A stretch of DNA of 64,000 bases, from NCBI RefSeq assembly GCF_944384735.1, contig NZ_CALWUN010000002.1, forward strand, positions 17,770 through 81,769, in the 5' to 3' direction. The notes beneath the pieces were generated by a model. It did not search any database and had not been told where the DNA came from. It saw only the letters and a list, made by a program, of their open reading frames with translations. The position numbers and the translations under genes are program-made. How positions within the stretch are numbered: the stretch's first letter is position 1; every line of letters begins with the position of its first letter. Positions 1-64,000 of the stretch are shown piece after piece. This stretch comes from an uncultured Agathobaculum sp. Its GTDB lineage: Bacteria; Bacillota; Clostridia; Oscillospirales; Butyricicoccaceae.

Positions 1-60
1 GCGCAGCCGTGCCGCAAGCGGGCGCGTACCGTCCCCACCGAATAATGTTTGCTGCTCCAT
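1..60 (-). CDS. rarA: Replication-associated recombination protein A, 5' end only
   Basis: Only the first 20 codons lie in the window; the gene runs off the left edge. The reverse strand starts with ATG at 60, behind a strong AAAGGAGGTG site. The peptide begins MEQQTLFGGD and continues RPLAARLR, the usual opening of RarA/MgsA, the clamp-loader-like AAA+ ATPase that acts at stalled replication forks. The Pro-Leu-Ala-Ala-Arg segment just before the ATPase core is the most telling part. No catalytic motif is visible because the protein is cut. Identity rests on the N-terminus alone. Confidence 0.72.
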   Translation of the reverse strand, partial: MEQQTLFGGDGTRPLAARLR

Positions 61-128
61 GCCGCGCACCTCCTTTTTTTGATAGCACCATTATAACACC
101 GAACAGATGTTCCTGCAAGGCGGCGCGG

Positions 129-157
129 AAAAATCCCCTCCTTGATGGAGGGGATTT
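129..157 (-). terminator. Intrinsic terminator of the sigma/anti-sigma operon
   Basis: A perfect 11-bp stem (131-141 with 147-157) and a 5-nt loop are followed on the minus strand by a run of five T. It lies just downstream of the stop of the anti-sigma gene and upstream of rarA. Confidence 0.85.
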
Positions 158-170
158 CGGCTTTGGATGC

Positions 171-1481
171 TTATTGCAATGGGACGTCTACGCCGTCGAA
201 GTTCAGCAGGACAATTTCGGATGGGTCGAGCGGTTCGTCAAACATCCATTGGTCGTGGGCGTGTCCCCCACTGCCTGGCTTCTCCATGTCGTCTACGCTC
301 CAGCCGCCGTCGATGCAGTTGTCGGTCAGGTACAGCTTTTCGCCGCTTTTGGTCATGGCGTAGGTGGGGCGGTGCCCCAAAATCGTGCCTTCGCTGGCAG
401 AGCGCGCCGAAACGCCGATTTCAGAAACGCGGATTTCCTTGACCAGTGCGCCGCCGACCTGCACATTCGGGTGATAGACCACTTCGTCAGCAGTTTCCAC
501 CGCGATGGTGAAATGCCAGACGCCTTCAACTGCGGCATTGACATAATAGCTGCGCGTTAGGTCGCTGAACGTCAGATAGGGGAGGTCGTCTGGGGTTACG
601 TCATAAACGGCTTCGTAATACCAAGTATCGTTGTATTGGAAGCTGTGTCCACCCAGCATCAGGATAGCGTCCGGGTCACGGGAATCGGTAGCTTCGCTGT
701 GAAATCCTGACCAGTGGTCTGCGCCATCGGCAAAGACCGTTTGGATATGCAGTTTGCCGTCTTCGCCAAAGCCGACAGAGGACAGCCGCGCATGGTTTGT
801 GCCTTCCAGTTCGTGGGGCGTTTGTTCGGGAACCAGCGGCAGGATTTCGTAAATCATCCATGAGACATCTTCCATCGGCAGGTTTTTCAGCCCGGTGGCG
901 GACAGCATTTCGCGCGGGAAATCGACCGTTTCTTCCGCGCGCGCAGAAGGCTGGAAGCTGCTGAAGGATACATCGACCTCGGTACCGTCTGCGACCGGGC
1001 GGCCGATACTTTTAATCTCGATGAGCGCGGTGCGGCTGTCCCCGTCATAGTAGGCCACCTTTGCGCCGCCAGTCCAGCCATTGACAACAGGGGCGTTTTC
1101 GTCCTGTTCATAATCAAGCCAGCCGTCGGCCCGCATATCTTCGCTGAGGCGGTCGCCGGTTTTGTCCTGCACCTCGACCCAGACGCGCACCAGATTGCTG
1201 CTCGACAGCGCGGCGACTGGCCGCACTTCGATGCCGTTATCCTCGATGGTGATGCCGGTGATCGGTTGGCTCTGTTCGGCAAAGCCGCCAAGCGCGTTTT
1301 TCAGCGCTTCGCGCAATGCAGGTACGGCAGCGGCGAGCGCGGAAAAGGTCAGCAGCACCGCGAGCACCGCAGCCAGCAGCACGCGGGCGGCAGTCCGGCG
1401 CAACGGCCTGCGGCGCATCTGCGCCTGCTGCAGGATTGCCGCGCGGCGCGCGGGCGAGAGTGTAATATGTTGCAGTTTCAT
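171..1481 (-). CDS. Membrane anti-sigma factor, DUF4179-like
   Basis: Probable anti-sigma factor of the ECF sigma factor directly upstream. The short N-terminus is cytoplasmic and basic. One membrane segment follows (about residues 35-56, rich in Leu/Ala/Val), and then about 370 residues predicted to lie outside the cell, with no catalytic motif I recognise. This single-pass layout next to a sigma-70 ECF gene is typical of DUF4179-type regulators. I chose ATG 1481 because GAGGAGGG sits 8 nt before it. An ATG at 1514 overlaps the sigma stop codon and is also possible. The signal sensed is unknown. Confidence 0.7.
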   Translation of the reverse strand: MKLQHITLSPARRAAILQQAQMRRRPLRRTAARVLLAAVLAVLLTFSALAAAVPALREALKNALGGFAEQSQPITGITIEDNGIEVRPVAALSSSNLVRVWVEVQDKTGDRLSEDMRADGWLDYEQDENAPVVNGWTGGAKVAYYDGDSRTALIEIKSIGRPVADGTEVDVSFSSFQPSARAEETVDFPREMLSATGLKNLPMEDVSWMIYEILPLVPEQTPHELEGTNHARLSSVGFGEDGKLHIQTVFADGADHWSGFHSEATDSRDPDAILMLGGHSFQYNDTWYYEAVYDVTPDDLPYLTFSDLTRSYYVNAAVEGVWHFTIAVETADEVVYHPNVQVGGALVKEIRVSEIGVSARSASEGTILGHRPTYAMTKSGEKLYLTDNCIDGGWSVDDMEKPGSGGHAHDQWMFDEPLDPSEIVLLNFDGVDVPLQ

Positions 1482-1506
1482 ATCCAAAACCCTCCTCATA
1501 TTGCGT

Positions 1507-2031
1507 TTATTCATCGTAATACCATCCTTTCAGCGCTTCGCGCAGCTGCTTGCGGGCACGGGACAGGCGTGCAGTGACGGTCGATACATCCACGCCGAGG
1601 ATGTCAGCGATCTCGCGTGCCTTGAGCTCCTGATAATAGTACAGCAGGATGACCTCGCGGTATGGGCGGGACAGCGCCATGATCGCATGGGGAAGCGTGT
1701 CGTCGACAGCCGGGTCGTCCGACGGGGCGAAAAGCTGCTCCAGCTCCTCGGCGGGCGCGCGGCGGCGCTTCCACGGCGAGCGAAGGTAGCTTTTGCACAC
1801 GTTGATGGCAATGCGGGTGATCCAAGTGATTTCGCTGCTTTGTCCATGGAACCGGTCGGCGTTGCGCCACGCTTTGAGGAGCGTCTCCTGCACCGCGTCC
1901 TCGGCGAGGTGCACGTCTTTCAGATAGAGCGTGCACAGCCGTAGCAGGCGGTCGCCCCAGTCGTCGAGCAGACGCGCAAAGCCGTCCCCGTCCTGCAGAT
2001 ACGAGGGCGCCTGATTGTCGTTCGTTGCCAC
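1507..2031 (-). CDS. ECF-type RNA polymerase sigma factor
   Basis: A 174-residue sigma-70 family protein of the extracytoplasmic-function class. Region 2 covers about residues 25-90, with the conserved AEDAVQETLLKAWRN helix. Region 4 covers about 120-170, with a helix-turn-helix ending STVTARLSRARKQLREAL. The linker is short and region 3 is absent, as expected for the class. The start is GTG at 2031 behind AAAGGATG. The gene is followed at once by its likely anti-sigma factor, so the pair probably responds to an envelope signal. Self-activation of its own promoter is common in the family but I could not identify that promoter. Confidence 0.88.
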   Translation of the reverse strand: MATNDNQAPSYLQDGDGFARLLDDWGDRLLRLCTLYLKDVHLAEDAVQETLLKAWRNADRFHGQSSEITWITRIAINVCKSYLRSPWKRRRAPAEELEQLFAPSDDPAVDDTLPHAIMALSRPYREVILLYYYQELKAREIADILGVDVSTVTARLSRARKQLREALKGWYYDE

Positions 2032-2118
2032 GGCATCACATCCTTTCTGACCATTTGACGCGGCAGGGGAGGGGATTGCTGCAAATACAGTGAAAAGAAT
2101 AATGGAAGGGCAGAAATA

Positions 2119-2154
2119 CAGCAGCGCCGCAGAACCAAGTCTGCGGCGCTGCTG
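2119..2154 (-). terminator. Strong hairpin downstream of the SLH gene
   Basis: A 14-bp GC-rich stem (2119-2132 with 2141-2154) and an 8-nt loop lie just past the stop of the SLH protein gene. The T-run after it on the minus strand is weak and interrupted (TATTTC), so termination may be partial. It separates the exporter operon from the sigma operon. Confidence 0.65.
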
Positions 2155-2163
2155 TTGCTGTCA

Positions 2164-4443
2164 TCAGGAAACGACGATCATACGAATCCTGCTGCCGTCC
2201 GTAGCAGAGGTATTTGCATACAGACGGAAGGAAGAATAATTGGATTTTGCACTTTGTAAGGGGATAAATTCATCCCTTGATTCAACATACGCACCGATAT
2301 CGTCAGCGAGCGCATAATAGCCGTCGTCGGTCTGCACGCCGCCCGCGCCGTCAAACGCTTCTACATCAACCGTATCGACCAGCTTGAGCTTTTGCGTGGC
2401 AAAGCCGCTGTTGATCACGCCTTCGGTCGTGGAATAGCCCTTGGGGATACCGACGGGGATGCCGCCGACCGTATCGAAAAGGTCGTCGACCTGATACACC
2501 ATTTGCTCCATGGCCGAACCGTTCCAGTACTTGACGCGGACATAATAGGTAATATCCTCATCGCTGCCGCGTTTTTCCGTATAGGCCAAACCATATACCC
2601 AGCTGTCGCCGGTCACATCGCCCAGCACGATATTGGTGATCGTGCCCGCGCTGTCGGTAACGGTGTAACGGATCTGCTTGGACGGTATGGTCGCCTGCAC
2701 GATATTCGCTTTTTCAATCGCACACAGCGGGGCGCCGGACAGCACTTCCTCATATACTTTCACCTGCGGCGAGACCAGACGGCTGCCCAGTTGGCCGTCC
2801 GCAATCGTCCAGTCGCCGGAGATCTTGGTGCCCATGCTGCGCTTGGACAGGCGCGCAGTACCATCCTTGGCCGAAGCGATGGTGACCGCCCGGCCCATCA
2901 TGCTGCCCAGATCGATGCCATCCACCTTGATATCGCGCAGGGTCAAGCCGCTGAACAGCGTGATCGTTGCCTTGCCATCCTTGAGCGCCGTCACAACACC
3001 CTGCATTTCCGCACTGACCTTGTTCTTGGGGAAGGCCGCAATGACGGTGCCCTCGGTGTTGAACAGCAGCGTGATTTCATGATCCAATTCCAGATCGGCA
3101 AAGCTGAGCGCCGCCGTATCCGAAATGGCAAAAGTCATACCATACATCGTGATCGACTGCGGATAACTGATGGTCGGCGTACCGCTCTGGTAATGGCCGG
3201 TGATGCGGGCATCGGTCACCAATGCCTGCCGGTTTGCGGCATCCAACGTGACAACATCGTATTTTTTCAGCTTGGTCGCGTCGACCACCGCGCCGTTTTT
3301 CACAATCGTATAGCTTTCCGGAATGCTGACCGCCGTCGCCACGCCGTACACGAACGAGTGGCTGCCCGACGCGGTCGCCGTCGGCAGTACGGCCATCAGC
3401 TCCAGCGTGCCGTAATCATCATAGTAACAGGTCAGTTTGTCGCCGGAATGGATATTTGCCCAAACCTCGGAGAAGGCGCCGAGCTTCCAGCCGTCCCGCG
3501 CGATAAACACCTTTGTGCTGCGGTCGGGAAAGATCGACCGGCCTTCTGTCCGGACGCGGCCGGGCTCGACCGAGGTCACCGTATAGGTCTCTGTTTCACC
3601 GTCATCCGGTACGATGCCGACGGCGGCTTTATCTTCCTTGCCGATCACCAGCGTGCCGCGGGTGCCGATCAGGCTCTGGTCCAGCGTGCCTGCCGTCTTG
3701 CGCGGCGTTGCGTCAACTGCACCGTTTTCGTAGAAAATCGCTTCGTTGGCCAAAAGCGATGCGTCTGTATCGCTGGTCGCCAACAGGATGCAATTCTCCA
3801 CCGTTGCGGAGGCCACCTTATCCAACAGCTTGCCGCCCGTGCTGTCGTCGCCGCCCTTGAGCGGGGTGCCCAGCGTATTGAGCAGCAGCGTCGCCGCGTC
3901 GGCGCGCGTAACCGTCGCCTTCGCGTCTGTCAGAGCGACATCATCCGTCAGTCCGAGCGACTGCGCCCGCGCAATGTAGTCAGCCGGCCAGAATGGGCCG
4001 ACATCCTGCTCGGTGTAGCCCAGCATACGGAGCAGCATGGTGCAGACCTCGCCAAAATTGACCGGCTTGTCCGGCCCGAAGGTACCGTCAGCATAGCCGC
4101 GGATGATTGCCTGCTCCTTCAGGTCAGGGTGCCGCACTGCGGCATTGATATATTGCGCCGCCCAGTGCGTATTCTTGACATCCGGGAAGATGGTGTAACT
4201 GCCATAGGCGGTCACATCGGCAAACCCCATGGCGGTCACCGCCAGTTTGCAGAACTGCGCACGGGTCAGCGCGGTGTCCGGGGAAAAGCGGTTGTTGCCC
4301 ATGCCCTCCATGATGCCAAGCGCATCCAATACGGAAGCCGTTTGCTCCAAGCGGCTGTCCGAAATATCGGAAAACGCGGCTGATACCGGCGTGATTACCA
4401 GCGTCAGCAGCAAAATCATACTCAAAAAGCGTTTTTTCATCAT
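2164..4443 (-). CDS. Secreted S-layer homology (SLH) domain protein
   Basis: A 759-residue exported protein. A signal peptide (about 1-22, ending VSA) is followed by three SLH repeats at about 23-80, 84-145 and 148-195, each with the usual Asp-x-x near the start and a GYADGTFGPD-like or FSPD-x-x-LTRA motif. These repeats bind secondary cell-wall polymers and anchor proteins to the wall. The remaining 560 residues look beta-rich and I recognise no enzyme domain. The gene starts 12 bp after the MacB-like permease gene ends, so it is the last gene of the export operon and may be its substrate or its outer partner. Confidence 0.85.
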   Translation of the reverse strand: MMKKRFLSMILLLTLVITPVSAAFSDISDSRLEQTASVLDALGIMEGMGNNRFSPDTALTRAQFCKLAVTAMGFADVTAYGSYTIFPDVKNTHWAAQYINAAVRHPDLKEQAIIRGYADGTFGPDKPVNFGEVCTMLLRMLGYTEQDVGPFWPADYIARAQSLGLTDDVALTDAKATVTRADAATLLLNTLGTPLKGGDDSTGGKLLDKVASATVENCILLATSDTDASLLANEAIFYENGAVDATPRKTAGTLDQSLIGTRGTLVIGKEDKAAVGIVPDDGETETYTVTSVEPGRVRTEGRSIFPDRSTKVFIARDGWKLGAFSEVWANIHSGDKLTCYYDDYGTLELMAVLPTATASGSHSFVYGVATAVSIPESYTIVKNGAVVDATKLKKYDVVTLDAANRQALVTDARITGHYQSGTPTISYPQSITMYGMTFAISDTAALSFADLELDHEITLLFNTEGTVIAAFPKNKVSAEMQGVVTALKDGKATITLFSGLTLRDIKVDGIDLGSMMGRAVTIASAKDGTARLSKRSMGTKISGDWTIADGQLGSRLVSPQVKVYEEVLSGAPLCAIEKANIVQATIPSKQIRYTVTDSAGTITNIVLGDVTGDSWVYGLAYTEKRGSDEDITYYVRVKYWNGSAMEQMVYQVDDLFDTVGGIPVGIPKGYSTTEGVINSGFATQKLKLVDTVDVEAFDGAGGVQTDDGYYALADDIGAYVESRDEFIPLQSAKSNYSSFRLYANTSATDGSRIRMIVVS

Positions 4444-4455
4444 TCCTACCTCATG

Positions 4456-5706
4456 TCATTGCGTGCGCAGCGCGTCGACCGGCTGCAAATTGGAAGCCTT
4501 GTTGGCGGGATACAGACCGAAAATGATGCCCAGCAGTGCGGAAAACAGGAATGCACCGACAATCAGGCTAAACGACGGCAGCACGGTAAACTGCTCGACG
4601 CTCGGCATATAGCTGTTCTGCATCTGCTGCATCAGCAGCAGGTTGCCTAAAATTGCCGACAGGAAACAGCCCAGCACAATACCGATCAATCCGCCAAAGC
4701 AGCTGACGACGGCCGCTTCCACCAAGAACTGTCCGATGATATCGCGCTTGCGTGCGCCGATCGCCATACGGATGCCGATCTCACGCGTGCGCTCGGTGAC
4801 CGACACCAGCATGATATTCATAATGCCGATGCCGCCGACCAGCAGCGAAATACCTGCGATACCGCCGCCCAGCATGGCGTACATGTTGGCTGACGCCTCC
4901 GACTGCTCCTGCCACTGGCTGTTGGAATAAGCGCTGAAGTAGCCGCCGCCTGCCTCACACCGGCTTTGCATAAATCCGGGCAGCAGAGTGTCGGTCAGCT
5001 CGGCAATATCCTCCTTGGATGCCGCTTTAATGACATACTGCTTGTCTGACATGCCGCTTATGCTCATCATGCTGTTTTGCAGCGTGTAGGGGAATACGAT
5101 CAGCTGGTCTTCGGTGTTGATCTTGCCGCCGTATTTGCCGGCATAGACGCCGATCACTTCATAGCTCTTGCCGCCGATGCGCAGCTTTTGACCCAGCGGG
5201 CTCATGGCGCCGAAAAAATATTTCTGGATCGTCTCACCGATCACGCAGACGCGTGCGCGGTTGTCGCAGTCGCTCTTGGAAATATCGCGGCCAATGGAGA
5301 TTGTGCGGCTGGTTACCTCGCCGTAATCCTGATTGCCGAAGTACATATAGGTATAGCTGTTTTCGTTTGTCAGCTTTTGGCTGCGGTACTGAATGCCGTT
5401 GCTCTGCCAGTCATAGTACTGGCTTTGCGACGACCACGCCGCCACCTGATCCGCCAGTTCGGTATCCAAGTAGTCCTCGAAATCCTCCCAGTCGCGGCTT
5501 TTTGCGCCGTAGCCGTATAAATCGATGCGGTTGACGCCCATCGCCTCATATTGCAGGCGCTGCAGCTTGTTGCCGCCCTGAAAGTACGCTACGATCGCAA
5601 TGACCGACGCCACGCCGATGATGATGCCCAGCATGGTCAAAATCGAGCGCACCTTGTTATTCATAATGGATTTGCATGCCATGCGGATGGTTTGCAGCCA
5701 GTTCAT
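4456..5706 (-). CDS. MacB-type ABC transporter permease
   Basis: A 416-residue permease of the FtsX/MacB family. One membrane helix lies near the N-terminus (about 20-42), a large extracytoplasmic domain spans about 45-280, and three helices lie in the C-terminal third, where the family motif TREIGIRMAIGARKRDI is seen. Such proteins are mechanotransmitters that pair with an ATPase and a HlyD-like adaptor to expel peptides or lipoproteins. The start overlaps the ATPase stop codon by 4 bp, so the two are translationally coupled. Confidence 0.9.
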   Translation of the reverse strand: MNWLQTIRMACKSIMNNKVRSILTMLGIIIGVASVIAIVAYFQGGNKLQRLQYEAMGVNRIDLYGYGAKSRDWEDFEDYLDTELADQVAAWSSQSQYYDWQSNGIQYRSQKLTNENSYTYMYFGNQDYGEVTSRTISIGRDISKSDCDNRARVCVIGETIQKYFFGAMSPLGQKLRIGGKSYEVIGVYAGKYGGKINTEDQLIVFPYTLQNSMMSISGMSDKQYVIKAASKEDIAELTDTLLPGFMQSRCEAGGGYFSAYSNSQWQEQSEASANMYAMLGGGIAGISLLVGGIGIMNIMLVSVTERTREIGIRMAIGARKRDIIGQFLVEAAVVSCFGGLIGIVLGCFLSAILGNLLLMQQMQNSYMPSVEQFTVLPSFSLIVGAFLFSALLGIIFGLYPANKASNLQPVDALRTQ

Positions 5707-6494
5707 GCGTTCACCCCTTCCTGCACGGGTTCGTCAGACAGGATATGTCCATCCTGAATGGTCACGATACGCTTTGCCATGCGCGCCAGATGGTTGTCAT
5801 GGGTGATCAGGATGATGGACGTGCCCTGTTCGTTGAGCTGCTGCAGCAATTGCATGATTTCCAGTCCGGAAGCCGAATCTAGATTGCCGGTTGGTTCGTC
5901 GGCCATGATGATGGGCGGCTTGGCCGCCACCGCACGTGCGATGGCAACGCGCTGCTGCTGGCCGCCCGACATTTCGCCCGGACGGTGCTCCATGCGGTTT
6001 TCCAACCCGACGGATGTCAGCGCGTCGACAGCCAAACGGCGTCGCTCTTCCCGACCCATGCTGCGGTAGATGAGTGGCAGTTCGACGTTTTCCAGCGCGG
6101 TCAGGGCGGGGATCAGGTTAAACCCTTGAAAGATAAACCCGATCTCGCGGTTCCGTATCCCGGCCAGCACCGACGGCTTGAGCTCGCTGACTGGCTGCCC
6201 GTTGAGAAAATAAGTACCGTAGGTTGGGATATCCAGACAGCCGAGGATGTTCATCAGCGTAGACTTGCCCGAGCCGGACTGACCGAGGATGCACACAAAT
6301 TCTCCCCATGCGATCTCGAGCGAAATGTCGTCCAGCGCGCGTACCTCGTTTTCCTGACCTTCGTGATATATTTTGCTCATTTGCTGTACATCGACCAGCA
6401 GTTCGGCGCGTCCTTCGTCGGTCAGCTGTTCTTCTGCCTGCGGCGCCGCCTCGACTGGCTGCACCGATTGCTTGGGCGCTTTTTTCTTGAACAT
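5703..6494 (-). CDS. MacB-type ABC transporter ATP-binding protein
   Basis: A 263-residue ATPase. Walker A is GQSGSGKST (about residue 80), the signature is [14 protein letters not shown], Walker B is [13 protein letters not shown], and the switch is THD. This is the LolD/MacB subfamily. The open frame runs further upstream, but ATG 6494 has GGAGG at the right distance and leaves only a 10-bp gap to the adaptor gene. The upstream extension is a shadow of that gene. The first 40 residues form a Lys/Gln/Glu-rich extension before the ATPase fold. Confidence 0.92.
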
Positions 6495-6504
6495 CGCGCC
6501 CTCC

Positions 6505-8496
6505 TTATCCGACCATGACGCCGCTGTCCATGCCCATATCGGCGTACAGATCCTGCGGCCCTGCCAGATAGACGGTCGTGCCTTCCTCGATGCCCCAGTA
6601 AATTTCGGTGTTGGTCGAGTCCGAAAGGCCGATTTCGACCGGCACCAGTACAAACTCCGGCGGGATGCCTTCCGTACCTTCAGGGATGGGCAGCGTTTCA
6701 AAGAAGGGGATTTCTTCGCCGTTTTCATCGGTCAACGGTTTGGCAAACACCGCCGTGCCGTCCTCCGTATTGACGATCGCGCGCGAGGGCACCATCAGGC
6801 AGTCCATCGAGGAGGCGGTCGTGATCTGGTAGTCGACCATCATGCCGCTGTAAATGGACTGGCCTTCGATCGGGTCGATCGAGATCACCGCGCGGAAGGT
6901 CGGCATGCTGCCCTGCCCGCTGCCTGAATCCTGCGTCGGCTCGAGCGCGACCGAATCGACCATGCCGGTCAGCGTCAGCTGTGAGCCGTCATAGTTGTAC
7001 ATGTTCATCGTTGCAAACTGGCCGGGCTGCACCGCGCCCACGTCGGTGGACAGGATATCCGCATTGACCACAATGTCGGTCAGATCAGCTACGACGACCA
7101 GTGCTTCCGTGCCGGTAACCTCCTGCTCCTCGACGGCGTTGAGGCTGACGACCACGCCGTCGATCGGGGATTCGATCGTTGCGTTTTCAATCAGCTTTTT
7201 TAGGTCGCTGATTTCCTTCTGCTTGTCCGCAACCTGCTTTTGTGCTGCCGTGACGCCGTTCTGCGCGGTGGTCACGCCGTTCTGCGCCGCAGTCACTTCC
7301 TGCTGCGCCGTATCACTGGTCAGACGCATGATCGTTGCGCCGCTGCTGTAATTATAATAGTCGATCCCATTGACCGCCGTGATTTCGCCGCTGACCTGCG
7401 CGGTCACCGCTTCCTCACGGTTGTAGGCCAAGGTGCCGGATTCGGCCGGATAAACCGTACCATCGGACGCGGTATCGACGGTCGCGGTCGCCGTCATGCC
7501 CTTGGTCAGCGTGCCGGGGTTTTTGACAGAGATCTCCACGCGGAACATTTTGACGCCTTCCGCAGAAATCTTTTCCGACTGTTCGACCGAGGACACCGTG
7601 CCGGATACCTCGCTCATGACAGAGGGGATGGATACCGTGGCCGTCTGGCCGGACTGGATGGCGCCGCGGTATGCCGCGCTGAAATATTGGGACAGCTTCA
7701 TCGTGCTGTCGTCGACCATGTAGCCGATGACCTCGCCCTCGCTGACCTGTTGGCCGACCCGGTAGGTCGTTTCCTTGCCTTCCCCGTCCGATGCCGGGAT
7801 AATTTTTCCAGTGAACGGGGCGGTAACGCTCAATTTGCCCAGCTTTTTCTGTGCGGCGCTCAACGTGCTCTGTGCAGCCGTCACTTCGGCCTGCGCGTCG
7901 CTGACGGCGCGCTGCGCATCAGACAGGGCGGTCTGTGCCGTTTGCAATTCTTTTCTGGTTTCGGTCGGGTCGACCACGACCAGCTGGTCGCCGGCCTTGA
8001 CCTCGTTGCCGACCTCGACCAGCACGCTGGTGACCGTGCCCTTGAGGTCGCGGCCCAGTTCCTCGCGTTTTTTGGCGGCGGTCACACCGCTGCCCTCGAT
8101 GTACGTTTCGATCATGCCGCGCGTAGCGACCGCAGTCGTCTCGCCCGACGTCTGCGTGCCGGTATCACGGGTCTTCCAGACCAGAAAAACGCCCGCGGCA
8201 ATCAGAAGCAGCAGGATGGCAATACCGATCCCCATACGCACGCCGCGGCTCAGCCGGCGTTTTTTCTGATTCATTTTATCTGCATATTTGTTGCGCTTGG
8301 GCGGCTGCGGCACGGGATTCTCGGTCGGCGCAGGCGTGCCTTCCGGCAGTCCGGCGCCCGCTTCCGGGGAGGCCGGTAAATTCTCTGTCTTAATGGTTTG
8401 CGCAGCCTTCGCGGCGGACGTTTTGCTGCCCGGCTTGGCAACATGCGCGCCGCCCTTGGTGGGCGACTTTGGCTTCTGCTTGTTTTCCTCGCTCAT
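6505..8496 (-). CDS. HlyD/MacA-family membrane fusion protein
   Basis: A 663-residue adaptor of an ABC export system. The cytoplasmic N-terminus (1-80) is Lys/Pro/Ala-rich and low in complexity. One membrane helix lies at about 86-107. A lipoyl/barrel-sandwich half follows, then two long heptad-like stretches rich in Ala/Gln (about 180-215 and 400-440, with VTAAQNGVTTAQNGV repeats), then the second lipoyl half and a beta-barrel domain. In a cell with one membrane such adaptors reach into the wall. Co-transcription with the MacB-like pair and the SLH protein suggests one tripartite machine. Confidence 0.88.
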   Translation of the reverse strand: MSEENKQKPKSPTKGGAHVAKPGSKTSAAKAAQTIKTENLPASPEAGAGLPEGTPAPTENPVPQPPKRNKYADKMNQKKRRLSRGVRMGIGIAILLLLIAAGVFLVWKTRDTGTQTSGETTAVATRGMIETYIEGSGVTAAKKREELGRDLKGTVTSVLVEVGNEVKAGDQLVVVDPTETRKELQTAQTALSDAQRAVSDAQAEVTAAQSTLSAAQKKLGKLSVTAPFTGKIIPASDGEGKETTYRVGQQVSEGEVIGYMVDDSTMKLSQYFSAAYRGAIQSGQTATVSIPSVMSEVSGTVSSVEQSEKISAEGVKMFRVEISVKNPGTLTKGMTATATVDTASDGTVYPAESGTLAYNREEAVTAQVSGEITAVNGIDYYNYSSGATIMRLTSDTAQQEVTAAQNGVTTAQNGVTAAQKQVADKQKEISDLKKLIENATIESPIDGVVVSLNAVEEQEVTGTEALVVVADLTDIVVNADILSTDVGAVQPGQFATMNMYNYDGSQLTLTGMVDSVALEPTQDSGSGQGSMPTFRAVISIDPIEGQSIYSGMMVDYQITTASSMDCLMVPSRAIVNTEDGTAVFAKPLTDENGEEIPFFETLPIPEGTEGIPPEFVLVPVEIGLSDSTNTEIYWGIEEGTTVYLAGPQDLYADMGMDSGVMVG

Positions 8497-8535
8497 GAGT
8501 GGTGATCCTTTCTGTGCTCTATCCTTGGGTTGCGG

Positions 8536-9072
8536 TTAGGTGTCGTGCGCAGGCTGCGCGACGCCGTCCATCCAGCGGCCGAAAAAAGCGCGTACCTTTT
8601 GTGGCAGTTCATCCAATGTACCGTCATTGACCAGCACGCCGTCATAGGCGTAAGCGTCCACACCGTCATCCGAACGGTTGCCCAACGCCCCTCGCGTCTG
8701 CTCGAGCGACGGGCGGCGGACCAGCACGGCAAAGCAGCCGGCGCCGACCGCTTGCCGGAAGCGTTCGATTTCCTCTGGTTCACGGATATGGACAAACAGC
8801 ATCTCCGCGTCGCTTTGCCGGAACGCCGCATATTGCTCCATGCAGTACCGGAACGACAGATCGTTGTATTCGGTGCAAACCTCTTTCAGCCGGGACAGAA
8901 GCCGCCGTGCCTCGGGGGTTTTATTCCCGTCCCAGCCAGCAGCGCGCGCCACCTGCAGAATCGGTGTGATCGACGAGATATTCTGCACCCGCCAGCAGGC
9001 GGCGGCAGCATGACAGACGCTGTCCTTACCGACGCCGCCGCTGCCATTGATGATAAAAACGGATTTGTGCAT
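8536..9072 (-). CDS. P-loop nucleoside/nucleotide kinase-like protein
   Basis: A 178-residue protein with an N-terminal Walker A loop (INGSGGVGKDS, about 8-18), a fold size typical of small nucleotide kinases, and a later FVHIREPEEIERF segment resembling the region before the LID of deoxynucleotide or dephospho-CoA kinases. The exact substrate cannot be read. It lies upstream of the export genes with a 39-bp gap and appears to share their promoter. Start ATG 9072 follows GAAGGAG. A true metabolic kinase or a regulatory P-loop protein are both possible. Confidence 0.6.
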   Translation of the reverse strand: MHKSVFIINGSGGVGKDSVCHAAAACWRVQNISSITPILQVARAAGWDGNKTPEARRLLSRLKEVCTEYNDLSFRYCMEQYAAFRQSDAEMLFVHIREPEEIERFRQAVGAGCFAVLVRRPSLEQTRGALGNRSDDGVDAYAYDGVLVNDGTLDELPQKVRAFFGRWMDGVAQPAHDT

Positions 9073-9106
9073 GCAAACGCTCCTTCACACATACGTCAAC
9101 TTATAT

Positions 9107-9135
9107 AGTTTAGCACAGGTTATGACGTGTTGCAA
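9107..9135 (-). promoter_or_regulatory. Candidate sigma-A promoter for the kinase/export operon
   Basis: On the minus strand, TTGCAA (9130-9135) and TAAACT (9107-9112) are 17 bp apart, with TGTGC just before the -10. It is correctly placed for a short leader to the start at 9072. Confidence 0.6.
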
Positions 9136-9170
9136 GCGCATAAGCGGCCAATATAACTAAATTTTAACCC

Positions 9171-9198
9171 AAAAGCCCGCCGTTTTGCACGGCGGGCT
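9171..9198 (-). terminator. Terminator after the SPFH gene
   Basis: A 10-bp GC-rich stem (9174-9183 with 9189-9198) is followed on the minus strand by TTT. It lies just past the stop of the SPFH gene. Confidence 0.8.
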
Positions 9199-9204
9199 GC
9201 GACA

Positions 9205-10122
9205 TTATTTTTCCGGTCTGGGCTCGGTGATGACTTCCTTGAACGAAGTCGCAAGCCCAGCCAAACTCTGGATCTCGCTTGGGATGATGATTTTGGTGGA
9301 TTTGCCATCGGCTGCGGCGGTGAACGCCTCGAGCGATTTGAGCTTGATGACCTGCTCGGTCGGCGACGCTTGGTTGAGCATCGCAATCGAATCGGCCAAT
9401 GCCTTCTGCACGGTCAGCAGAGCTTCTGCCTCGCCTTCGGCCTCCTTGATTTTGGCCAGCCGCGTCGCTTCGGCGCGCAGTACCATGGATTCCTTTTCGC
9501 CCTCCGCGACCAGAATCGCAGACTGTTTTTTGCCTTCGGCTACCAGAATTGCCTCGCGGCGCTCGCGCTCGGCCTTCATCTGCTTCTCCATCGACTCCTG
9601 AATCGCCGCCGGCGGGATGATATTCTTGAGTTCAACGCGGTTGACCTTGATGCCCCAAGCATCGGTCGCCTCGTCCAGAATGGCGCGCATCTTGGTGTTG
9701 ATAATATCGCGGCTGGTAAGCGTCTGGTCCAGTTCAAGGTCGCCGATGATATTGCGCAGTGTGGTCGCGGTCAGGTTTTCAATTGCCGCCATCGGGCTTT
9801 CAATGCCATAGGTGAACAGCTTCGGGTCGGTGATCTGGAAGTAGACCACCGTGTCGATCTGCATCGTGACGTTATCCTCGGTGATCACAGGCTGGGGTGG
9901 GAAATCCACGACCTGCTCCTTGAGGGTCACGCGGCGGGCGACGCGCTCGAACAGCGGCACCTTGATATGCAGGCCGGTGTTCCAAGTGCATTTGTAGGTG
10001 CCCAGACGCTCTACGATATACGCTTTCGCCTGCGGCACGATGACAATGTTACTGGCCAGAAATGCGATCAGCAGAATGGCCAGCAGGATCCACAGTCCAT
10101 AAATCAGAAACGGTATCGGCAT
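9205..10122 (-). CDS. SPFH/stomatin-like membrane protein
   Basis: A 305-residue band-7 protein of the stomatin/QmcA type. One N-terminal membrane helix (about 5-27) is followed by the SPFH domain (about 30-200, with VERLGTYKCTWNTGLHIKVP and TLRNIIGDLELDQTLTSRD), then an Ala/Glu/Lys/Arg coiled coil (about 195-260). Members form large ring or microdomain assemblies in the membrane and often protect membrane proteases. The gene follows a NfeD-like gene with a 29-bp gap. NfeD proteins are the usual partners of stomatin-like proteins, so this is a classic pair. Confidence 0.9.
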   Translation of the reverse strand: MPIPFLIYGLWILLAILLIAFLASNIVIVPQAKAYIVERLGTYKCTWNTGLHIKVPLFERVARRVTLKEQVVDFPPQPVITEDNVTMQIDTVVYFQITDPKLFTYGIESPMAAIENLTATTLRNIIGDLELDQTLTSRDIINTKMRAILDEATDAWGIKVNRVELKNIIPPAAIQESMEKQMKAERERREAILVAEGKKQSAILVAEGEKESMVLRAEATRLAKIKEAEGEAEALLTVQKALADSIAMLNQASPTEQVIKLKSLEAFTAAADGKSTKIIIPSEIQSLAGLATSFKEVITEPRPEK

Positions 10123-10151
10123 AGTGTACTCCTTTGCTCCAAAAACTTATC

Positions 10152-10589
10152 CTACCTTTTGACCACGGCTTTGACACCGCGGATTGCAACAATTTTCACC
10201 GTCGCGCCCAGCTCGATGACGGCATCGTCCTCACTGCGCGCCGTCCATACCGTGCCGAACACCTTGACCGCGCCGGTTTCATGTAGATTGTCGATTTGCT
10301 CGGTCACTACGGCGGTTTCACCGATGATACGGTCGGCGTTGGTTGGTTCGTTCTTGGTCTTCAGGAACTTACGGCAGAACGGGCGCACCAGCGCAAGCAG
10401 CGCGGCGGAGAACAGCACAAAGATAATCAGCTGCGTCGGGATGCCAAGGGACAGGCTTGCCGCAATCAGCGCGGCGACACCGCCGGCGGCGAACCAGATC
10501 GCGGACAAATCGAGCGTAAACGCTTCGATTGTCACGCATAATATAATGACAGCCACCCAGACATACAGGCTGTTGATGCCAAAAAGCAT
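10152..10589 (-). CDS. NfeD-like membrane protein
   Basis: A short NfeD-family protein of 145 residues. Two or three membrane helices lie in the first half (about 5-75). A small OB-fold domain closes the protein (about 85-145, with GETAVVTEQ and GTVWTARSED), matching the C-terminal domain of NfeD. The protease half found in long NfeD proteins is absent. I chose ATG 10589 because AAAGGAGGG lies just before it; the longer frame has no ribosome site. It probably works with the SPFH protein downstream. Confidence 0.85.
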   Translation of the reverse strand: MLFGINSLYVWVAVIILCVTIEAFTLDLSAIWFAAGGVAALIAASLSLGIPTQLIIFVLFSAALLALVRPFCRKFLKTKNEPTNADRIIGETAVVTEQIDNLHETGAVKVFGTVWTARSEDDAVIELGATVKIVAIRGVKAVVKR

Positions 10590-10613
10590 GGTTCTGATCC
10601 CTCCTTTGGCAAC

Positions 10614-10619
10614 AGTATA
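10614..10619 (-). promoter_or_regulatory. Candidate extended -10 promoter of the NfeD/SPFH pair
   Basis: TGCTATACT reads on the minus strand 25 bp before the NfeD start. The -35 at the proper distance (TGTACA) is poor, so recognition would rest on the extended -10 element. Confidence 0.45.
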
Positions 10620-10744
10620 GCATGCCGGATCAAAAATGTACAGCAAAACCATTGCAGGTGAGTGAGGGGACGGAAAACGCCGGTCCGTCTGGGCGGCGCA
10701 GCATCGGGATGACGGGCGCTTTCCATGCAAATATCCGGTATTGC

Positions 10745-10774
10745 TTGCCTGACTACCGGGATTTGTGGTATACT
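10745..10774 (+). promoter_or_regulatory. Candidate promoter of the CpXC gene
   Basis: TTGCCT (10745-10750) and TATACT (10769-10774) are 18 bp apart, with TG upstream of the -10. The gene starts 40 bp downstream. Confidence 0.6.
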
Positions 10775-10813
10775 ATATGCAATTGGGCATCACCGAGGAG
10801 GAAGACAGCCGCT

Positions 10814-11425
10814 ATGACCATCATCTGTCCGCACTGTCAGGCCGAGACTGACCACAAAGTGCTCGACCATATCAATATTGACCGAAATCCCGAGCTGCGG
10901 GCAAAAGTACAGGATCTGTCCTGTTTTCGTGTCCAATGCCCAAACTGCGGTGAGACTGCACTTGCCGTACATCCCTGCCTGTATCACGACATGGCAAACC
11001 AGTTTATGGTATGGCTGTGGCCGGAGGAGGGGCAGGCGCCGCGCGCACAGTTCGATCCGCTTGCAGGGTATACTTTGCGCCGGGTGGACAGCTTAAATGC
11101 ATTCCGCGAAAAAATCAACGTGCTGGAATGCGGCTTGGATGACCGCGCGGTAGAAATGATGAAGCTGCTGCTGTTTGCGCAGCTCAACCGTGATCTGGAT
11201 GTGGTCGAGCTCTTGTTCCACGCACTGGACGAGCGGACGGGCGAACTGCGCTTTGTCGCGGTACTGTCCGATGGGGCAGAGCAGTATGCTGCCATGCCCG
11301 GCGCAGTATATCAGCGCTTGCGCGAGGACGCAGAGACCTATCTGTATACCCCGGGTGGCGACTTCACCGTAGTCGATATGGCATGGGCGAACAGCGCGCT
11401 CGAGCTGCTGCACGAAATGCGCTAA
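10814..11425 (+). CDS. CpXC-domain protein
   Basis: A 203-residue cytoplasmic protein of unknown role. The N-terminus holds two Cys pairs, CPHC near residue 5 and CPNC near residue 42, which should bind one zinc ion; this is the CpXC domain. The rest (about 60-203) is alpha/beta without a known active site. I chose ATG 10814, which follows GAGGAGG at somewhat long spacing and lies downstream of a good promoter. Upstream codons in the frame precede that promoter. Confidence 0.72.
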   Translation: MTIICPHCQAETDHKVLDHINIDRNPELRAKVQDLSCFRVQCPNCGETALAVHPCLYHDMANQFMVWLWPEEGQAPRAQFDPLAGYTLRRVDSLNAFREKINVLECGLDDRAVEMMKLLLFAQLNRDLDVVELLFHALDERTGELRFVAVLSDGAEQYAAMPGAVYQRLREDAETYLYTPGGDFTVVDMAWANSALELLHEMR

Positions 11426-11454
11426 AAAAGCGGCCTCCCGTAAGGGGAGACCGC
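11424..11454 (-). terminator. Terminator between converging genes
   Basis: A GC-rich stem with one mismatch (11430-11439 with 11445-11454) is followed on the minus strand by six T. It ends the permease transcript and may also stop the CpXC transcript from the other side. Confidence 0.82.
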
Positions 11455-11467
11455 AATTGGTGGTAAC

Positions 11468-12316
11468 TCAGCCATAGAAAACCTGTACCAGCGTGCCGCC
11501 GATGACGGCAACAACCAATGTCGCTGCAATAACGGGCAGCGCACGGCGCCGGCCTTCCTTTTCTTCGAACAGGACGATATAGCCGAAGCCCGCGCCGGTC
11601 GACAGGCCGGCTACCAGCGCGCCGAAGCTGATCGTGCCGCTGACGAACAGTTCCGATAGCAGCACGCTCATTGCGCAGCTGGGGATCAGGCCGAGGACAG
11701 CACACAGCAGCGGCTGGAAAATGCTGTCCGACAGCAACAGGGACGCCAGCACATCCTCGCCGATCAGGTGCACCGCGAAATTCAGCAGGAACAGTACGGC
11801 AAACAGGAAGAATGCGGTTTTGACCGTGTGCCACACAACGCTCCACAAAGGCGAGCCTGCGCTGCAATCACAGGGGGACATTTCGATCTCCAACTCTTCG
11901 CCGGGTGCGCGGTGGCTGCGGAATACGGTGTAGCGCAGGATGTAACCGCCGATGACCGCGATGGAAAACTTGACCACCAGCAGCAGGACGACCTGCGGCA
12001 CGCTTGCGCCGCCTGCCAGCATGACCGGGACGGCCTCGTCCGAGGTGGCCAGAAAAACGGCGACCAGTGTGGCAGGGGCCAGATAGCCTGCAGAAAATAA
12101 GGCGGCGGCAGCCGCAGAAAAGCCGCATTGCGGGATGGTGCCGGCCAGCGCGCCGACGACCGGCCCGAACTGCGCCGCGCGAGACAGCAGCGCCGGGGTG
12201 TTGGTCAGGCGGTTATCAATATAATAGAGCAGCGCGTAAACCAGAAGCAGAAGCGGCACGGTTTTGAGCACGTCGAAAAATGCTTCGGGCAGAACATGGG
12301 ATAGGATATGGAGCAA
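11468..12316 (-). CDS. Permease of the ArsP_2 / putative manganese transporter family
   Basis: An integral membrane protein with about eight to nine helices. Two related halves each carry a motif: GTIPQCGFSAAAAALFSAG in the first half and GLIPSCAMSVLLSELFVSG in the second, both with Pro-x-Cys. This matches the family annotated as arsenic efflux or putative manganese transporter. The substrate is not settled. I chose TTG 12316, which lies 6 nt after GAGGTG; GTG 12325 is the alternative. The ATG at 12388 is excluded because a good promoter lies inside that extension. Confidence 0.72.
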   Translation of the reverse strand: MLHILSHVLPEAFFDVLKTVPLLLLVYALLYYIDNRLTNTPALLSRAAQFGPVVGALAGTIPQCGFSAAAAALFSAGYLAPATLVAVFLATSDEAVPVMLAGGASVPQVVLLLVVKFSIAVIGGYILRYTVFRSHRAPGEELEIEMSPCDCSAGSPLWSVVWHTVKTAFFLFAVLFLLNFAVHLIGEDVLASLLLSDSIFQPLLCAVLGLIPSCAMSVLLSELFVSGTISFGALVAGLSTGAGFGYIVLFEEKEGRRRALPVIAATLVVAVIGGTLVQVFYG

Positions 12317-12358
12317 AGACTTCACCTCATCACAGAATACGGATTGCAAACTCTTATC

Positions 12359-12388
12359 AGTATAACACAGGACTGTGCATCCGGGCAA
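12359..12388 (-). promoter_or_regulatory. Candidate promoter of the ArsP_2-type permease
   Basis: On the minus strand, TTGCCC (12383-12388) and TATACT (12359-12364) are 18 bp apart. The predicted start of transcription near 12352 helps fix the translation start. Confidence 0.6.
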
Positions 12389-12438
12389 GCGGGATTTGCC
12401 GATACACAGCTGTTTTGCAAAGGAAACGAAAGGGTATT

Positions 12439-14061
12439 ATGAAATTTAGCGAACTGAAGATTGAAAAAAACATCCTGAAAGCACTGCGCGAGGCAGGCTA
12501 CGAGCAGCCCACGCCGATCCAGCAGAAGGCCATCCCGCCGCTGCTGGACGGTCACGACCTGATGGGCTGTGCGCAGACGGGCACGGGCAAGACCTGTGCG
12601 TTTTCCGTGCCGATCATCCAGCATATCGACCGCGAGAAGGGCAAACCCGGTGTGGTGCGCGCGTTGATTCTGACGCCGACGCGCGAGCTTGCACTGCAGA
12701 TCTTCGAAAACGTCTGCCAGTATGCGCGCTATACCGCGTGTACAGCGGCGGTGATTTTCGGCGGTGTGTCGCAGGTGCCGCAGGTCGAGGCGATTGCACG
12801 CGGTGCGGATATTCTGATCGCCACGCCCGGCCGCCTGTGGGATTTAATGGGGCAGGGGATTGTAAAATTGGGTAAAGTCGAGTGCTTTGTCCTGGACGAA
12901 GCCGACCGCATGCTCGATATGGGCTTTTTCCCGGATGTCAAGCGTATCATCAAGTACCTGCCCGCCAAACGGCAGACCATGTTGTTTTCCGCGACCATCC
13001 CGCAGGAGATCGCGGCGCTGGCAGACAGCCTGCTGCATAACCCTGCCCGCATCTCGATCACGCCGTCGGCCAAGCCGGTTGAAAAAATTGAGCAAAAGGT
13101 TTTTTTGGTCGAAAAAGCGGAGAAAAGGGAACTGCTGATCGACACCATCCGTCAAAGCAATGTGCATCAGACGTTGGTGTTCACCCGCACCAAGCATGGC
13201 GCTGACCGTGTGGCGCGCGATTTGAACCGCGCGGGCATCAAGGCGCGGTCGATCCACGGCGACAAGAGCCAGAACCAGCGTCAGCGCGCACTGGAGGACT
13301 TCAAGTCCTGTAAGATCGCGGTGCTGGTCGCAACCGATATCGCTGCACGCGGCATTGACATCAGCGAGCTGCCGCTGGTCATCAATTTTGACCTGCCTAA
13401 CATTCCGGAAACCTATGTGCACCGCATTGGCCGTACCGGCCGTGCCGGGCAGGAGGGCACGGCGATTTCGTTCTGCGACCGCTCGGAGCGTCCGTATTTG
13501 GCGGATATCGAAAAACTGATCGGTAAACGCATTCCGTTGGCAGGTGAGATCGCGCATACCGAGCCTATGGCGAAGCGTGCACCGCGCGAAAGCGGCCAGC
13601 GCAAAACGACGAACACGCGGTCGCGGCGCGGCAAGCTGACCTCGGAAAATGCCCCGGCGGAAGCGGTTGCGGCAGAGGCGGCAAAAGAAAAAGAGGCCAA
13701 GCAGAAGGCACGCAAGCAGCGTGCCGCGGCGGCCAAGCAGCCGGCCCGGAAGGAAAAAACAGCCGAAGCGCAGGCAGAGCAGCGCGCCAAGGCCGCTGCT
13801 CCGCGCGCGCGCAAAGCGTCTGCTTCTCGTGGACGCGGACGCCGCAACGACCCATATGCGCGCTATGAAAAGAACGAGCCGCGCGTCGACGCGCACACGC
13901 CTTCCCGTGCCTATGCGCTGAGCGAAGAAGCCGCCGCGCGGATCCGTCAAAAAGTGGCGGCTGCGCTGGCCGCACGAACCCAAAAGACAGAAAACAACAA
14001 GGCAGCAGGGGAGTCCAAGGCCAAGCCTGCTGCCCGCCGCAGGCGCCGCAAGAATCCGTAA
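12439..14061 (+). CDS. DEAD-box ATP-dependent RNA helicase
   Basis: A 540-residue helicase of the RhlE/CshA type. The Q motif (PTPIQQKAIP), motif I (AQTGTGKT), GG, PTRELA, the DEAD box (VLDEADRMLD), SAT and the C-terminal motifs (TDIAARGID and HRIGRTGRAG) are all present within residues 1-370. A tail of about 170 residues follows, made mostly of Ala, Lys, Arg and Glu, which likely binds RNA. Members unwind structured RNA in ribosome assembly, mRNA decay or cold growth. Start ATG 12439 follows AAAGGG; the longer frame is not supported. Confidence 0.93.
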   Translation: MKFSELKIEKNILKALREAGYEQPTPIQQKAIPPLLDGHDLMGCAQTGTGKTCAFSVPIIQHIDREKGKPGVVRALILTPTRELALQIFENVCQYARYTACTAAVIFGGVSQVPQVEAIARGADILIATPGRLWDLMGQGIVKLGKVECFVLDEADRMLDMGFFPDVKRIIKYLPAKRQTMLFSATIPQEIAALADSLLHNPARISITPSAKPVEKIEQKVFLVEKAEKRELLIDTIRQSNVHQTLVFTRTKHGADRVARDLNRAGIKARSIHGDKSQNQRQRALEDFKSCKIAVLVATDIAARGIDISELPLVINFDLPNIPETYVHRIGRTGRAGQEGTAISFCDRSERPYLADIEKLIGKRIPLAGEIAHTEPMAKRAPRESGQRKTTNTRSRRGKLTSENAPAEAVAAEAAKEKEAKQKARKQRAAAAKQPARKEKTAEAQAEQRAKAAAPRARKASASRGRGRRNDPYARYEKNEPRVDAHTPSRAYALSEEAAARIRQKVAAALAARTQKTENNKAAGESKAKPAARRRRRKNP

Positions 14062-14112
14062 GCGGCCTGCGGCGCTGCCGCGCACACCGGATACCGCGAA
14101 GGAGTTTACACG

Positions 14113-15297
14113 ATGAACGGCGCACGACATCGCTTTGCCCTCGGGCTGACTTGTTTTCTGATGGTCTGCCTGACGGTGGTCTATCCCTTTTTGCTTTACA
14201 CACCCAATGCGTTCATTACCAGCTGGCGTGAGTGGTATATCGAAACCGCGATGGGGACGATGACCCACCAGTGGCTGGCGACATGGTTTATTCCGGACGA
14301 TATCATTGAACAGGTTATGGCCAAGCGCTACCTGCTCAACCAAAAGCAGCAGGGTGTGACGAGCACATGGCGTGCGCCGACGGATGATGTGACGCAGACG
14401 GCGTTTACACCCGAAGAACAGTTCTACCAGACCTTTTCTGAGCTCGACCGCGACAGCTTTGAAGCATACCTGCGGGAGCATCCCGAGGCGGTGGAAAACG
14501 GCTATGACCAAATCAAAATCGACCTGATTGACGATCCGACCGAGAAGAATTATGATACCGGCATCCAGACCGTGCAGGGGGATACCGTGCTCGTGGTAGA
14601 TGCGGTGCATGGCATCTTGATCGCTGAAATCGTTGGCGAGGATTCACTCGGTATGGAATATGCCGGTAAGGTGGCGCTGTGCAAGCATCCGGAAAATGTC
14701 TTTGTCGGCACCTGCGAAGGCTTGTTTGAATACGGCTCCTATGTGTCCGACATGGTGCGGGACTATGATGCAGTTTTGGGCATCAATGCGTCCGGCTTTG
14801 CCGACTATGAGGGCAATGGTACGGGCGGCCTGCCGTATGGCTTCCTCAAAAGTGAAGGGAAAAAGCTGCAGTCTGCGGTTGGCGATGATTGGAAAATCAT
14901 CGGTTTTGATGAGGATGATCACTTGCAGATTGGCGCATTCAGCGATACCTCGCAGCTGCGGGACGGGGTGGAATTTCACCCGGCGCTGATCATCAACGGC
15001 GAGAACCTGGTCGCCGGCACTGGACTGAATGAGCAGCAGCCTCGCACAGCGATCGGGCAGGCTGAAGACGGCACAGTGATTATGCTGGTCGTCGACGGGC
15101 GTCAGTTCCACTCCTTTGGTATTTCTATCGAAAAATGTGCGGATGTGATGGAGTGTTATGGCGCTTATCAAGCCTCTATGCTGGATGGCGGTTCGTCCTC
15201 AGTGATGGTGTACGACGGACGGGAGATCACCAGCCCGACCACCTTGTCCCAAAACCCGGAGGGACGCTACCTGCCGGATGCCTTTCTGGTCAAATAA
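14113..15297 (+). CDS. Phosphodiester glycosidase-like exported protein (NAGPA domain)
   Basis: A 394-residue protein anchored or secreted by one N-terminal hydrophobic segment (about 10-30). The C-terminal two thirds match the phosphodiester glycosidase (NAGPA-like) domain: GINASGFADYEG, VDGRQFHSFGISI and the closing LDGGSSSVMVYDG, with the conserved Asp-Gly-Gly-Ser-Ser. Relatives cleave or modify cell-wall or exopolysaccharide linkages outside the cell. The gene is 51 bp after the helicase gene and has its own AAGGAG site. Confidence 0.85.
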   Translation: MNGARHRFALGLTCFLMVCLTVVYPFLLYTPNAFITSWREWYIETAMGTMTHQWLATWFIPDDIIEQVMAKRYLLNQKQQGVTSTWRAPTDDVTQTAFTPEEQFYQTFSELDRDSFEAYLREHPEAVENGYDQIKIDLIDDPTEKNYDTGIQTVQGDTVLVVDAVHGILIAEIVGEDSLGMEYAGKVALCKHPENVFVGTCEGLFEYGSYVSDMVRDYDAVLGINASGFADYEGNGTGGLPYGFLKSEGKKLQSAVGDDWKIIGFDEDDHLQIGAFSDTSQLRDGVEFHPALIINGENLVAGTGLNEQQPRTAIGQAEDGTVIMLVVDGRQFHSFGISIEKCADVMECYGAYQASMLDGGSSSVMVYDGREITSPTTLSQNPEGRYLPDAFLVK

Positions 15298-15325
15298 AAA
15301 AATCTCAAATGTTTGCAAAAAAAAC

Positions 15326-15354
15326 TTGTCTTTTGCGGAATATCATGCTATACT
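15326..15354 (+). promoter_or_regulatory. Promoter of tRNA-Ser
   Basis: TTGTCT (15326-15331) and TATACT (15349-15354) are 17 bp apart. Transcription should begin near 15361, 24 bp before the mature tRNA. Confidence 0.75.
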
Positions 15355-15384
15355 TAATAAGCGCCTGTAAGGCAGGCGCTTTAC

Positions 15385-15475
15385 GGAGAAGTATCGAAGT
15401 GGTCATAACGAGCTCGACTCGAAATCGAGTTGACGGTAAAACGTCACGTGGGTTCGAATCCCACCTTCTCCGCCA
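15385..15475 (+). tRNA. tRNA-Ser (anticodon CGA)
   Basis: A 91-nt class II tRNA. The acceptor stem is GGAGAAG paired with CTTCTCC, the discriminator is G, and CCA is encoded. The anticodon stem is CTCGA/TCGAG with loop CTCGAAA, giving anticodon CGA at 15420-15422, which reads UCG. A long variable arm (GACG/CGTC) and a T-loop GTTCGAATC are present, as serine tRNAs require. Confidence 0.96.
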
Positions 15476-15480
15476 CGAGA

Positions 15481-15513
15481 CACAGGTCAGATTTTTCTGG
15501 CCTGTGTTTTTTT
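15481..15513 (+). terminator. Terminator of tRNA-Ser
   Basis: A 10-bp stem (15481-15490 with 15497-15506) and a 6-nt loop are followed by seven T. It begins 5 nt after the tRNA CCA end. Confidence 0.92.
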
Positions 15514-15523
15514 ATGACGATAT

Positions 15524-15563
15524 AGAGCGCCGTGACCCGCTGAAAGGCGGGTCACGGCGCTCT
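15524..15563. terminator. Perfect 17-bp hairpin between tRNA-Ser and the AraC gene
   Basis: Seventeen perfect base pairs (15524-15540 with 15547-15563) enclose a 6-nt loop. On the plus strand GGCTTTT follows. On the minus strand no T-run follows directly. It lies between converging genes and probably stops the AraC transcript or backs up the tRNA terminator. Confidence 0.6.
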
Positions 15564-15604
15564 GGCTTTTCAGGGCGACGGGAAATCACTTGCCAAGGGT
15601 ATGG

Positions 15605-16471
15605 TTATAGCGTGTTTTTGCGAAACTGGGTGGGCGAAAGCCCGGTCTTATCGGTAAACGCCATGATAAAGTTGACTTCGCTGTGGTAGCCGACGCGGAA
15701 AGCGATTTCCTTGACGGACAATTCGGTCGATTGCAGCAGGGCTTTCGCTTCGTCGATACGATGCAGCATGATATATTCATGCGGAGAAAATCCGGTAGTG
15801 CTGCGGAACAACCGGGAGAAATGGGATGGGCTCAGATTGACCAAAGACGCAATTTGCCGGACAGAAATGGCTTCAAACAGGTGTGCGTCGATATATTGTA
15901 CGGCGCGGGTGATGGCGCTGTCCGCTTGGACTGCATGCGCGGGTGCGTGCGGAAACAGCAGGGCGCACAGGATGCGGTAAATACGCTGGGAGCAGTCCAC
16001 TTCGCTGCTGTGCGTGCTGCGCAGCCCAGCGATGATCTGCGCCATTTCCTGTTCGATGCGGCTGTCTGGCGGCGGGGTAAAGGTTTGCCTGCCGCCGCGG
16101 AATGCAAGGATATGCTGGAAAAAGGCGGCGGCGTTGGAGCCGTCAAAATGCATCCACATCGCTTCGGCTGCGCCGGTTGTATAAAAGCGGTGCGGCTTGT
16201 GACAGTCGATCAGCGCAACCTGACCGCGCTCAGCCGAAAAGGTCTGCGCAGTTTGAAAATACAGGGTACCGGCACGCACATAGGCCAGAAAGAAGTTCTT
16301 ATGGCTTTCCTGTTTGGCTACATCGCAGCTGTCGAGAAAGTTATACCGCCCGTCATAGTAGTAATGCCCGACGCGGGTCACATAAAAAAACAGGCTGCGC
16401 GCAGTAGCGGACGGCGTGGAAAAAAAGCGTTCGGAGCGCGACAGCACGCCGGGTTCATTGGTCACTTTCAT
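15605..16471 (-). CDS. AraC-family transcriptional regulator
   Basis: A 288-residue regulator. The N-terminal cupin-like half (about 1-160) has a His-rich edge (DCHKPHRFY) that probably senses a small ligand. The C-terminal pair of helix-turn-helix motifs spans about 190-288 and ends LSPTQFRKNTL, with SVRQIASLVNLSPSHFSRLF and VKEIAFRVGYHSEVNFIMAF as the two recognition units. I chose ATG 16471 with AGAGGTGA before it, over the GTG at 16480. It is divergent from a MATE exporter gene, which it may control. Confidence 0.9.
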   Translation of the reverse strand: MKVTNEPGVLSRSERFFSTPSATARSLFFYVTRVGHYYYDGRYNFLDSCDVAKQESHKNFFLAYVRAGTLYFQTAQTFSAERGQVALIDCHKPHRFYTTGAAEAMWMHFDGSNAAAFFQHILAFRGGRQTFTPPPDSRIEQEMAQIIAGLRSTHSSEVDCSQRIYRILCALLFPHAPAHAVQADSAITRAVQYIDAHLFEAISVRQIASLVNLSPSHFSRLFRSTTGFSPHEYIMLHRIDEAKALLQSTELSVKEIAFRVGYHSEVNFIMAFTDKTGLSPTQFRKNTL

Positions 16472-16530
16472 GGATCTCACCTCTGTTTTGATGATAGCAC
16501 AAAATATAAATAAGTTGCAGTGTTTTATGA

Positions 16531-16559
16531 TTGCAAATCGTTTGTTTTTTCGGTATGCT
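16531..16559 (+). promoter_or_regulatory. Candidate promoter of the MATE gene
   Basis: TTGCAA (16531-16536) and TATGCT (16554-16559) are 17 bp apart, 65 bp upstream of the start codon in the divergent intergenic region. Confidence 0.5.
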
Positions 16560-16624
16560 TACGGGGTAGAGCGGGCAGTCAGTCAGTACAGTCCGGAATG
16601 CTTCGATAGCAAGGTGTTGCAGCC

Positions 16625-17995
16625 ATGATTCGGGAAAAGACATTTTATAAATCTTTTATGGTGCTGGCGTTGTCGCTTGCGCTGCAGAACCTGCTGACCT
16701 ATGGCGTAAATATGATGGATACGCTTATGCTGGGGCGGTATAGCCAGCATGCCATGAGCGGCGTCAGCTTGTGCAATCAGGTGCAGTACCTGCTGCAAAT
16801 GCTGGTCGTCGGGGCAGGCGAGGGCGCGGTCGTGCTGGGGTCGCAGTACTGGGGCAAAGGGAAATTTGAACCCATTCCGCATATCATCGGTGTGGCGCTG
16901 CGCTTCGGCGGATCGCTGGCCGTTCTGCTGTTCGGCATTGTGTTGTTTTTCCCCTACCAGCTGCTGTCACTGTTATCCAATAACGCGGATGTGATTGAGC
17001 AAGGGGCGCAGTATTTCCAGATCATTTGCTTCACTTACATCATTTTTACCGTCACCAATATCCTGGTCGCATCGCTGCGGTCGATCGGTATTGTTAAGAT
17101 TGGGTACATTATCTCCGGTTCGACCTTAGTCATCAACGTCTGCCTGAACTACTGCCTGATTTACGGCAACTTCGGTTTTCCTGAGCTGGGTGTGCGCGGC
17201 GCGGCTGTGGCAACGCTGGTTTCACGCTGTGTCGAGCTGCTGATCGTCATATACTACTTAAAATACAAGGAACACCGTCTCAACCTGACGTTTGGCAAGC
17301 TGCTGCACATCGACACCAGCTATATCCGCGATTATACGCGCGTTTCCTCCCCGGTGCTGATCAATCAGGCGCTCTGGGGTGTGGCGCAGATGGTGCAGAC
17401 CGGCATCCTCGGCCATCTGGGCGGTGACGTGACCGCAGCCAATGCAATCGCGGTGCAGGTCTTTCAAGTGCTGTCGGTCGTGGCTTATGGCGCGGCGTCG
17501 GCCTCCGGCATTGTCGTCGGCCGCACGATCGGCGAGGGCAACGAGCAGCGGCTGCGCCCGCTGGTGCGCACGCTGCAGGTGCTGTTCCTGACGATCGGCC
17601 TTTGCTCCGGCCTGTTGATTTTTTCCCTTCGCACACCAATCCTGCACCTGTTCGGCGGCTCACTGACAGACAAGGCATACCAATATTCCATGCAGTTCAT
17701 GCTGGTGCTCGCCATCACGACGGTCGGCACCGCCTATCAGATGGCCTGTGACAACGGCATCATCCGCGGCGGCGGTGATACCTCGTTCAGTGCCAAGATG
17801 AACCTTGTCAGCATGTGGCTGATTATCGTACCGTTCTCTGCGATGGCGGCATTCTGGTGGCAGTGCCCGCCGGTCGTCGTTTTCTTCCTGCTCAAATGGG
17901 ATCAGCTGTATAAGGCTATCCCGGTCGTCATTCGTCTGCGCAGCTGGAAATGGGTCAAAAAAGTCACCCGGCCGGTGGATGACGCTGTAACCTGA
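16625..17995 (+). CDS. MATE-family efflux transporter
   Basis: A 456-residue polytopic protein with about 12 membrane helices in two related halves, the size and layout of MATE exporters (DinF/NorM-like branch). Early in the sequence NMMDTLMLGRYS matches the family's first-helix motif, and the second half opens with INQALWGVAQMVQTGILG. Members expel drugs or metabolites in exchange for Na+ or H+. The ribosome site is weak (AAGGTG at long spacing). The neighbouring AraC regulator is divergent and a likely controller. Confidence 0.9.
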   Translation: MIREKTFYKSFMVLALSLALQNLLTYGVNMMDTLMLGRYSQHAMSGVSLCNQVQYLLQMLVVGAGEGAVVLGSQYWGKGKFEPIPHIIGVALRFGGSLAVLLFGIVLFFPYQLLSLLSNNADVIEQGAQYFQIICFTYIIFTVTNILVASLRSIGIVKIGYIISGSTLVINVCLNYCLIYGNFGFPELGVRGAAVATLVSRCVELLIVIYYLKYKEHRLNLTFGKLLHIDTSYIRDYTRVSSPVLINQALWGVAQMVQTGILGHLGGDVTAANAIAVQVFQVLSVVAYGAASASGIVVGRTIGEGNEQRLRPLVRTLQVLFLTIGLCSGLLIFSLRTPILHLFGGSLTDKAYQYSMQFMLVLAITTVGTAYQMACDNGIIRGGGDTSFSAKMNLVSMWLIIVPFSAMAAFWWQCPPVVVFFLLKWDQLYKAIPVVIRLRSWKWVKKVTRPVDDAVT

Positions 17996-18018
17996 ATATT
18001 TCTCTTTCTCTCTCCCGA

Positions 18019-18045
18019 AAAGCCGGCCGTTTGGCCGGTTTTTCT
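18019..18045 (+). terminator. Terminator of the MATE gene
   Basis: A stem centred on CCGGCC/GGCCGG (18023-18028 with 18033-18038), extended by A-T pairs, is followed by a T-run, 25 bp after the stop codon. Confidence 0.8.
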
Positions 18046-18046
18046 G

Positions 18047-18074
18047 TTGACAAACGGATAAAAGATGGTATACT
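18047..18074 (+). promoter_or_regulatory. Promoter of T-box/alaS
   Basis: TTGACA (18047-18052) and TATACT (18069-18074) are 16 bp apart, directly ahead of the T-box leader. Confidence 0.8.
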
Positions 18075-18080
18075 GATTAG

Positions 18081-18320
18081 GTAAGTATATCATGCAATGC
18101 GATGAGGAAACGAGTTTTCCGTCCGTCGGTATCCAGCGAGAGGGGAGAGTGCAAGCCCTCGGCCGAATCGGAAAGCAGCCACTTCCGAGCAGCCCGTGAA
18201 AGCGGGCCGTCTGATCCGCGATATCCGATCGGCTAAGATGCGTCCAGCAGGACGTAGATTAGGGTGGTACCGTGGAAGCATGCTTTCGCCCCTAACAGAG
18301 TAGGGCGAAGGCATTTTTTT
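18081..18320 (+). ncRNA. T-box leader controlling alaS (alanine)
   Basis: A tRNA-sensing leader of about 240 nt. Stem I carries the distal GAGAGGGGAGAGTGCAAGCC loop region. A GCC triplet at 18178-18180 followed by ACTTCCGAG is the likely specifier codon for alanine. The T-box core AGGGTGGTACCGTGG begins at 18261, and its TGGT (18265-18268) would pair with the ACCA end of uncharged tRNA-Ala. A terminator (18281-18294 with 18301-18313, then seven T) closes the leader. Uncharged tRNA-Ala should favour the antiterminator and turn alaS on. Confidence 0.93.
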
Positions 18321-18356
18321 ATTTGGTAAAATTATAATATTGGAGGATAAAGACAA

Positions 18357-20984
18357 ATGCAGTACAGAAGTCTGAACGAACTGCGCGAGATGTACCTGAA
18401 GTTTTTTGAAACCAAGGGGCATCTCCGCCTGCCGAGCTTTTCGCTCATCCCGCAGAACGACCCGTCGCTGCTGCTGATCAACTCGGGCATGGCGCCGATG
18501 AAGCCGTACTTCACCGGCGAGCAGGAGCCGCCGCGCCATCGCGTGACGACCTGCCAGAAGTGCATCCGCACGGGCGACATCGAGAATGTAGGCAAGACCG
18601 CGCGCCACGGCACGTTCTTTGAAATGCTGGGCAATTTCTCGTTTGGCGATTACTTCAAGAAGGAAGCGATTGCGTGGAGCTGGGAATTCCTGACCAGCCC
18701 GGAGTGGGTCGGCATTGACCCCGACCGCCTGTATCCGTCGATCTATCAGGATGATGAGGAAGCGTTTGAGATTTGGAACAAGGACATCGGTATCCCGGCC
18801 GAGCGCATCTTCCGCTTCGGCAAGGAGGATAACTTCTGGGAGCACGGTTCCGGCCCCTGCGGCCCCTGCTCGGAAATCTATTATGACCGAGGCCAGGGAT
18901 ATGGCTGCGGCAAGCCGGGCTGCACGGTCGGCTGCGACTGTGACCGCTATATGGAGGTTTGGAACAACGTATTCTCGCAGTTCGACAACGACGGCAACGG
19001 TAACTACACCGAGCTCAAGCAAAAGAACATCGACACCGGCATGGGTTTAGAGCGTCTGGCCTGTGTGGTGCAGGGCGTTGGCTCGCTGTTCGACGTCGAC
19101 ACCGTCCGCAACATCACCAACAAGGTGTCCGAGATTGCGGGCAAGCACTACGGCGACAGCGAAAAGACCGATATTTCGCTCCGCGTCGTCACCGACCACA
19201 TCCGTTCGACCGTTATGATGATCTGCGACGGCGTCATCCCGTCCAACGAAGGCCGCGGCTATGTGCTGCGCCGCCTGCTGCGCCGCGCCGCGCGTCACGG
19301 TAAGCTGCTCGGCATCGACCGTCCGTTCCTGTCCGAGGTGGCGACGACCGTCATCAGCGAGTCCGGCGGCGCGTATCCCGAGCTGGTTGAAAAGCAGAAG
19401 TATATCCACAAGGTCATTGAAAACGAGGAAGCCAGCTTCAACAAGACGATCGACAGCGGCCTGAATATCCTCAATGAGCGCATCGCGGCGGCGGATGGCA
19501 AGGAATTGCCCGCGGCGGATGCGTTCCAGCTGTACGATACCTACGGTTTCCCGATCGACCTGACGCTCGAGATCCTCGAGGAGCAGGGCATGACCACCAA
19601 CCGCGACGAGTTTGACCGACTGATGAACGAACAGCGCGAGCGTGCGCGCGAGGACCGCAAGAAGATGGGTGATCTGGGCTGGCAGAGCGAGGATCTCGGC
19701 CTGGACAAGTCGATCAAGACCCGTTTTGACGGTTATGAGACGCTGGGCGAGGCAGCGCAGGTGTTGGCCATCGTCAACGAGGGCGAGCCGTCCGGTGCAG
19801 CCGCCAAGGGCGAAAAGATCACCGTTGTGCTCGACCACACCCCGTTCTACGCGGAAATGGGCGGTCAGATTGGCGACCACGGCATTTTGGAAGGCAAGAA
19901 CGGCGTCGTGACCGTGTCCGACGTGCAAAAGACCAAGGACGGCAAGTATATGCATATCGGTGTTGTCACCGAGGGCGAAATTTCGGTCGACGATGAGGTG
20001 CAGGCCAAGGTCGACGCGGAATACCGCCAGTCGATCTGCCGCGCGCACACCTCGACCCACCTGCTGCAAAAGGCGCTGCGCCGCGTGCTGGGCGACCACG
20101 TCGAGCAGGCCGGCTCCTATACTGCCAACGACCATATCCGCTTTGACTTCACGCACTTTGCGGCGCTGACGCCCGAGGAGCTTGCGCAGGTCGAAGCGCT
20201 GGTCAACGAGGATATCCTTGCGGGCTACCCGGTTATCACCGAGGAAATGGGCATTGACGAGGCCAAGAAGAAGGGTGCGATGGCGCTGTTCGGCGAGAAG
20301 TACGGCGCGGTCGTCCGCGTAGTGCAGGCTGGTGACTCGGTTGAGCTGTGCGGCGGCACCCATCTGGACAACACCGCCAAGGCGGGTTCGTTCAAGATCA
20401 TCGGCGAGGCGTCGGTCGCGGCCGGTGTGCGCCGCATCGAGGCAGTTACCGGCAAGGCCGTGCTCAGCTATCTCAACGAGCGCCAGCACATCCTGAGCGA
20501 GGCATCCGCCGCGCTCAAGACCTCTCCGAACGAGCTGCCCGCCAAGATCGAGCAGACGGTCGGTGAACTGCGCACCATGACTAAGAAAATTGAAAAGCTC
20601 AACGGTAAGGTTGCATCGCTGCAAATGGTCGACCTGCTCAACGTCGCGCGCGACGTCAAGGGCGTCAACGTCATCGCGACCAAGATGGAGGACGCTTCTG
20701 CCGAAACGCTGCGTACAATGGGCGATAATGTAAAGGAAAAAGCGCCGAATATGGTTGCTGTCCTGTCTGCGGTCAACGATGGTAAGATCAATCTGCTGTG
20801 CGTTTGCGGCGCGGAAGCCGTCAAAAAGGGCGCGCATGCCGGTAAGATCATCAAGGAAGTTGCCAAGATGGTTGGCGGCGGCGGCGGCGGCCGTCCGGAC
20901 AGCGCAACGGCTGGCGGCAAGCAGCCGGAAAAATTGGAAGCAGCGCTCGAAGCGGTCAACAATATTGTTGAAGCGCAGCTCTGA
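18357..20984 (+). CDS. alaS: Alanyl-tRNA synthetase
   Basis: An 875-residue class II synthetase of full length. The N-terminal catalytic domain opens with LREMYLKFFETKGH and contains SLIPQNDPSLLLINSGMAP. The editing domain carries HTSTHLLQKALRRVLG and the zinc-site motif CGGTHLDNT. The C-Ala domain (about 740-875) ends the protein and includes GGGGGGRPDSATAGG. The start has TTGGAGG at good distance. Expression is set by the T-box leader. The HIT-protein gene follows 43 bp downstream and may be co-transcribed. Confidence 0.98.
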   Translation: MQYRSLNELREMYLKFFETKGHLRLPSFSLIPQNDPSLLLINSGMAPMKPYFTGEQEPPRHRVTTCQKCIRTGDIENVGKTARHGTFFEMLGNFSFGDYFKKEAIAWSWEFLTSPEWVGIDPDRLYPSIYQDDEEAFEIWNKDIGIPAERIFRFGKEDNFWEHGSGPCGPCSEIYYDRGQGYGCGKPGCTVGCDCDRYMEVWNNVFSQFDNDGNGNYTELKQKNIDTGMGLERLACVVQGVGSLFDVDTVRNITNKVSEIAGKHYGDSEKTDISLRVVTDHIRSTVMMICDGVIPSNEGRGYVLRRLLRRAARHGKLLGIDRPFLSEVATTVISESGGAYPELVEKQKYIHKVIENEEASFNKTIDSGLNILNERIAAADGKELPAADAFQLYDTYGFPIDLTLEILEEQGMTTNRDEFDRLMNEQRERAREDRKKMGDLGWQSEDLGLDKSIKTRFDGYETLGEAAQVLAIVNEGEPSGAAAKGEKITVVLDHTPFYAEMGGQIGDHGILEGKNGVVTVSDVQKTKDGKYMHIGVVTEGEISVDDEVQAKVDAEYRQSICRAHTSTHLLQKALRRVLGDHVEQAGSYTANDHIRFDFTHFAALTPEELAQVEALVNEDILAGYPVITEEMGIDEAKKKGAMALFGEKYGAVVRVVQAGDSVELCGGTHLDNTAKAGSFKIIGEASVAAGVRRIEAVTGKAVLSYLNERQHILSEASAALKTSPNELPAKIEQTVGELRTMTKKIEKLNGKVASLQMVDLLNVARDVKGVNVIATKMEDASAETLRTMGDNVKEKAPNMVAVLSAVNDGKINLLCVCGAEAVKKGAHAGKIIKEVAKMVGGGGGGRPDSATAGGKQPEKLEAALEAVNNIVEAQL

Positions 20985-21027
20985 ATCGGCTATAATAAAG
21001 GTAGCCCAATAGAAAGGAGCAGTTTGC

Positions 21028-21366
21028 ATGCAGGATTGCCTGTTCTGTAAAATCGTAGCAGGGGAGATCCCCTCGAAAAAGGTCTATGAGGATGAGCAAT
21101 GCTATGCCTTTTATGACATCGACCCACAGGCGCCGACGCATTTTCTCGTGATCCCCAAGCAGCACATTCAATCGGTTGCTGCGGTGGACGCGGGCAACAG
21201 TGCGGTCGTGGCGCACTGCTTTGAAGTAATCGCCAAGGTCGCCAAGGACCTGGGCCTGGAAAGCTTCCGCGTGGTGTCCAACATCGGCGAGCAGGCCGGG
21301 CAGAGTGTGTTCCACCTGCATTTCCATGTGCTTTCCGGCCGCGATATGACCTGGCCGCCGGGCTGA
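21028..21366 (+). CDS. HIT-family nucleotide-binding protein
   Basis: A 112-residue histidine-triad protein of the HinT branch. The hallmark HLHFHV motif (His-x-His-x-His) sits near the C-terminus in QSVFHLHFHVLSGRDM. The N-terminus CLFCKIVAGEIPSKKVYED is typical of the group. Such enzymes hydrolyse nucleoside phosphoramidates such as AMP-lysine, which arise as by-products of tRNA synthetases, fitting its place after alaS. The start follows AAAGGAG. Confidence 0.93.
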   Translation: MQDCLFCKIVAGEIPSKKVYEDEQCYAFYDIDPQAPTHFLVIPKQHIQSVAAVDAGNSAVVAHCFEVIAKVAKDLGLESFRVVSNIGEQAGQSVFHLHFHVLSGRDMTWPPG

Positions 21367-21373
21367 TATGCGC

Positions 21374-21408
21374 AAAAAAGAAGTGGCAAAACCGCCACTT
21401 CTTTTTTC
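21374..21408 (+). terminator. Terminator after the HIT gene
   Basis: A symmetric hairpin with an A-run, the GAAGTGGC/GCCACTTC stem and a T-run lies 8 nt past the stop codon. It can work on both strands. Confidence 0.88.
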
Positions 21409-21447
21409 TCACCGAGCGTTATGTGCAGATAGGGGAGGGGAGACGGA

Positions 21448-23682
21448 ATGTACGAACGTCCGCTGGTATTTTTGGTGCCTGCCGCGGCGGCGGCAATATT
21501 TGCTGCGGTCTGCCTGGATGTATCGCTCTCACCCAGTCTGGCGCTCGTGCTGGCAGCGGTTTTCCTTGGGGCGGGCGGTGCGCTCACCGGACGGCGGTAC
21601 CTGTTCACACTGTGCTGTATGCTTGCCGCTGCGTCCATCGCACTGGCCGGTGTGACGGTCTATCAGCGCATTTTTGTTTCACCGGTGCGTGAGCTGAACG
21701 GCAAGCATGCTGAAATCACCGCGACCGTGTTGCAGGATGCCGAGGTCTACGAGGACAGTCAGCGCGCCGAACTGTCGGTAGATGACAATGACGTACTGCC
21801 GCGCAGCTTCAAAATGTATTGTTATCTGCCGCTGACAGAAATGCCGTTACTCGCCGGAGACCGCGTCAAGGTCAATGTTGTATTTTATCTGCCGGGCGAT
21901 ACCGAGGGGTTTGACCGTGCGGCCTACCAGGCATCCGACGGCTGCTTTATCGCGGCGTCCTACACCGAGACCGAAGATGATGCACCGGTTTCTTTTGCTG
22001 TCACGCAGACGGACAACCCATCGCCGCGCTGGCTGCCCAACCGCATTGCGCGGTTTTGCAAGCAAGCTGTGTCGGGGGCGCTGCCTGCACGGGAAGCCGG
22101 ATTGCTGACCGGCCTGCTCATCGGGGACAAGACCGGCATTGCGGATGCGGATACGCTTTCGCTGCGCATTGCAGGATTGAGCCATTTGGTCGCGGTATCC
22201 GGCTTGCATGTCGGCTTTCTGGTCGCATTCTGTTATCTGTTGTTTGGACGGCGCTTGGGCACGTATCTGTCGGTACCGCTCATCCTGCTGTTCGTGCCCA
22301 TCGCCGGGGCGTCACCGTCGGTCATCCGTGCGGCGGTCATGTACCTGATCGCTGCGGGCGCTTTTCTGACCAAACGGGAGGCGAATACGCTCAATTCCCT
22401 TTTTGCGGCACTGGGATTGCTGCTTGTGCAGAATCCCTATGCGATTGCGAGCTTGAGCTTGCAGCTCTCCTTTGCGGCTACGCTCGGCTTGGTGCTGTTT
22501 GCCGGGAAAATGCAGCGCAAGCTGCTGCATCCATTCCGCAATTGTCCCAAGCCTGTGCGTAAGATAGCCGCCGCGATAGCGGGCGCACTGTCCTGCACCA
22601 TCTGTGCAACGATCTTTACCGCACCGATCTTGCTTTCTTCGTTCGGCTATATCTCGATCCTGTCGGTTCTGAGCAACCTTGCCGTCGTCGGCGTGACGGC
22701 ATTCGTATTTATCGCAGGGTTCCTGCTGTGTATTGCGGCAGCAGTATGCCCGCCTGCGGTGCCGTTTTTTGCCGCAGTTACCAAGCCGCCGCTGGATTAC
22801 ATCCTCTGGGTGGGGGAGCGCGTGTCCGCTATCCCATTCGGGATGGTGGACTGGGGCGATGGCTTTGGCCTGGCCGCATTGGCCGTATTTGGTGCGGCAG
22901 TCCTGCTTTGGTTGTTGGCCGGCAGCCATGTCAAGTGGAACATCGTGCTGCCGCTTGTCTGTGTGCTGCTGGCTGGTTTGAGCGGCGCAAGCGCCTACCA
23001 ATACCGCAGCAGCTATCGCGTAACCTACCTTCCTTGCGGGTCAGGGCAAGCGATTATCGTCGCGGATGCGCGTCAGGCAACGCTCATTGACTGCGCGGGC
23101 GACGGCGGCTATCGCAATGCGGCCGAACTGGTGACGGAATGGATGCGGATGAACGGGGTGTCCCGATTGGATACGCTGATTCTGACGGCCGTGGACAAGG
23201 GGCACGCGCGCGACCTGCCCGCATTGCTGGAAGCAGTCGAGATAGGGAAGATTATCATCCCGTCCGGGTGCAAGGAAACCAAAAACAATGCCGATCTGCT
23301 CGCGCTGTGCGCGCAGCATGACGCGCAGGAGGTTCCGGATACCCAAACCCTGTCTGCCGGGGATGTCTCGCTAACCGTTTTTCCGGTGACAGACGGTAAG
23401 CTCGGTGTGCGGATCGCAGAAGAAATCCTTGTGCTGCACAGTCCGACGCAGAAGCAACTTGCAGCATTTTTACAAACGGCCTCGGTCACTGCGCCGGAAG
23501 TCGTGTTATCAGAACGCAATCTGGAGGATACAGAACTGCTCGGGCAGGCGCTGGAACAGCTTGGTGCGGAACGACTGGTCATGCAGGCCGGATTTACTGA
23601 CCTGCCCAGCCGCCTATGCGGTCTGCCGGTAGAAAGCCCGTACCGTGTCGGTGAACTGACGCGCCAATACCCAAAGGAGTGA
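21448..23682 (+). CDS. comEC: ComEC/Rec2-family DNA uptake channel with degenerate C-terminal domain
   Basis: A 744-residue membrane protein. It has an N-terminal DUF4131-like part (1-190), the Competence domain (about 215-490, with SHLVAVSGLHVGFLVAF and ASPSVIRAAVMY) and a C-terminal metallo-beta-lactamase-like part (about 515-744). In this last part the expected Thr-His-x-Asp-x-Asp-His metal site reads TAVDKGH, so two ligands are changed. ComEC moves single-stranded DNA across the membrane. The gene overlaps the region just before holA, as in many Firmicutes. Start ATG 21448 follows GGGGAGGGGAG. Confidence 0.9.
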   Translation: MYERPLVFLVPAAAAAIFAAVCLDVSLSPSLALVLAAVFLGAGGALTGRRYLFTLCCMLAAASIALAGVTVYQRIFVSPVRELNGKHAEITATVLQDAEVYEDSQRAELSVDDNDVLPRSFKMYCYLPLTEMPLLAGDRVKVNVVFYLPGDTEGFDRAAYQASDGCFIAASYTETEDDAPVSFAVTQTDNPSPRWLPNRIARFCKQAVSGALPAREAGLLTGLLIGDKTGIADADTLSLRIAGLSHLVAVSGLHVGFLVAFCYLLFGRRLGTYLSVPLILLFVPIAGASPSVIRAAVMYLIAAGAFLTKREANTLNSLFAALGLLLVQNPYAIASLSLQLSFAATLGLVLFAGKMQRKLLHPFRNCPKPVRKIAAAIAGALSCTICATIFTAPILLSSFGYISILSVLSNLAVVGVTAFVFIAGFLLCIAAAVCPPAVPFFAAVTKPPLDYILWVGERVSAIPFGMVDWGDGFGLAALAVFGAAVLLWLLAGSHVKWNIVLPLVCVLLAGLSGASAYQYRSSYRVTYLPCGSGQAIIVADARQATLIDCAGDGGYRNAAELVTEWMRMNGVSRLDTLILTAVDKGHARDLPALLEAVEIGKIIIPSGCKETKNNADLLALCAQHDAQEVPDTQTLSAGDVSLTVFPVTDGKLGVRIAEEILVLHSPTQKQLAAFLQTASVTAPEVVLSERNLEDTELLGQALEQLGAERLVMQAGFTDLPSRLCGLPVESPYRVGELTRQYPKE

Positions 23683-23687
23683 CCCTT

Positions 23688-24737
23688 GTGCCCGCAGAAA
23701 AGAATAAAAAAAACGGTAAGGCCCAGCTGATCCGGGACTTGAAAGACGGCACCTTTGCACCGCTTTACCTCATTTACGGTGAAGAAAGCTATCTGAAGGA
23801 ATATTACCTGAAGCAGCTGCGGGAAAAGGTAATCGACCCGGCGTTTGCTGATTTTAATCTGGTCGAACTGGAAGGGAAGGGGCTGACGCCGGAGCAATTA
23901 TCCGAGGCGATCGACAGCTACCCGGCCATGTCGGAGAAAAAGCTGGTTATTGTGACGGATTTCGACCTGTTCAAGCCGCCTGCGGGTTTTGCCGACCAGT
24001 TGCCGGCACTACTGGGCGACTTGCCGGATTATCTTTGCCTGGTGTTCTACTATGATATTTTAGAAGGCACGCCGGATAAGCGCACAAAGCTATACAAACA
24101 GCTGGACAAAAGAGCCTGCTTTGCAGATTTTTCCCGCATGGAGGAGCGGGAACTCATCGCGTGGATTGAGCGGCGTGCCAAAGCGCTCGATCGTTTTATC
24201 GCGCCGGATGATGCGGCATATCTGATTTTCCTGTGCGGCAATGATATGACCAACCTTGCTGGTGAGATTGAAAAGGCTGCAGCACATTCGACGACAGGTG
24301 AAATCAAAAAATACAACATTGATGCCGTATGCTCTCCTGTATTGGATGCCGTGGTGTTTGATCTGACAGATGCGATCACAGCCGGAAAATTCGGGCATGC
24401 CGTCGCTCTTGTCGGCGAATTGATTGCACAGAAAAACAATGAGGTGATGATTTTCACCACGATAACACGGCATATCCAGCGCCTGTATGCGGCCAAGCTG
24501 TGCGCCGAGGCGCGTGCAGGGGAAAAGCAGCTGATGGAGATGATCGGCTCCAAATCGCCGTACTATGCGCGGCAGCTGCAAAATGCGGCACGGCGCGTAT
24601 CATTACCTTGGCTGCGTCGGGCAGCCATGCTGTGCGGCGAAACGGATGCAGCGCTCAAAGGCAGCGCAGTTGACCGGCAAAAACAGATCGAACTGGCGCT
24701 ATTGGCCATGGCAGCGCCGGAGGAGGGGAGACCGTGA
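23688..24737 (+). CDS. holA: DNA polymerase III delta subunit
   Basis: A 349-residue clamp-loader subunit. The N-terminus has the YLIYGEESYLKEYYLKQL segment typical of HolA, followed by a degenerate AAA+ fold and a C-terminal collar domain with NEVMIFTTITRHIQRLY. It opens the sliding clamp ring for loading onto DNA. I chose GTG 23688, which lies 8 nt after AAAGGAG; a GTG at 23679 falls inside that site. The gene follows comEC directly, a common gene order, and its end overlaps the next gene by 4 bp. Confidence 0.92.
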   Translation: MPAEKNKKNGKAQLIRDLKDGTFAPLYLIYGEESYLKEYYLKQLREKVIDPAFADFNLVELEGKGLTPEQLSEAIDSYPAMSEKKLVIVTDFDLFKPPAGFADQLPALLGDLPDYLCLVFYYDILEGTPDKRTKLYKQLDKRACFADFSRMEERELIAWIERRAKALDRFIAPDDAAYLIFLCGNDMTNLAGEIEKAAAHSTTGEIKKYNIDAVCSPVLDAVVFDLTDAITAGKFGHAVALVGELIAQKNNEVMIFTTITRHIQRLYAAKLCAEARAGEKQLMEMIGSKSPYYARQLQNAARRVSLPWLRRAAMLCGETDAALKGSAVDRQKQIELALLAMAAPEEGRP

Positions 24738-25339
24738 TCCGTGTGCACGAAGCGATTTTGGTCGAGGGCCGGTATGATGTCAATGCAGTACGTCAGGTAG
24801 TAGACGCAGTTGTGTTAGAAACCGGGGGCTTCCGTATATTCAACGATAAGGATCAGCTACGTCTGCTGCGGCGCATTGCTTCTGCGCGCGGCCTGATCTT
24901 GCTCACCGACAGCGATGGCGCAGGCTTTGTCATCCGCAATTATCTCAAGGGCGCATTGCCGGCAGGGCGCATCAAGCAGGCGTATATCCCGGATATCCAA
25001 GGCAAGGAGCGCCGCAAGCGGCACGGCTCCAAGGAAGGCAAACTGGGGGTGGAAGGCATGCGGCCGAATGTCATTTTACAGGCGCTGCGCCGTGCCGGCG
25101 CCACCTTTGAGCAGGAGGGGGATGCGCCGGAGGCCGACCATGCCCCCATCACCAAAGCAGATTTCTATGCGTGGGGACTGTCCGGCCACCCGGACAGCGC
25201 CAAGCGCCGTGCCGCGGTGCTGCATGCGCTGGACCTACCTGCACATATGACGGCAAACGCCCTGCTTGCGTTTATCAACGCAGTTGGCACACGCGAGGAG
25301 ATCGGGCAAATCATCCGGCAGGCCGGGGCAGGGGATTGA
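24734..25339 (+). CDS. Toprim-domain protein, RNase M5-like
   Basis: A 201-residue protein. The N-terminal Toprim fold has the catalytic Glu in LVEGRYDVN (about residue 11) and the Asp pair in LTDSDGAGFVI (about 58). The C-terminal half (about 120-200) has the TKADFYAWGLSGHPDSAKRR segment of the DUF4093 family, which is related to ribonuclease M5 (5S rRNA maturation). It is translationally coupled to holA by the ATGA overlap. A true 5S role is likely but not proven, because classic RnmV proteins sit next to ksgA. Confidence 0.8.
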   Translation: MIRVHEAILVEGRYDVNAVRQVVDAVVLETGGFRIFNDKDQLRLLRRIASARGLILLTDSDGAGFVIRNYLKGALPAGRIKQAYIPDIQGKERRKRHGSKEGKLGVEGMRPNVILQALRRAGATFEQEGDAPEADHAPITKADFYAWGLSGHPDSAKRRAAVLHALDLPAHMTANALLAFINAVGTREEIGQIIRQAGAGD

Positions 25340-25364
25340 CAATCCTGCCTCCCCGCCGTATAAT
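25336..25364 (+). promoter_or_regulatory. Promoter of the FMN-riboswitch/ribU unit
   Basis: TTGACA (25336-25341) and TATAAT (25359-25364) match the sigma-A consensus exactly, 17 bp apart. The -35 overlaps the stop codon of the preceding gene. Confidence 0.9.
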
Positions 25365-25451
25365 GTTGCTGAAGGCAACGCTGTGTCCTCTGTCTGGACG
25401 TTTTTTAATCGTTCTGGCCGATGGATGATGTTGCCTTGAAAAATGAAAGTT

Positions 25452-25576
25452 CTGTTTCAGGGCGGAGTGAAATTCTCCACCGGCAGTATACGGGCCAATG
25501 CCCGAGAGTCTGCGAGCCGCAAGGCATGACGGGTGAAAATCCCGACCGACGGTTATAGTCCGGATGGAAGAAACAG
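25452..25576 (+). ncRNA. FMN riboswitch (RFN element)
   Basis: The conserved FMN aptamer is clear: TTTCAGGGCGGAGTGAAATT, TCCACCGGCAGTA, GCCCGAGAGTCTGCGAGCC, GACGGGTGAAAATCCCGA, CCGACGGTTATAGTCCGGATGG, closed by a P1 helix (CTGTTTC with GAAACAG). Binding of FMN should lock the aptamer and let the terminator at 25597-25627 form. It controls the riboflavin transporter gene that follows. Confidence 0.97.
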
Positions 25577-25596
25577 GTGTATTCCGGTACGTCTGC

Positions 25597-25627
25597 GCCC
25601 TTGGAGTCCGTCTCCGAGGGCTTTTTT
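25597..25627 (+). terminator. Regulatory terminator of the FMN riboswitch
   Basis: A 10-bp stem (25597-25606 with 25612-25621) and a 5-nt loop are followed by six T. It lies between the aptamer and the ribU start. Confidence 0.9.
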
Positions 25628-25664
25628 GATTCCCGGCAGAACGCTGAAAAGGGGAAAGCCTATC

Positions 25665-26279
25665 ATGACCAAAGTAAGTAAAATCACCTATACCGCAATT
25701 TTTGCAGCGATTGCGACCATTTTGATGTATTTTGAGTTTCCAATCCCATTTATGCCGCCCTTTTTGAAAGTGGACTTATCCGGTGCAGTCGTTCTGATCG
25801 GCGCATTTATCTTTGGGATTGCCCCCGCCATTACGATGATCGGCATCAAGGATCTGATCCATCTGACACAGTCCCAGACGGCCGGTTCTGGGGAATTGGC
25901 CGACTTCCTGATGCTGTCTACCTTGGTGATTGTTGCAGTGTTGCTCTATCGTATGCACAAAACCCGCAAGATGGCTGTGTTGGGCTGCCTGTGCGGTTCA
26001 GCAGCGATGGCCGGCATGGGCATGCTGACCAATTATTATCTGATTATCCCGTTTTATGTTAACGGCATGGGCTGGAAGTTGGATGCGATTTTCGAAATGT
26101 GTCGGGTGGTCAATCCTGCAATTGATGGCATGACGACTTATCTGCTGATCGGCATTCTACCGTTTAACCTGATTAAAGGCATTATTCTGACATTGATTAC
26201 CATGGTGGCATACAAAAAACTGAGTGTGTTTATTAAATCCAAGCAAATAGCGGTTCATGGGCATCAAAAAGCCAATTGA
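25665..26279 (+). CDS. ribU: Riboflavin ECF transporter S component
   Basis: A 204-residue protein with five to six membrane helices. It binds riboflavin and pairs with the shared EcfAAT energizing module. The first helices contain FEFPIPFMPPFLKVDLSG, and later NYYLIIPFY, both typical of RibU. Start ATG 25665 follows AAAGGGG; the frame continues upstream into the riboswitch but is not translated there. Its control by an FMN riboswitch settles the substrate with good confidence. Confidence 0.94.
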   Translation: MTKVSKITYTAIFAAIATILMYFEFPIPFMPPFLKVDLSGAVVLIGAFIFGIAPAITMIGIKDLIHLTQSQTAGSGELADFLMLSTLVIVAVLLYRMHKTRKMAVLGCLCGSAAMAGMGMLTNYYLIIPFYVNGMGWKLDAIFEMCRVVNPAIDGMTTYLLIGILPFNLIKGIILTLITMVAYKKLSVFIKSKQIAVHGHQKAN

Positions 26280-26289
26280 AGGAACCAAA

Positions 26290-26326
26290 AGGGGGCACGG
26301 CAGGTAAAGCCCGACCGTGTCCCCCT
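26290..26326 (+). terminator. Terminator of ribU
   Basis: A GGGGG-CACGG stem pairs with CCGTG-CCCCC (one bulged T) around a 14-nt loop, 10 bp past the stop codon. The following T-run is short (TAATTATT). Confidence 0.7.
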
Positions 26327-26414
26327 AATTATTCAGCGGATTTCATTTGCCATAGCGGAAGCACCGCCTTGGTTGAACCTTGATGGTGCCTTTCGCTGAA
26401 AGGGATGGTTGTAA

Positions 26415-27269
26415 ATGACAAGAAGAAGGAAAGCTGTTTCTGCGCTTCTGCTTTGTGCAGTTGGTGTAGGGATCGCCGGCCTGCAATGCGGCCTGACAAC
26501 GCAGTATTATCGCCTCTCAACAGGAAAAATACCGTCAGGGGAGGGCGTTCGGCTGGTTGTGCTGTCCGATCTGCACAGCGGCACTTACGGGAAAAACCAA
26601 AGGCAATTGTTGTATCATATCCGTGAGCAGCTGCCGGACCTGCTCCTGCTTTGCGGTGATATTGTCGACGATAAACGGTCACAGGATAGTGCAAAGCAGT
26701 TACTGGAACAGTTGGCAGACATTGCGCCATGCTATTATGTATCCGGCAACCATGAGTTTTGGAGCGATGATCCTGAGGCGATTTTTCAAATGATAGAAGG
26801 GTATGGCATTTCTGTACTTCGCAATGCTTACGAAACCATTACGGTAAATGACGTCAACCTGACGATCTGCGGCGTGGACGACCCGGCGGCTTATGGAAAC
26901 CGGCAGCGGCGCGCCTATGGCGATGGCGATGCCTACCGGTCTGCGCTGGAAAAATTCGACACGCTGCCGGATGATTGCTTCACCGTGCTGCTGGCACACC
27001 GACCGGAGTACATTGCGGCATACGCGGAGCACCCATTCGATCTGACGTTATGCGGCCATGCACATGGCGGTCAGTGGCGCATCCCGTATTTCATGAACGG
27101 ACTGATCGCGCCCAATCAGGGCTGGTTTCCGAAGTATGCCGGCGGTCAGTACGTTTACGGCAATATGACAGAAATCGTCAGCCGCGGCTTGGCGCGCGAT
27201 TGGAAGCCACGATTGTTTAATCCGCCTGAACTTGTGGTGGTTTATGTGGAGGGGACTGCGGACGGCTGA
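26415..27269 (+). CDS. Membrane-anchored metallophosphoesterase
   Basis: A 284-residue calcineurin-like phosphoesterase of the YkuE/YaeI type. A membrane anchor (about 8-28) is followed by the metal-site motifs SDLHSG (about 51), GDIVDD (about 81), GNHEFW (about 110) and GHAHGGQ (about 220). YaeI-like enzymes act on lipid A-type or phospholipid substrates at the membrane; here the substrate is open. The start follows AAGGGATGG. A near-perfect inverted repeat lies just upstream (26354-26397). Confidence 0.88.
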   Translation: MTRRRKAVSALLLCAVGVGIAGLQCGLTTQYYRLSTGKIPSGEGVRLVVLSDLHSGTYGKNQRQLLYHIREQLPDLLLLCGDIVDDKRSQDSAKQLLEQLADIAPCYYVSGNHEFWSDDPEAIFQMIEGYGISVLRNAYETITVNDVNLTICGVDDPAAYGNRQRRAYGDGDAYRSALEKFDTLPDDCFTVLLAHRPEYIAAYAEHPFDLTLCGHAHGGQWRIPYFMNGLIAPNQGWFPKYAGGQYVYGNMTEIVSRGLARDWKPRLFNPPELVVVYVEGTADG

Positions 27270-27318
27270 TGCAGCTATACGCAGTTCACTTCGTCCTTCA
27301 CGGAATTGTCAGATATAT

Positions 27319-27348
27319 AATTATACAAAAGAAAAGTTTTGTATAATT
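27319..27348. repeat. AT-rich perfect inverted repeat
   Basis: Twelve perfect base pairs (27319-27330 with 27337-27348) enclose a 6-nt loop, downstream of the metallophosphoesterase gene. No T-run follows on the plus strand. It lies in a 161-bp gap between converging genes, which also contains a 9-bp CAGCCTGAC/GTCAGGCTG repeat at 27388-27424. Confidence 0.6.
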
Positions 27349-27430
27349 AAGGGTAGGGCAATTGGGAGTATGGGAACTTTTCTGGAACAGCCTGACTTGT
27401 TGGATAAGCCATCATGTCAGGCTGCTCTGT

Positions 27431-28879
27431 TCATTTCCATGCCAATTGAATTGGATGATCGTATATCAATCGGACAATTTCATCGGAGCTATAGGATTCT
27501 GTCAGATCGTTTTGCAGACTGCTTTGATAGTTTGCACATAGCTGTATGCCATGTGCGTCCAAAACAATCAAATCAAAACTGACGTTGTCCCGCATGCCTG
27601 TGTCTTTGTTATAGCCCTCTGTGGCGAATGCAAGCCTGCCGTCTTGATATGCTATCGCCTTTCCGTCCACGCTCCATGGTAGATAACTGCTGTCTGCCAT
27701 GGCGGATGTCTGCATATCAATATGGAATGTCCCGTCACCGTTCGGCAGCAGAACCGTCACCGTTTGGTCGATGATGGTAACGATATAATCGTCATTTTGA
27801 AACAGGTTGTACCATGCGCTGGAATCTGTCTGGGCGGAATGGAGTTTGAGCCGCTGTACTTGGTGCATGGTATCCGTTGCAATAATTGTTAAATAATAGT
27901 CATTCGCTATCCTTGTATATAACAACAGCGTCCCGTCGGCCTCCCATTGGCCCAACTGGAGGAGTTCCTCCGTAGCGTCAATGGGATATACCATGCGCAG
28001 ACTGTCCAACTGCAGCATACCGTTTTCTGTCACTTGCGTTATGCCGTCTTCGCGAATTTGGACGACACCCGCTGTGTAATCCAGCGCATAGATACCATAT
28101 CCCCCCGGAATCAGGCTGGTATCCACGATATTGCCTTCGGAGGTATGAGTATTAAACGTAAAATAGCAGGTTGTGGGCGTAACCGTGCTTTGCGTCTCTA
28201 AATAAAACTGCTCGCCTGCTTCGTTACTGGTGCCGGTACCCAGTGAGCCATCGCTATATTTCGTCAGTGAAATCGTGAGCTGTTCCGTTGGCAGGACAGG
28301 AATGCGAAAGAATTCCTGCAATTTCTTTTGAACCATGAGGTCAGCGCTGTTGCTGTCCTGATACCGCCAGATACCAAAATCATAATTAATGCCTGCTAAG
28401 CCGATAAAGCCCTCTAGTGGATAGTATTCGCAATAATCCGCAACCCGGATGGTTTTTTTCACCTCCTGACCGTTGGCCGCACTGTCATACAGCTCTTGAT
28501 AGGCGCGTTCCAATCCGTTTTGTCGATACTTTGGCGTATCGAGAAAATTACTGCCGCCGGATTGGGTCGCGGAGTAAATTGTAACTCCCGGATAGGATTG
28601 GTCGGATTGATACTCTTGCTCGGTGTTGTAGAAACGGTACTCTGTTTGCGTTTGCGGTGCATCGCCGTGCAGGTTGGTCGTACTATCCCAGAAAAGGCGG
28701 TCATCATAGGTCGCGTATGTTTGCACGGACAGTTCCTCTGCGGCTGCCGGGTCACCGGCCAATATGGTTTGGGTGAATGTCACTTGATCATGTGCCGCAT
28801 ATATGGTTGTGGCGCACCAACCGACCGCAGTGCTACCGGCTACCAACAGCACCGCCATCAGTCCCAATGCTTTGCGCAT
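27431..28879 (-). CDS. Signal-anchored protein of unknown function in an ABC operon
   Basis: A 482-residue protein with an N-terminal membrane anchor or signal peptide (about 5-28, ending in an Ala-Val-Gly-Trp-Cys-Ala stretch) and a large exported part. The sequence is rich in beta-strand patterns with repeated short units, such as QVTVLLPNGDGTF-like and DGRLAFATEGYN-like segments, suggesting a beta-propeller or similar fold. I do not recognise the family. The start follows GGAGGGG and lies 3 bp after the stop of the ABC ATPase gene, so the protein likely works with that transporter. Confidence 0.6.
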   Translation of the reverse strand: MRKALGLMAVLLVAGSTAVGWCATTIYAAHDQVTFTQTILAGDPAAAEELSVQTYATYDDRLFWDSTTNLHGDAPQTQTEYRFYNTEQEYQSDQSYPGVTIYSATQSGGSNFLDTPKYRQNGLERAYQELYDSAANGQEVKKTIRVADYCEYYPLEGFIGLAGINYDFGIWRYQDSNSADLMVQKKLQEFFRIPVLPTEQLTISLTKYSDGSLGTGTSNEAGEQFYLETQSTVTPTTCYFTFNTHTSEGNIVDTSLIPGGYGIYALDYTAGVVQIREDGITQVTENGMLQLDSLRMVYPIDATEELLQLGQWEADGTLLLYTRIANDYYLTIIATDTMHQVQRLKLHSAQTDSSAWYNLFQNDDYIVTIIDQTVTVLLPNGDGTFHIDMQTSAMADSSYLPWSVDGKAIAYQDGRLAFATEGYNKDTGMRDNVSFDLIVLDAHGIQLCANYQSSLQNDLTESYSSDEIVRLIYDHPIQLAWK

Positions 28880-28882
28880 GGC

Positions 28883-29635
28883 CTACCCCTCCCCTCCTGT
28901 GATATCATCCAGCGCACGGCTGACACGGTCGGCGCTGTAATGATAGGTCTGCTTGATGTAGTCCATCAGTGGTGTGCCCCTGTCCTCAAGTTCGGTCGAT
29001 GTTACATCCCCAACGATTTGCCCCTTCCGGATGAGCACCGCACGGCTGATGAAGTTCGAGACCTCCTCGATCAGATGCGTCGACAGCAGGATTGTTTCGT
29101 TCGGCTCCAAAATACCGAGCAGAACCTTGTAGAAGTCCCCACGGTTAAATACGTCGTTGCCTGCGAACGGCTCGTCCATCAGGATATAGTCTGCGCCCTG
29201 ACACAGCGCCAGAATGACCTCGAACTGGTTTTTCTGTCCGGTCGAAAAGCCACGCAGCGCCTTGTGCATCGGCAGTTCGAAGAAGTCCATCAGTCCGGTA
29301 AAGCGCTTGTCGATAAAGCGCGGGAAATGCTCGCGATAGAACTGACGGTGCATTTCCGCGGTCAGGTTGGGAAAAAACGAGTGCTCGCTGGTCGCAAATG
29401 ACAGCCTGTCGATATTCCGGCAGGTGACCGGCGCACCGTCGAGCGTAATTTCCCCTTCATAGCGCAAAAAGCCAAGGATGCACTTCATCAGTGTGGTTTT
29501 TCCTGCACCGTTTTCCCCGAACAGGCCGACGATTTCACCGGGGCCAACCATCAGGTCGACTTGCTGCAGCGCCGGTGTACCGCGGAGCCGTTGGCTTAGC
29601 GAATAGCTTTTGCATACGTTCTTGATTTCCAGCAT
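28883..29635 (-). CDS. ABC transporter ATP-binding protein (YtrB-like)
   Basis: A 250-residue ATPase. Walker A is GENGAGKTTL (about 38), the signature region reads FSTGQKNQFEVIL instead of the usual Leu-Ser-Gly-Gly-Gln, Walker B is YILMDEPFAGND, and the switch is STH. This spelling is seen in the YtrB/YhaQ-type exporter ATPases that respond to cell-wall stress. Its place after a YtrA-like GntR regulator and two hydrophobic proteins supports that reading. Confidence 0.88.
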   Translation of the reverse strand: MLEIKNVCKSYSLSQRLRGTPALQQVDLMVGPGEIVGLFGENGAGKTTLMKCILGFLRYEGEITLDGAPVTCRNIDRLSFATSEHSFFPNLTAEMHRQFYREHFPRFIDKRFTGLMDFFELPMHKALRGFSTGQKNQFEVILALCQGADYILMDEPFAGNDVFNRGDFYKVLLGILEPNETILLSTHLIEEVSNFISRAVLIRKGQIVGDVTSTELEDRGTPLMDYIKQTYHYSADRVSRALDDITGGEG

Positions 29636-29650
29636 TGTAAATCCCCCCTC

Positions 29651-30124
29651 TTATAACAGGCATTGTGCGGGCGTCACCCAATAGTATATCCCCAAAAACA
29701 GCAGCTTGAGCAATTGCGCAGCCAATAGGCAGATCACAGCTTCAGCAACCGGCAATGTGATATCACGCCGGAACCATTCCCACCGCTGCGGCAGGCGGCG
29801 CATCAGATAGATGCTTTTGCTGCCGCCCATATAATAGCTGATGTGATGCGGCACTGCACTGGCCAAGGCGACAATTGCAGCAATGTAGATGAACAGCAGG
29901 CTATATCCCAGAATGACATCAAAGGGAAGCATCACCGCATCTGGCCGGAGCACCCATTCTCCACCGAAGCGATCAAACAGACTATCATAGGCGCTGCGCA
30001 AGGACGTGCCGTAAATCAAAACCGCACAAGCGGCTGCGCCGGCCAGACCGATGGCAAGACGTTTCAGCTCTTCCTGGATATTGGTACCGGGTGGTGCGTA
30101 GCGAGTCAGATCAAGTTGTTTCAT
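29651..30124 (-). CDS. Small membrane protein of the ABC operon
   Basis: A 157-residue protein with about three membrane helices (near 28-48, 75-97 and 125-148). It has a DLTRYAPPGTN opening and a GGSKSIYLMRRLPQRWEW loop. I chose ATG 30124 behind GGAGGTGG; it overlaps the end of the upstream gene by 14 bp. Similar short membrane proteins accompany YtrB-like ATPases in Clostridia. The likely role is a permease half, but no motif proves it. Confidence 0.65.
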   Translation of the reverse strand: MKQLDLTRYAPPGTNIQEELKRLAIGLAGAAACAVLIYGTSLRSAYDSLFDRFGGEWVLRPDAVMLPFDVILGYSLLFIYIAAIVALASAVPHHISYYMGGSKSIYLMRRLPQRWEWFRRDITLPVAEAVICLLAAQLLKLLFLGIYYWVTPAQCLL

Positions 30125-30821
30125 CTGTTTCCACCTCCTCGGCATGGAACCAGACATCCCAAACACAGTAAAACGCACAGCTTAAATTGAGTAACGTCAA
30201 AAGGACATCCAATCCCAAGCTGCCCAGCGGATGTTTGAAATGCCAAAGAAATAAAAATGAAATCGGGATCAGTGTCGATGGTTTTCTGCTGTACCGCATC
30301 TGCACATTGGCGCCTGCTGTAGCAAGTGCCAGCGTGACCCATGCAAACAGCAGCCAGACCCACCGGCTGATTTCCTCCAGCGGCAGTATGCTGTGCAAAA
30401 AATCGCTGCGGTAAAACGCTAAAAACAGCGCTTGTTCCGATGCATCTGCCGCGGCAGGCCGCATCAGGAAATACCGGCAAAGCAAGGTGATGGTCAACAC
30501 TTCAGCCATCCAAAGCAATACATAGCACAGCAGACACGACAAGCTGTGCCACAGGAACAATGCGCGTTCGGAAATCCGCAGGCGGCGCATGGTATAGCTA
30601 CTGCCCTTCATACGGGAAAGCAATACAACCAGCAGCGCAGCGGCAATTTCCCATGCAAGATAACCAGACTGCACAATGGCTTCTAAATAACTCGTATTTC
30701 GCGTCATTTGCCACAGGAATAACCCGGTCTGTGTCACCACCAGCAAGAATATCGTGCCAAGCAACGGAAATATTGCGCTGCGCACATATAGCATCAGCAC
30801 GGAAAGGTGTTTATGCCCCAC
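30111..30821 (-). CDS. Membrane protein of the ABC operon, probable permease
   Basis: A 236-residue protein with about six membrane helices and no soluble domain of note. It resembles the hydrophobic partner of YtrB-like ATPases by position and size. I chose GTG 30821, which follows GAGAGGGG at 8 nt; a TTG at 30839 lies within the end of the regulator gene. The next gene overlaps its end. Confidence 0.65.
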   Translation of the reverse strand: MGHKHLSVLMLYVRSAIFPLLGTIFLLVVTQTGLFLWQMTRNTSYLEAIVQSGYLAWEIAAALLVVLLSRMKGSSYTMRRLRISERALFLWHSLSCLLCYVLLWMAEVLTITLLCRYFLMRPAAADASEQALFLAFYRSDFLHSILPLEEISRWVWLLFAWVTLALATAGANVQMRYSRKPSTLIPISFLFLWHFKHPLGSLGLDVLLTLLNLSCAFYCVWDVWFHAEEVETDETT

Positions 30822-30835
30822 GTTCGATTCCCCTC

Positions 30836-31207
30836 TCAATCCCAGTAGGTTTCAATCAAGCGCAGCGCCTCCGGCTTGGACAGCCCCATCTGTTTCATTG
30901 CCTGCACTACACTTTTCGCATCGTTTTCCAGCAGCTCCGACCGGATACGGGCGGTTTGTCCGGCATTCAGCACCATGCAGCTTTTTGCTCCGGTGTGTGA
31001 ACGGATCAACCCTTCCTCCTCCAGCTGCCGGTATGCTTTTTGCACGGTATTTGGGTTGACGCCCAGCAATGCGCTCAATGCGCGCCGGGACGGCAGCTCA
31101 TCCCCATCCCGTATTTCACCGGATGCCGCACCTCGCTTGAGATACAGTAAAATCTGCTGATAGATCGGGGTTCCCTCCTCCATGCGAAACCCGTCGAATG
31201 AAATCAA
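30836..31207 (-). CDS. GntR-family regulator, YtrA-like
   Basis: A 123-residue DNA-binding protein. The winged helix lies at about 10-75 with TPIYQQILLYLKRGA, LPSRRALSALLGVNPNTVQKAY and EEEGLI motifs. The C-terminal part is short and lacks a ligand domain, which is the YtrA subfamily pattern. Start TTG 31207 follows AAGGAGGGG. It heads the operon and should bind the two operators at 31230-31287, repressing its own promoter. Members respond to cell-wall antibiotics or membrane stress. Confidence 0.9.
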   Translation of the reverse strand: MISFDGFRMEEGTPIYQQILLYLKRGAASGEIRDGDELPSRRALSALLGVNPNTVQKAYRQLEEEGLIRSHTGAKSCMVLNAGQTARIRSELLENDAKSVVQAMKQMGLSKPEALRLIETYWD

Positions 31208-31229
31208 TGCAGAACCCCTCCTTTCCCTC

Positions 31230-31287
31230 AAAGTGTATTATAGATATGATACACTTTCTGTAACCGTATTATATCTATAATACGGTT
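31230..31287. promoter_or_regulatory. Two near-identical operators for the GntR regulator
   Basis: Two dyads share the 18-bp core GTATTATAGATATRATAC: one at 31235-31252, the other at 31266-31283 in reverse orientation. Flanks add pairing (AAAGTGTAT/ATACACTTT around the first, 26-bp dyad at 31262-31287 for the second). Their centres are 31 bp apart, about three helical turns. Confidence 0.82.
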
Positions 31288-31296
31288 GTGCGTCAA
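31268..31296 (-). promoter_or_regulatory. Promoter of the GntR/ABC operon
   Basis: On the minus strand, TTGACG (31291-31296) and TATAAT (31268-31273) are 17 bp apart. The -10 lies within one operator; the other operator covers the start of the transcript. Confidence 0.85.
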
Positions 31297-31329
31297 TATC
31301 CTTTGCATAAAAACCGTGGTACGGACATA

Positions 31330-31369
31330 GAAAAACGCCCGGCAGAATTGTTCATTCTGTCAGGCGTTT
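31330..31369 (-). terminator. Terminator of the housekeeping block
   Basis: An imperfect stem of CGCCTGACAGAAT with ATTCTGCCGGGCG on the minus strand is followed by five T. It lies at the end of the HAD phosphatase gene. Confidence 0.8.
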
Positions 31370-32172
31370 GCATATTGTTCCAAATAGTCTATGACTTGCG
31401 CGATCGCATCGTGATCATTGTCCCTAATGCACACATCCGCATGCAGCAAGATGTCCGGCGTGGCATTCGCCGGGACAAAACCGATTGCCGCCCAGTCGAG
31501 CATGGATAGGTCGTTATCGCTATCCCCTGCCGCGCACACGCGCGCCCGTGGTATGCCGCAATCCGCGGCGATTTGCCGCAGCGCAGTCCCCTTCCCTATG
31601 CCGGCGCGCGTGACCTCACAGAAAGTGGGCATGGTAGCAACCGCGCTGAAGGTATCTGACATCGGTGCCAGATGGGCACGCACCGACGCAATCACCGACG
31701 GCGTGCCGGTAAAGTTGACCTGACACCATTCTGCCGGGTCAGGCAGCTCACCAGAGGAGACACAGGTATAATCCAGATGCAGCACGCGCATGTGATGGTC
31801 GGTCTCCGGACTCATACGGCAGACCAAAATACGCTCGGGCAGGAACACCTCGCAGCCGACCTGTGGGAACCGCGCGAGTACCTCGTCGATCAACGCGACG
31901 GACTGCCCCGGCATGCCCGCGCAGTGCAGCGGGCGGTGCTTTGCATCCATAATCAGCGAGCCGTTGAGCAGGCTGTACGGCGCGTTGACCGGCAAAGCGT
32001 CCAGATAATCGGTCACTGCCGCGAAAGCACGGCCGGTCGCCAGCGAAAACAGGCCGCCCTCGTCGGTAAAGTGGTGCAGCGCTCGCAGGTTTGCGGATGA
32101 AATATTGCGGTCATTGTCCAGCAGTGTGCCGTCCATATCGCAGGCGAGCAGAAAACCCTCAAACTTTTTCAT
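31360..32172 (-). CDS. HAD-superfamily hydrolase (Cof type)
   Basis: A 270-residue phosphatase of HAD subfamily IIB. Motif I is CDMDGTLLDND (about 11-21), motif II lies near TGRAFAA, and motif IV is GDSDNDLSML (about 215). Cof-type enzymes dephosphorylate sugar phosphates, FMN, or pyridoxal phosphate; the substrate here cannot be read. It overlaps the pseudouridine synthase gene by 4 bp and is the last gene of the block. Confidence 0.88.
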   Translation of the reverse strand: MKKFEGFLLACDMDGTLLDNDRNISSANLRALHHFTDEGGLFSLATGRAFAAVTDYLDALPVNAPYSLLNGSLIMDAKHRPLHCAGMPGQSVALIDEVLARFPQVGCEVFLPERILVCRMSPETDHHMRVLHLDYTCVSSGELPDPAEWCQVNFTGTPSVIASVRAHLAPMSDTFSAVATMPTFCEVTRAGIGKGTALRQIAADCGIPRARVCAAGDSDNDLSMLDWAAIGFVPANATPDILLHADVCIRDNDHDAIAQVIDYLEQYANA

Positions 32173-33089
32173 GCCATCCGCTCCAATTTTTCAAGAATCC
32201 GCGTAAAATAGTCCGGCAGTGGTGCAGAAAAGTGCATTTGCTCCCCGGTCGCCGGATGGCACAGCGTCAATTCGGCGGCGTGCAGGCACTGGCCGCCAAT
32301 GTCGGAAAAACGGTCTTTTTTCAGGCCGTACACCGGGTCGCCGATGATTGGATGCCCGATCGACGCCATGTGCACACGAATTTGGTGCGTGCGGCCGGTC
32401 TCTAGCCGGAACGTCATGTGCGTATAACCGTGAAAGCGACGCAGTACAGTATAGTGCGTCACCGCTTCGCGGCCGCCCTCGGTGACCGCCATTTTCTTAC
32501 GGTCGGTCTTGTGACGCGCGATCGGCTTGTCGATGGTGCCCGCATCCTCGCGCGGACTGCCAACCACAATTGCCTGATAGCCGCGGAACGCCGTATGTGC
32601 GGCGATCTGCGCGGCCAGACTTTGGTGTGCAGCGTCGTTCTTGGCCACGGCCAGCAGGCCGCTCGTATCCTTGTCGATACGATGCACAATGCCAGGCCGG
32701 TGTTCGCCATTGATGCCGGACAGGCTGTCGCCGCAGTGGTACATCAGCGCGTTGACCAGCGTGCCCGACCAGTTGCCGGGCGCGGGGTGCACGACCATGC
32801 CGCGCGGCTTGTTGACAACGATCAGGTCGTTATCCTCGTAAATCACGTCCAGCGGAATGTTTTCCGGTTCAAGGTCGACCTCGCGCAGTTCGGGCAGCGT
32901 GACGACAATGCACTCGCCGCCGGTCAGCTTGTAGTTCTTTTTGAGCGGCTTGCCGCCGCAGCAGACGGCCTGTTCGGTCAGCAGGTTCTGTACCGCCGAA
33001 CGGGTCAGTCCGTCGATTTGGTCAGCCAGCCAACTGTCCACACGCAGCCCGGCGCAGTCTGCCGGGACAGTCAGTACAATCTCATTCAT
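32169..33089 (-). CDS. RluA-family pseudouridine synthase
   Basis: A 306-residue RNA-modifying enzyme. An S4-like RNA-binding part (about 12-70, with LRVDSWLADQIDGLTRSAVQNLL) precedes the catalytic fold. The active-site Asp lies in HRIDKDTSGLLAVAK. The nearby RTHQIRVHMASIGHPIIGDPVYG is typical of RluD/YlyB. It probably isomerises uridines in 23S rRNA. It overlaps lspA by 8 bp; lspA-yly B order is conserved in Firmicutes. Confidence 0.92.
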   Translation of the reverse strand: MNEIVLTVPADCAGLRVDSWLADQIDGLTRSAVQNLLTEQAVCCGGKPLKKNYKLTGGECIVVTLPELREVDLEPENIPLDVIYEDNDLIVVNKPRGMVVHPAPGNWSGTLVNALMYHCGDSLSGINGEHRPGIVHRIDKDTSGLLAVAKNDAAHQSLAAQIAAHTAFRGYQAIVVGSPREDAGTIDKPIARHKTDRKKMAVTEGGREAVTHYTVLRRFHGYTHMTFRLETGRTHQIRVHMASIGHPIIGDPVYGLKKDRFSDIGGQCLHAAELTLCHPATGEQMHFSAPLPDYFTRILEKLERMA

Positions 33090-33582
33090 GGTGTTCCTGC
33101 CCCTCTGCCTTGTCCGAGGCGACCGCTTCGGTCTCGTCCTTGTGCTGGAACAGGAAATAGATTACAAACAGTGCGCCGCCAACGCAGATGAAGATATCCG
33201 CCACATTGAACACCGGGAAGTGAATCAGCCGGAAGTCGAACAGGTCGACTACAAAGCCATGTACCACGCGGTCAATTGCGTTGCCCAGCGCGCCTGCCGC
33301 AACCAGCACCAGCGACCACCGGCCGAGCCTGGTTTGAACCAATCCCTTACGAAGTGCCACGACAATCAAGATGGACACTACAACCGCCAGCAAGACGAAA
33401 ATCCACCGGGAGTCAAACTGCGCGAACAGGCTGAACGCCGCACCGCGGTTTTCTACATAGGTAAGATGGAACACGCCGTCCAGCAAGGGGATGGTCTGCT
33501 GCGCCTGCAAACTGGTCAGCGCCCAGTACTTGACTGCCTGATCCAGCGCGATCATCAGCACTGCTAAAATCACATAAAGCAT
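33082..33582 (-). CDS. lspA: Lipoprotein signal peptidase (signal peptidase II)
   Basis: A 166-residue aspartic membrane protease with four helices. The key motifs are NRGAAFSL, GNAIDRVVHGFVVDL (first catalytic Asp) and FNVADIFI (second catalytic Asp). It cuts lipoprotein signal peptides after lipid attachment, and this window encodes at least one substrate (58744-59760). Start ATG 33582; the longer frame runs back into ileS. Its length matches the family. Confidence 0.96.
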   Translation of the reverse strand: MLYVILAVLMIALDQAVKYWALTSLQAQQTIPLLDGVFHLTYVENRGAAFSLFAQFDSRWIFVLLAVVVSILIVVALRKGLVQTRLGRWSLVLVAAGALGNAIDRVVHGFVVDLFDFRLIHFPVFNVADIFICVGGALFVIYFLFQHKDETEAVASDKAEGQEHHE

Positions 33583-33599
33583 TTTTGCACTCCTTATCA

Positions 33600-33642
33600 C
33601 CCAAAAAGGGGAACAGAACGCAATCTGCTCCCCTTTCTTGTT
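33600..33642 (-). terminator. Terminator of ileS
   Basis: A stem of AAGGGGAGCAGA with TCTGTTCCCCTT on the minus strand (around 33606-33640) is followed by T residues. It sits between ileS and lspA, so lspA may be read through or have its own promoter. Confidence 0.72.
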
Positions 33643-33653
33643 CACATGATAGC

Positions 33654-36446
33654 TCAGCCAACGACCTTGGCGCAGCGTGCGCACAGGCCGGGATGCTTGG
33701 CATCCGTACCGACCGATTTGGCCTGCTTCCAGCAGCGCAGGCACTTCTCGCCGGCCGCACGGGCAACGGCGATCGTCAGGCCGGGCAGGTTTTCGCTCGT
33801 CATGCCATCGCCCGCGCCTTCGACGACCAAAAGCTCGGAAACGATGCACAGGTCGGCCAAATCCTGACCACAGCCGTTCAGCAGCGCGGCGTTTTCCGCG
33901 TCCGCGTAGACCGTAACGCTCGCCTCGAGCGGCTTGCCGATGGTCTTGGCGTTGCGCGCACCCTCAAGCGCCTTGTTGACATCGTCACGGAACGCGGTGA
34001 GCTTGGCCCACTTATCCGCATCTGCCTCGGAGAACGCCAGCGCATCGTCCGCGGACGGCATCTCGTTGTAGGCAACATTGCGGGTATCGTCCTCGGCGGT
34101 GTGCGGCATGGACTGCCAAATCTCGTCCGCTGTAAAGCATAGGATCGGGGACAGCATACGCACCAACGCGCTCAGGATGCGGTACATCGCAGTCTGCGCC
34201 GCGCGGCGGCTCAGGCTGGCCGTCTCGTCGCAGTACAGGCGGTCTTTGATGACGTCCAGATAGAAGTTGGACAGGTCGACCACGCAGAAGTTGTGGATTG
34301 CGTGGAATACCGTGTGGAACTCGTAGTCTTCGTAGCCCGCGCGCACCTTGGCGACCAGTTCATTCAGGCGCATAAGCGCCCACTTGTCCAGCTCGGGCAG
34401 CTGGTCGTAAGCGACAAGATCAGTCTTGGGATCAAAATCGAACAGATTGCCCAGCATATAGCGCGCCGTGTTGCGAATCTTCAGATAGTTCTGCGACAGG
34501 TGCTTGAGCATGTCCTTGGAAATGCGCATATCCTGCCGGTAATCTGCGGACGCAACCCACAGGCGCATGACGTCTGCGCCGTACTGGTTCAGAATATCGT
34601 CGGGCGCGATACCGTTGCCCAGTGACTTGGACATCTTCTGGCGCTCCTCATCGACGATCATGCCGTGGGTGATGACCGTCTTGTACGGCGCCTTGCCCTG
34701 CGTTGCAATCGAAGTCAGCATGGACGACTGGAACCAGCCGCGGTACTGGTCGTTGCCCTCGAGGTAAACGTCGACCGGCGTCGACTGGCCTTCGCGGTTT
34801 TCAATGACCGCACGCCACGACGAACCGGAGTCGAACCAGACGTCCATCGTGTCGGTTTCCTTATCAAACTCGCCGCAGCCGCACTCGCACTGGATATCGG
34901 CAGGCAGGATCTCGGACGGGTCGAGGTCGAACCATGCGTTCGAGCCCTTTTCGCGGAACAGGTCGGCGACGATCTTGATCGTCTGCTCGGTGACCAGCGG
35001 CTTGCCGCACTTCTTGCAGGTAAAGATCGGAATCGGCACGCCCCAGACGCGCTGACGGGAGATGCACCAGTCAGAGCGCTCACGGATCATCGAGGTCATG
35101 CGTTCCTCGCCCCAGCCGGGAATCCAGCGGATGCCCTCGCAGGCCTTGACCGCATCGTCCTTGAGCGCATCGACGGAGCAGAACCATTGCTCGGTCGTGC
35201 GGAAGATGATCGGGTTCTTGCAGCGCCAGCAGTGCGGATAGCTGTGCACGATATCCTCAATGGCCAGCAATGCGCCGCAGGCTTTGAGGTCGTCCAGAAT
35301 GATGGGCGTGGTCTTTTCATAGTACATGTTGGCGTACTTGCCTGCATCTGCCGTCGTCATGCCCTTGCCGTCGACCGGCACGATGATCGGGATATCGTAC
35401 TTCTGGCAGACGATAAAGTCGTCCGCGCCGAAGCCGGGCGCCGTGTGGACACAGCCGGTACCGGCGTCCAACGTGACATGGTCGCCGCAGATGACAACGC
35501 TTTCACGGTTCATAATCGGGTGCTTGGTGCGCATCAACTCGAGATCGGAACCATACAACGTGCCGAGCACTTCCCAGGAGTCGATTTTAGCCGCCTGCAT
35601 GACCGCTTCGGTCAGTTCCTTGGCCAGCACATAAACCTCGCCAGACGGCACCTTGACCAGATCGTATTCGTAAACCGGGTTGACCGAAATCGCAAGGTTG
35701 CCCGGCAGCGTCCATGTCGTGGTCGTCCAAATCACAAAGTAGACGTTGTCCAGCGAGCCGGTGATCGCGCTGATCTTGCCGCCCTTATCATCGGTCACAT
35801 GGAATTTGACGTAAATCGAGGCGCACGGCTCGTCCTGATACTCGATTTCCGCCTCAGCCAGCGCCGTTTCATCGTGCGGGCACCAGTAAACCGGCTTCAT
35901 CCCCTTATAGATGTAGCCGCGCTTGGCCATCTCGCCGAAGATCTCGATCTGGGTGGCCTCGTAGTCATGCGTCAGCGTCAGATATGGACGGTTCCAGTCG
36001 CCGATGACGCCCAGTCGCTTGAACTGGGTGCGCTGGGTGTCGACATGGTTGTGCGCAAACTCCTCGCACTTGGAGCGGAACTCCGCGGTCGAAACCTTGT
36101 CGCGGTCCATACCATAGGCCTTGATCGCCTGTCGCTCGATCGGCAGGCCATGGGTATCCCAGCCCGGGATATACGGCGCCAGATAGCCCATCATATTGCG
36201 CGAACGGACAATGAAGTCCTTGAGGATCTTGTTGAGCGCATGACCCATGTGCAGGTTGCCGTTGGCATACGGGGGGCCGTCGTGCAGGACGAAAAGCGGC
36301 TTGCCCTCGTTCTTTTTCATCAACTCATGGTAAAGGTCATCCTTTTCCCAGCCCTCGAGGAAGCCCGGCTCACGCTTGGGCAGTCCGGCGCGCATCGGAA
36401 ACTCGGTTTTCGGCAGATTGATCGTCTGGTTGTAATCCTGCTGCAT
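33654..36446 (-). CDS. ileS: Isoleucyl-tRNA synthetase
   Basis: A 930-residue class I synthetase. The HIGH-type motif appears as PYANGNLHMGHALNK near residue 60, the KMSKS motif as QKMSKSLGN near 605. The CP1 editing domain sits between them. A zinc-binding Cys cluster closes the protein (CLRCWKQAK and CARCAKVVG), as in bacterial IleRS of the non-mupirocin-resistant type. It lies directly after divIVA, the conserved order in Firmicutes. I see no T-box in the 26-bp gap upstream. Confidence 0.98.
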   Translation of the reverse strand: MQQDYNQTINLPKTEFPMRAGLPKREPGFLEGWEKDDLYHELMKKNEGKPLFVLHDGPPYANGNLHMGHALNKILKDFIVRSRNMMGYLAPYIPGWDTHGLPIERQAIKAYGMDRDKVSTAEFRSKCEEFAHNHVDTQRTQFKRLGVIGDWNRPYLTLTHDYEATQIEIFGEMAKRGYIYKGMKPVYWCPHDETALAEAEIEYQDEPCASIYVKFHVTDDKGGKISAITGSLDNVYFVIWTTTTWTLPGNLAISVNPVYEYDLVKVPSGEVYVLAKELTEAVMQAAKIDSWEVLGTLYGSDLELMRTKHPIMNRESVVICGDHVTLDAGTGCVHTAPGFGADDFIVCQKYDIPIIVPVDGKGMTTADAGKYANMYYEKTTPIILDDLKACGALLAIEDIVHSYPHCWRCKNPIIFRTTEQWFCSVDALKDDAVKACEGIRWIPGWGEERMTSMIRERSDWCISRQRVWGVPIPIFTCKKCGKPLVTEQTIKIVADLFREKGSNAWFDLDPSEILPADIQCECGCGEFDKETDTMDVWFDSGSSWRAVIENREGQSTPVDVYLEGNDQYRGWFQSSMLTSIATQGKAPYKTVITHGMIVDEERQKMSKSLGNGIAPDDILNQYGADVMRLWVASADYRQDMRISKDMLKHLSQNYLKIRNTARYMLGNLFDFDPKTDLVAYDQLPELDKWALMRLNELVAKVRAGYEDYEFHTVFHAIHNFCVVDLSNFYLDVIKDRLYCDETASLSRRAAQTAMYRILSALVRMLSPILCFTADEIWQSMPHTAEDDTRNVAYNEMPSADDALAFSEADADKWAKLTAFRDDVNKALEGARNAKTIGKPLEASVTVYADAENAALLNGCGQDLADLCIVSELLVVEGAGDGMTSENLPGLTIAVARAAGEKCLRCWKQAKSVGTDAKHPGLCARCAKVVG

Positions 36447-36472
36447 TGTGCAGTGTTCAGTCCTTTCGCTTG

Positions 36473-37120
36473 TTACTTTACTTGCTTGGGGTCATAGTCG
36501 GCGCCAAATTTCAATTCGCCGAAATCAAACTTACGGGTCGCATCCTCCAGCGGCGCATCCGCCTGTACGGCGGCACTTTCCGGCTGGGGCTGGGTGGGCT
36601 GCGGGGCAGGTGTTACCTGTGGCTGCGGCGCGGGCTGCGCGGCAGCCGCGGTTTCCTGCGCATGCACCAAATCCTCTGCCTTGGCCAGCTCGACCAACGC
36701 CTTGGCCTGCGCCTGATATACAGATGAAACACGCGCGATGAACTCCAAGGTATTTTTTCTGGCCGCTTCCAGCTTCTGCTCCTCGGCAACGATCTTGTCG
36801 CGTGTATTTTTTACCTTGCTTTCCGTTTCATTCTGTGCGTTGGAAACGATGTCCTCCGCTTCCTTCTTGGCCTTGTCGATCGTATCCTGCGCGATGGTCT
36901 GCGCGCTCATCAACGCGCGGCGCATACCGTCCTCCACGCCGCGGTACTCCTCGATTTTGTCGACAAGCACCTTCATCTTCGCCTTGAGCGCGGCATTTTC
37001 CTTCTGCATGGCAGCAAACTCTTCCGCAACGCGCTCGAGGAATGTATCCACCGACTTCATGTCGTATCCGCCGAAAACCGCCTTTTCAAAGCCGATTTCC
37101 TGAATTTCCTGCACCGTCAT
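36473..37120 (-). CDS. divIVA: DivIVA-domain cell division/pole protein
   Basis: A 215-residue coiled-coil protein. The N-terminal DivIVA motif is present (MTVQEIQEIGFEKAVFGGYD followed by MKSVDTFLERVAEEF), with long heptads over about 25-165. The C-terminal 50 residues are Ala/Pro/Gln-rich and disordered. DivIVA binds curved membranes at septa and poles. Its place between the yggT-like gene and ileS is the standard one. Confidence 0.93.
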   Translation of the reverse strand: MTVQEIQEIGFEKAVFGGYDMKSVDTFLERVAEEFAAMQKENAALKAKMKVLVDKIEEYRGVEDGMRRALMSAQTIAQDTIDKAKKEAEDIVSNAQNETESKVKNTRDKIVAEEQKLEAARKNTLEFIARVSSVYQAQAKALVELAKAEDLVHAQETAAAAQPAPQPQVTPAPQPTQPQPESAAVQADAPLEDATRKFDFGELKFGADYDPKQVK

Positions 37121-37163
37121 TCTGTTTCTCCTCCGTATTCTATTTGTTTGCCATACTCACGGG

Positions 37164-37188
37164 AAAATGGCCGGGCGTCGCCCGACCA
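37164..37188 (-). terminator. Hairpin between yggT and divIVA
   Basis: A stem of about eight pairs with one mismatch (37168-37176 with 37180-37188) is followed on the minus strand by TTTT. Termination is probably partial because the cluster continues. Confidence 0.55.
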
Positions 37189-37215
37189 CTTGAGTGAACC
37201 GTTTATCCGACAAGC

Positions 37216-37482
37216 TCAGAGCATGTATAGCACCTGCTCGAGTGCAATCAGCGTTAAAAATGCCAACATAAACGCTAAGTCGAACGGACAGCCGCGCAAT
37301 GCGTCGATCCGGCCCAGCAAGCTGCGGAACGGCTGCACCAGCGGCTCGGTCAACAGGCAGAGGAATTCGTAGATCTGCGACGTGCTTTCCTGTACGAACC
37401 AACTCATAATGGCCCGCGCAAACAGCAGAAATTCCAGAATCCGCAGCAGACTGCTAACCGCATAAACCACAATCGTATTCAC
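37216..37482 (-). CDS. YggT-family membrane protein (YlmG)
   Basis: An 88-residue protein with two membrane helices (about 5-28 and 65-88). The loop between holds LLTEPLVQPFRSLLG, the usual YggT motif. YlmG proteins sit beside sepF and are linked to division and membrane sites, though their function is unclear. The gene is 12 bp after sepF. The ylmH (S4-domain) gene that often follows is not found here. Confidence 0.88.
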   Translation of the reverse strand: MNTIVVYAVSSLLRILEFLLFARAIMSWFVQESTSQIYEFLCLLTEPLVQPFRSLLGRIDALRGCPFDLAFMLAFLTLIALEQVLYML

Positions 37483-37494
37483 AGCTGCACGCCC

Positions 37495-37983
37495 TTAAAA
37501 ATACATGCCGCTGCTTTCCAGCTCATCGATCAGGTCGCCCATGATATCCACGTTATAGGGGGTGATGATGTAAGTGCTGTTCGCAACCTTCTTGATCTTG
37601 CCCTCGTTCGCATACGCCACGCCGCTGAGGAAATCTACAAGACGGCGCGCGATATCCTTGTTGGTCTGTTCCAGGTTCAGCACAACCGTGCGCTTGTCCT
37701 TCAGGTGGTCGGCGATCTCCGCCGCGTTTTCAAAACGGTCGGGCTTGACCAGCACCACCGCCAGCTGTGTTGTGGTGTGGATATTGACTACTTTATTGCT
37801 GCGACGGAACGAAGCCGCTTCCGAAGGTGCGCTATCATATGCTCTTTCATAAGAACGCTCATATGCGGGTGCTGCACTGCTCTTGACCGGCTCTTCGCTG
37901 CGCTGGCGGGGGAGTTCCTCTTCATAATCATCCACGATGTCCTCGCCTTTGACCCAATCGATAAAGCCTTTGATCGAACCCAT
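37495..37983 (-). CDS. sepF: Cell division protein SepF
   Basis: A 162-residue FtsZ-anchor protein. An N-terminal amphipathic helix (MGSIKGFIDWVKGED) binds the membrane. A low-complexity Ser/Ala/Glu-rich linker spans about 20-70, then the SepF core (about 78-160, with RTVVLNLEQTNKDIARRLVDFLSG) forms rings that tether FtsZ. I chose ATG 37983 behind AAGGAGG; the ORF upstream is a shadow of yggS. Confidence 0.95.
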   Translation of the reverse strand: MGSIKGFIDWVKGEDIVDDYEEELPRQRSEEPVKSSAAPAYERSYERAYDSAPSEAASFRRSNKVVNIHTTTQLAVVLVKPDRFENAAEIADHLKDKRTVVLNLEQTNKDIARRLVDFLSGVAYANEGKIKKVANSTYIITPYNVDIMGDLIDELESSGMYF

Positions 37984-38003
37984 GCAAAGTTCCTCCTTAT
38001 GTT

Positions 38004-38729
38004 TTAGGGCGAAACGATCTGATACGGCCGCGCACCAAAGATCGCCGTGCCGACGCGCACCATGTTGGCGCCGCACGCAATCGCCGTTTCGAAATCATTC
38101 GTCATTCCCATAGACAAATAATCCATATTTACATTATCGTATTTTTTCGTCAAAATGTCAACAAATACTTGATGCATTTCACTAAAATAGCTAAAGTTCT
38201 TCGTTGTTTCATCCGCAATGGGCGGAATCGCCATCAAACCGCGGATACAAAGCGATTCTTTCTCCCGCAGCAGGCCGATCGCCTCATCCAATTGCTCGAC
38301 CAGCAGGCCGCTCTTGGCCGGCTCGCGTCCGATATTGACTTCCAACAGGATATCCTGCTGCAAACCGTGTTTGGCGGCCTCCTTGGCAATCGCCTCTCCC
38401 AGCCGGACCGAACCGACAGACTGGATCAGCGATACCTTGCCGACCAGATATTTGACCTTATTGGTCTGCAATGTGCCGATAAACTGCAAGTCCGCTCCGT
38501 CATAAGCATGCTGCTCATATTTTTCCAGCAGCTCCTGCACGCGGTTTTCCCCGCACACCGTAATGCCGGCTTTGATTGCCGCGCGCACATGCTCGGCGTC
38601 GTTCATTTTGGAAGCCGCGACAAGCGTGATCTCTTTGGCGTCCCGTCCTGCCCGCTCCGCTGCGCGCGCGATGCGTTCCTGCACAGCCGCGATGCGGCCG
38701 CGCAGCTCATTTTTTTGCTGCTCCGTCAT
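38004..38729 (-). CDS. YggS-family PLP homeostasis protein
   Basis: A 241-residue alanine-racemase-like protein that binds pyridoxal phosphate and keeps the free cofactor in balance. The PLP-lysine lies in LVAASKMND (about 38). Further family motifs are [28 protein letters not shown] and [28 protein letters not shown]. It lies before sepF, the conserved place of ylmE. Confidence 0.95.
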
Positions 38730-40015
38730 TTTTTCACCACCATATTGTTTTGCAGATTTTTGCCGCGGATGATGATCTGATCCTGTTCGACCAGCATATC
38801 GACATCGGTCGCACTCTGTTCGACGACATAGAAATCATCAGCTTCGTACAGCGTGTTGATGACCTTGAATTTCTGGAACGAGCCGCTGAGGATGAACACG
38901 CCGGTCTGCTGCACGGTGTTGCCGCTGCTGTCCGTGGACTCCTGAATGCGGACGGCCTTTTTGGGCACTTTCAGTCCGGTATAGGTGGCAAGGATGATCT
39001 CCACCGGCTGCTGCCGCATGGAAACCATCTCGCTGTTGAACTCCGTCCCCTCAAGCACCAGCAGCGCGGTGTCCGCGCCGCGCTCCTTGAGCACGGCATG
39101 CACCGTGACCGGTGTTTCCAGCGAAGCCTGTGTGAAATTGACGCGCAGACTTTGCCCTTCATAAAAACGGCTGGCCTGCTCGGTCGTGATTTCGGATACC
39201 AGATACCAGCTGAACCCCTCGATCATCTTGCCAAGGCTGGCGTCGTCCTTTTGGGGATTGCTCCCCGTCAGTTCGTGGAACTGCTCCGTCGTCAGATCCT
39301 CGAGTACGTCCAACGTCAAAATATCCTCGTAGCCATCGACCACCTCGGAAAAGTAGCCTGAGGTCGGTGCGGTCAACTGGGTAGTATGACCGGCAAGCTG
39401 CGCGTTCAGGCTGCTTTGCTCGAGCAGAAGCGCATCGCGCTCTGCCGTGATGGCAGCGGAATCGGCGTTGCCTGCCTCGCGGCGCAGCACGAGCGTGCGC
39501 AGCGTATTGGAAGCCGTGGAAAGCGCGCTGCCCGTGCCGCTTTTGGCCTGCGCCGCCATCTGCTGCAGTTGCAGGATGATCATCTGGTCGATCTTGGCTG
39601 CGTCCGCACCGTCTGTTGCGGATTGCAGCGCGGTATCCAGCAGCGCAATGCGGTTTTCCAGCGGGTCAAGCTCCCGGCTGAGCATCAGCGCCTGCTCGTC
39701 CGCATACACCACAGCCAGCGCTGCATTCTGCTGCACACGCTCGCCGCTGTACACGATATGTTTGATCGAGTCGCCGGTACCGCCGGTGATCGTGGTCTCA
39801 TCCCGGAAAAACCAGCCGTCCGCGAAGATGCTGTCATTGACCGTTACCTGCACCGCCGGGGTGGTTTCATTGGTCACGGCAAATGCGCTGATCACCTGCC
39901 AGCCCAGCAATAGGACGATCACGGCCGTGACGATTACAAAAACCGGGCGGCCATTGGGCAGCAAACGGCGACGATGTTTCGATTTTGGTTTTTGGTGTGT
40001 GGTTTCTTGCTGCAT
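38726..40015 (-). CDS. HlyD-like membrane-fusion protein
   Basis: A 429-residue protein with one N-terminal membrane helix (about 25-45) and an exported part with a lipoyl-like half, a Leu/Gln/Ala-rich hairpin (about 110-205) and a second half ending in a small beta domain. It carries no ABC motif. A protein of this kind is often found between hfq and yggS in Clostridia. Its partner is not in the window. It overlaps yggS by 4 bp, so it may be tied to division rather than to export. Start ATG 40015 follows GAGG. Confidence 0.75.
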   Translation of the reverse strand: MQQETTHQKPKSKHRRRLLPNGRPVFVIVTAVIVLLLGWQVISAFAVTNETTPAVQVTVNDSIFADGWFFRDETTITGGTGDSIKHIVYSGERVQQNAALAVVYADEQALMLSRELDPLENRIALLDTALQSATDGADAAKIDQMIILQLQQMAAQAKSGTGSALSTASNTLRTLVLRREAGNADSAAITAERDALLLEQSSLNAQLAGHTTQLTAPTSGYFSEVVDGYEDILTLDVLEDLTTEQFHELTGSNPQKDDASLGKMIEGFSWYLVSEITTEQASRFYEGQSLRVNFTQASLETPVTVHAVLKERGADTALLVLEGTEFNSEMVSMRQQPVEIILATYTGLKVPKKAVRIQESTDSSGNTVQQTGVFILSGSFQKFKVINTLYEADDFYVVEQSATDVDMLVEQDQIIIRGKNLQNNMVVKK

Positions 40016-40034
40016 AAGGGAACCTCGATGTATC

Positions 40035-40280
40035 TTACTCCCCTGCCCGGTCCTCCCTCGGCGCATATAAGTCGATGCGGTTTTGCGGGATCAGGGTCGA
40101 TATGGCGTGTTTATAAATCATCTGCTGCTTGCCTTCGCTTTCCAGAATGACCACAAAGTTGTCAAACCCACGCACAACGCCGCGCATCTGAAAGCCGTTG
40201 GTCAGGAACACCGTCGTATGCATGGCCTGCTGCCGCAGTGCGCACAGCATCCGATCCTGCAGATTGATCTCGTTTCTCAC
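40035..40280 (-). CDS. hfq: RNA chaperone Hfq
   Basis: An 81-residue Sm-like protein. The Sm1 motif spans about 12-50 ([23 protein letters not shown]), and Sm2 is [11 protein letters not shown]. The hexamer binds small RNAs and A- or U-rich sequences. It follows miaA, which is the classic miaA-hfq order. The gene is compact with no long C-terminal tail. Confidence 0.96.
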
Positions 40281-40313
40281 AATGATTCCTCCTATGTTTT
40301 ACATATTCTGGAA

Positions 40314-41255
40314 TTATTGTACACTTTGTTTTTGCACATATTCTGTCGCTTCCTGTAAAACGGATGAGAAGTCCTCTTCCCTATTATAATAAATCCAATG
40401 GATACTGTCATCCCTTTTCAGCCAGGTCAGCTGTCTTTTTGCATAATTCCGGCTGCGTTGTTTGAGTAAATTGACACAATTTTCAAGGGAATCCGTTCCA
40501 TGCAGTACGCCGAGCAGCTCCTTATAACCGATGGCCTGCGCTGCCGTGCCCATTAGTGCGCCTCGCTCCAGCAGGCGCCGGGTCTCTTCCAGCAGTCCGT
40601 CCGCCAACATCTGGTCGACCCGTTTGTCGATGCGCGCATAAAGCGTTTCGCGCTGCGCCGGACACACGCCCAGCTTGAGCGCATGGTATTTCGGTGTGGG
40701 ACGCTTATGACGGCGATTCAGTTCCCCAATGGTCATGCCGGTCTGTTCGTAGACCTCAAGCGCGCGGATCACGCGCTTGAGGTTATTGGGGTGCAGGCGT
40801 TCTGCGCTCTCCGGATCGACCCGCGCGAGGCATGCATGTACCGCAGCGTTGCCCTGTTCTGCCGCCATCCTCTGATATTGTTCGCGCAGGGCGGTGTCTG
40901 TTTCATCCCCAGAAAACACACTGCACTCGATCAGCGCGTCCATATATAGGCCGGTGCCGCCAACGACGACCGGCAGCATGCCGCGCGACAGGATATCCTG
41001 TGCGGCGGTGTCCGCCAGTTCGACATACCGGGCAACCGAAAACGGCTCGTTCGGCTGGCAGATGTCGAGTAAATGATGTACGGTACCCTGCCGTTCGGCC
41101 ATTGTCGGCTTGGCTGTGCCGATATCCATGCCGCGATAAATCTGCATGGAATCCGCTGAAATGATCTCCGTATGCAGTTGTTTGGCCAATGCGACCGAAA
41201 GTGCGGTCTTGCCGCTGGCGGTCGGCCCGCAGATGCAGATCAAACGGTTTTCCAT
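40314..41255 (-). CDS. miaA: tRNA dimethylallyltransferase
   Basis: A 313-residue enzyme that attaches a dimethylallyl group to A37 of tRNAs reading UNN codons. The P-loop GPTASGKTAL (about 9), DSMQIYRGMDIGTAKP, VGGTGLYMDALIE and the C-terminal KQRSRNYAKRQLTWLK motifs are all present. Start ATG 41255 is the first with a proper ribosome site; the longer frame overlaps mutL. MiaB, which methylthiolates the same base, is encoded four genes upstream. Confidence 0.97.
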   Translation of the reverse strand: MENRLICICGPTASGKTALSVALAKQLHTEIISADSMQIYRGMDIGTAKPTMAERQGTVHHLLDICQPNEPFSVARYVELADTAAQDILSRGMLPVVVGGTGLYMDALIECSVFSGDETDTALREQYQRMAAEQGNAAVHACLARVDPESAERLHPNNLKRVIRALEVYEQTGMTIGELNRRHKRPTPKYHALKLGVCPAQRETLYARIDKRVDQMLADGLLEETRRLLERGALMGTAAQAIGYKELLGVLHGTDSLENCVNLLKQRSRNYAKRQLTWLKRDDSIHWIYYNREEDFSSVLQEATEYVQKQSVQ

Positions 41256-41265
41256 GTCGTTCCCC

Positions 41266-43251
41266 TCATTGATTGACACGCTTGAACAGCTTGTCCAGTT
41301 CATATTTGGTCAGCCGGACGGTCGTCGGCCTGCCGTGCGGGCAGGAGCGGACGTTTTCATCCGCCAGCACCCGGTCGCATAAGTCCTGCAGCTCGGTCAG
41401 GCTCGTTGCCTTACCCGCCTTGATGGCCGCTTTGCACGCAACCGTGTGGATCAGGTCATCCAGCCTGTCTGGGACGGCGGTACGGCTGTGCAGCAGCTTA
41501 TCCGCCAATTCGCTGATAACCGCCGGCACATCCGCGCTGTCCAGATAGGCCGGGACGCTGCGCACCGCAAAGCTGTTTTCACCGAATTCATCTATGGCAA
41601 ATCCAGCCTGACGGATTTCCTCTATCCCATCCTGCACGGCGGCAGCTTCCTCCCCGCTGAGCTCGACAACAATCGGCGCGAGCAGCTCCTGCTGCGGCAT
41701 ATCAGTTTGCGCGCGCAGCTTGTTGAACAAGATCCGCTCGTGGGCGGCATGCTTGTCGATCAAAATCAGGCCGTCCGCGTCCTCAGCAATCAGATAGGTC
41801 TGAAAGCACTCCCCGATCACCCGCGCACCGCCGGTCAGCGGCGCCAAAGCCGACTGGGACGGCTCTGCTACACGAGGCGGTACAGGCGCAGGACAGGATT
41901 GTGTTCGCTCCGTCTGCGGCAGGGACGGTTTTCCCGGCAGGACGGCCGGTTTGTCCTCTCCGGCTGGCGTCGTTACCTGTATGGGTTCCGGTTTGGTGTC
42001 TACCGACTCCGACTCCTCACGCAGGATGCGCGGCGCCGCGGCAAACAACCCGCGTTCCGCGGGCTTGGGCGTGCGCGGCGGCACGGCGACGAGGAAATCC
42101 TCGAGCACTGGCACCTCGGGCACCTTTTGTCCGGGTTGTACCGCTTTGGATACCGGTTCGGCAAATTGCTGCTGGACATATTCCGGCTTTGCCGGTTTGG
42201 ACTCCATGACCGGCGGCTCTGCCGCTTTCTTTTCCTTATGCACCAGCTGCGGGATATTGTCCCCTGCCGCGAGCGCATTCTTGCAGGCAACATAGACGGC
42301 TTCAAACACCGACTTTTCCTGTGAAAACTTGACTTCGGTCTTGGCCGGATGGACGTTGACGTCCACCGCGCCCAGCGGAAGCTCCAAAAACACCGCGCCG
42401 GACGGGTATTTTCCCGCGATGATTGCGTTGCGGTAGGCTTCCTCAAGCGCCGCCTGCATCAGACGGCTTTTAACATAGCGCCCATTGACAAAAAAGTGCT
42501 GCATCGAGCGGTTAGGCCGTCCGGCGTGCGGTTTGATGATGTAACCATGTACCGTCATACCGTTGCGCTCGGTCGGCGGCACTTCCAGCATATTGGCCGT
42601 CATGTCCTTACCGAACACCGCAAAAACCGGCGCCATCAGCTTGCCCTTGCCGTTGGTCGAAAATACCTGCTTGCCGTCCCGGATCAGGCAGAACGCAATC
42701 TCCGGATGGGAAAGCGCGGCATGCTGCACCACGCCGAGGATGTATCCCGCCTCAGTGAAATCCTTTTTGAGGAACTTCATGCGCGCGGGCGTATTAAAAA
42801 ACAGGTCGCGCACGACAATGGTCGTGCCCTCCGGACAGCCGGCCTCTTCCTGCGTCTGGATATCGCCTGCTTCAAGATGCAAGTGCAGGCCGGCGATCGC
42901 GCCTTTCTGCCGGGTGAACAGGTCGATGCGTGTAACGGATGAGATTGCCGCCAGCGCTTCGCCGCGGAAGCCCAGCGTGCCGATGGCGGCCAGATCCGCC
43001 TCGGTGCGCAGCTTGCTGGTCGCGTGGCGGCGGAACGCGATGGGCGCGTCCTCCTCCGCTATGCCGCAGCCATTGTCCGCAATGCGCAGATAGCTGATAC
43101 CACCGTTTTCGATCTCGACCGTGATGCGGGTCGAACCGGCGTCGATTGCGTTCTCGACCAGTTCCTTCGCGACCGAGGCGGGACGTTCCACCACCTCGCC
43201 CGCCGCAATCAGGTCGGCCAGATGCGGGGATAATTCATGGATGATTGCCAT
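41266..43251 (-). CDS. mutL: DNA mismatch repair protein MutL
   Basis: A 661-residue GHKL ATPase. The N-terminus has ENAIDAGS, DNGCGI and GFRGEALAAISS. A Pro-rich linker spans about 340-470. The C-terminal dimer/endonuclease domain has DKHAAHERI (499-507) and CPHGRPT near the end. In nicking MutL proteins the metal motif ends with Glu five residues after the first Glu; here it is Asn510. It lies after mutS with a 31-bp gap, as in most Firmicutes. Confidence 0.97.
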   Translation of the reverse strand: MAIIHELSPHLADLIAAGEVVERPASVAKELVENAIDAGSTRITVEIENGGISYLRIADNGCGIAEEDAPIAFRRHATSKLRTEADLAAIGTLGFRGEALAAISSVTRIDLFTRQKGAIAGLHLHLEAGDIQTQEEAGCPEGTTIVVRDLFFNTPARMKFLKKDFTEAGYILGVVQHAALSHPEIAFCLIRDGKQVFSTNGKGKLMAPVFAVFGKDMTANMLEVPPTERNGMTVHGYIIKPHAGRPNRSMQHFFVNGRYVKSRLMQAALEEAYRNAIIAGKYPSGAVFLELPLGAVDVNVHPAKTEVKFSQEKSVFEAVYVACKNALAAGDNIPQLVHKEKKAAEPPVMESKPAKPEYVQQQFAEPVSKAVQPGQKVPEVPVLEDFLVAVPPRTPKPAERGLFAAAPRILREESESVDTKPEPIQVTTPAGEDKPAVLPGKPSLPQTERTQSCPAPVPPRVAEPSQSALAPLTGGARVIGECFQTYLIAEDADGLILIDKHAAHERILFNKLRAQTDMPQQELLAPIVVELSGEEAAAVQDGIEEIRQAGFAIDEFGENSFAVRSVPAYLDSADVPAVISELADKLLHSRTAVPDRLDDLIHTVACKAAIKAGKATSLTELQDLCDRVLADENVRSCPHGRPTTVRLTKYELDKLFKRVNQ

Positions 43252-43282
43252 TGCAGCGTCCTTTCCAAAGGGATTTATGCTG

Positions 43283-45874
43283 TTATAGCATTTTCTTTAA
43301 CTCGTAAAGCGCGTTGAGCGCTTCGATGGGTGTCATGGTGTCCACTTGCAGCGCGCGCAGCCGCTGCGCGACCGCGTTGTCTGCCAGTGTTTCCATCGTG
43401 ATCTGCGGGCCTTCTTCTGTCTCGGTCAATTCGTGCAGCTCGGGGTGCGGCATGGTGGATTCCAAATCGGCCAGCACCGCCTTGGCGCGCTTGATGACCG
43501 CGTTCGGGATACCGGCGAGCTTGGCGACCTCGATGCCGTAGCTGTCATCCGCGCCGCCACGCACGATCTTGCGCAGGAACGTAATGTCGTCACCGCGCTT
43601 TTTGACTGCGATGTTGTAGTTTTTGACGCCATCGACCATCTCTTCCAGCACGGTCAGCTCATGGTAGTGCGTGGCAAACAGCGCCCGCGCGCCGACTTTG
43701 CGTTTGTTCGCCACATATTCGATCACCGCGCGGGCGATCGACATGCCGTCGTAGGTCGAGGTGCCGCGGCCGATCTCGTCGAGGATCAGCAGGCTCGATT
43801 TGGTCGCGTGCTTGAGGATGTCCGCGACCTCGCTCATTTCGACCATGAAGGTCGACTGGCCGCTCGCCAGATCGTCCGACGCGCCCACGCGCGTGAATAC
43901 ACGGTCGGCCACGCCGATGTGCGCGGACGAGGCGGGCACGAACGAGCCGATCTGCGCCATGACGGTGATCAGCGCGACCTGCCGCATATAGGTCGATTTA
44001 CCAGCCATATTGGGGCCTGTGATGATGGCAACGCGGTTTTCGCCGCCATCAAGCACGGTATCATTCGGAATAAACAGGCTGTCAGCCAGCATCTTTTCGA
44101 CCACCGGATGGCGGCCGTCGTGAATTTCAATTTTATCAGAAAAGTCGACAAGCGGACAGGTGTAGTTGTTGTCGCATGCGACCTCGGCCAGCGCGCACAG
44201 CACATCGAGCGAGGCGACCGCCTGCGCGGTTTTCTGCACACGGTGCACCTGATCGGCGATCTGGTCGCGCACCGAAACGAACACCTCGTATTCCAGCGCG
44301 GTCAGGCGCTCCTGCGCGCCAAGCACCGTGCTTTCGAGCGCTTTGAGTTCCTCGGTGATGTAGCGCTCACCGTTTGCGAGCGTCTGCTTGCGGATGTAAT
44401 GGTCGGGCACCGCGTCGATATTCGACTTGCTGACCTCGATATAATAGCCGAACACGCGGTTATAGCCGATTTTCAGCTTGCTGATGCCGGTTTTCTCGCG
44501 CTCAGTCTGTTCGATCTCCGCGATTTTGCCCTTGCCGCCGGATGCAAGGTCGCGCAGGTAGTCGATCTCCTCGTTGTAGCCCGTGCGGATCATACCGCCC
44601 TCGCGCAGCAGGATGGGCGGCTCATCGACGATGGACAGCTCGACCAGCGCGTGGATATCCTCCAAAAGATCCATGTTAGCCGTGATCTCACGCAGCATGG
44701 GCTGTGTAAACTGCGCCGCCTGTGCGCGGATCTCGGGCAGGCACTCGATGGCGGCGGACAGCGCGCGCAAATCTCGGCAGTTCGCCGTGCCGTAGGTGAT
44801 ACGGCCAATCAGCCGTTCCATATCGAATACCTTTTTGAGCGCGTCGGTCAAAGCGCTGCGTGCAATCACGTCGTCGCACAGCGCGCCGACCGCCTGTTGA
44901 CGGCGCACAATGTGCAGCGGGTTATACAGCGGCTTTTCCAGCCACTGACGAATGAGGCGCGAACCCATCGCTGTTCTGGTGCGGTCGAGCACCCAAAGCA
45001 GCGTCCCCTTTTTCTCTTTGGTGCGCATGGTCTCACATAATTCCAAATTGCGCCGTGCAATCAGGTCAAGCTCCATGAACTGCCCCTGATGATAGACCTG
45101 CAAATGGTTCAGCGCCGTCAGGCTGGCTTGCTGCGTCTGTTCCAGATAATCGAGCAGGCCGCCCAGGCACTGGATGGTCTGCGGCAAATCGGTCAGCCCC
45201 TGTGCATCGAAATCCTCGATACGGAAATGCGTGCGAATACGCTCTGCGGCGCGCTGCATATCAAAGCATTCGTCCGGCATCGGTTCGATCAGCGCTTCCA
45301 GCCGTTCCTTGAGGAAGGCCAGAAACGCATCTGCTGTTGCGGCTGCGCCGCCGACCAGCACCTCGCGCGGCGAAAAACGCCCGAACTCGCTGGCAATTTC
45401 CTGCCAGTTGCCCGAACCCGTCGCGTAGACTTCACCCGTTGTAATATCGGCAAAGCACACGCCAATGCCGCCTTGTTCTGCATAGACACAGCTGAGAAAG
45501 TTGTTGCGTTCCTCCTCGAGCATGGATGCCTCAACAACCGTGCCGGGCGTGACGCGCCGCACGATCTCGCGCTTGACCAGCCCTTTGGCAAGCTTGGGGT
45601 CCTCAACCTGCTCACAAATCGCAATCTTATAGCCCTTGCGCACCAGCTTTGCGATATAACTCTCCGCGCTGTGGTACGGCACGCCGCACATCGGCGCGCG
45701 TTCCTCCAGCCCGCAGTCGCGGCCGGTCAGCGTCAGTTCGAGCTCGCGGGAAACCAGCTTGGCATCCTCAAAAAACATCTCATAGAAATCGCCCAGACGG
45801 TAAAACAGGATATAATCCTTGTTTTTGTTCTTGATCTCAAAGTATTGCTTCATCATGGGCGTGAGTTCGGCCAT
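43283..45874 (-). CDS. mutS: DNA mismatch repair protein MutS
   Basis: An 863-residue mismatch sensor. The N-terminal mismatch-binding domain opens with MKQYFEIKNKNKDYILFYRLGDFYEMFFEDA, carrying the Phe-x-Glu wedge as FYEMF. The ATPase core near the C-terminus has GPNMAGKSTYMRQ and LILDEIGRGTSTYDG. It recognises base mismatches after replication and recruits MutL. It is full length and sits between miaB and mutL. Confidence 0.98.
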   Translation of the reverse strand: MAELTPMMKQYFEIKNKNKDYILFYRLGDFYEMFFEDAKLVSRELELTLTGRDCGLEERAPMCGVPYHSAESYIAKLVRKGYKIAICEQVEDPKLAKGLVKREIVRRVTPGTVVEASMLEEERNNFLSCVYAEQGGIGVCFADITTGEVYATGSGNWQEIASEFGRFSPREVLVGGAAATADAFLAFLKERLEALIEPMPDECFDMQRAAERIRTHFRIEDFDAQGLTDLPQTIQCLGGLLDYLEQTQQASLTALNHLQVYHQGQFMELDLIARRNLELCETMRTKEKKGTLLWVLDRTRTAMGSRLIRQWLEKPLYNPLHIVRRQQAVGALCDDVIARSALTDALKKVFDMERLIGRITYGTANCRDLRALSAAIECLPEIRAQAAQFTQPMLREITANMDLLEDIHALVELSIVDEPPILLREGGMIRTGYNEEIDYLRDLASGGKGKIAEIEQTEREKTGISKLKIGYNRVFGYYIEVSKSNIDAVPDHYIRKQTLANGERYITEELKALESTVLGAQERLTALEYEVFVSVRDQIADQVHRVQKTAQAVASLDVLCALAEVACDNNYTCPLVDFSDKIEIHDGRHPVVEKMLADSLFIPNDTVLDGGENRVAIITGPNMAGKSTYMRQVALITVMAQIGSFVPASSAHIGVADRVFTRVGASDDLASGQSTFMVEMSEVADILKHATKSSLLILDEIGRGTSTYDGMSIARAVIEYVANKRKVGARALFATHYHELTVLEEMVDGVKNYNIAVKKRGDDITFLRKIVRGGADDSYGIEVAKLAGIPNAVIKRAKAVLADLESTMPHPELHELTETEEGPQITMETLADNAVAQRLRALQVDTMTPIEALNALYELKKML

Positions 45875-45889
45875 GGCGTTTCCCTCTTT

Positions 45890-47284
45890 CTATTTTTTCT
45901 GCGCAAACAGACAGCGCAGACTGGTTTTCTCAATTGTCGCTTGAATGAATGAGCCGATGGTGATGCCCTCGCCGCGCACGCAGACCAGCAGGTTGCCCTC
46001 GGTGCGCGCGGTGAACGGGTAATCCGGCCCCTTGGCCGTACCGTCGATCAGCAGGCGCAGCGTCTTGCCCTGATAGGCGGCCTGCCGCCGGGCAACGATC
46101 TCATCCTGCGCTTTGAGCAAACGCTCAAAGCGGTTTTGTTTCTCCTGCGGGGTCGCGTTTTCCTCATAGGACGCGGCGGGCGTGCCCGTGCGCGGCGAAT
46201 ACAGGAAGGTAAAGAGCAGGTCGAACTGCACGTCGTGCACCAGTTTGAGCGTCTGCTCAAAATCTGCCTCAGTTTCGCCGGGGAAGCCGACGATGATGTC
46301 GCTCGACAGCGTGATATCGGGCATTTTGGCGCGTGCGTCTGCGATCAGCGCACGGTAATCGGCCGCCGTATAGCGGCGATTCATGCGCCGCAATATCTCG
46401 TCGCTGCCCGACTGGAACGGCAGATGGAGCTGCTTTGCGACCTTGTCGCACGCGGCCATCGCGTCAAACAGGCGCGGCGACGCGTCCTTGGGGTGGCTGG
46501 TCATAAACCGCAGCCAAAAGTCGCCCGGCACGGCGTTCAGCCGCCGCAGCAGACCGGCAAAGTCGAGATCCAGCCCCAAGTCCTTGCCATAGGAGTTGAC
46601 GTTCTGGCCAAGCAGCGTGATCTCCTTATAGCCCGCCTCTACCAGCTCGCGCAGCTCCTTTTCGATCTCCTCCGGGCGGCGGCTGCGCTCGCGGCCGCGC
46701 ACATAGGGCACGATGCAGTAGGTACAGAAGTTATTGCAGCCGTACATGATCGACAGCCACGCCTTGGGGCCTGCGGCGCGCAGCACCGGCAGCCCCTCGG
46801 CGATGTCGTCCTCGCCGCCGATGTCGAATACGCGCTTTTCGCCGCTCAGCACGCGGTACAGCAGCGACGGAAAACGCCAGAGCGCGTGCGTGCCGAACAG
46901 CAGACTGACCTGCGGGTAGCTCTTTTTGATCTTCTCGACATTCTTTTCCTGTTGCGCCATGCAGCCGCACAGCGCGATGATGACCTCGGGCCTGCGCTTT
47001 TTCAAATGGGTGAGCGAGCCGATGTTGCCGAACGCACGATCCTCCGCGTGCTCGCGCACCGCGCAGGTGTTAAAGAGGATAAAATCCGCTTCATTGACAT
47101 CGTTGGTCATCTCGTAGCCCATCTGGCGCAGCATGCCGCGGATCCGTTCAGTATCCGCCTCGTTCTGCTGGCAGCCGAAGGTGTGGGTGTAGGCGCGCAG
47201 CTGCTTGCCGCCGACCATCGACGCGATCGCGTCGATGTAGGTGAACTGGCTTTGCAGCTGCTCATCGGAAACGGTAACAGGCAT
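45890..47284 (-). CDS. miaB: tRNA methylthiotransferase MiaB
   Basis: A 464-residue radical-SAM enzyme with two iron-sulfur clusters. The N-terminal UPF0004 Cys residues lie in TFGCQQNEADTE, FNTCAVREHAED and ALCGCMAQQEKN. The radical-SAM motif is CNNFCTYCIVPYVRGRERSR. A TRAM domain closes the protein (about 395-460). It adds a methylthio group to the i6A37 made by MiaA. It precedes mutS by 15 bp. Confidence 0.97.
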   Translation of the reverse strand: MPVTVSDEQLQSQFTYIDAIASMVGGKQLRAYTHTFGCQQNEADTERIRGMLRQMGYEMTNDVNEADFILFNTCAVREHAEDRAFGNIGSLTHLKKRRPEVIIALCGCMAQQEKNVEKIKKSYPQVSLLFGTHALWRFPSLLYRVLSGEKRVFDIGGEDDIAEGLPVLRAAGPKAWLSIMYGCNNFCTYCIVPYVRGRERSRRPEEIEKELRELVEAGYKEITLLGQNVNSYGKDLGLDLDFAGLLRRLNAVPGDFWLRFMTSHPKDASPRLFDAMAACDKVAKQLHLPFQSGSDEILRRMNRRYTAADYRALIADARAKMPDITLSSDIIVGFPGETEADFEQTLKLVHDVQFDLLFTFLYSPRTGTPAASYEENATPQEKQNRFERLLKAQDEIVARRQAAYQGKTLRLLIDGTAKGPDYPFTARTEGNLLVCVRGEGITIGSFIQATIEKTSLRCLFAQKK

Positions 47285-47298
47285 CCAAGTGCCTCCTT

Positions 47299-47967
47299 TT
47301 AACGGAATGGGGTGCCGTCTGCGGTAAAGACGTTCAGGCGGTGGTAGGCACAGAACGGCAGCTCGAACTGCGGCAGATACTGCCGGATGGCGCGGGTCAG
47401 GTATTCCGGGCTGAGGTTATCGTTGCCCGCCGCGGTCGTGACAATTGCAGTCACCGCGTCCGCGGACGCGGTGATCATCAGGTCGCGCATCAGGTCTTTC
47501 ATGTTGACCGTCTTTTCGCCGCGCTTGCTGCGCTTGACGATTTCGACCTTCTGCCGCCCGAACAGCTCACGCACCGCGGGCACAAAGCCAGACGGCACGC
47601 CGTCCTCGAAGCTCCAGGTGATGCGGTACTGCGACCACGCGATCGTGCCGACCTTCATGCCGCCGTCCTCGAGCGGATAAATCTCGATGGCGCGCAGGCC
47701 TTCGGGAAACACGTCATTGAGCGCCTCAACGGCGTTTTCCGGCACGGCCTCGGCCGTGATGTTGAAGTCCAGAAATTCGCACTCGCCCGAGTAGCCGGTC
47801 GACAGCGGCAGCGCGACCGACACATAGGCGTGCTGGTTAAAGCCTTCGGTAAACCAGAGCGGCATCTGGCAGCGTGCCATCGCGCGCTGCATGGTGTGCA
47901 TCAGGTCGAGATGGGAGATATACTTGGCTCTCCCCTCCTTGGCAAACTTCATGCGAGCCTTAAACAT
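47299..47967 (-). CDS. Radical-SAM-associated DUF2344 protein (TIGR03936)
   Basis: A 222-residue protein of unknown reaction. It has the characteristic opening FAKEGRAKYISHLDLMHTMQRAMARCQMPLWFTEGFNQ. It overlaps the radical-SAM gene upstream by 8 bp, and the two are fused or adjacent in many bacteria, so they act as one unit. I infer a role in RNA or cofactor modification, but no substrate is known to me. Confidence 0.88.
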   Translation of the reverse strand: MFKARMKFAKEGRAKYISHLDLMHTMQRAMARCQMPLWFTEGFNQHAYVSVALPLSTGYSGECEFLDFNITAEAVPENAVEALNDVFPEGLRAIEIYPLEDGGMKVGTIAWSQYRITWSFEDGVPSGFVPAVRELFGRQKVEIVKRSKRGEKTVNMKDLMRDLMITASADAVTAIVTTAAGNDNLSPEYLTRAIRQYLPQFELPFCAYHRLNVFTADGTPFR

Positions 47968-49795
47968 GGCATTTGCCCCCCTTCAGCAGCGCATTTGCGC
48001 CACAGCCCGCGCACTGCTGCATGCAGTCGGGCGTGATGACCGCGTCGCGCGAGCGCTCCCACTCGCGTTTGAGATGCTCCTTGCGCGTGCCGCAGCCGAT
48101 GTGATCCCACGGGAACACCTCGTCAAGCGGGCGCTGGCGGGACGCATAGAACGCCGGGTCAAGCCCGCAGTCGGCAAAGGCCTGCATCCATTTGTCATAG
48201 TCAAAGCACTGATCCCAGCCGTCCATCTTGCAGCCGCGCTGCCAAGCAAGATAGATGGCCGCGCCCTGCCGGCGGTCGCCGCGGGCAATCACGCCCTCGA
48301 GCACCGACGTCTTGGCGTCATGCCAGTTATAGGTGACATTGCGCGTGCGCATGATCTCTTTCATGTGCGCCTGCTTCTCGACGAACTGTTCGAGCGTGTC
48401 CTGTGCGTCCCACTGGAAAGGGGTCTGCGGCTTGGGCACGAAGCAGGACGCCGACGCTGTGATGCGCACGCCGCGCGCGCGGTTGTTGGTGTTCATGCGC
48501 CAGCAGTAGGCGACCTTTTTGCAGATCTCGGCGATGCCGTCGAGGTCTTCGGTCGCCTCGGTCGGCAGGCCGATCATAAAATACAATTTTACGTTGTTCC
48601 AACCGCCCTGGAAGGCGATCTCACATGCGTGCAGCACGTCCTCCTCGCGGATATTCTTATTGATGACATCGCGCAGACGCTGTGTGCCCGCCTCGCAGGC
48701 AAAGGTCAGACCGCTCTTGCGCGTTTTCTGCACGCGCTGCATCAGCTCGGCGCTGAAGCTGTCCGCGCGCAGGCTGGGCAGCGACAGGCTGATGTGTCGC
48801 GGCTCGCAGTAGTCGAGCATACACTCGGTCAGTCCCGAAAGGTCGCCGTAGTCACTCGTCGACAGCGAGGACAGTGAAATCTCCTCATAGCCCGAGTTTT
48901 TGAGCACGGCTTCCGCCTGTTTGAGCAGTGTTTCCTTGGACTTGGTGCGTAGCGGGCGGTAGGTATGCCCTGCCTGACAGAACCGGCAGCCGCGCGGGCA
49001 ACCGCGGAACAGCTCGATCATCGCGCGGTCGAACACGATATCGGTCGATGGCACGACAAAGCTCTCCGGATAGTACATCGTGTCCTGATCCTGCACGATG
49101 CGCTTCTGCACCATGGCAGGCGCGCCGTGCGTCGGCGTGACCCGGTCGATCGTACCGTCCTCGTGATAACTGATCTCGTAGAGCGACGGGACGTACATGC
49201 CCTCGATCTGCGCGGCCGCGATCAGGAAGTCCTGCTTGCTCCAACACTCACGCTTGGCCTTGCGGTACAGGTCGGTAAACTCGAGCATGATCTCCTCGCC
49301 GTCGCCGATCATGAACAGGTCGACAAAGTCGGCCAGCGGCTCGGGATTGTAGGCGCACGGACCGCCGCAGGCGACAAGGTGCTTGAGTTCGGTGCGGTTC
49401 TTGGCCAGCACCGGCACACCGCCCAGGTTGAGCATGTTCAGGATATTGGTAAACGACAGCTCATATTGCAGGGTGAAAGCGATAATATCAAAGTCGGTCA
49501 GCGGGTCACCGCTCTCCAAACCGTAAAGCGAGATACCGGCTGCACGCATTTCCGCTTCCATGTCGATCCACGGCGCAAACACGCGCTCGCACCAGATCCC
49601 GTTCTGGTCGTTGAGCAGGCCGTACAGGATGCGCGAGCCAAGATGCGACATGCCGACCTCATAGGTATCGGGAAAGCAGAACGCGAACCGCAGGTCGACG
49701 TCCGCTTTGTCCTTCATCACCGAGCCCCACTCGCCGCCGACATAGCGCGCCGGCTTTTGCACGCGGGACAAAATGGCTTCCATTTTTTTATGCAA
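47960..49795 (-). CDS. B12-binding-type radical SAM protein (TIGR03960)
   Basis: A 611-residue enzyme. The N-terminal part (about 20-200) has a B12-binding-like fold with GSRILYGLLNDQNG and YELSFTNILNMLNLGGVPV. The radical-SAM Cys triad lies in RGCPRGCRFCQAGHTYRP. The C-terminus has a Cys motif, CMQQCAGCGANAL. The reaction is unknown. I chose TTG 49795, which follows GGAGG at 8 nt; the ATG at 49825 lies almost at the -10 of the candidate promoter (49827-49832), too early to be transcribed with a leader. Confidence 0.88.
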   Translation of the reverse strand: MHKKMEAILSRVQKPARYVGGEWGSVMKDKADVDLRFAFCFPDTYEVGMSHLGSRILYGLLNDQNGIWCERVFAPWIDMEAEMRAAGISLYGLESGDPLTDFDIIAFTLQYELSFTNILNMLNLGGVPVLAKNRTELKHLVACGGPCAYNPEPLADFVDLFMIGDGEEIMLEFTDLYRKAKRECWSKQDFLIAAAQIEGMYVPSLYEISYHEDGTIDRVTPTHGAPAMVQKRIVQDQDTMYYPESFVVPSTDIVFDRAMIELFRGCPRGCRFCQAGHTYRPLRTKSKETLLKQAEAVLKNSGYEEISLSSLSTSDYGDLSGLTECMLDYCEPRHISLSLPSLRADSFSAELMQRVQKTRKSGLTFACEAGTQRLRDVINKNIREEDVLHACEIAFQGGWNNVKLYFMIGLPTEATEDLDGIAEICKKVAYCWRMNTNNRARGVRITASASCFVPKPQTPFQWDAQDTLEQFVEKQAHMKEIMRTRNVTYNWHDAKTSVLEGVIARGDRRQGAAIYLAWQRGCKMDGWDQCFDYDKWMQAFADCGLDPAFYASRQRPLDEVFPWDHIGCGTRKEHLKREWERSRDAVITPDCMQQCAGCGANALLKGGKCHV

Positions 49796-49826
49796 GGCGG
49801 TTTCCTCCAAAACGAAATACATCATC

Positions 49827-49832
49827 AGTATA
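49827..49832 (-). promoter_or_regulatory. Candidate extended -10 promoter of the radical-SAM/miaB block
   Basis: TGTGGTATACT reads on the minus strand 32 bp before TTG 49795. No good -35 is seen. The element could drive the whole run from the radical-SAM gene to the HAD phosphatase. Confidence 0.4.
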
Positions 49833-49843
49833 CCACAATCGAC

Positions 49844-49880
49844 GAAAAAAGGCCATACCGATTTGTCCGGTATGGCCTCG
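49844..49880 (-). terminator. Terminator of the metal-efflux operon
   Basis: An 11-bp stem (49850-49860 with 49868-49878) is followed on the minus strand by six T. It lies 14 bp past the stop of the P-type ATPase gene. Confidence 0.9.
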
Positions 49881-49891
49881 TGACGTACAGA

Positions 49892-52345
49892 TTATCGCGT
49901 GCCCAGAATGCGCGCTGCGTTAAAAACGGTCAATACGGTCAGCAGCACATCGGCGGCGATTGCCTGCCACATGTAGGCAACGCCCACCAGCGTCAGCAGT
50001 GCCAGCAGGATCTTAATAAGAATGACAACCACCATATTTTGCAGCGCTATGCTGTGTGTGCGGCGGCAGATACGCAGCGTATCGCTCAGCCGCATCAGGT
50101 CGTTGGTCATCACCAGAATGTTGGTCGCCGATGCGGACTGCTGCGAACCTGCAACACCCATCGCAATGCCAACATCCGCCATTTTCAGCTCCTCGATGTC
50201 GTTGACGCCGTCGCCGATATAGGCGGCTGTACCATCGGTCGGGATGGTGCGCATCAAAAACTCCATTTTGGATGCTTTTTCCTCCGGCTGCAAGCCGTAA
50301 TGCATGGTATCAATGCCGATTGCCTCGGCGGCCTGATGGGCCGGCAGTTCAGTATCGCCTGTCAGGATGACCGTGCGCAGTACGCCTTGGCTTTTTAATT
50401 CCTTAACGGCCTCGGCAGCTTCCGGCCGTACGGTATCCTCCAGTACGATCGCACCCGCATAATCGCCCTCATAAGCGATATAAACCACCGTGCCGCTAAT
50501 ATCCGGCACGCCTTTGACGCCGCGGGCGATCATCAACCGCCGGTTGCCGGCCAACAGGTTGCGGTTGCCGATGCGTGCGCGCACGCCCCGACCCGGAAAT
50601 TCTTCAAACTCGCTGATTTTCTGCGGCACACCCTGATATGCGGCTACGACCGCGCGCGCCACCGGATGCTGCGACATCTGCTCGGCTGCGGCCGCAAGCG
50701 CCAGACAGCTCTCTTGGTTGAAATCCTGCGTGCCGTGGATCTCCTTGATATGCAGGTTGCCTTCGGTCAGCGTACCGGTCTTATCGAATACCGCCATACG
50801 CAGCTCGGCCATCTTTTCGATTGCCTCGCTGCCCTTTACATGGATACCCTTCTGCATCAGCCGCCCGCCGCCGCAAAGGAAGCAAAGCGGCACCGAAATA
50901 ATGAGCGCGGTCGGGCAGCAGACCACCAGAATGGTCAGCGCACGGTACACCCAGTTGCTCATCGACGTACCGGAATTGAACAGCGGTGGGATGACCGACA
51001 GCAGCACCGCCAGCACAATGATCACCGGGATGATGTGGCTCGCGCCATGCGTTACGCTGTCTTCCAACGCGGCCTTGCGCTCCTTGCCTTCCTCCTGCAC
51101 GCGCAAAATCTGGTTGACCGCACAGTCCTCAAACCGTGCGACCGCACGCAGCAGTAAAAGTGAGCCGCTATACAGGCTGCCCGCAAGCACCTTATGATTC
51201 TTGCCGACCGGCACCGGCTCGCTGTCGCCGGTCAGCACCGTATCGTCGACCGTCCCTTCCCCGCGCAGCACGATGCCGTCGATCGGCACACGCTCGCCCG
51301 ACCGCACCAGCACAAAGTCGCCAATCTTGATTTCGGCCGGTGCGACCTGCCGCTCTTCGCCCTGCATATTGACGACCGAAGCCCGGTCGGGCACAAAGCC
51401 GGTCTGCTGCGTCAGGGATTTATGGGTCGAGCTGAGCACCAAATCGCTGACCATTTTGCCAACCGCGTGCAGCATGAGCACCAGCGTCGCCTCCGGACGG
51501 TTGCCAAGCAGGAACGCGCCGAGCGACGCGATCAGAATCAGCATATATTCGTCAAAATACCTACCATGGGTGACGTGGTAGGCCACCTGCGTGGCAATGG
51601 GCAGCACGGTGATCAGATAAGCGATCAGATAAAATACCAGCCCTGCGCCAGTCTGCCGCAGGAACACGCCGAGCACCAGAAAGAGCGCCGCAATCGCCAG
51701 CCGGATCAGCGTAAACCGCATGTCTATCGGCGTCATCGCCTGATAGGGTATCTCCCCGCCCGACGCGCTGCGCTTGGCGTTCTCGCGGCGCAGCCGCGTT
51801 TGCTCGCGGCGGCGCATGCGCGCATGGTACTGCGCCTTTTCCAGCAGCGACATGCCGTCGGTCTCCTCTGAACCCATACCCAGCACGGTGAGTGCGGTTT
51901 CGGTCAGGGAGGAAACGGCGTGCTCCGCCTTTCCCACCACGGGCGGCTCTGCGTCCGTTTCTTCCGGCTCGGCAACCGCCGGTTCCTCGTCGCCAGCGTC
52001 TTCCGCTGATTCCTCCAGCTCCATGTCTTCCGGCTCGTCAGCCGCCGGCTCGGCTTCGTCCGCGTCTGCTTCTTCCGGGAAAGCCTCCCCGTCCGGCAAG
52101 TCTTCCGCCGATTCCTCCACCGGTTCGTCCTCCCCGACAGGCGCGGATTCCTCCGGCGGAGCCTCCTCTGCCTCAACGGGTGCTGCCTGCTGTTGGGCAG
52201 TCGCCGGTGCGAGCGTTTCGACCTGCGCCGCAGTATCCTCTAAATTGTCCAACAGGTTTTGCAGCAATTCGGCCGGCGATGCCGTACTGTCCCCGCCGAC
52301 CGCCTCCGCCGGCTGTTCGGCACGGCGGTTGTTCGTATCACTCAT
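49892..52345 (-). CDS. P1B-type heavy-metal-translocating ATPase (variant)
   Basis: An 817-residue ion pump. The phosphorylated Asp lies in DKTGTLTEG (521-529), the A-domain motif is LTGDSEPVP (371-379), the P1B signature HP is SQHPVA (559-563), and the hinge is GDGVNDIEEL. The membrane metal site reads CCPTALIIS (476-484), with Thr where Cys is usual. TM8 keeps ADV near 798-800. The first 170 residues hold no metal-binding domain; they are acidic (Glu/Asp) and Ala/Pro-rich. It is encoded just after a CadC-like repressor, so export of Zn, Cd or Pb is likely. Start ATG 52345. Confidence 0.85.
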   Translation of the reverse strand: MSDTNNRRAEQPAEAVGGDSTASPAELLQNLLDNLEDTAAQVETLAPATAQQQAAPVEAEEAPPEESAPVGEDEPVEESAEDLPDGEAFPEEADADEAEPAADEPEDMELEESAEDAGDEEPAVAEPEETDAEPPVVGKAEHAVSSLTETALTVLGMGSEETDGMSLLEKAQYHARMRRREQTRLRRENAKRSASGGEIPYQAMTPIDMRFTLIRLAIAALFLVLGVFLRQTGAGLVFYLIAYLITVLPIATQVAYHVTHGRYFDEYMLILIASLGAFLLGNRPEATLVLMLHAVGKMVSDLVLSSTHKSLTQQTGFVPDRASVVNMQGEERQVAPAEIKIGDFVLVRSGERVPIDGIVLRGEGTVDDTVLTGDSEPVPVGKNHKVLAGSLYSGSLLLLRAVARFEDCAVNQILRVQEEGKERKAALEDSVTHGASHIIPVIIVLAVLLSVIPPLFNSGTSMSNWVYRALTILVVCCPTALIISVPLCFLCGGGRLMQKGIHVKGSEAIEKMAELRMAVFDKTGTLTEGNLHIKEIHGTQDFNQESCLALAAAAEQMSQHPVARAVVAAYQGVPQKISEFEEFPGRGVRARIGNRNLLAGNRRLMIARGVKGVPDISGTVVYIAYEGDYAGAIVLEDTVRPEAAEAVKELKSQGVLRTVILTGDTELPAHQAAEAIGIDTMHYGLQPEEKASKMEFLMRTIPTDGTAAYIGDGVNDIEELKMADVGIAMGVAGSQQSASATNILVMTNDLMRLSDTLRICRRTHSIALQNMVVVILIKILLALLTLVGVAYMWQAIAADVLLTVLTVFNAARILGTR

Positions 52346-52349
52346 GCAT

Positions 52350-52724
52350 CTATCCCTCCTGCACATGCGCGATGCCCTGTGCTAAAATGGTCTGGATATG
52401 GTCGTCGCAAAGCGCATAATACACTGTTTTTCCGTTTTTCCTGCTTTTGACCAGCCGGGCCTGCTTGAGGAAGCGGAGCTGGTGCGAGATAGCGGATTGG
52501 CTCATACCCAGCAGCGCGGCGATATCGCACACACACAACTCCTTGGCCAAAAGGGCACACAGGATGCGCAACCGGGTCTTATCGGAAAATGCTTTGAAAA
52601 AGTCCGAAGCCGCAGAGGTGACCTCGTCGCCCGGCATGGCATTGCGCGCGCAAATAACGGCGTCGGTATGGATGACATGCTCCTCACAGCACTCGATTTC
52701 CGCGTTACGACGCATCTGGGCCAA
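52350..52724 (-). CDS. ArsR/SmtB-family metal-sensing repressor, CadC-like
   Basis: A 124-residue winged-helix protein. The DNA-binding part has FFKAFSDKTRLRILCAL, MSQSAISHQLRFLK and GKTVYYAL. Metal ligands of the CadC type are visible: an N-terminal CCEEH cluster near residue 9 and ELCVCDIAALL with Cys-x-Cys in the alpha-3/4 region. It should leave DNA when Cd, Pb or Zn binds. I chose TTG 52724, 7 nt after GGAGG. Stop and next gene start are 4 bp apart. Confidence 0.88.
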   Translation of the reverse strand: MAQMRRNAEIECCEEHVIHTDAVICARNAMPGDEVTSAASDFFKAFSDKTRLRILCALLAKELCVCDIAALLGMSQSAISHQLRFLKQARLVKSRKNGKTVYYALCDDHIQTILAQGIAHVQEG

Positions 52725-52754
52725 CGAAATCCCTCCCGCAGCATATGGGTATCT

Positions 52755-52777
52755 ATTCAATAATAGTAGCATTGAAT
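52755..52777. promoter_or_regulatory. ArsR/CadC-type operator
   Basis: ATTCAAT (52755-52761) and ATTGAAT (52771-52777) form an inverted repeat with a 9-bp centre, overlapping the -10 region. This layout is usual for ArsR/SmtB operators. Confidence 0.78.
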
Positions 52778-52791
52778 TTTATTTCTGTCAA
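52763..52791 (-). promoter_or_regulatory. Promoter of the metal-efflux operon
   Basis: On the minus strand, TTGACA (52786-52791) and TACTAT (52763-52768) are 17 bp apart. Confidence 0.8.
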
Positions 52792-52826
52792 GGATGCACT
52801 CCCGCCCGGCGACAGGCTGCCCGCAC

Positions 52827-52866
52827 GAAAAAATCCGGGCAAACGCCGCACCGCGTCCGCCCGGAT
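52827..52866 (-). terminator. Terminator of the sipL-spoIVA operon
   Basis: ATCCGGGC (52833-52840) pairs with GCCCGGAT (52859-52866) around an inner CGC/GCG stem, and T residues follow on the minus strand. Confidence 0.85.
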
Positions 52867-52869
52867 ACC

Positions 52870-54345
52870 TTATAATATAATGCAGATCAGCCCGCCTGCG
52901 CTCTCGTTGATGATCTTCTCCAGCGTTTCGCGGATCTTGCCGCGCGCGTCGTCCGGCATGCGGCTGAGCTTGTGGGACAACTCCTCGCGCACCAGTTCGT
53001 TGAGTGACTTACCAAAGATATTGGTCTCCCAAATCTTTTCCGGTTGTTCTTCGAACTCGCTGAGCAGGTAATGGACCAGCTCCTCGGACTGCTTTTCCGT
53101 GCCGACAATTGGGTTGACCTCGGCCTTGATATTGGCGCGCATCATATGGATGGATGGCGCGGAGGCGCGCAGCCGTACGCCATAGCGCCCGCCCTGCCGC
53201 ACAATTTCCGGCGCTTCCAGCGTCAGCTCGTCAACCGTCGGCATGACCACGCCGTAACCGGTCTGATAGACCTGATCAAGCGCGCCGCGCAGCTTTTCGT
53301 ACCGGCGTCGGATGTTGGCGAACTCGCCCAGCACACCGATCAGGTCTGCGGCGTCGCGCACCTGAATGTCGGTCTGCTCGCCCACAATGCCATAAAACAC
53401 CTGCTCCGGTATTTCGACATGGATATGCGCCGCGCCCGTGCCGAGCGCCAGCTGGTCGATATCCACCCGCCCAATGTACTCGTTTTCACTGATTTTTTGG
53501 CAAATCCCTTTGATGTCGCGCATTTTGGTGCCGCACTGTGCGGCCGAGCGCACGGATTGGTAGATGCTTTGCCGCACCTTGTGCTGGGGGGCGAGCGCAC
53601 CGATGTACCGCGGCAGTACAAACGCCATTTCGCAGATCGGAAATTCGTACAGCACACGCCGCAGGATATCCGTAATGCCGGTTTCGGTCAATTCCATGCA
53701 GTTGACCGCGACCGGTTCGACCTGATATTGCGCGCGCAGCATGTCGCAGACAGCCTTTGCCCCCTCCCCTTCCGGCTCGGACGAGTTGACGAGCACCAGG
53801 AACGGCTTGCCGAGCGCGCGCAGCTCTTCGATCACTCGCTGTTCGGCCGGCAGGTAGTTTTCCCGCGGGATCTCGCTGAAGCTGCCGTCGGTGGTGACGA
53901 CCAGCCCAATGGTCGAATGCTCACCGATCACTTTGTTGGTGCCGGTTTCCGCGGCCTCGGCCAGCGTCATCGGTTCCTCACGCCACGGTGTCGACACCAT
54001 GCGCGGTCGGTCGTCCTCCATGCCGCCCAGCGCGCCCTCGACCAGATAGCCGACGCAGTCAACCAGCCGGATGCGGCACACCCCGCCCTCAGGCAGCGCG
54101 ATCTCAGCGGCTTCCTCGGGTACAAATTTTGGCTCGGCGGTCATAATCGTCCGACCCGCACCCGACTGCGGCAGTTCGTCGCGCGCCCGCTCGCGCTTAT
54201 ACATATTATCCATGCCAGGCAGCACCATGGTTTCCATAAACCGCTTGATCAGGGTGGATTTGCCCGTGCGCACCGGCCCGACTACGCCGATGTAGATATC
54301 CCCGCCCGTGCGGGCGCTGATCTGGTTATAAATCTGATGATCCAA
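52870..54345 (-). CDS. spoIVA: Spore coat morphogenetic ATPase SpoIVA
   Basis: A 491-residue protein, the usual length. The N-terminal GTPase-like fold has the P-loop GVVGPVRTGKSTLIKRFME with the typical opening ARTGGDIYIG. The middle and C-terminal domains and the final GLICIIL match SpoIVA. It uses ATP to polymerise around the forespore and forms the coat basement layer. I chose TTG 54345, behind AAAGGCGGGG, because it gives the family's standard N-terminus. It lies just after the SipL-like gene, its known partner in Clostridia. Confidence 0.97.
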   Translation of the reverse strand: MDHQIYNQISARTGGDIYIGVVGPVRTGKSTLIKRFMETMVLPGMDNMYKRERARDELPQSGAGRTIMTAEPKFVPEEAAEIALPEGGVCRIRLVDCVGYLVEGALGGMEDDRPRMVSTPWREEPMTLAEAAETGTNKVIGEHSTIGLVVTTDGSFSEIPRENYLPAEQRVIEELRALGKPFLVLVNSSEPEGEGAKAVCDMLRAQYQVEPVAVNCMELTETGITDILRRVLYEFPICEMAFVLPRYIGALAPQHKVRQSIYQSVRSAAQCGTKMRDIKGICQKISENEYIGRVDIDQLALGTGAAHIHVEIPEQVFYGIVGEQTDIQVRDAADLIGVLGEFANIRRRYEKLRGALDQVYQTGYGVVMPTVDELTLEAPEIVRQGGRYGVRLRASAPSIHMMRANIKAEVNPIVGTEKQSEELVHYLLSEFEEQPEKIWETNIFGKSLNELVREELSHKLSRMPDDARGKIRETLEKIINESAGGLICIIL

Positions 54346-54359
54346 AGTATCCCCGCCTT

Positions 54360-55835
54360 TCAAATCTGCATCGGGATGAGCAGCACGGTATGCGCTACCG
54401 TTTCCGTGTCCGCCGACAGCTCATTTGCCCGCCGGATCGCATCCGCCGTCGTGCCGCAGTGCTTGGCGATCTCCCATAACTGCTGTTCCTGCTCGATATA
54501 CCGCAAGAGCAGCGTTGCGCCGTCCGCCTTTTGCTGCTCCTCCCCCGCTTCCAGCTGGGTGATATGCCGGAACGCCGTGCGCCCCTCGGCGGACGCCATA
54601 CCGGCGGCGGTCACATGCAGCAGGATGCCGGTCTCACCCGCCGCGGAAGCGCGGGTCGTCAGTTCCACCCCGGACAGCTCGCCCGCCGCCGGGCAGGACA
54701 GGTTCATAGGCAGCAGACGTTCGACCGCGTGCATCTGCTGGTCGTCGGTCAGGTACAGCACCCGGACGGCGGCTGTCACCTGCAATTCACCGCTTGTGGC
54801 GCGCTTGGCGCCGCAGCAGGTCGCATCCGCCGCGATGATCTGCGCAGCATGCTGCGCAGTGGCGAGCGTTTCGGTCGCTTCCGCCGAAAATGGCACAAGC
54901 GGCGGCGTGGAGTGCAGGATAACTTTTTGCTCGCTCACCCGCAGCTCACGTCCCGGCAGATACAGATCCTTAATCCGGCGTAGGGTGCGCGCCCGCCGGA
55001 TGGTCACCAGCGCGGATGCCGAAACCGTATACGACAACAGACCATCCTGCTCGACATGGCAATCCATTTCACGCAGCGCAAGCTGCACGCCGACCGCGTC
55101 GCCGTCCTCGGCCTCGGGAAGTTCGACGATCTGTGTAAAAGGCGTTGCGCCCGTCAGCGTGCGCACTGCGTCGTCCGGCTGCAAAGCAAGGCATTGTACG
55201 GATGCCTCGCCTTTGAGCACAACTTTACCGTGCATCGCACGGCATTCGCTCGGCCGGAGCACACAGCTGGCATGCAGCAGCGCTAACCCTTCGGCCTCCT
55301 GCACGGTCAGATCGTCCAGAATGGTGATCGGGTAGGTGCAAACCTGCTCGGTCAGCGTCACCGTCTCGCTTTCGCACAGCAGCTCGACGCCCGCGTCCTC
55401 CGTGCCTTCGGTGATCTCGCATTCGGTCAGACAATACCCTTCCATGGCAAAGCAAAGCTGCACCTTGATGTTCAGCTTTCGGCTGTTGACCGCCGCCGCA
55501 TCGACCGAAGCCGCACGGCATACCACCGAACAGATGGTGTCGGCGTCCATGCCGTCGCACTCCTCGATATGTGCAAAGCTGACCGGTATGGTCAACCGGC
55601 GCAAGCCGCCGCCCTTTTCCGGCTCATAAAGCACGACTGCCTGCACCATGCCGGATACGAGCAGCCGCCCGCTCTGCGGCGACTGGTCACGCACGGCCGC
55701 CATGCCGTAAGCGCACACCACCCGTCCAATATCCGGATAGGTGTCCGGTACGATCGCATCCGCTGTCTCGCTGCCGGTCGAGATGCGGGCGAAGCGTTTA
55801 TCATAATAGCGGATGCTTGTTTGATTCAGTTCCAT
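54360..55835 (-). CDS. sipL: SipL-like spore protein (DUF3794 and LysM)
   Basis: A 491-residue protein built of DUF3794-type repeats (about 10-150, 170-300 and 310-420) and a C-terminal LysM domain (about 440-491, with LWEIAKHCGTTADAIRRANEL and LLIPMQI). In Clostridioides difficile, SipL binds SpoIVA through its LysM domain to build the coat. The adjacent spoIVA makes the same role very likely here. Start ATG 55835 follows AAAAGGAGGAG. A sigma-E-like promoter lies just upstream. Confidence 0.88.
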   Translation of the reverse strand: MELNQTSIRYYDKRFARISTGSETADAIVPDTYPDIGRVVCAYGMAAVRDQSPQSGRLLVSGMVQAVVLYEPEKGGGLRRLTIPVSFAHIEECDGMDADTICSVVCRAASVDAAAVNSRKLNIKVQLCFAMEGYCLTECEITEGTEDAGVELLCESETVTLTEQVCTYPITILDDLTVQEAEGLALLHASCVLRPSECRAMHGKVVLKGEASVQCLALQPDDAVRTLTGATPFTQIVELPEAEDGDAVGVQLALREMDCHVEQDGLLSYTVSASALVTIRRARTLRRIKDLYLPGRELRVSEQKVILHSTPPLVPFSAEATETLATAQHAAQIIAADATCCGAKRATSGELQVTAAVRVLYLTDDQQMHAVERLLPMNLSCPAAGELSGVELTTRASAAGETGILLHVTAAGMASAEGRTAFRHITQLEAGEEQQKADGATLLLRYIEQEQQLWEIAKHCGTTADAIRRANELSADTETVAHTVLLIPMQI

Positions 55836-55873
55836 CGAAGCTGTCTCCTCCTTTTCGGCTGCACTCCTGTACA

Positions 55874-55902
55874 AACATATGTCCCCCCTGTCCGAAATAT
55901 GA
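55874..55902 (-). promoter_or_regulatory. Candidate sigma-E promoter of sipL-spoIVA
   Basis: On the minus strand, TCATATT (55896-55902) and CATATGTT (55874-55881) are 14 bp apart, close to the sigma-E pattern (-35 KHATANT, -10 CATACAHT). It lies 39 bp before the sipL start, where mother-cell expression is expected. Confidence 0.65.
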
Positions 55903-55924
55903 AGGCGGACAGATTTTCGGCCAT

Positions 55925-55964
55925 AAAAAACGCAGGGACAGCTGCCGTCAGTCTGTCCCTGCGT
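55925..55964 (-). terminator. Terminator of the dipicolinate operon
   Basis: A 12-bp stem (55930-55941 with 55953-55964) is followed on the minus strand by six T. It lies 30 bp past the stop of dpaB. Confidence 0.92.
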
Positions 55965-55993
55965 ATGAATGGTTCCGCTATGCTGCGGCTGGC

Positions 55994-56584
55994 TTATCCC
56001 TCCCCCGGGGCGAGCAGTATCGGCTGCAGCTGCCGCCCGGCCAGCGCGGCGTCCAGCGTATCGGGCAAGCGCGCCATATCGGCGACCAGCGAGCGCGGCT
56101 TGGCGCGGGGGGCGTCCTGCCGCAGCGGCACAAAGTAATAAAGCCGACGGTTGAGCAGCGTGCCGAGATTGGCCGCGCTGCCCGCTAGGGCGTCGTTGGT
56201 GGAAACGGCCAGCACGACCGGTCGTTCGCTGCGCAGATGGCTTTTTACCGCCATTGTCACCGGCGTGTCGGTGATGCCGTGCGCCAATTTCGCCAGCGTG
56301 TTCCCGGTACAGGGCGCGACGGCCAGCACATCGAACAGCTTTTTCGGTCCGACCGGCTCTGCCGCCTGAATGCTGTCAATGATGCTGTTGCCGGTGACGT
56401 CGCGCAGGCTGCGCCGCCATGCAGCGGACGCACCAAAACGTGTATCCAGCGTCCCGGCGTGTTCGGACAAAATGGGTGTGACCGTGCAACCGCGTGCGAC
56501 CAATTCTTCTATGATGGGCAAAACGACGGCAAAGGTGCAGAACGAACCGGTCAGCGCAAACCCGATGCGAAGCGGCGTTGTCAT
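55994..56584 (-). CDS. spoVFB: Dipicolinate synthase subunit B
   Basis: A 196-residue flavoprotein of the phosphopantothenoylcysteine decarboxylase (UbiX/Dfp) fold. The flavin-site start GFALTGSFCTFAVVLP and the AVAPCTGNTLAKLAHGITDTPVTMA segment are typical of DpaB. With DpaA it makes dipicolinic acid, which fills the spore core as a Ca complex. The gene overlaps dpaA by 4 bp. A single FMN site seems kept. Confidence 0.95.
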   Translation of the reverse strand: MTTPLRIGFALTGSFCTFAVVLPIIEELVARGCTVTPILSEHAGTLDTRFGASAAWRRSLRDVTGNSIIDSIQAAEPVGPKKLFDVLAVAPCTGNTLAKLAHGITDTPVTMAVKSHLRSERPVVLAVSTNDALAGSAANLGTLLNRRLYYFVPLRQDAPRAKPRSLVADMARLPDTLDAALAGRQLQPILLAPGEG

Positions 56585-57456
56585 AGCAGGCCCTCCTCCT
56601 GAAAAATGGTGCAGATGGTCTGATAAATGGCGTGCGCTGCCGAACGCGGCGCAACCTTGCCCGGCAGGGACAGCGCATGCAGCATGCGGCAGCCTTCCGG
56701 CGGTGCGGCGTCCGGCGCGATACCGCCGGGAAGCGATGCCAAATCAATGATGCAGCAGCCCGGCGTGAGGTCGGCCAGTTCCGCTGCACCTAAGATAGGC
56801 GCGGGTACGGTGTTAAAGATCAGGTCGAACCCCGCCAGTTGTCCAGCCAGATGCCGGGTGTCCAAGTGCGTCATACCGGCGGATTCGATGCGGGCAAAAT
56901 CGCGCGGCGCGCGTGCCGACACGGTGACCGCCGCACCGAGCGCCTGCAGCTTACGCGCCAGCATCGCACCGATACGGCCACAACCGATTACCAGACAACG
57001 TGCGTGCTGGATGGTGCGGTCGGTTTGCTCCATGGCCAGCTGCAATGCGCCCTCACAAGTCGGCACGGCATTGCGGATTGCCAGCTCATCGCGTGCTAAG
57101 TAATCGACCATGCGCAGGTTATTCTGCACGGCACGGGCGTGTACCCAGAACGGCACTGCGCCGGCCAGCGTCAGCGTGCCGGGCGGGATCGCGTCCAAGA
57201 TATCTGCCAGCGCGTACGACGCACTGGACAGCGGCGCGTTGAGCCGGTCGCTGCCATGCAGCACGGGCATCGGCAGGACGATGGCCTGCACATCAGCAAA
57301 ACAGCTGCGCGGGTCGCCTGCGGCGGCACATCCGGCAACGGGATGGCGCTCGAGCGCGAAGGTGCGTACGGTGTGCCCATCACCACACAGCAGCCCAGCC
57401 AGATGGGCCTGGCGGATATCGCCGCCGACAACCGCAAGAGCCGTCGATTGATTCAT
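56581..57456 (-). CDS. spoVFA: Dipicolinate synthase subunit A
   Basis: A 291-residue NAD(P)-dependent protein that completes dipicolinate synthesis in the mother cell. The N-terminus has VVGGDIRQAHLAGLLCGDGH. The Rossmann motif is CLVIGCGRIGAMLARKLQALG (about 150). Start ATG 57456 follows AAAGGAGG; the longer frame lies upstream of the likely promoter. Unlike many Clostridia that use an EtfA-type route, this genome carries the SpoVFAB pair. Confidence 0.95.
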   Translation of the reverse strand: MNQSTALAVVGGDIRQAHLAGLLCGDGHTVRTFALERHPVAGCAAAGDPRSCFADVQAIVLPMPVLHGSDRLNAPLSSASYALADILDAIPPGTLTLAGAVPFWVHARAVQNNLRMVDYLARDELAIRNAVPTCEGALQLAMEQTDRTIQHARCLVIGCGRIGAMLARKLQALGAAVTVSARAPRDFARIESAGMTHLDTRHLAGQLAGFDLIFNTVPAPILGAAELADLTPGCCIIDLASLPGGIAPDAAPPEGCRMLHALSLPGKVAPRSAAHAIYQTICTIFQEEGLL

Positions 57457-57476
57457 GCAAATTCCTCCTTTGCGGC

Positions 57477-57503
57477 ATCCTATGCCGCCAGACGGCAGGG
57501 GGT
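57477..57503 (-). promoter_or_regulatory. Candidate sigma-K promoter of the dipicolinate operon
   Basis: On the minus strand, AC (57502-57503) and CATAGGAT (57477-57484) are 17 bp apart, similar to sigma-K promoters (AC, CATANNNT). It lies 20 bp before the dpaA start. The match is short and could be chance, but the position and known sigma-K control of spoVF support it. Confidence 0.5.
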
Positions 57504-57617
57504 GCGCAGCCGGGACGGTCAAGCCATCACCGCAGCTAAAATAGCAGCGGTATCAATTGCGAAAATTTTTCCGTTCAACACGTCCGATGCCATGGTGCGG
57601 TTTGCCCCAAACTATGA

Positions 57618-57623
57618 TATAAT
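57618..57623 (+). promoter_or_regulatory. Extended -10 element before the small repeat-protein gene
   Basis: TGATATAAT matches an extended -10. The -35 is poor. It would leave a 130-nt leader before the start at 57763, in which I see no terminator. Confidence 0.4.
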
Positions 57624-57762
57624 AGCAGTGCTTAACAATGCTGCGGTCATCCCATATGCAGCACAGCATTTGGCCGGATAATAATTCCTCATGTATCATT
57701 TTCTTTTTGATTCGGATGGACGGAGACGTCCCCGCATCATGCATCAAACAGGAGGTCATTCT

Positions 57763-57993
57763 ATGCGATCGCTTGATCCGCTTGAAAAAAAGCACAGCCA
57801 ACCGCGCAAACTTCCCCCGCCGCCGGAGGATATGGAGGAAGAGCTGGAACAGAAACCATTTGAGGCCATCAACACCGCCGCCTCCATTTTCGACCAAGGA
57901 CTGGAAAAACGGTTTGGCGGCATCAATACCGCGCCTTCCATTTTCGATCGCGGCGCTGTGTTCCGTACCCGTACATCGACGGACAAAAAATAA
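57763..57993 (+). CDS. Small protein with a repeated INTA-SIFD motif
   Basis: A 76-residue, highly charged protein of unknown function. It begins MRSLDPLEKKHSQP, has a Pro/Glu-rich middle (KLPPPPEDMEEELEQKP), then two copies of a motif: AINTAASIFDQG and GINTAPSIFDRG, 17 residues apart. No signal peptide or membrane segment is seen. ATG 57763 follows CAGGAGG. The motif copies suggest a binding peptide for a partner. I do not recognise a family. Confidence 0.6.
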   Translation: MRSLDPLEKKHSQPRKLPPPPEDMEEELEQKPFEAINTAASIFDQGLEKRFGGINTAPSIFDRGAVFRTRTSTDKK

Positions 57994-58060
57994 ACATACG
58001 CCACATAATCCGGCGCGCAGCGGGCATGATAATGACAAACCACAAAGGAGGTCATTTGTC

Positions 58061-58231
58061 ATGAACCATGCTCAGTGTAATAAGGCGATCCGCTGCACGG
58101 TCAGCCAGTGCGCCAACCATTGTGACAGCGCAGAATACTGCGCGCTCGACTGCATTACCGTCGGCACCCACGAGGCCAATCCCACGGTCGACCAGTGCAC
58201 GGACTGCAAGTCCTTCCAGCGCAAGTGCTGA
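58061..58231 (+). CDS. DUF1540 Cys-rich small protein
   Basis: A 56-residue protein with eight Cys residues: IRCTVSQCANHCDSAEYCAL, an IxVGTHEANP segment, then CTDCKSF and a last Cys. This is the DUF1540 pattern, found in Clostridia and Bacillus, some members of which are made during sporulation. Metal binding is probable. The start follows AAAGGAGG. It is 67 bp after the previous small gene. Confidence 0.82.
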   Translation: MNHAQCNKAIRCTVSQCANHCDSAEYCALDCITVGTHEANPTVDQCTDCKSFQRKC

Positions 58232-58242
58232 TTTGACGGCCA

Positions 58243-58277
58243 AAGAGGAGGATACCGCAGCGCGGCATCCTCCTCTT
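58243..58277 (+). terminator. Hairpin after the DUF1540 gene
   Basis: AGAGGAGGAT pairs with ATCCTCCTCT around an inner CCGC/GCGG stem, 11 bp past the stop codon. The T-run after it is weak (CCGCTTTG). Confidence 0.62.
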
Positions 58278-58297
58278 CCGCTTTGTGCCAGACGATA

Positions 58298-58326
58298 TTG
58301 ACAAATTCCTGTCAAGGGAATATACT
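58298..58326 (+). promoter_or_regulatory. Strong promoter of the leader RNA/TM1266/ABC operon
   Basis: TTGACA (58298-58303) and TATACT (58321-58326) are 17 bp apart, so transcription should begin near 58333. Confidence 0.9.
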
Positions 58327-58332
58327 GGTTTC

Positions 58333-58470
58333 GTAGATGACCTTTCCCGGAAGCAATGCTGACGGGCAAGCCGCTACGCAACAATGAATCTGCTGTCAAA
58401 GATATGGTCTGCGATGAAAGAGCCGGAATGTCATGTTTGCGTCCTGCATCGCATGCGGGACGCATTTTTT
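58333..58470 (+). ncRNA. Structured leader with a terminator, candidate riboswitch of unknown ligand
   Basis: A leader of about 138 nt follows a consensus promoter and ends in an intrinsic terminator. A closing helix is formed by ATGAC (58337-58341) with GTCAT (58430-58434), extended by TTCC (58344-58347) with GGAA (58425-58428). The terminator has a 12-bp stem (58438-58449 with 58453-58464), a CGC loop and six T. TGCGATG (58410-58416), inside the closed domain, can instead pair with CATCGCA (58447-58453) of the terminator, which would give an antiterminator. I could not match it to any riboswitch class I know. Confidence 0.65.
58438..58470 (+). terminator. Regulatory terminator of the leader RNA
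   Basis: A 12-bp stem, triloop CGC and six T lie 20 bp before the first start codon of the operon. Confidence 0.92.
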
Positions 58471-58490
58471 ATGGGAAGGGGCATCCAGAC

Positions 58491-58727
58491 ATGGAAAAAC
58501 GCATTGCGATTTTGGGTGTAATCGTGTCTGACCGGGACGCCAGCGCCGAGGTCAATCGACTGCTGCATGAGTACGGCGAGCACATCGTCGGCCGCATGGG
58601 GATACCGCGGGCGGGCTGCTCGGTGATTACGGTCGTGCTGGAATGCACGAGCGATACGCTCAACGCACTGTCCGGCAAGCTCGGCCGGCTGAAAAGCGTA
58701 CAGGTCAAATCCATGACAGCCAAGTGA
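58491..58727 (+). CDS. TM1266-like iron-only hydrogenase system putative regulator
   Basis: A 78-residue ACT-like protein. It opens EKRIAILGVIVSDRDASAEV and continues with GEHIVGRMGIP and an SVITVVLECTSDTLNALSGKLG segment, the standard TM1266 form. The family is named for its place near [FeFe]-hydrogenase maturation genes, but its role is unproven. Here it heads an ABC importer operon instead. The ribosome site AAGGGG lies 10 nt upstream, right after the terminator. A ligand-binding regulator is my inference. Confidence 0.85.
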   Translation: MEKRIAILGVIVSDRDASAEVNRLLHEYGEHIVGRMGIPRAGCSVITVVLECTSDTLNALSGKLGRLKSVQVKSMTAK

Positions 58728-58743
58728 AAAGGAGAAAACCGCT

Positions 58744-59760
58744 ATGAAAAAATGGTTGGCAGCACTGCTGGCAGGCGCGATGGCATGTTCGCTCATTGGC
58801 TGCGGCACATCGCAGACGCAGGACACACAGACGCAGCAACCAACGGATGCAGTAGAAGCAGGCTATGAGGATGGCGTGACCACACGCGTTGCCGCGCTCA
58901 AGGGGCCTACTGCAATGGGACTGGTCTGCCTGATGGGTGAAAACGAGGGTGAGGACGCGCATTACACCTTTGATCTGTATACGGCAGGCGATGAGATCGT
59001 GCCGCTGATTGCCAAGGAAGAGGTCGACATTGCCCTCATTCCGACCAATCTGGCTGCGACGCTCTATCAGAAAACTGAAGGCGGCGTACAGGTGCTGGAT
59101 GTCAACGCAGGCAATGTGCTTTACGTTGTTTCGCATGACGAAACACTGACCGATTTGAGCGGCCTCAAAGGCAAGACCGTCTATATGACCGGCAAGGGCA
59201 CTTCCCCCGACTGGACATTGCAATATCTGCTCAATCAAGCGGGCATGAGCGCATCGGACCTAACGATCGAATTTAAGACAGAAGCAACCGAGGTCGTGTC
59301 TGCGCTGGCACAGGACGCGACGGCCATCGGCATCCTGCCGCAGCCGTTTGCAACCGTCGCCCTGATGCAGGATCAGGAGCTTTCGGCCAACTTCCCGCTT
59401 GAGAACGCGTGGAAGGAATACAGTCCGGACGGCAGCGGTATTGCGACCGGTGTCACGGTCGTGCGCAAGGCCTTTGCTGAGGAGCACCCGGCGGCGGTCG
59501 CACAGTTTATGCTCGACCATCAGGCGTCGGTCAAGGCTGCGGAGGAGGATCCGGCCGGCGCAGCGGCACTGATCGAGCAATACGGCATCGTCAAAGCGGC
59601 GGTCGCGCAGCAGGTGATCGAAAATTTCAATCCCATGGTTGCGACAACCGGCGATGCCATGCAGACATGGGTTTCCGGTTATCTGGAAATGCTCTATGAG
59701 ATTGCGCCCGACGCAGTAGGAGGAAAACTGCCGGATGAAGGCTTCTACTATCTGGGATAA
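58744..59760 (+). CDS. ABC importer substrate-binding lipoprotein (NMT1/SsuA type)
   Basis: A 338-residue lipoprotein. The signal peptide ends in the lipobox LIGC (about 17-20), followed by a Thr/Gln-rich linker. The mature part has the two-lobe fold of NMT1/THI5 and SsuA proteins, with VDIALIPTNLAATLYQK, LKGKTVYMTGKGTSPDWTL and IGILPQPFATVALM. Such proteins bind pyrimidines, sulfonates, nitrate or thiamine precursors. It is the second gene of the leader-controlled operon. Confidence 0.88.
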   Translation: MKKWLAALLAGAMACSLIGCGTSQTQDTQTQQPTDAVEAGYEDGVTTRVAALKGPTAMGLVCLMGENEGEDAHYTFDLYTAGDEIVPLIAKEEVDIALIPTNLAATLYQKTEGGVQVLDVNAGNVLYVVSHDETLTDLSGLKGKTVYMTGKGTSPDWTLQYLLNQAGMSASDLTIEFKTEATEVVSALAQDATAIGILPQPFATVALMQDQELSANFPLENAWKEYSPDGSGIATGVTVVRKAFAEEHPAAVAQFMLDHQASVKAAEEDPAGAAALIEQYGIVKAAVAQQVIENFNPMVATTGDAMQTWVSGYLEMLYEIAPDAVGGKLPDEGFYYLG

Positions 59761-60502
59761 AAAATGGCTGCGCCGGCTGCTGGCCGCCCTCTTTTGGCTA
59801 GCAGTCTGGCAGATTGCGGCGCTTTCGCTGCCCAAGTTACTGTTCGCAGGCCCTGCACAAACCGTGCAGAGCCTGCTTTTCATGCTGCGAAAGGCCGACT
59901 TCTGGCTGTCCATCCTGTTCTCCGTCAGCAAGATCGCAGGCGGTTTTATCCTGGCGTTTGCACTTGGATGCCTGCTGGCGGTGTTGGCACACCGGATAGC
60001 GCTTGCCCGCATGCTGCTCGAGCCCGCCGTGCAGGTGATGAAAAGCGTGCCGGTGGCCTGCTTTGTGGTGGTTGCGCTGATCTGGGTGCGGTCCGCTTGG
60101 ATATCGGTGCTGACGGCGTTTTTCGTTGTTTTCCCCGCTGTCTACATCAATTTGCAGCAGGGGCTTCAAAACACGGACGAAAAAATGCTGGAAATGGCGC
60201 AGGTATTCCGCCTGACCGCCGGCAAGCGTCTGCGTGCAGTGTGGCTGCCGGCAGTACTCCCCTATCTGCTCAGCGCGTGCCGTGTATCGGTTGGTATGGC
60301 GCTCAAAGCGGGTGTCGCGGGCGAGATTATCGGTCTGCCGCGCTGGTCGATCGGTGAACAGCTATACTTATCCAAGCTCTATCTGAACACAGCCGACCTG
60401 TTTGCGTGGTCGCTGACCATTCTGGCGCTCAGTCTTGTGCTGGAAAAGCTGCTGGTGCGCGCGGCATCGTCGCTGGAAAAGAAATGGGGTGCGACGGCAT
60501 GA
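59735..60502 (+). CDS. ABC importer permease (SsuC/TauC type)
   Basis: A 255-residue permease with about six membrane helices. The EAA loop appears as LEMAQVFRLTAGKRLRAVWLP and GMALKAGVAGEIIGLP follows, as in nitrate, sulfonate and thiamine-precursor importers. Its start overlaps the end of the binding protein gene by 26 bp, after GGAGG. It pairs with the ATPase encoded next. Confidence 0.9.
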   Translation: MKASTIWDKKWLRRLLAALFWLAVWQIAALSLPKLLFAGPAQTVQSLLFMLRKADFWLSILFSVSKIAGGFILAFALGCLLAVLAHRIALARMLLEPAVQVMKSVPVACFVVVALIWVRSAWISVLTAFFVVFPAVYINLQQGLQNTDEKMLEMAQVFRLTAGKRLRAVWLPAVLPYLLSACRVSVGMALKAGVAGEIIGLPRWSIGEQLYLSKLYLNTADLFAWSLTILALSLVLEKLLVRAASSLEKKWGATA

Positions 60503-61062
60503 TCGTGTTTCAAAATGTCAGCAAGGCCTTTGACGGCAAGTCGGTGCTGCGGGACGTCAGCTGGACAATCCGACCGGGTGAGCGGTGGCAGGTCTGCGGG
60601 CCGTCCGGCATCGGCAAGACGACGCTGCTGCGGCTGCTGCTGGGTCTGGAAAAGCCGGACAGCGGCAGCATCATCGGGCAGAACCAAGTTCGTTTTGCGC
60701 CGGTTTTTCAGGAAGACCGTTTGGTCGAGCATTGGGGCGCATCGGCCAACGTCGGGCTGGTTTGCAGCGATACGGCGCGTGTGCGGGAAATCCTATGCAC
60801 GTTATTGCCGGAGGATGCGCTCGACCAGCCGGTTCACACACTGTCGGGCGGCATGCGTCGCCGTGTCGCGTTGGCGCGCGCGCTGGCGGCGGACAGTGAC
60901 ATGCTGGTGCTGGACGAACCCTTCGCCGGATTGGACGAGCAGACTGCGCAGCAGGCGATGCAGACCATCATGCAGTATCGCGCAGGACGCGCGCTTGGGC
61001 TCGTTTCACACGGCAGCGAGGTGCTGCCCGCTGGCTTCCTCACCTTCAACCTGACCGAATAA
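60499..61062 (+). CDS. ABC importer ATP-binding protein, compact
   Basis: A 187-residue ATPase, shorter than the usual 240-260. It keeps Walker A GPSGIGKTTLL, the signature LSGGMRRRVALARAL, Walker B MLVLDEPFAGLDE and the switch VSHG. The regions between Walker A and the signature are trimmed. The start overlaps the permease stop (ATGA), so all three transport genes are coupled. Confidence 0.9.
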   Translation: MIVFQNVSKAFDGKSVLRDVSWTIRPGERWQVCGPSGIGKTTLLRLLLGLEKPDSGSIIGQNQVRFAPVFQEDRLVEHWGASANVGLVCSDTARVREILCTLLPEDALDQPVHTLSGGMRRRVALARALAADSDMLVLDEPFAGLDEQTAQQAMQTIMQYRAGRALGLVSHGSEVLPAGFLTFNLTE

Positions 61063-61153
61063 GAGCGGCCGCCCTTTCCGGTGGCCGTCCTGCCTGTATG
61101 GTTGCCAAAGCGCCGCAGGATGTGGTAAGATAATGCGTAAAGGTTGTGATGAT

Positions 61154-62359
61154 ATGCAAAAAGGGGACGCGGCAAAACTCAAGCTGCTGCTGGCGGGCAT
61201 CTCCGCCCGGCTAAATAAGAACAAGGACTTTTTTGCGCGGGCATCCGGCACATTTGTTTCGGGCAAAAAACAGTTCGAAGCCCGCCTGACGCGCGACGGC
61301 GAGGACTACCGCTTGCGGTTTCAGGGTGCGGAACGCACGGTCGATGCGGACGGCTTTTGCGCATTTTTCGCTGAACAAGCGGAAAAATACGACGAAGCGG
61401 TGCTTGAATATACCGAGCGCGGCTCTGTTGTCACACTGTCGGTCACGACGCGCGGCGTACAGATGAAGCAGGCCGAGCGGCAGGCGACGGCCGAGGAAAA
61501 AGCCGCTGCGGCCAATCCCCTGCTCGATCCCGGCCGGCAGTACCTGATCCGGGTCGACCGCGCGGCGGCGCTTCTGCGCGAGATCGGCATCCTGACCGCG
61601 GACGGCAAGCTGAAAAACGATATGATCCGCAAGTACAACCAGATCGACCACTATGTCGAGCTGGTCGCACCGATGTTCGCGCAGGATGACAGCGACGACG
61701 AGATCGTGCTGCTCGACTGTGCCTGCGGCAAATCCTATCTCAGCTTTGTCATGAACTACTATCTGCATGAGGTGCTGCGCCGCCGCTGCCGCGTGATCGG
61801 CGTTGACATCAACGAGCATGTCATCGCGGAAAGCCGCGCGATGGCCAAACGTCTGGGCTATCACAATATGCGGTTCCAGTGCGCCGATTTACGCACCTAC
61901 CAGCCGCCCGCAGATGTGACGGCGGTCATTTCACTGCACGCCTGCGATATCGCGACCGATTTGGCGCTTGCGACCGCTATCCGGGCGCGCGCCAAGTATA
62001 TCGCCTGCGTGCCGTGCTGCCATAAGGAACTGCTTGACCAGTACACCCTGCCCGGCCTCGAACCGCTGACCAAGTTCGGCGTGTTCAAGGCGCGCTTTAA
62101 CGATGTGCTGACCGACAGCATGCGCGCGCTCAGGCTGGAAGCCGAAGGCTATAAGGTGTCGGTCGTCGAATATATTTCGCCGCTGGACACGCCGAAAAAC
62201 CTGCTCATCCGCGCTACGCGCGTCGGGCGGGACAACCCGCGCGCCCGCAGGGAATACGACGCGGTGCGCAGCCTGCTCGGTACGACCTCTGAGCTGGACC
62301 GCCGCTGTACGGACATGGAGGGCGAGTTTTTCATTACAGACGACGACCTGCTCGGGTAA
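61154..62359 (+). CDS. Class I SAM-dependent methyltransferase
   Basis: A 401-residue protein. The N-terminal 140 residues lack a known fold. The SAM-binding motif is LLDCACGKSYLSFVMNYY (about 190) with the acidic end of motif II in RVIGVDINEHVIAES. A later HACDIATDLALATAIRA and CVPCCHKELLDQY match the Methyltransf_32 family, which modifies RNA or proteins. I chose ATG 61154, 10 nt after AAAGG; ATG 61133 is less likely. It is 91 bp after the ABC ATPase gene and may be a separate unit. Confidence 0.8.
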   Translation: MQKGDAAKLKLLLAGISARLNKNKDFFARASGTFVSGKKQFEARLTRDGEDYRLRFQGAERTVDADGFCAFFAEQAEKYDEAVLEYTERGSVVTLSVTTRGVQMKQAERQATAEEKAAAANPLLDPGRQYLIRVDRAAALLREIGILTADGKLKNDMIRKYNQIDHYVELVAPMFAQDDSDDEIVLLDCACGKSYLSFVMNYYLHEVLRRRCRVIGVDINEHVIAESRAMAKRLGYHNMRFQCADLRTYQPPADVTAVISLHACDIATDLALATAIRARAKYIACVPCCHKELLDQYTLPGLEPLTKFGVFKARFNDVLTDSMRALRLEAEGYKVSVVEYISPLDTPKNLLIRATRVGRDNPRARREYDAVRSLLGTTSELDRRCTDMEGEFFITDDDLLG

Positions 62360-62425
62360 CACATGGAACGCCTCCGAATAGACTGGTATTGAAGTCTCTT
62401 CAACCACGATTTGGAGGTAATCTAC

Positions 62426-63349
62426 ATGGCTGATAAAGTCTGCTGCCCAGGCCCCATCTGCGGCGGTAATAACAATAACGGCACGGCCGGCAGCTTCCGC
62501 GAAGCTGTCTGCGTGCATACCAAGAAGGTCTACGACTCCTGCCGCAGCAAGGAGTGCCTGCGCGATATCCGCGTCTACTTGTGCCGCGACGCGCAGGAAC
62601 TGCTCAACGCCGGCGGTATCGCATCCGTCAAGCCGCGCGCAGCCGAGCTGTTGTGCGTCAAGATTGATGTTGAGCATGTCCAGTTCAATCGAGGTTGCTA
62701 TACCATCGACATCCGCTTCTTCTACCGCATCGAGTGTGAGGTCAGCTGCGTGGTCGGCCGTCCCCGCATCATTGACGGCCTTGCCGTGTTCGACAAGCGC
62801 GTGGTGTTGTTCGGCGGCGAAGGCGGTGCGCGCATCTTCTCCTCCCGCTATATCGAGGACGGCATGGACGTCCAGCTTGCGCCTGACAGCAACAAGCCGA
62901 CCGCGGTCGTCGAGGTTGTCGACCCGATTGTGCTCGACGCACGGGTCGTAGCGCCTGAGACCTCTTGCAACTGCTGCTGCTGCGCGCTGCATGAGGTTCC
63001 GCGCTCGATCTGCTCGTGCTTCGGCGGTGACAATCTGGTGCTGGATCACGATGGTTACCAGCTGTTTGTCACGCTCGGCCAGTTCTCGATCATCCGCCTG
63101 GAGCGCGATATCCAGCTGCTGATGCCGGCGTACGACATCTGCCTGCCGCGCCGCGACTGCTCGGGCAGCGGTGTTGGCGGCGAGCAGGACCCCTGCGAGA
63201 TCTTTGCGAACTTCGAGTTCCCGATCGAGGAATTCTTCCCGCCCAAGCCGGAGTGCGCCGATAACCTGTGCGGTGCGCTGAGCGGCGGCTCGAATGGCGG
63301 TTGTGGCTGCGGCAGTTCCAATGGCTGCGGCTGCAAGTCCTGCGGCTAA
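62426..63349 (+). CDS. Cys-rich structural protein, spore-coat-like
   Basis: A 307-residue protein with about 30 Cys residues. It begins MADKVCCPGPICGGNNNNG. The middle (about 25-230) is beta-rich with FREAVCVHTKKVYDSCRSKECLRD and a CNCCCC cluster near 180. The C-terminus is Gly/Ser/Cys-rich (GCGCGSSNGCGCKSCG). This layout suggests cross-linking in a spore outer layer, but no named family is clear to me. TTGGAGG precedes the start. A small hairpin, TTGAAG/CTTCAA (62389-62403), lies in the leader. Confidence 0.65.
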   Translation: MADKVCCPGPICGGNNNNGTAGSFREAVCVHTKKVYDSCRSKECLRDIRVYLCRDAQELLNAGGIASVKPRAAELLCVKIDVEHVQFNRGCYTIDIRFFYRIECEVSCVVGRPRIIDGLAVFDKRVVLFGGEGGARIFSSRYIEDGMDVQLAPDSNKPTAVVEVVDPIVLDARVVAPETSCNCCCCALHEVPRSICSCFGGDNLVLDHDGYQLFVTLGQFSIIRLERDIQLLMPAYDICLPRRDCSGSGVGGEQDPCEIFANFEFPIEEFFPPKPECADNLCGALSGGSNGGCGCGSSNGCGCKSCG

Positions 63350-63445
63350 ATCAGATTGCGCGCCAAGGCTGCCAGCCATGCGTCACCGGCGCCTATCGCA
63401 ATAGGACGCCCGATCCAGCCTGTCTGGTAAGCCGCAACGCATAAA

Positions 63446-63490
63446 AATAACCCGCCCTGCCGGCATGTATTGCCGGCAGGGCGGGTTTTG
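63446..63490. terminator. 17-bp bidirectional terminator
   Basis: AACCCGCC-type arm (63449-63465) pairs perfectly with 63471-63487 around a 5-nt loop. A T-run follows on the plus strand and an A-run precedes it, so it can end both the Cys-rich gene and glnS. The rest of the 218-bp gap between these genes holds nothing else I can support. Confidence 0.9.
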
Positions 63491-63567
63491 TTTTGTGAAA
63501 ATCCATGTTGCTGCGCAAGCGCTTTTTCAGCGTTTTACTGCAAAATACCATTTGCGCAGCATGCGGA

Positions 63568-64000
63568 TCACTTCTGCAAGGTTTTGGCAAAGCTGTCCTT
63601 GAGGGTGACGATGCGGTTGAAGCGTCCCGCTTCCCTGTCCTTGACATAGTAGCCCATGCGGACGAACTGGAAGCGCTCACCCTCCTTGGCATCCTTGAGC
63701 GACGGCTCGAGCTTGCAGCCGGTCAGCTTTTTGAGCGAGTCCGGATTGAGATAGTCGAGGTAATCCGTACCCTCGGGTACGTCGTTGACATTCTCGAGCG
63801 TGAACAGGTTGTCGTACAGGTACAGATCGGCGTCGACTGCATGTTGGGCGGAGACCCAGTGGATCGTGCCCTTGACCTTGCGGCCGTCGGCCGGCATGCC
63901 GTTGCCGGTCTCGAGGTCGGCCGTGCAGCGGAGCTCGACGATCTTGCCGTTTTCGTCCTTGACGACCTCGTTGCACTTGACGATATACGCGCCCATCAGG
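63568..64000 (-). CDS. glnS: Glutaminyl-tRNA synthetase, 3' end only
   Basis: The last 144 residues of a class I synthetase; the gene continues past the right edge. It is the C-terminal beta-barrel anticodon-binding part: GAYIVKCNEVVKDENGKIVE, then KGTIHWVSAQHAVDADLYLYD, DYLNPDSLKKLTG and RFQFVRMGYYVKDRE. These match GlnRS rather than GluRS. The ATG at 63996 is internal, as a Leu codon in frame precedes it. The presence of GlnRS is notable in a Clostridium-like genome, where transamidation is common. Confidence 0.93.
   Translation of the reverse strand, partial: LMGAYIVKCNEVVKDENGKIVELRCTADLETGNGMPADGRKVKGTIHWVSAQHAVDADLYLYDNLFTLENVNDVPEGTDYLDYLNPDSLKKLTGCKLEPSLKDAKEGERFQFVRMGYYVKDREAGRFNRIVTLKDSFAKTLQK

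Follow-up and report, generated by a model that had tools for sequence, protein, structure and literature searches.

The operon that begins at position 58491 of our window, the whole stretch of 64,000 nucleotides analysed here from an uncultured Agathobaculum sp., raises two questions: what kind of RNA leads it, and to what that RNA might respond. Our best overall explanation, to which we give about an even chance as a whole, is that the leader belongs, as a tandem variant, to a cis-regulatory RNA class of Clostridia that has not been described before and is built around a hairpin module bearing two conserved internal loops.

All window features named below lie on the forward strand. The first gene of the operon (58491–58724) encodes a TM1266-family protein, a stand-alone NikR C-terminal/ACT-like domain (PF21699, 91.4 bits; TIGR03959, 93.1 bits), whose structure model has a pLDDT of 95.4 and finds PDB 2nzc and NikR as its best fold matches. 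It is followed by genes for a substrate-binding lipoprotein of the SsuA/NMT1 type (58744–59760; PF09084, 30.3 bits), an ABC permease (59735–60502; PF00528, 46.3 bits) and an ABC ATPase (60499–61062; PF00005, 101 bits), the four forming one operon. Against the SsuA family the lipoprotein scores 72.6 bits, under the curated cut-off of 163.5; a profile made from 19 of its relatives matches PDB 3hn0, titled 'Nitrate transport protein' (E 5e-26), and its closest named relatives belong to Agathobaculum and Butyricicoccus. A methyltransferase gene (61133–62356; PF13679, 131 bits) lies a short gap 3′ of the importer operon. Directly 5′ of the leader is a gene for a small DUF1540 protein (58061–58228; 38.8 bits), and after it comes an inverted repeat (about 58243–58279) that recurs by eye in similar form in some near relatives.

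The tandem leader and its near relatives

The leader at 58333–58470 is a real element, made up of two copies of a module of about 30 nt and a terminator. It stands behind a sigma-70-type promoter, TTGACA-17-TATACT at 58298–58326, in which 11 of 12 bases agree with the consensus, as the initial annotation of this DNA had read it; promoter-like boxes are also seen by eye in near relatives. The module follows a constant plan of helix, internal loop, helix, second internal loop (RA/GA or AA/GC) and short hairpin, then AAG. Module 1 (58333–58377) appears in the minimum-energy fold, in RNAalifold on 15 leaders and in pair counts, except that its closing helix (58333–58336/58374–58377) comes from the minimum-energy fold and pair counts and lies outside the RNAalifold prediction. 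Within it are the pairings CUU/AAG (58342–58344/58368–58370) and CCCG/CGGG (58346–58349/58363–58366), the internal loop GA/GA (58350–58351/58361–58362) and the hairpin AGC/GCU (58352–58354/58358–58360). Module 2 (58389–58421), supported by RNAalifold for its inner helices, by the minimum-energy fold and by a match to the single-module model R2 described below, consists of UCU/AGA (58389–58391/58419–58421), a loop GC/AA, UGUC/GAUG (58394–58397/58413–58416), a loop AA/GC and the hairpin AGAU/GUCU (58400–58403/58407–58410).

An intrinsic terminator follows at 58438–58470, with a stem of 12 pairs (58438–58464) and a U tract running to 58470; it ends about 20 nt 5′ of the TM1266 start, so the terminator noted earlier before the first gene stands. 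The 3′ side of module 2 carries the anti-terminator strand, UGCGAUG at 58410–58416, exactly complementary to CATCGCA at 58447–58453 in the terminator. This seven-nucleotide match, also part of the initial annotation, holds among relatives, where the strand is conserved and covarying and 5–7 of its 7 positions are kept in each of 14 aligned leaders. The long-range helix once thought to close the domain (58337–58347 with 58425–58434) fared worse: it is present in the window sequence, and its conservation is poor, with 67 of 126 pair cells standard in 14 relatives. In the relatives its 5′ strand has a local alternative, the closing helix of module 1 (58333–58336 with 58374–58377 in the window), in which 5 of 6 pairs have changed on both sides and only 76.7% of cells are paired.

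Leaders of the window type were found in 16 genomes of the genus, in the regions upstream of TM1266 or of the binding-protein gene. The tandem alignments omit L003 and L010 (contig ends), L018 (a near copy of L017) and L024 (first half not found); alignment A2, with 15 tandem leaders and the near copy left out, also excludes five leaders of a divergent form (L019–L022 and L025). Given A2 unaided, RNAalifold predicts the inner helices of both hairpins, the same two hairpins that appear in the minimum-energy fold. Pairing in A2 is 90.7% and falls to 30–51% when the partner strand is slid by 1–3 columns. Across the tandem structure 7 of 26 pairs have changed on both sides, with a covariation score of 0.214 against 0.152 ± 0.012 for shuffled alignments (0 of 500 as high); the second hairpin shows little variation in A2, with zero pairs changed on both sides.

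Folding energy adds little to this comparison. The 181 nt at 58320–58500 fold with a z of -1.99 (8 of 200 shuffles as good), which taken alone is weak evidence. The minimum-energy fold of 58333–58432 contains both modules, and its stability is no better than that of shuffles (z -0.16). When the transcript is truncated at 58453, the anti-terminator helix forms at the expense of module 2 and leaves module 1 in place, again at a shuffle-like energy (z 0.19).

A model of the tandem alignment, R1, matches 16 of 25 genus genomes at E < 1e-16 and 25 of 87 family genomes at E up to 0.1. Across the order it matches 16 of 394 genomes at E up to 0.01, ten in the genus and six that are unrelated by eye. 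These six (L095–L100) and a further group of weak matches (L090–L093) were rejected by eye as coding stretches or simple hairpins, and two others (L086, L087) are the already-known leaders of L025 and L022. Three weak matches in other species (L088, L089, L094) show a similar element 5′ of TM1266-like genes, and for this reason TM1266 upstream regions were surveyed generally.

A single-module class and its gene context

The survey covered 112 TM1266 upstream regions (L101–L210) from genomes of the order. The consensus of the module is approximately CCU-GA-CAY-NA-AG...CU-GM-GUG-AA-AGG. A strict pattern matches 14 of the 112 regions against 0.2 expected from mononucleotide shuffles, one of the 14 (L189) lying off the module, and further variants are seen by eye. 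From about 30 candidates in these regions 24 modules were picked by score and eye for alignment A5, which is therefore biased towards the motif; none is a near-group leader of the window type. In A5, 93.2% of cells are paired, 6 of 8 pairs have changed on both sides, and the covariation score is 0.529 against 0.233 ± 0.028 for shuffled alignments (0 of 500 as high). The bias is partly offset by slid and shuffled controls and by 14 judged matches outside the training set, some of them closely related to training members (G241 to G183, G123 to G102).

Model R2, trained on A5, was searched within 450 nt 5′ of TM1266 genes. At E up to 10 it matches 41 of 80 loci (22 of the 61 non-training loci), with 12 matches elsewhere in 608 kb; at E up to 1 it matches 31 of 80 (12 non-training), with 2 elsewhere. 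The remaining 39 loci give no match within that distance at E up to 10; by eye some of the R2-negative loci hold variants of the module and some appear module-free. L025 scores 27.2 bits and L088 26.1 bits. In the window R2 picks up only module 2 at E up to 10, and weakly (58386–58426; 17 bits, E 0.26, search space 342 kb); module 1 gives no match at that threshold.

In many genera of the order the module, often as a single copy, lies 5′ of TM1266-hydE-hydG operons, which serve H-cluster maturation of [FeFe]-hydrogenase. With a threshold of E up to 0.01, R2 finds 38 places in 37 of 287 order genomes, the window genome not among them. Three places near contig ends were excluded from the context count, and all 35 that could be judged precede TM1266, hydE or hydG: 30 by coordinates before TM1266 and one more by eye (L264), with four before hydE or hydG and no TM1266 between (G073, G318, G005, G211). 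Seventeen places lie outside the training set, and the 14 judgeable ones all share this context. As to the operons themselves, the first gene after TM1266, assigned in 88 of 110 loci, matches HydE in 66 and HydG in 7; of 66 second genes 44 were scanned, and 36 of these match HydG.

Beyond the order, an exact pattern searched in 392 class genomes matched twice (L216, L217), both times before TM1266, against one match for the reversed control; L217 is a training locus, and L216, from another order, precedes TM1266-hydE. A second pattern also matched twice (reversed control 0), once in another order before TM1266-hydG (L219) and once inside a coding sequence (L218), which was discarded.

The association extends to copies before hydG and to hydE-hydG operons. 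Among the 12 off-TM1266 matches at E up to 10, five immediately precede hydG (L147, L164, L165, L172, L198), and with L219 and L223 these make up the loci where hydG after the module was recognised by eye; at L213 and L214 a HydG match follows by position. Operons of hydE-hydG that lack TM1266 also bear the module (L261, L262, L263; genes by eye, HydG confirmed in L262 and L263). In six loci the module copy overlaps, by eye, the ribosome-binding site of hydG: L147 (6077–6114), L164 (5365–5406), L165 (5366–5408), L172 (5305–5346), L198 (2979–3019, reverse strand) and L219 (1873–1911). At these copies the switch is likely to act on translation. In G146 the HydG locus (L272) has no R2 match.

The importer is a partner in only some lineages. 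Within the genus of the window, TM1266 and the importer make up the operon; HydG exceeds its cut-off in 8 of the 25 genus genomes, half as many as bear the tandem leader by R1, and HydE over cut-off is absent from the window genome, whose assembly is 83% complete. Since tandem leaders occur in genomes without HydG, an H-cluster intermediate is hard to defend as ligand there. In another family, L171 (one of the 12 off-TM1266 matches, before a binding-protein gene) and L187 have TM1266-importer operons that encode related binding proteins (42–43% identity), with two tandem module-like stretches upstream by eye, which suggests a possible link between tandem leaders and the importer. Tandem module-like stretches are also seen by eye 5′ of other TM1266 genes (L205, L122, L124, L125, L134, L135, L141), which speaks against the tandem form being special to the importer. 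Among ten TM1266 loci from importer-bearing Lachnospiraceae and allies R2 matches only three (L220, L221 and, before hydG, L223). Lachnospiraceae importer leaders were assigned a module by eye in L049, L055–L058, L060, L063 and L064 and part of one in L065, weaker evidence because R2 detects none of these at E up to 10.

Because the module stands mostly before TM1266-hydE-hydG, and before the importer only in some lineages, any idea of the ligand must cover both. The initial proposal that the ligand is the importer's own substrate is unsupported or too narrow.

The proposed switch and its likeness to known systems

A script found a terminator in 31 of 39 mostly single-module leaders and in 17 of 20 tandem leaders; the swap tests were run on these, omitting the other 8 and 3. 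L025 is in both sets, and a few of the 31 (e.g. L134) are tandem. In the 31, pairing between the 3′ strand of the module and the terminator arm of the same leader averages -12.11 kcal/mol, against -8.75 (sd 0.46) with swapped arms; for the 17 tandem leaders the corresponding energies are -10.25 and -8.71 (sd 0.34). In neither set was any of 5000 swaps as low. Comparison thus shows that the helices of the module covary and that the 5′ arm of the terminator is an alternative partner for the module's 3′ strand, so that module and anti-terminator are mutually exclusive. The earlier description of the leader as unclassified and transcription-attenuating, with two folds that exclude each other, agrees with this covariation and with the Rfam searches.

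At the gathering score of Rfam 15 the window leader matches no family, nor do the leaders of 20 related loci, which show only tRNAs and one Gut-1 RNA. Homologous leaders do exist before TM1266 in Clostridia, with covarying helices. In the whole window the same search finds only one tRNA and an FMN riboswitch (25449–25579; 96 bits). A permissive scan aligned 58402–58470, part of module 2 plus the terminator, with sau-6072 (E 0.056; 20.4 against a gathering score of 50), and this candidate was rejected. The thiamin/HMP-PP family, considered on account of the NMT1 domain, was ruled out, there being no Rfam match and that switch being embedded in its terminator. The HMP-PP riboswitch (thiS motif) is an ON switch that may contain a pseudoknot and has its aptamer inside the terminator stem (PMC6478431). 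It shares with the present leader a small RNA with an intrinsic terminator near cofactor-synthesis genes; here, in contrast, the terminator comes after the module, whose 3′ strand serves as the anti-terminator. A cis-regulatory RNA for [FeFe]-hydrogenase maturation was found neither in Rfam 15 nor in the open-access literature searched, which did not take in a survey from 2017 that presents 224 candidate RNAs; the main texts of PMC8632094 and PMC6429828 contain no mention of hydrogenase, hydE or hydG.

The best reading of the anatomy, from which alone the direction is taken, is an OFF switch in which a stabilised module means a formed terminator. Since the anti-terminator helix of the truncated transcript forms as module 2 opens, a folded module would mean terminator, and OFF. 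A binder would attach to the folded module; the bound module would keep its 3′ strand, the terminator would form and the operon would be OFF. Without binder the 3′ strand would open the terminator and the operon would be ON. At some hydG copies, where by eye the 3′ strand of P1 lies in the ribosome-binding site, OFF would be set at translation. The two modules of the window could give a sharper response, or allow two signals to be read.

Glycine and guanidine-II riboswitches are tandem attenuators of transcription. The present leader resembles attenuating riboswitches in its aptamer-like loops, the exclusion of terminator and anti-terminator, its tandem modules, and its use of terminator or ribosome-binding-site platforms; it differs in having no Rfam match at gathering score. 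We know of no validated riboswitch class with a gene context of H-cluster maturation. The mechanism is of a known kind, and the RNA class appears to be new.

What may bind the module

The binder would most likely be a small molecule tied to H-cluster assembly and to the signal of TM1266, making the leader a riboswitch and placing the window's importer in the same regulon. We place this reading slightly ahead of the strongest competitor because the conserved loops are aptamer-like. Spelled out, it is a widespread, hitherto undescribed riboswitch class sensing a molecule of H-cluster assembly or TM1266's signal and repressing TM1266, hydE, hydG and, in some lineages, a dedicated SsuA-type importer, through one or two modules of about 30 nt with terminators or ribosome-binding sites as output; in this full form we hold it with slightly less than even confidence.

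The strongest competitor, a serious one that we judge the somewhat less probable account, takes the module for a protein-binding site: TM1266 itself would bind the hairpin, perhaps only with a ligand or metal, and attenuate its own, the hyd and the importer operons. Attenuators bound by protein include those of PyrR, the ribosomal protein L10 leader, TRAP and HutP, and in the PyrR and ribosomal-protein types a protein regulator binds leader RNA. As in such systems, where the regulator gene is commonly first in the operon and the leader has alternative folds, TM1266 is often the first gene 3′ of the leader; the systems differ in that TM1266 has a NikR C-terminal/ACT-like fold and its binding to the module is putative.

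Co-occurrence fits this proposal in several ways. TM1266 is present in all 37 order genomes with an R2 match at E up to 0.01 (in G393 by eye), against 144 of 297 overall, a comparison made partly circular by the drawing of the R2 training set from TM1266 loci. In G023 a tandem leader (L023) precedes the importer with TM1266 not in the locus but elsewhere in the genome. Among importer-holding genomes of Lachnospiraceae and allies 10 of 11 have TM1266, and the exception, G818 (L053), is module-free by eye. Of the TM1266-less genomes 20 were tested, and HydG was found in just one, G087, where the module is not matched at the hydG locus. Against these stand the absence of a recognised module from about half of TM1266 loci, and L046, where TM1266 is in the genome and yet no module is seen by eye before the importer.

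The protein itself can also be read both ways. Its basic residues R4, H26, R35, K63 and K73 are invariant in 20 sequences, which fits an RNA binder, but domains of the NikR/ACT type have metals or small molecules as ligands, and TM1266 itself, NikR and ACT domains are its best fold matches; two entries for ribosomes and one for an engineered ribosomal-protein fold come lower down among the best 50 matches listed. The co-occurrence of TM1266 and module fits either TM1266 as the binder or a metabolite that the RNA and TM1266 alike would sense.

That a leader peptide or T-box governs the choice of fold, through the state of a ribosome or tRNA, we think very improbable. Alternative terminator and anti-terminator folds are typical of both, and an ATG at 58356 opens a frame that continues into TM1266. 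The T-box lacks an Rfam match in the window leader and in the 20 related loci; as for a leader peptide, module and linker lengths differ by non-multiples of three, no conserved frame is seen by eye, and conservation sits in internal-loop bases and paired positions. Least credible of all is a constitutive terminator behind a promoter with chance structure upstream, which the shuffle-like free energy of 58333–58432 would allow and which is contradicted by the covariation, the terminator swaps and the gene-context enrichment.

One RNA switch would be common to hydrogenase maturation, TM1266 and the importer, and would therefore offer a handle on all three. The leader would give direct access to the control of hydrogen production in gut Clostridia, to the role of TM1266, whose structure PDB 2nzc bears the title of an uncharacterized protein, and to what the importer, an orphan of the SsuA type, takes up.
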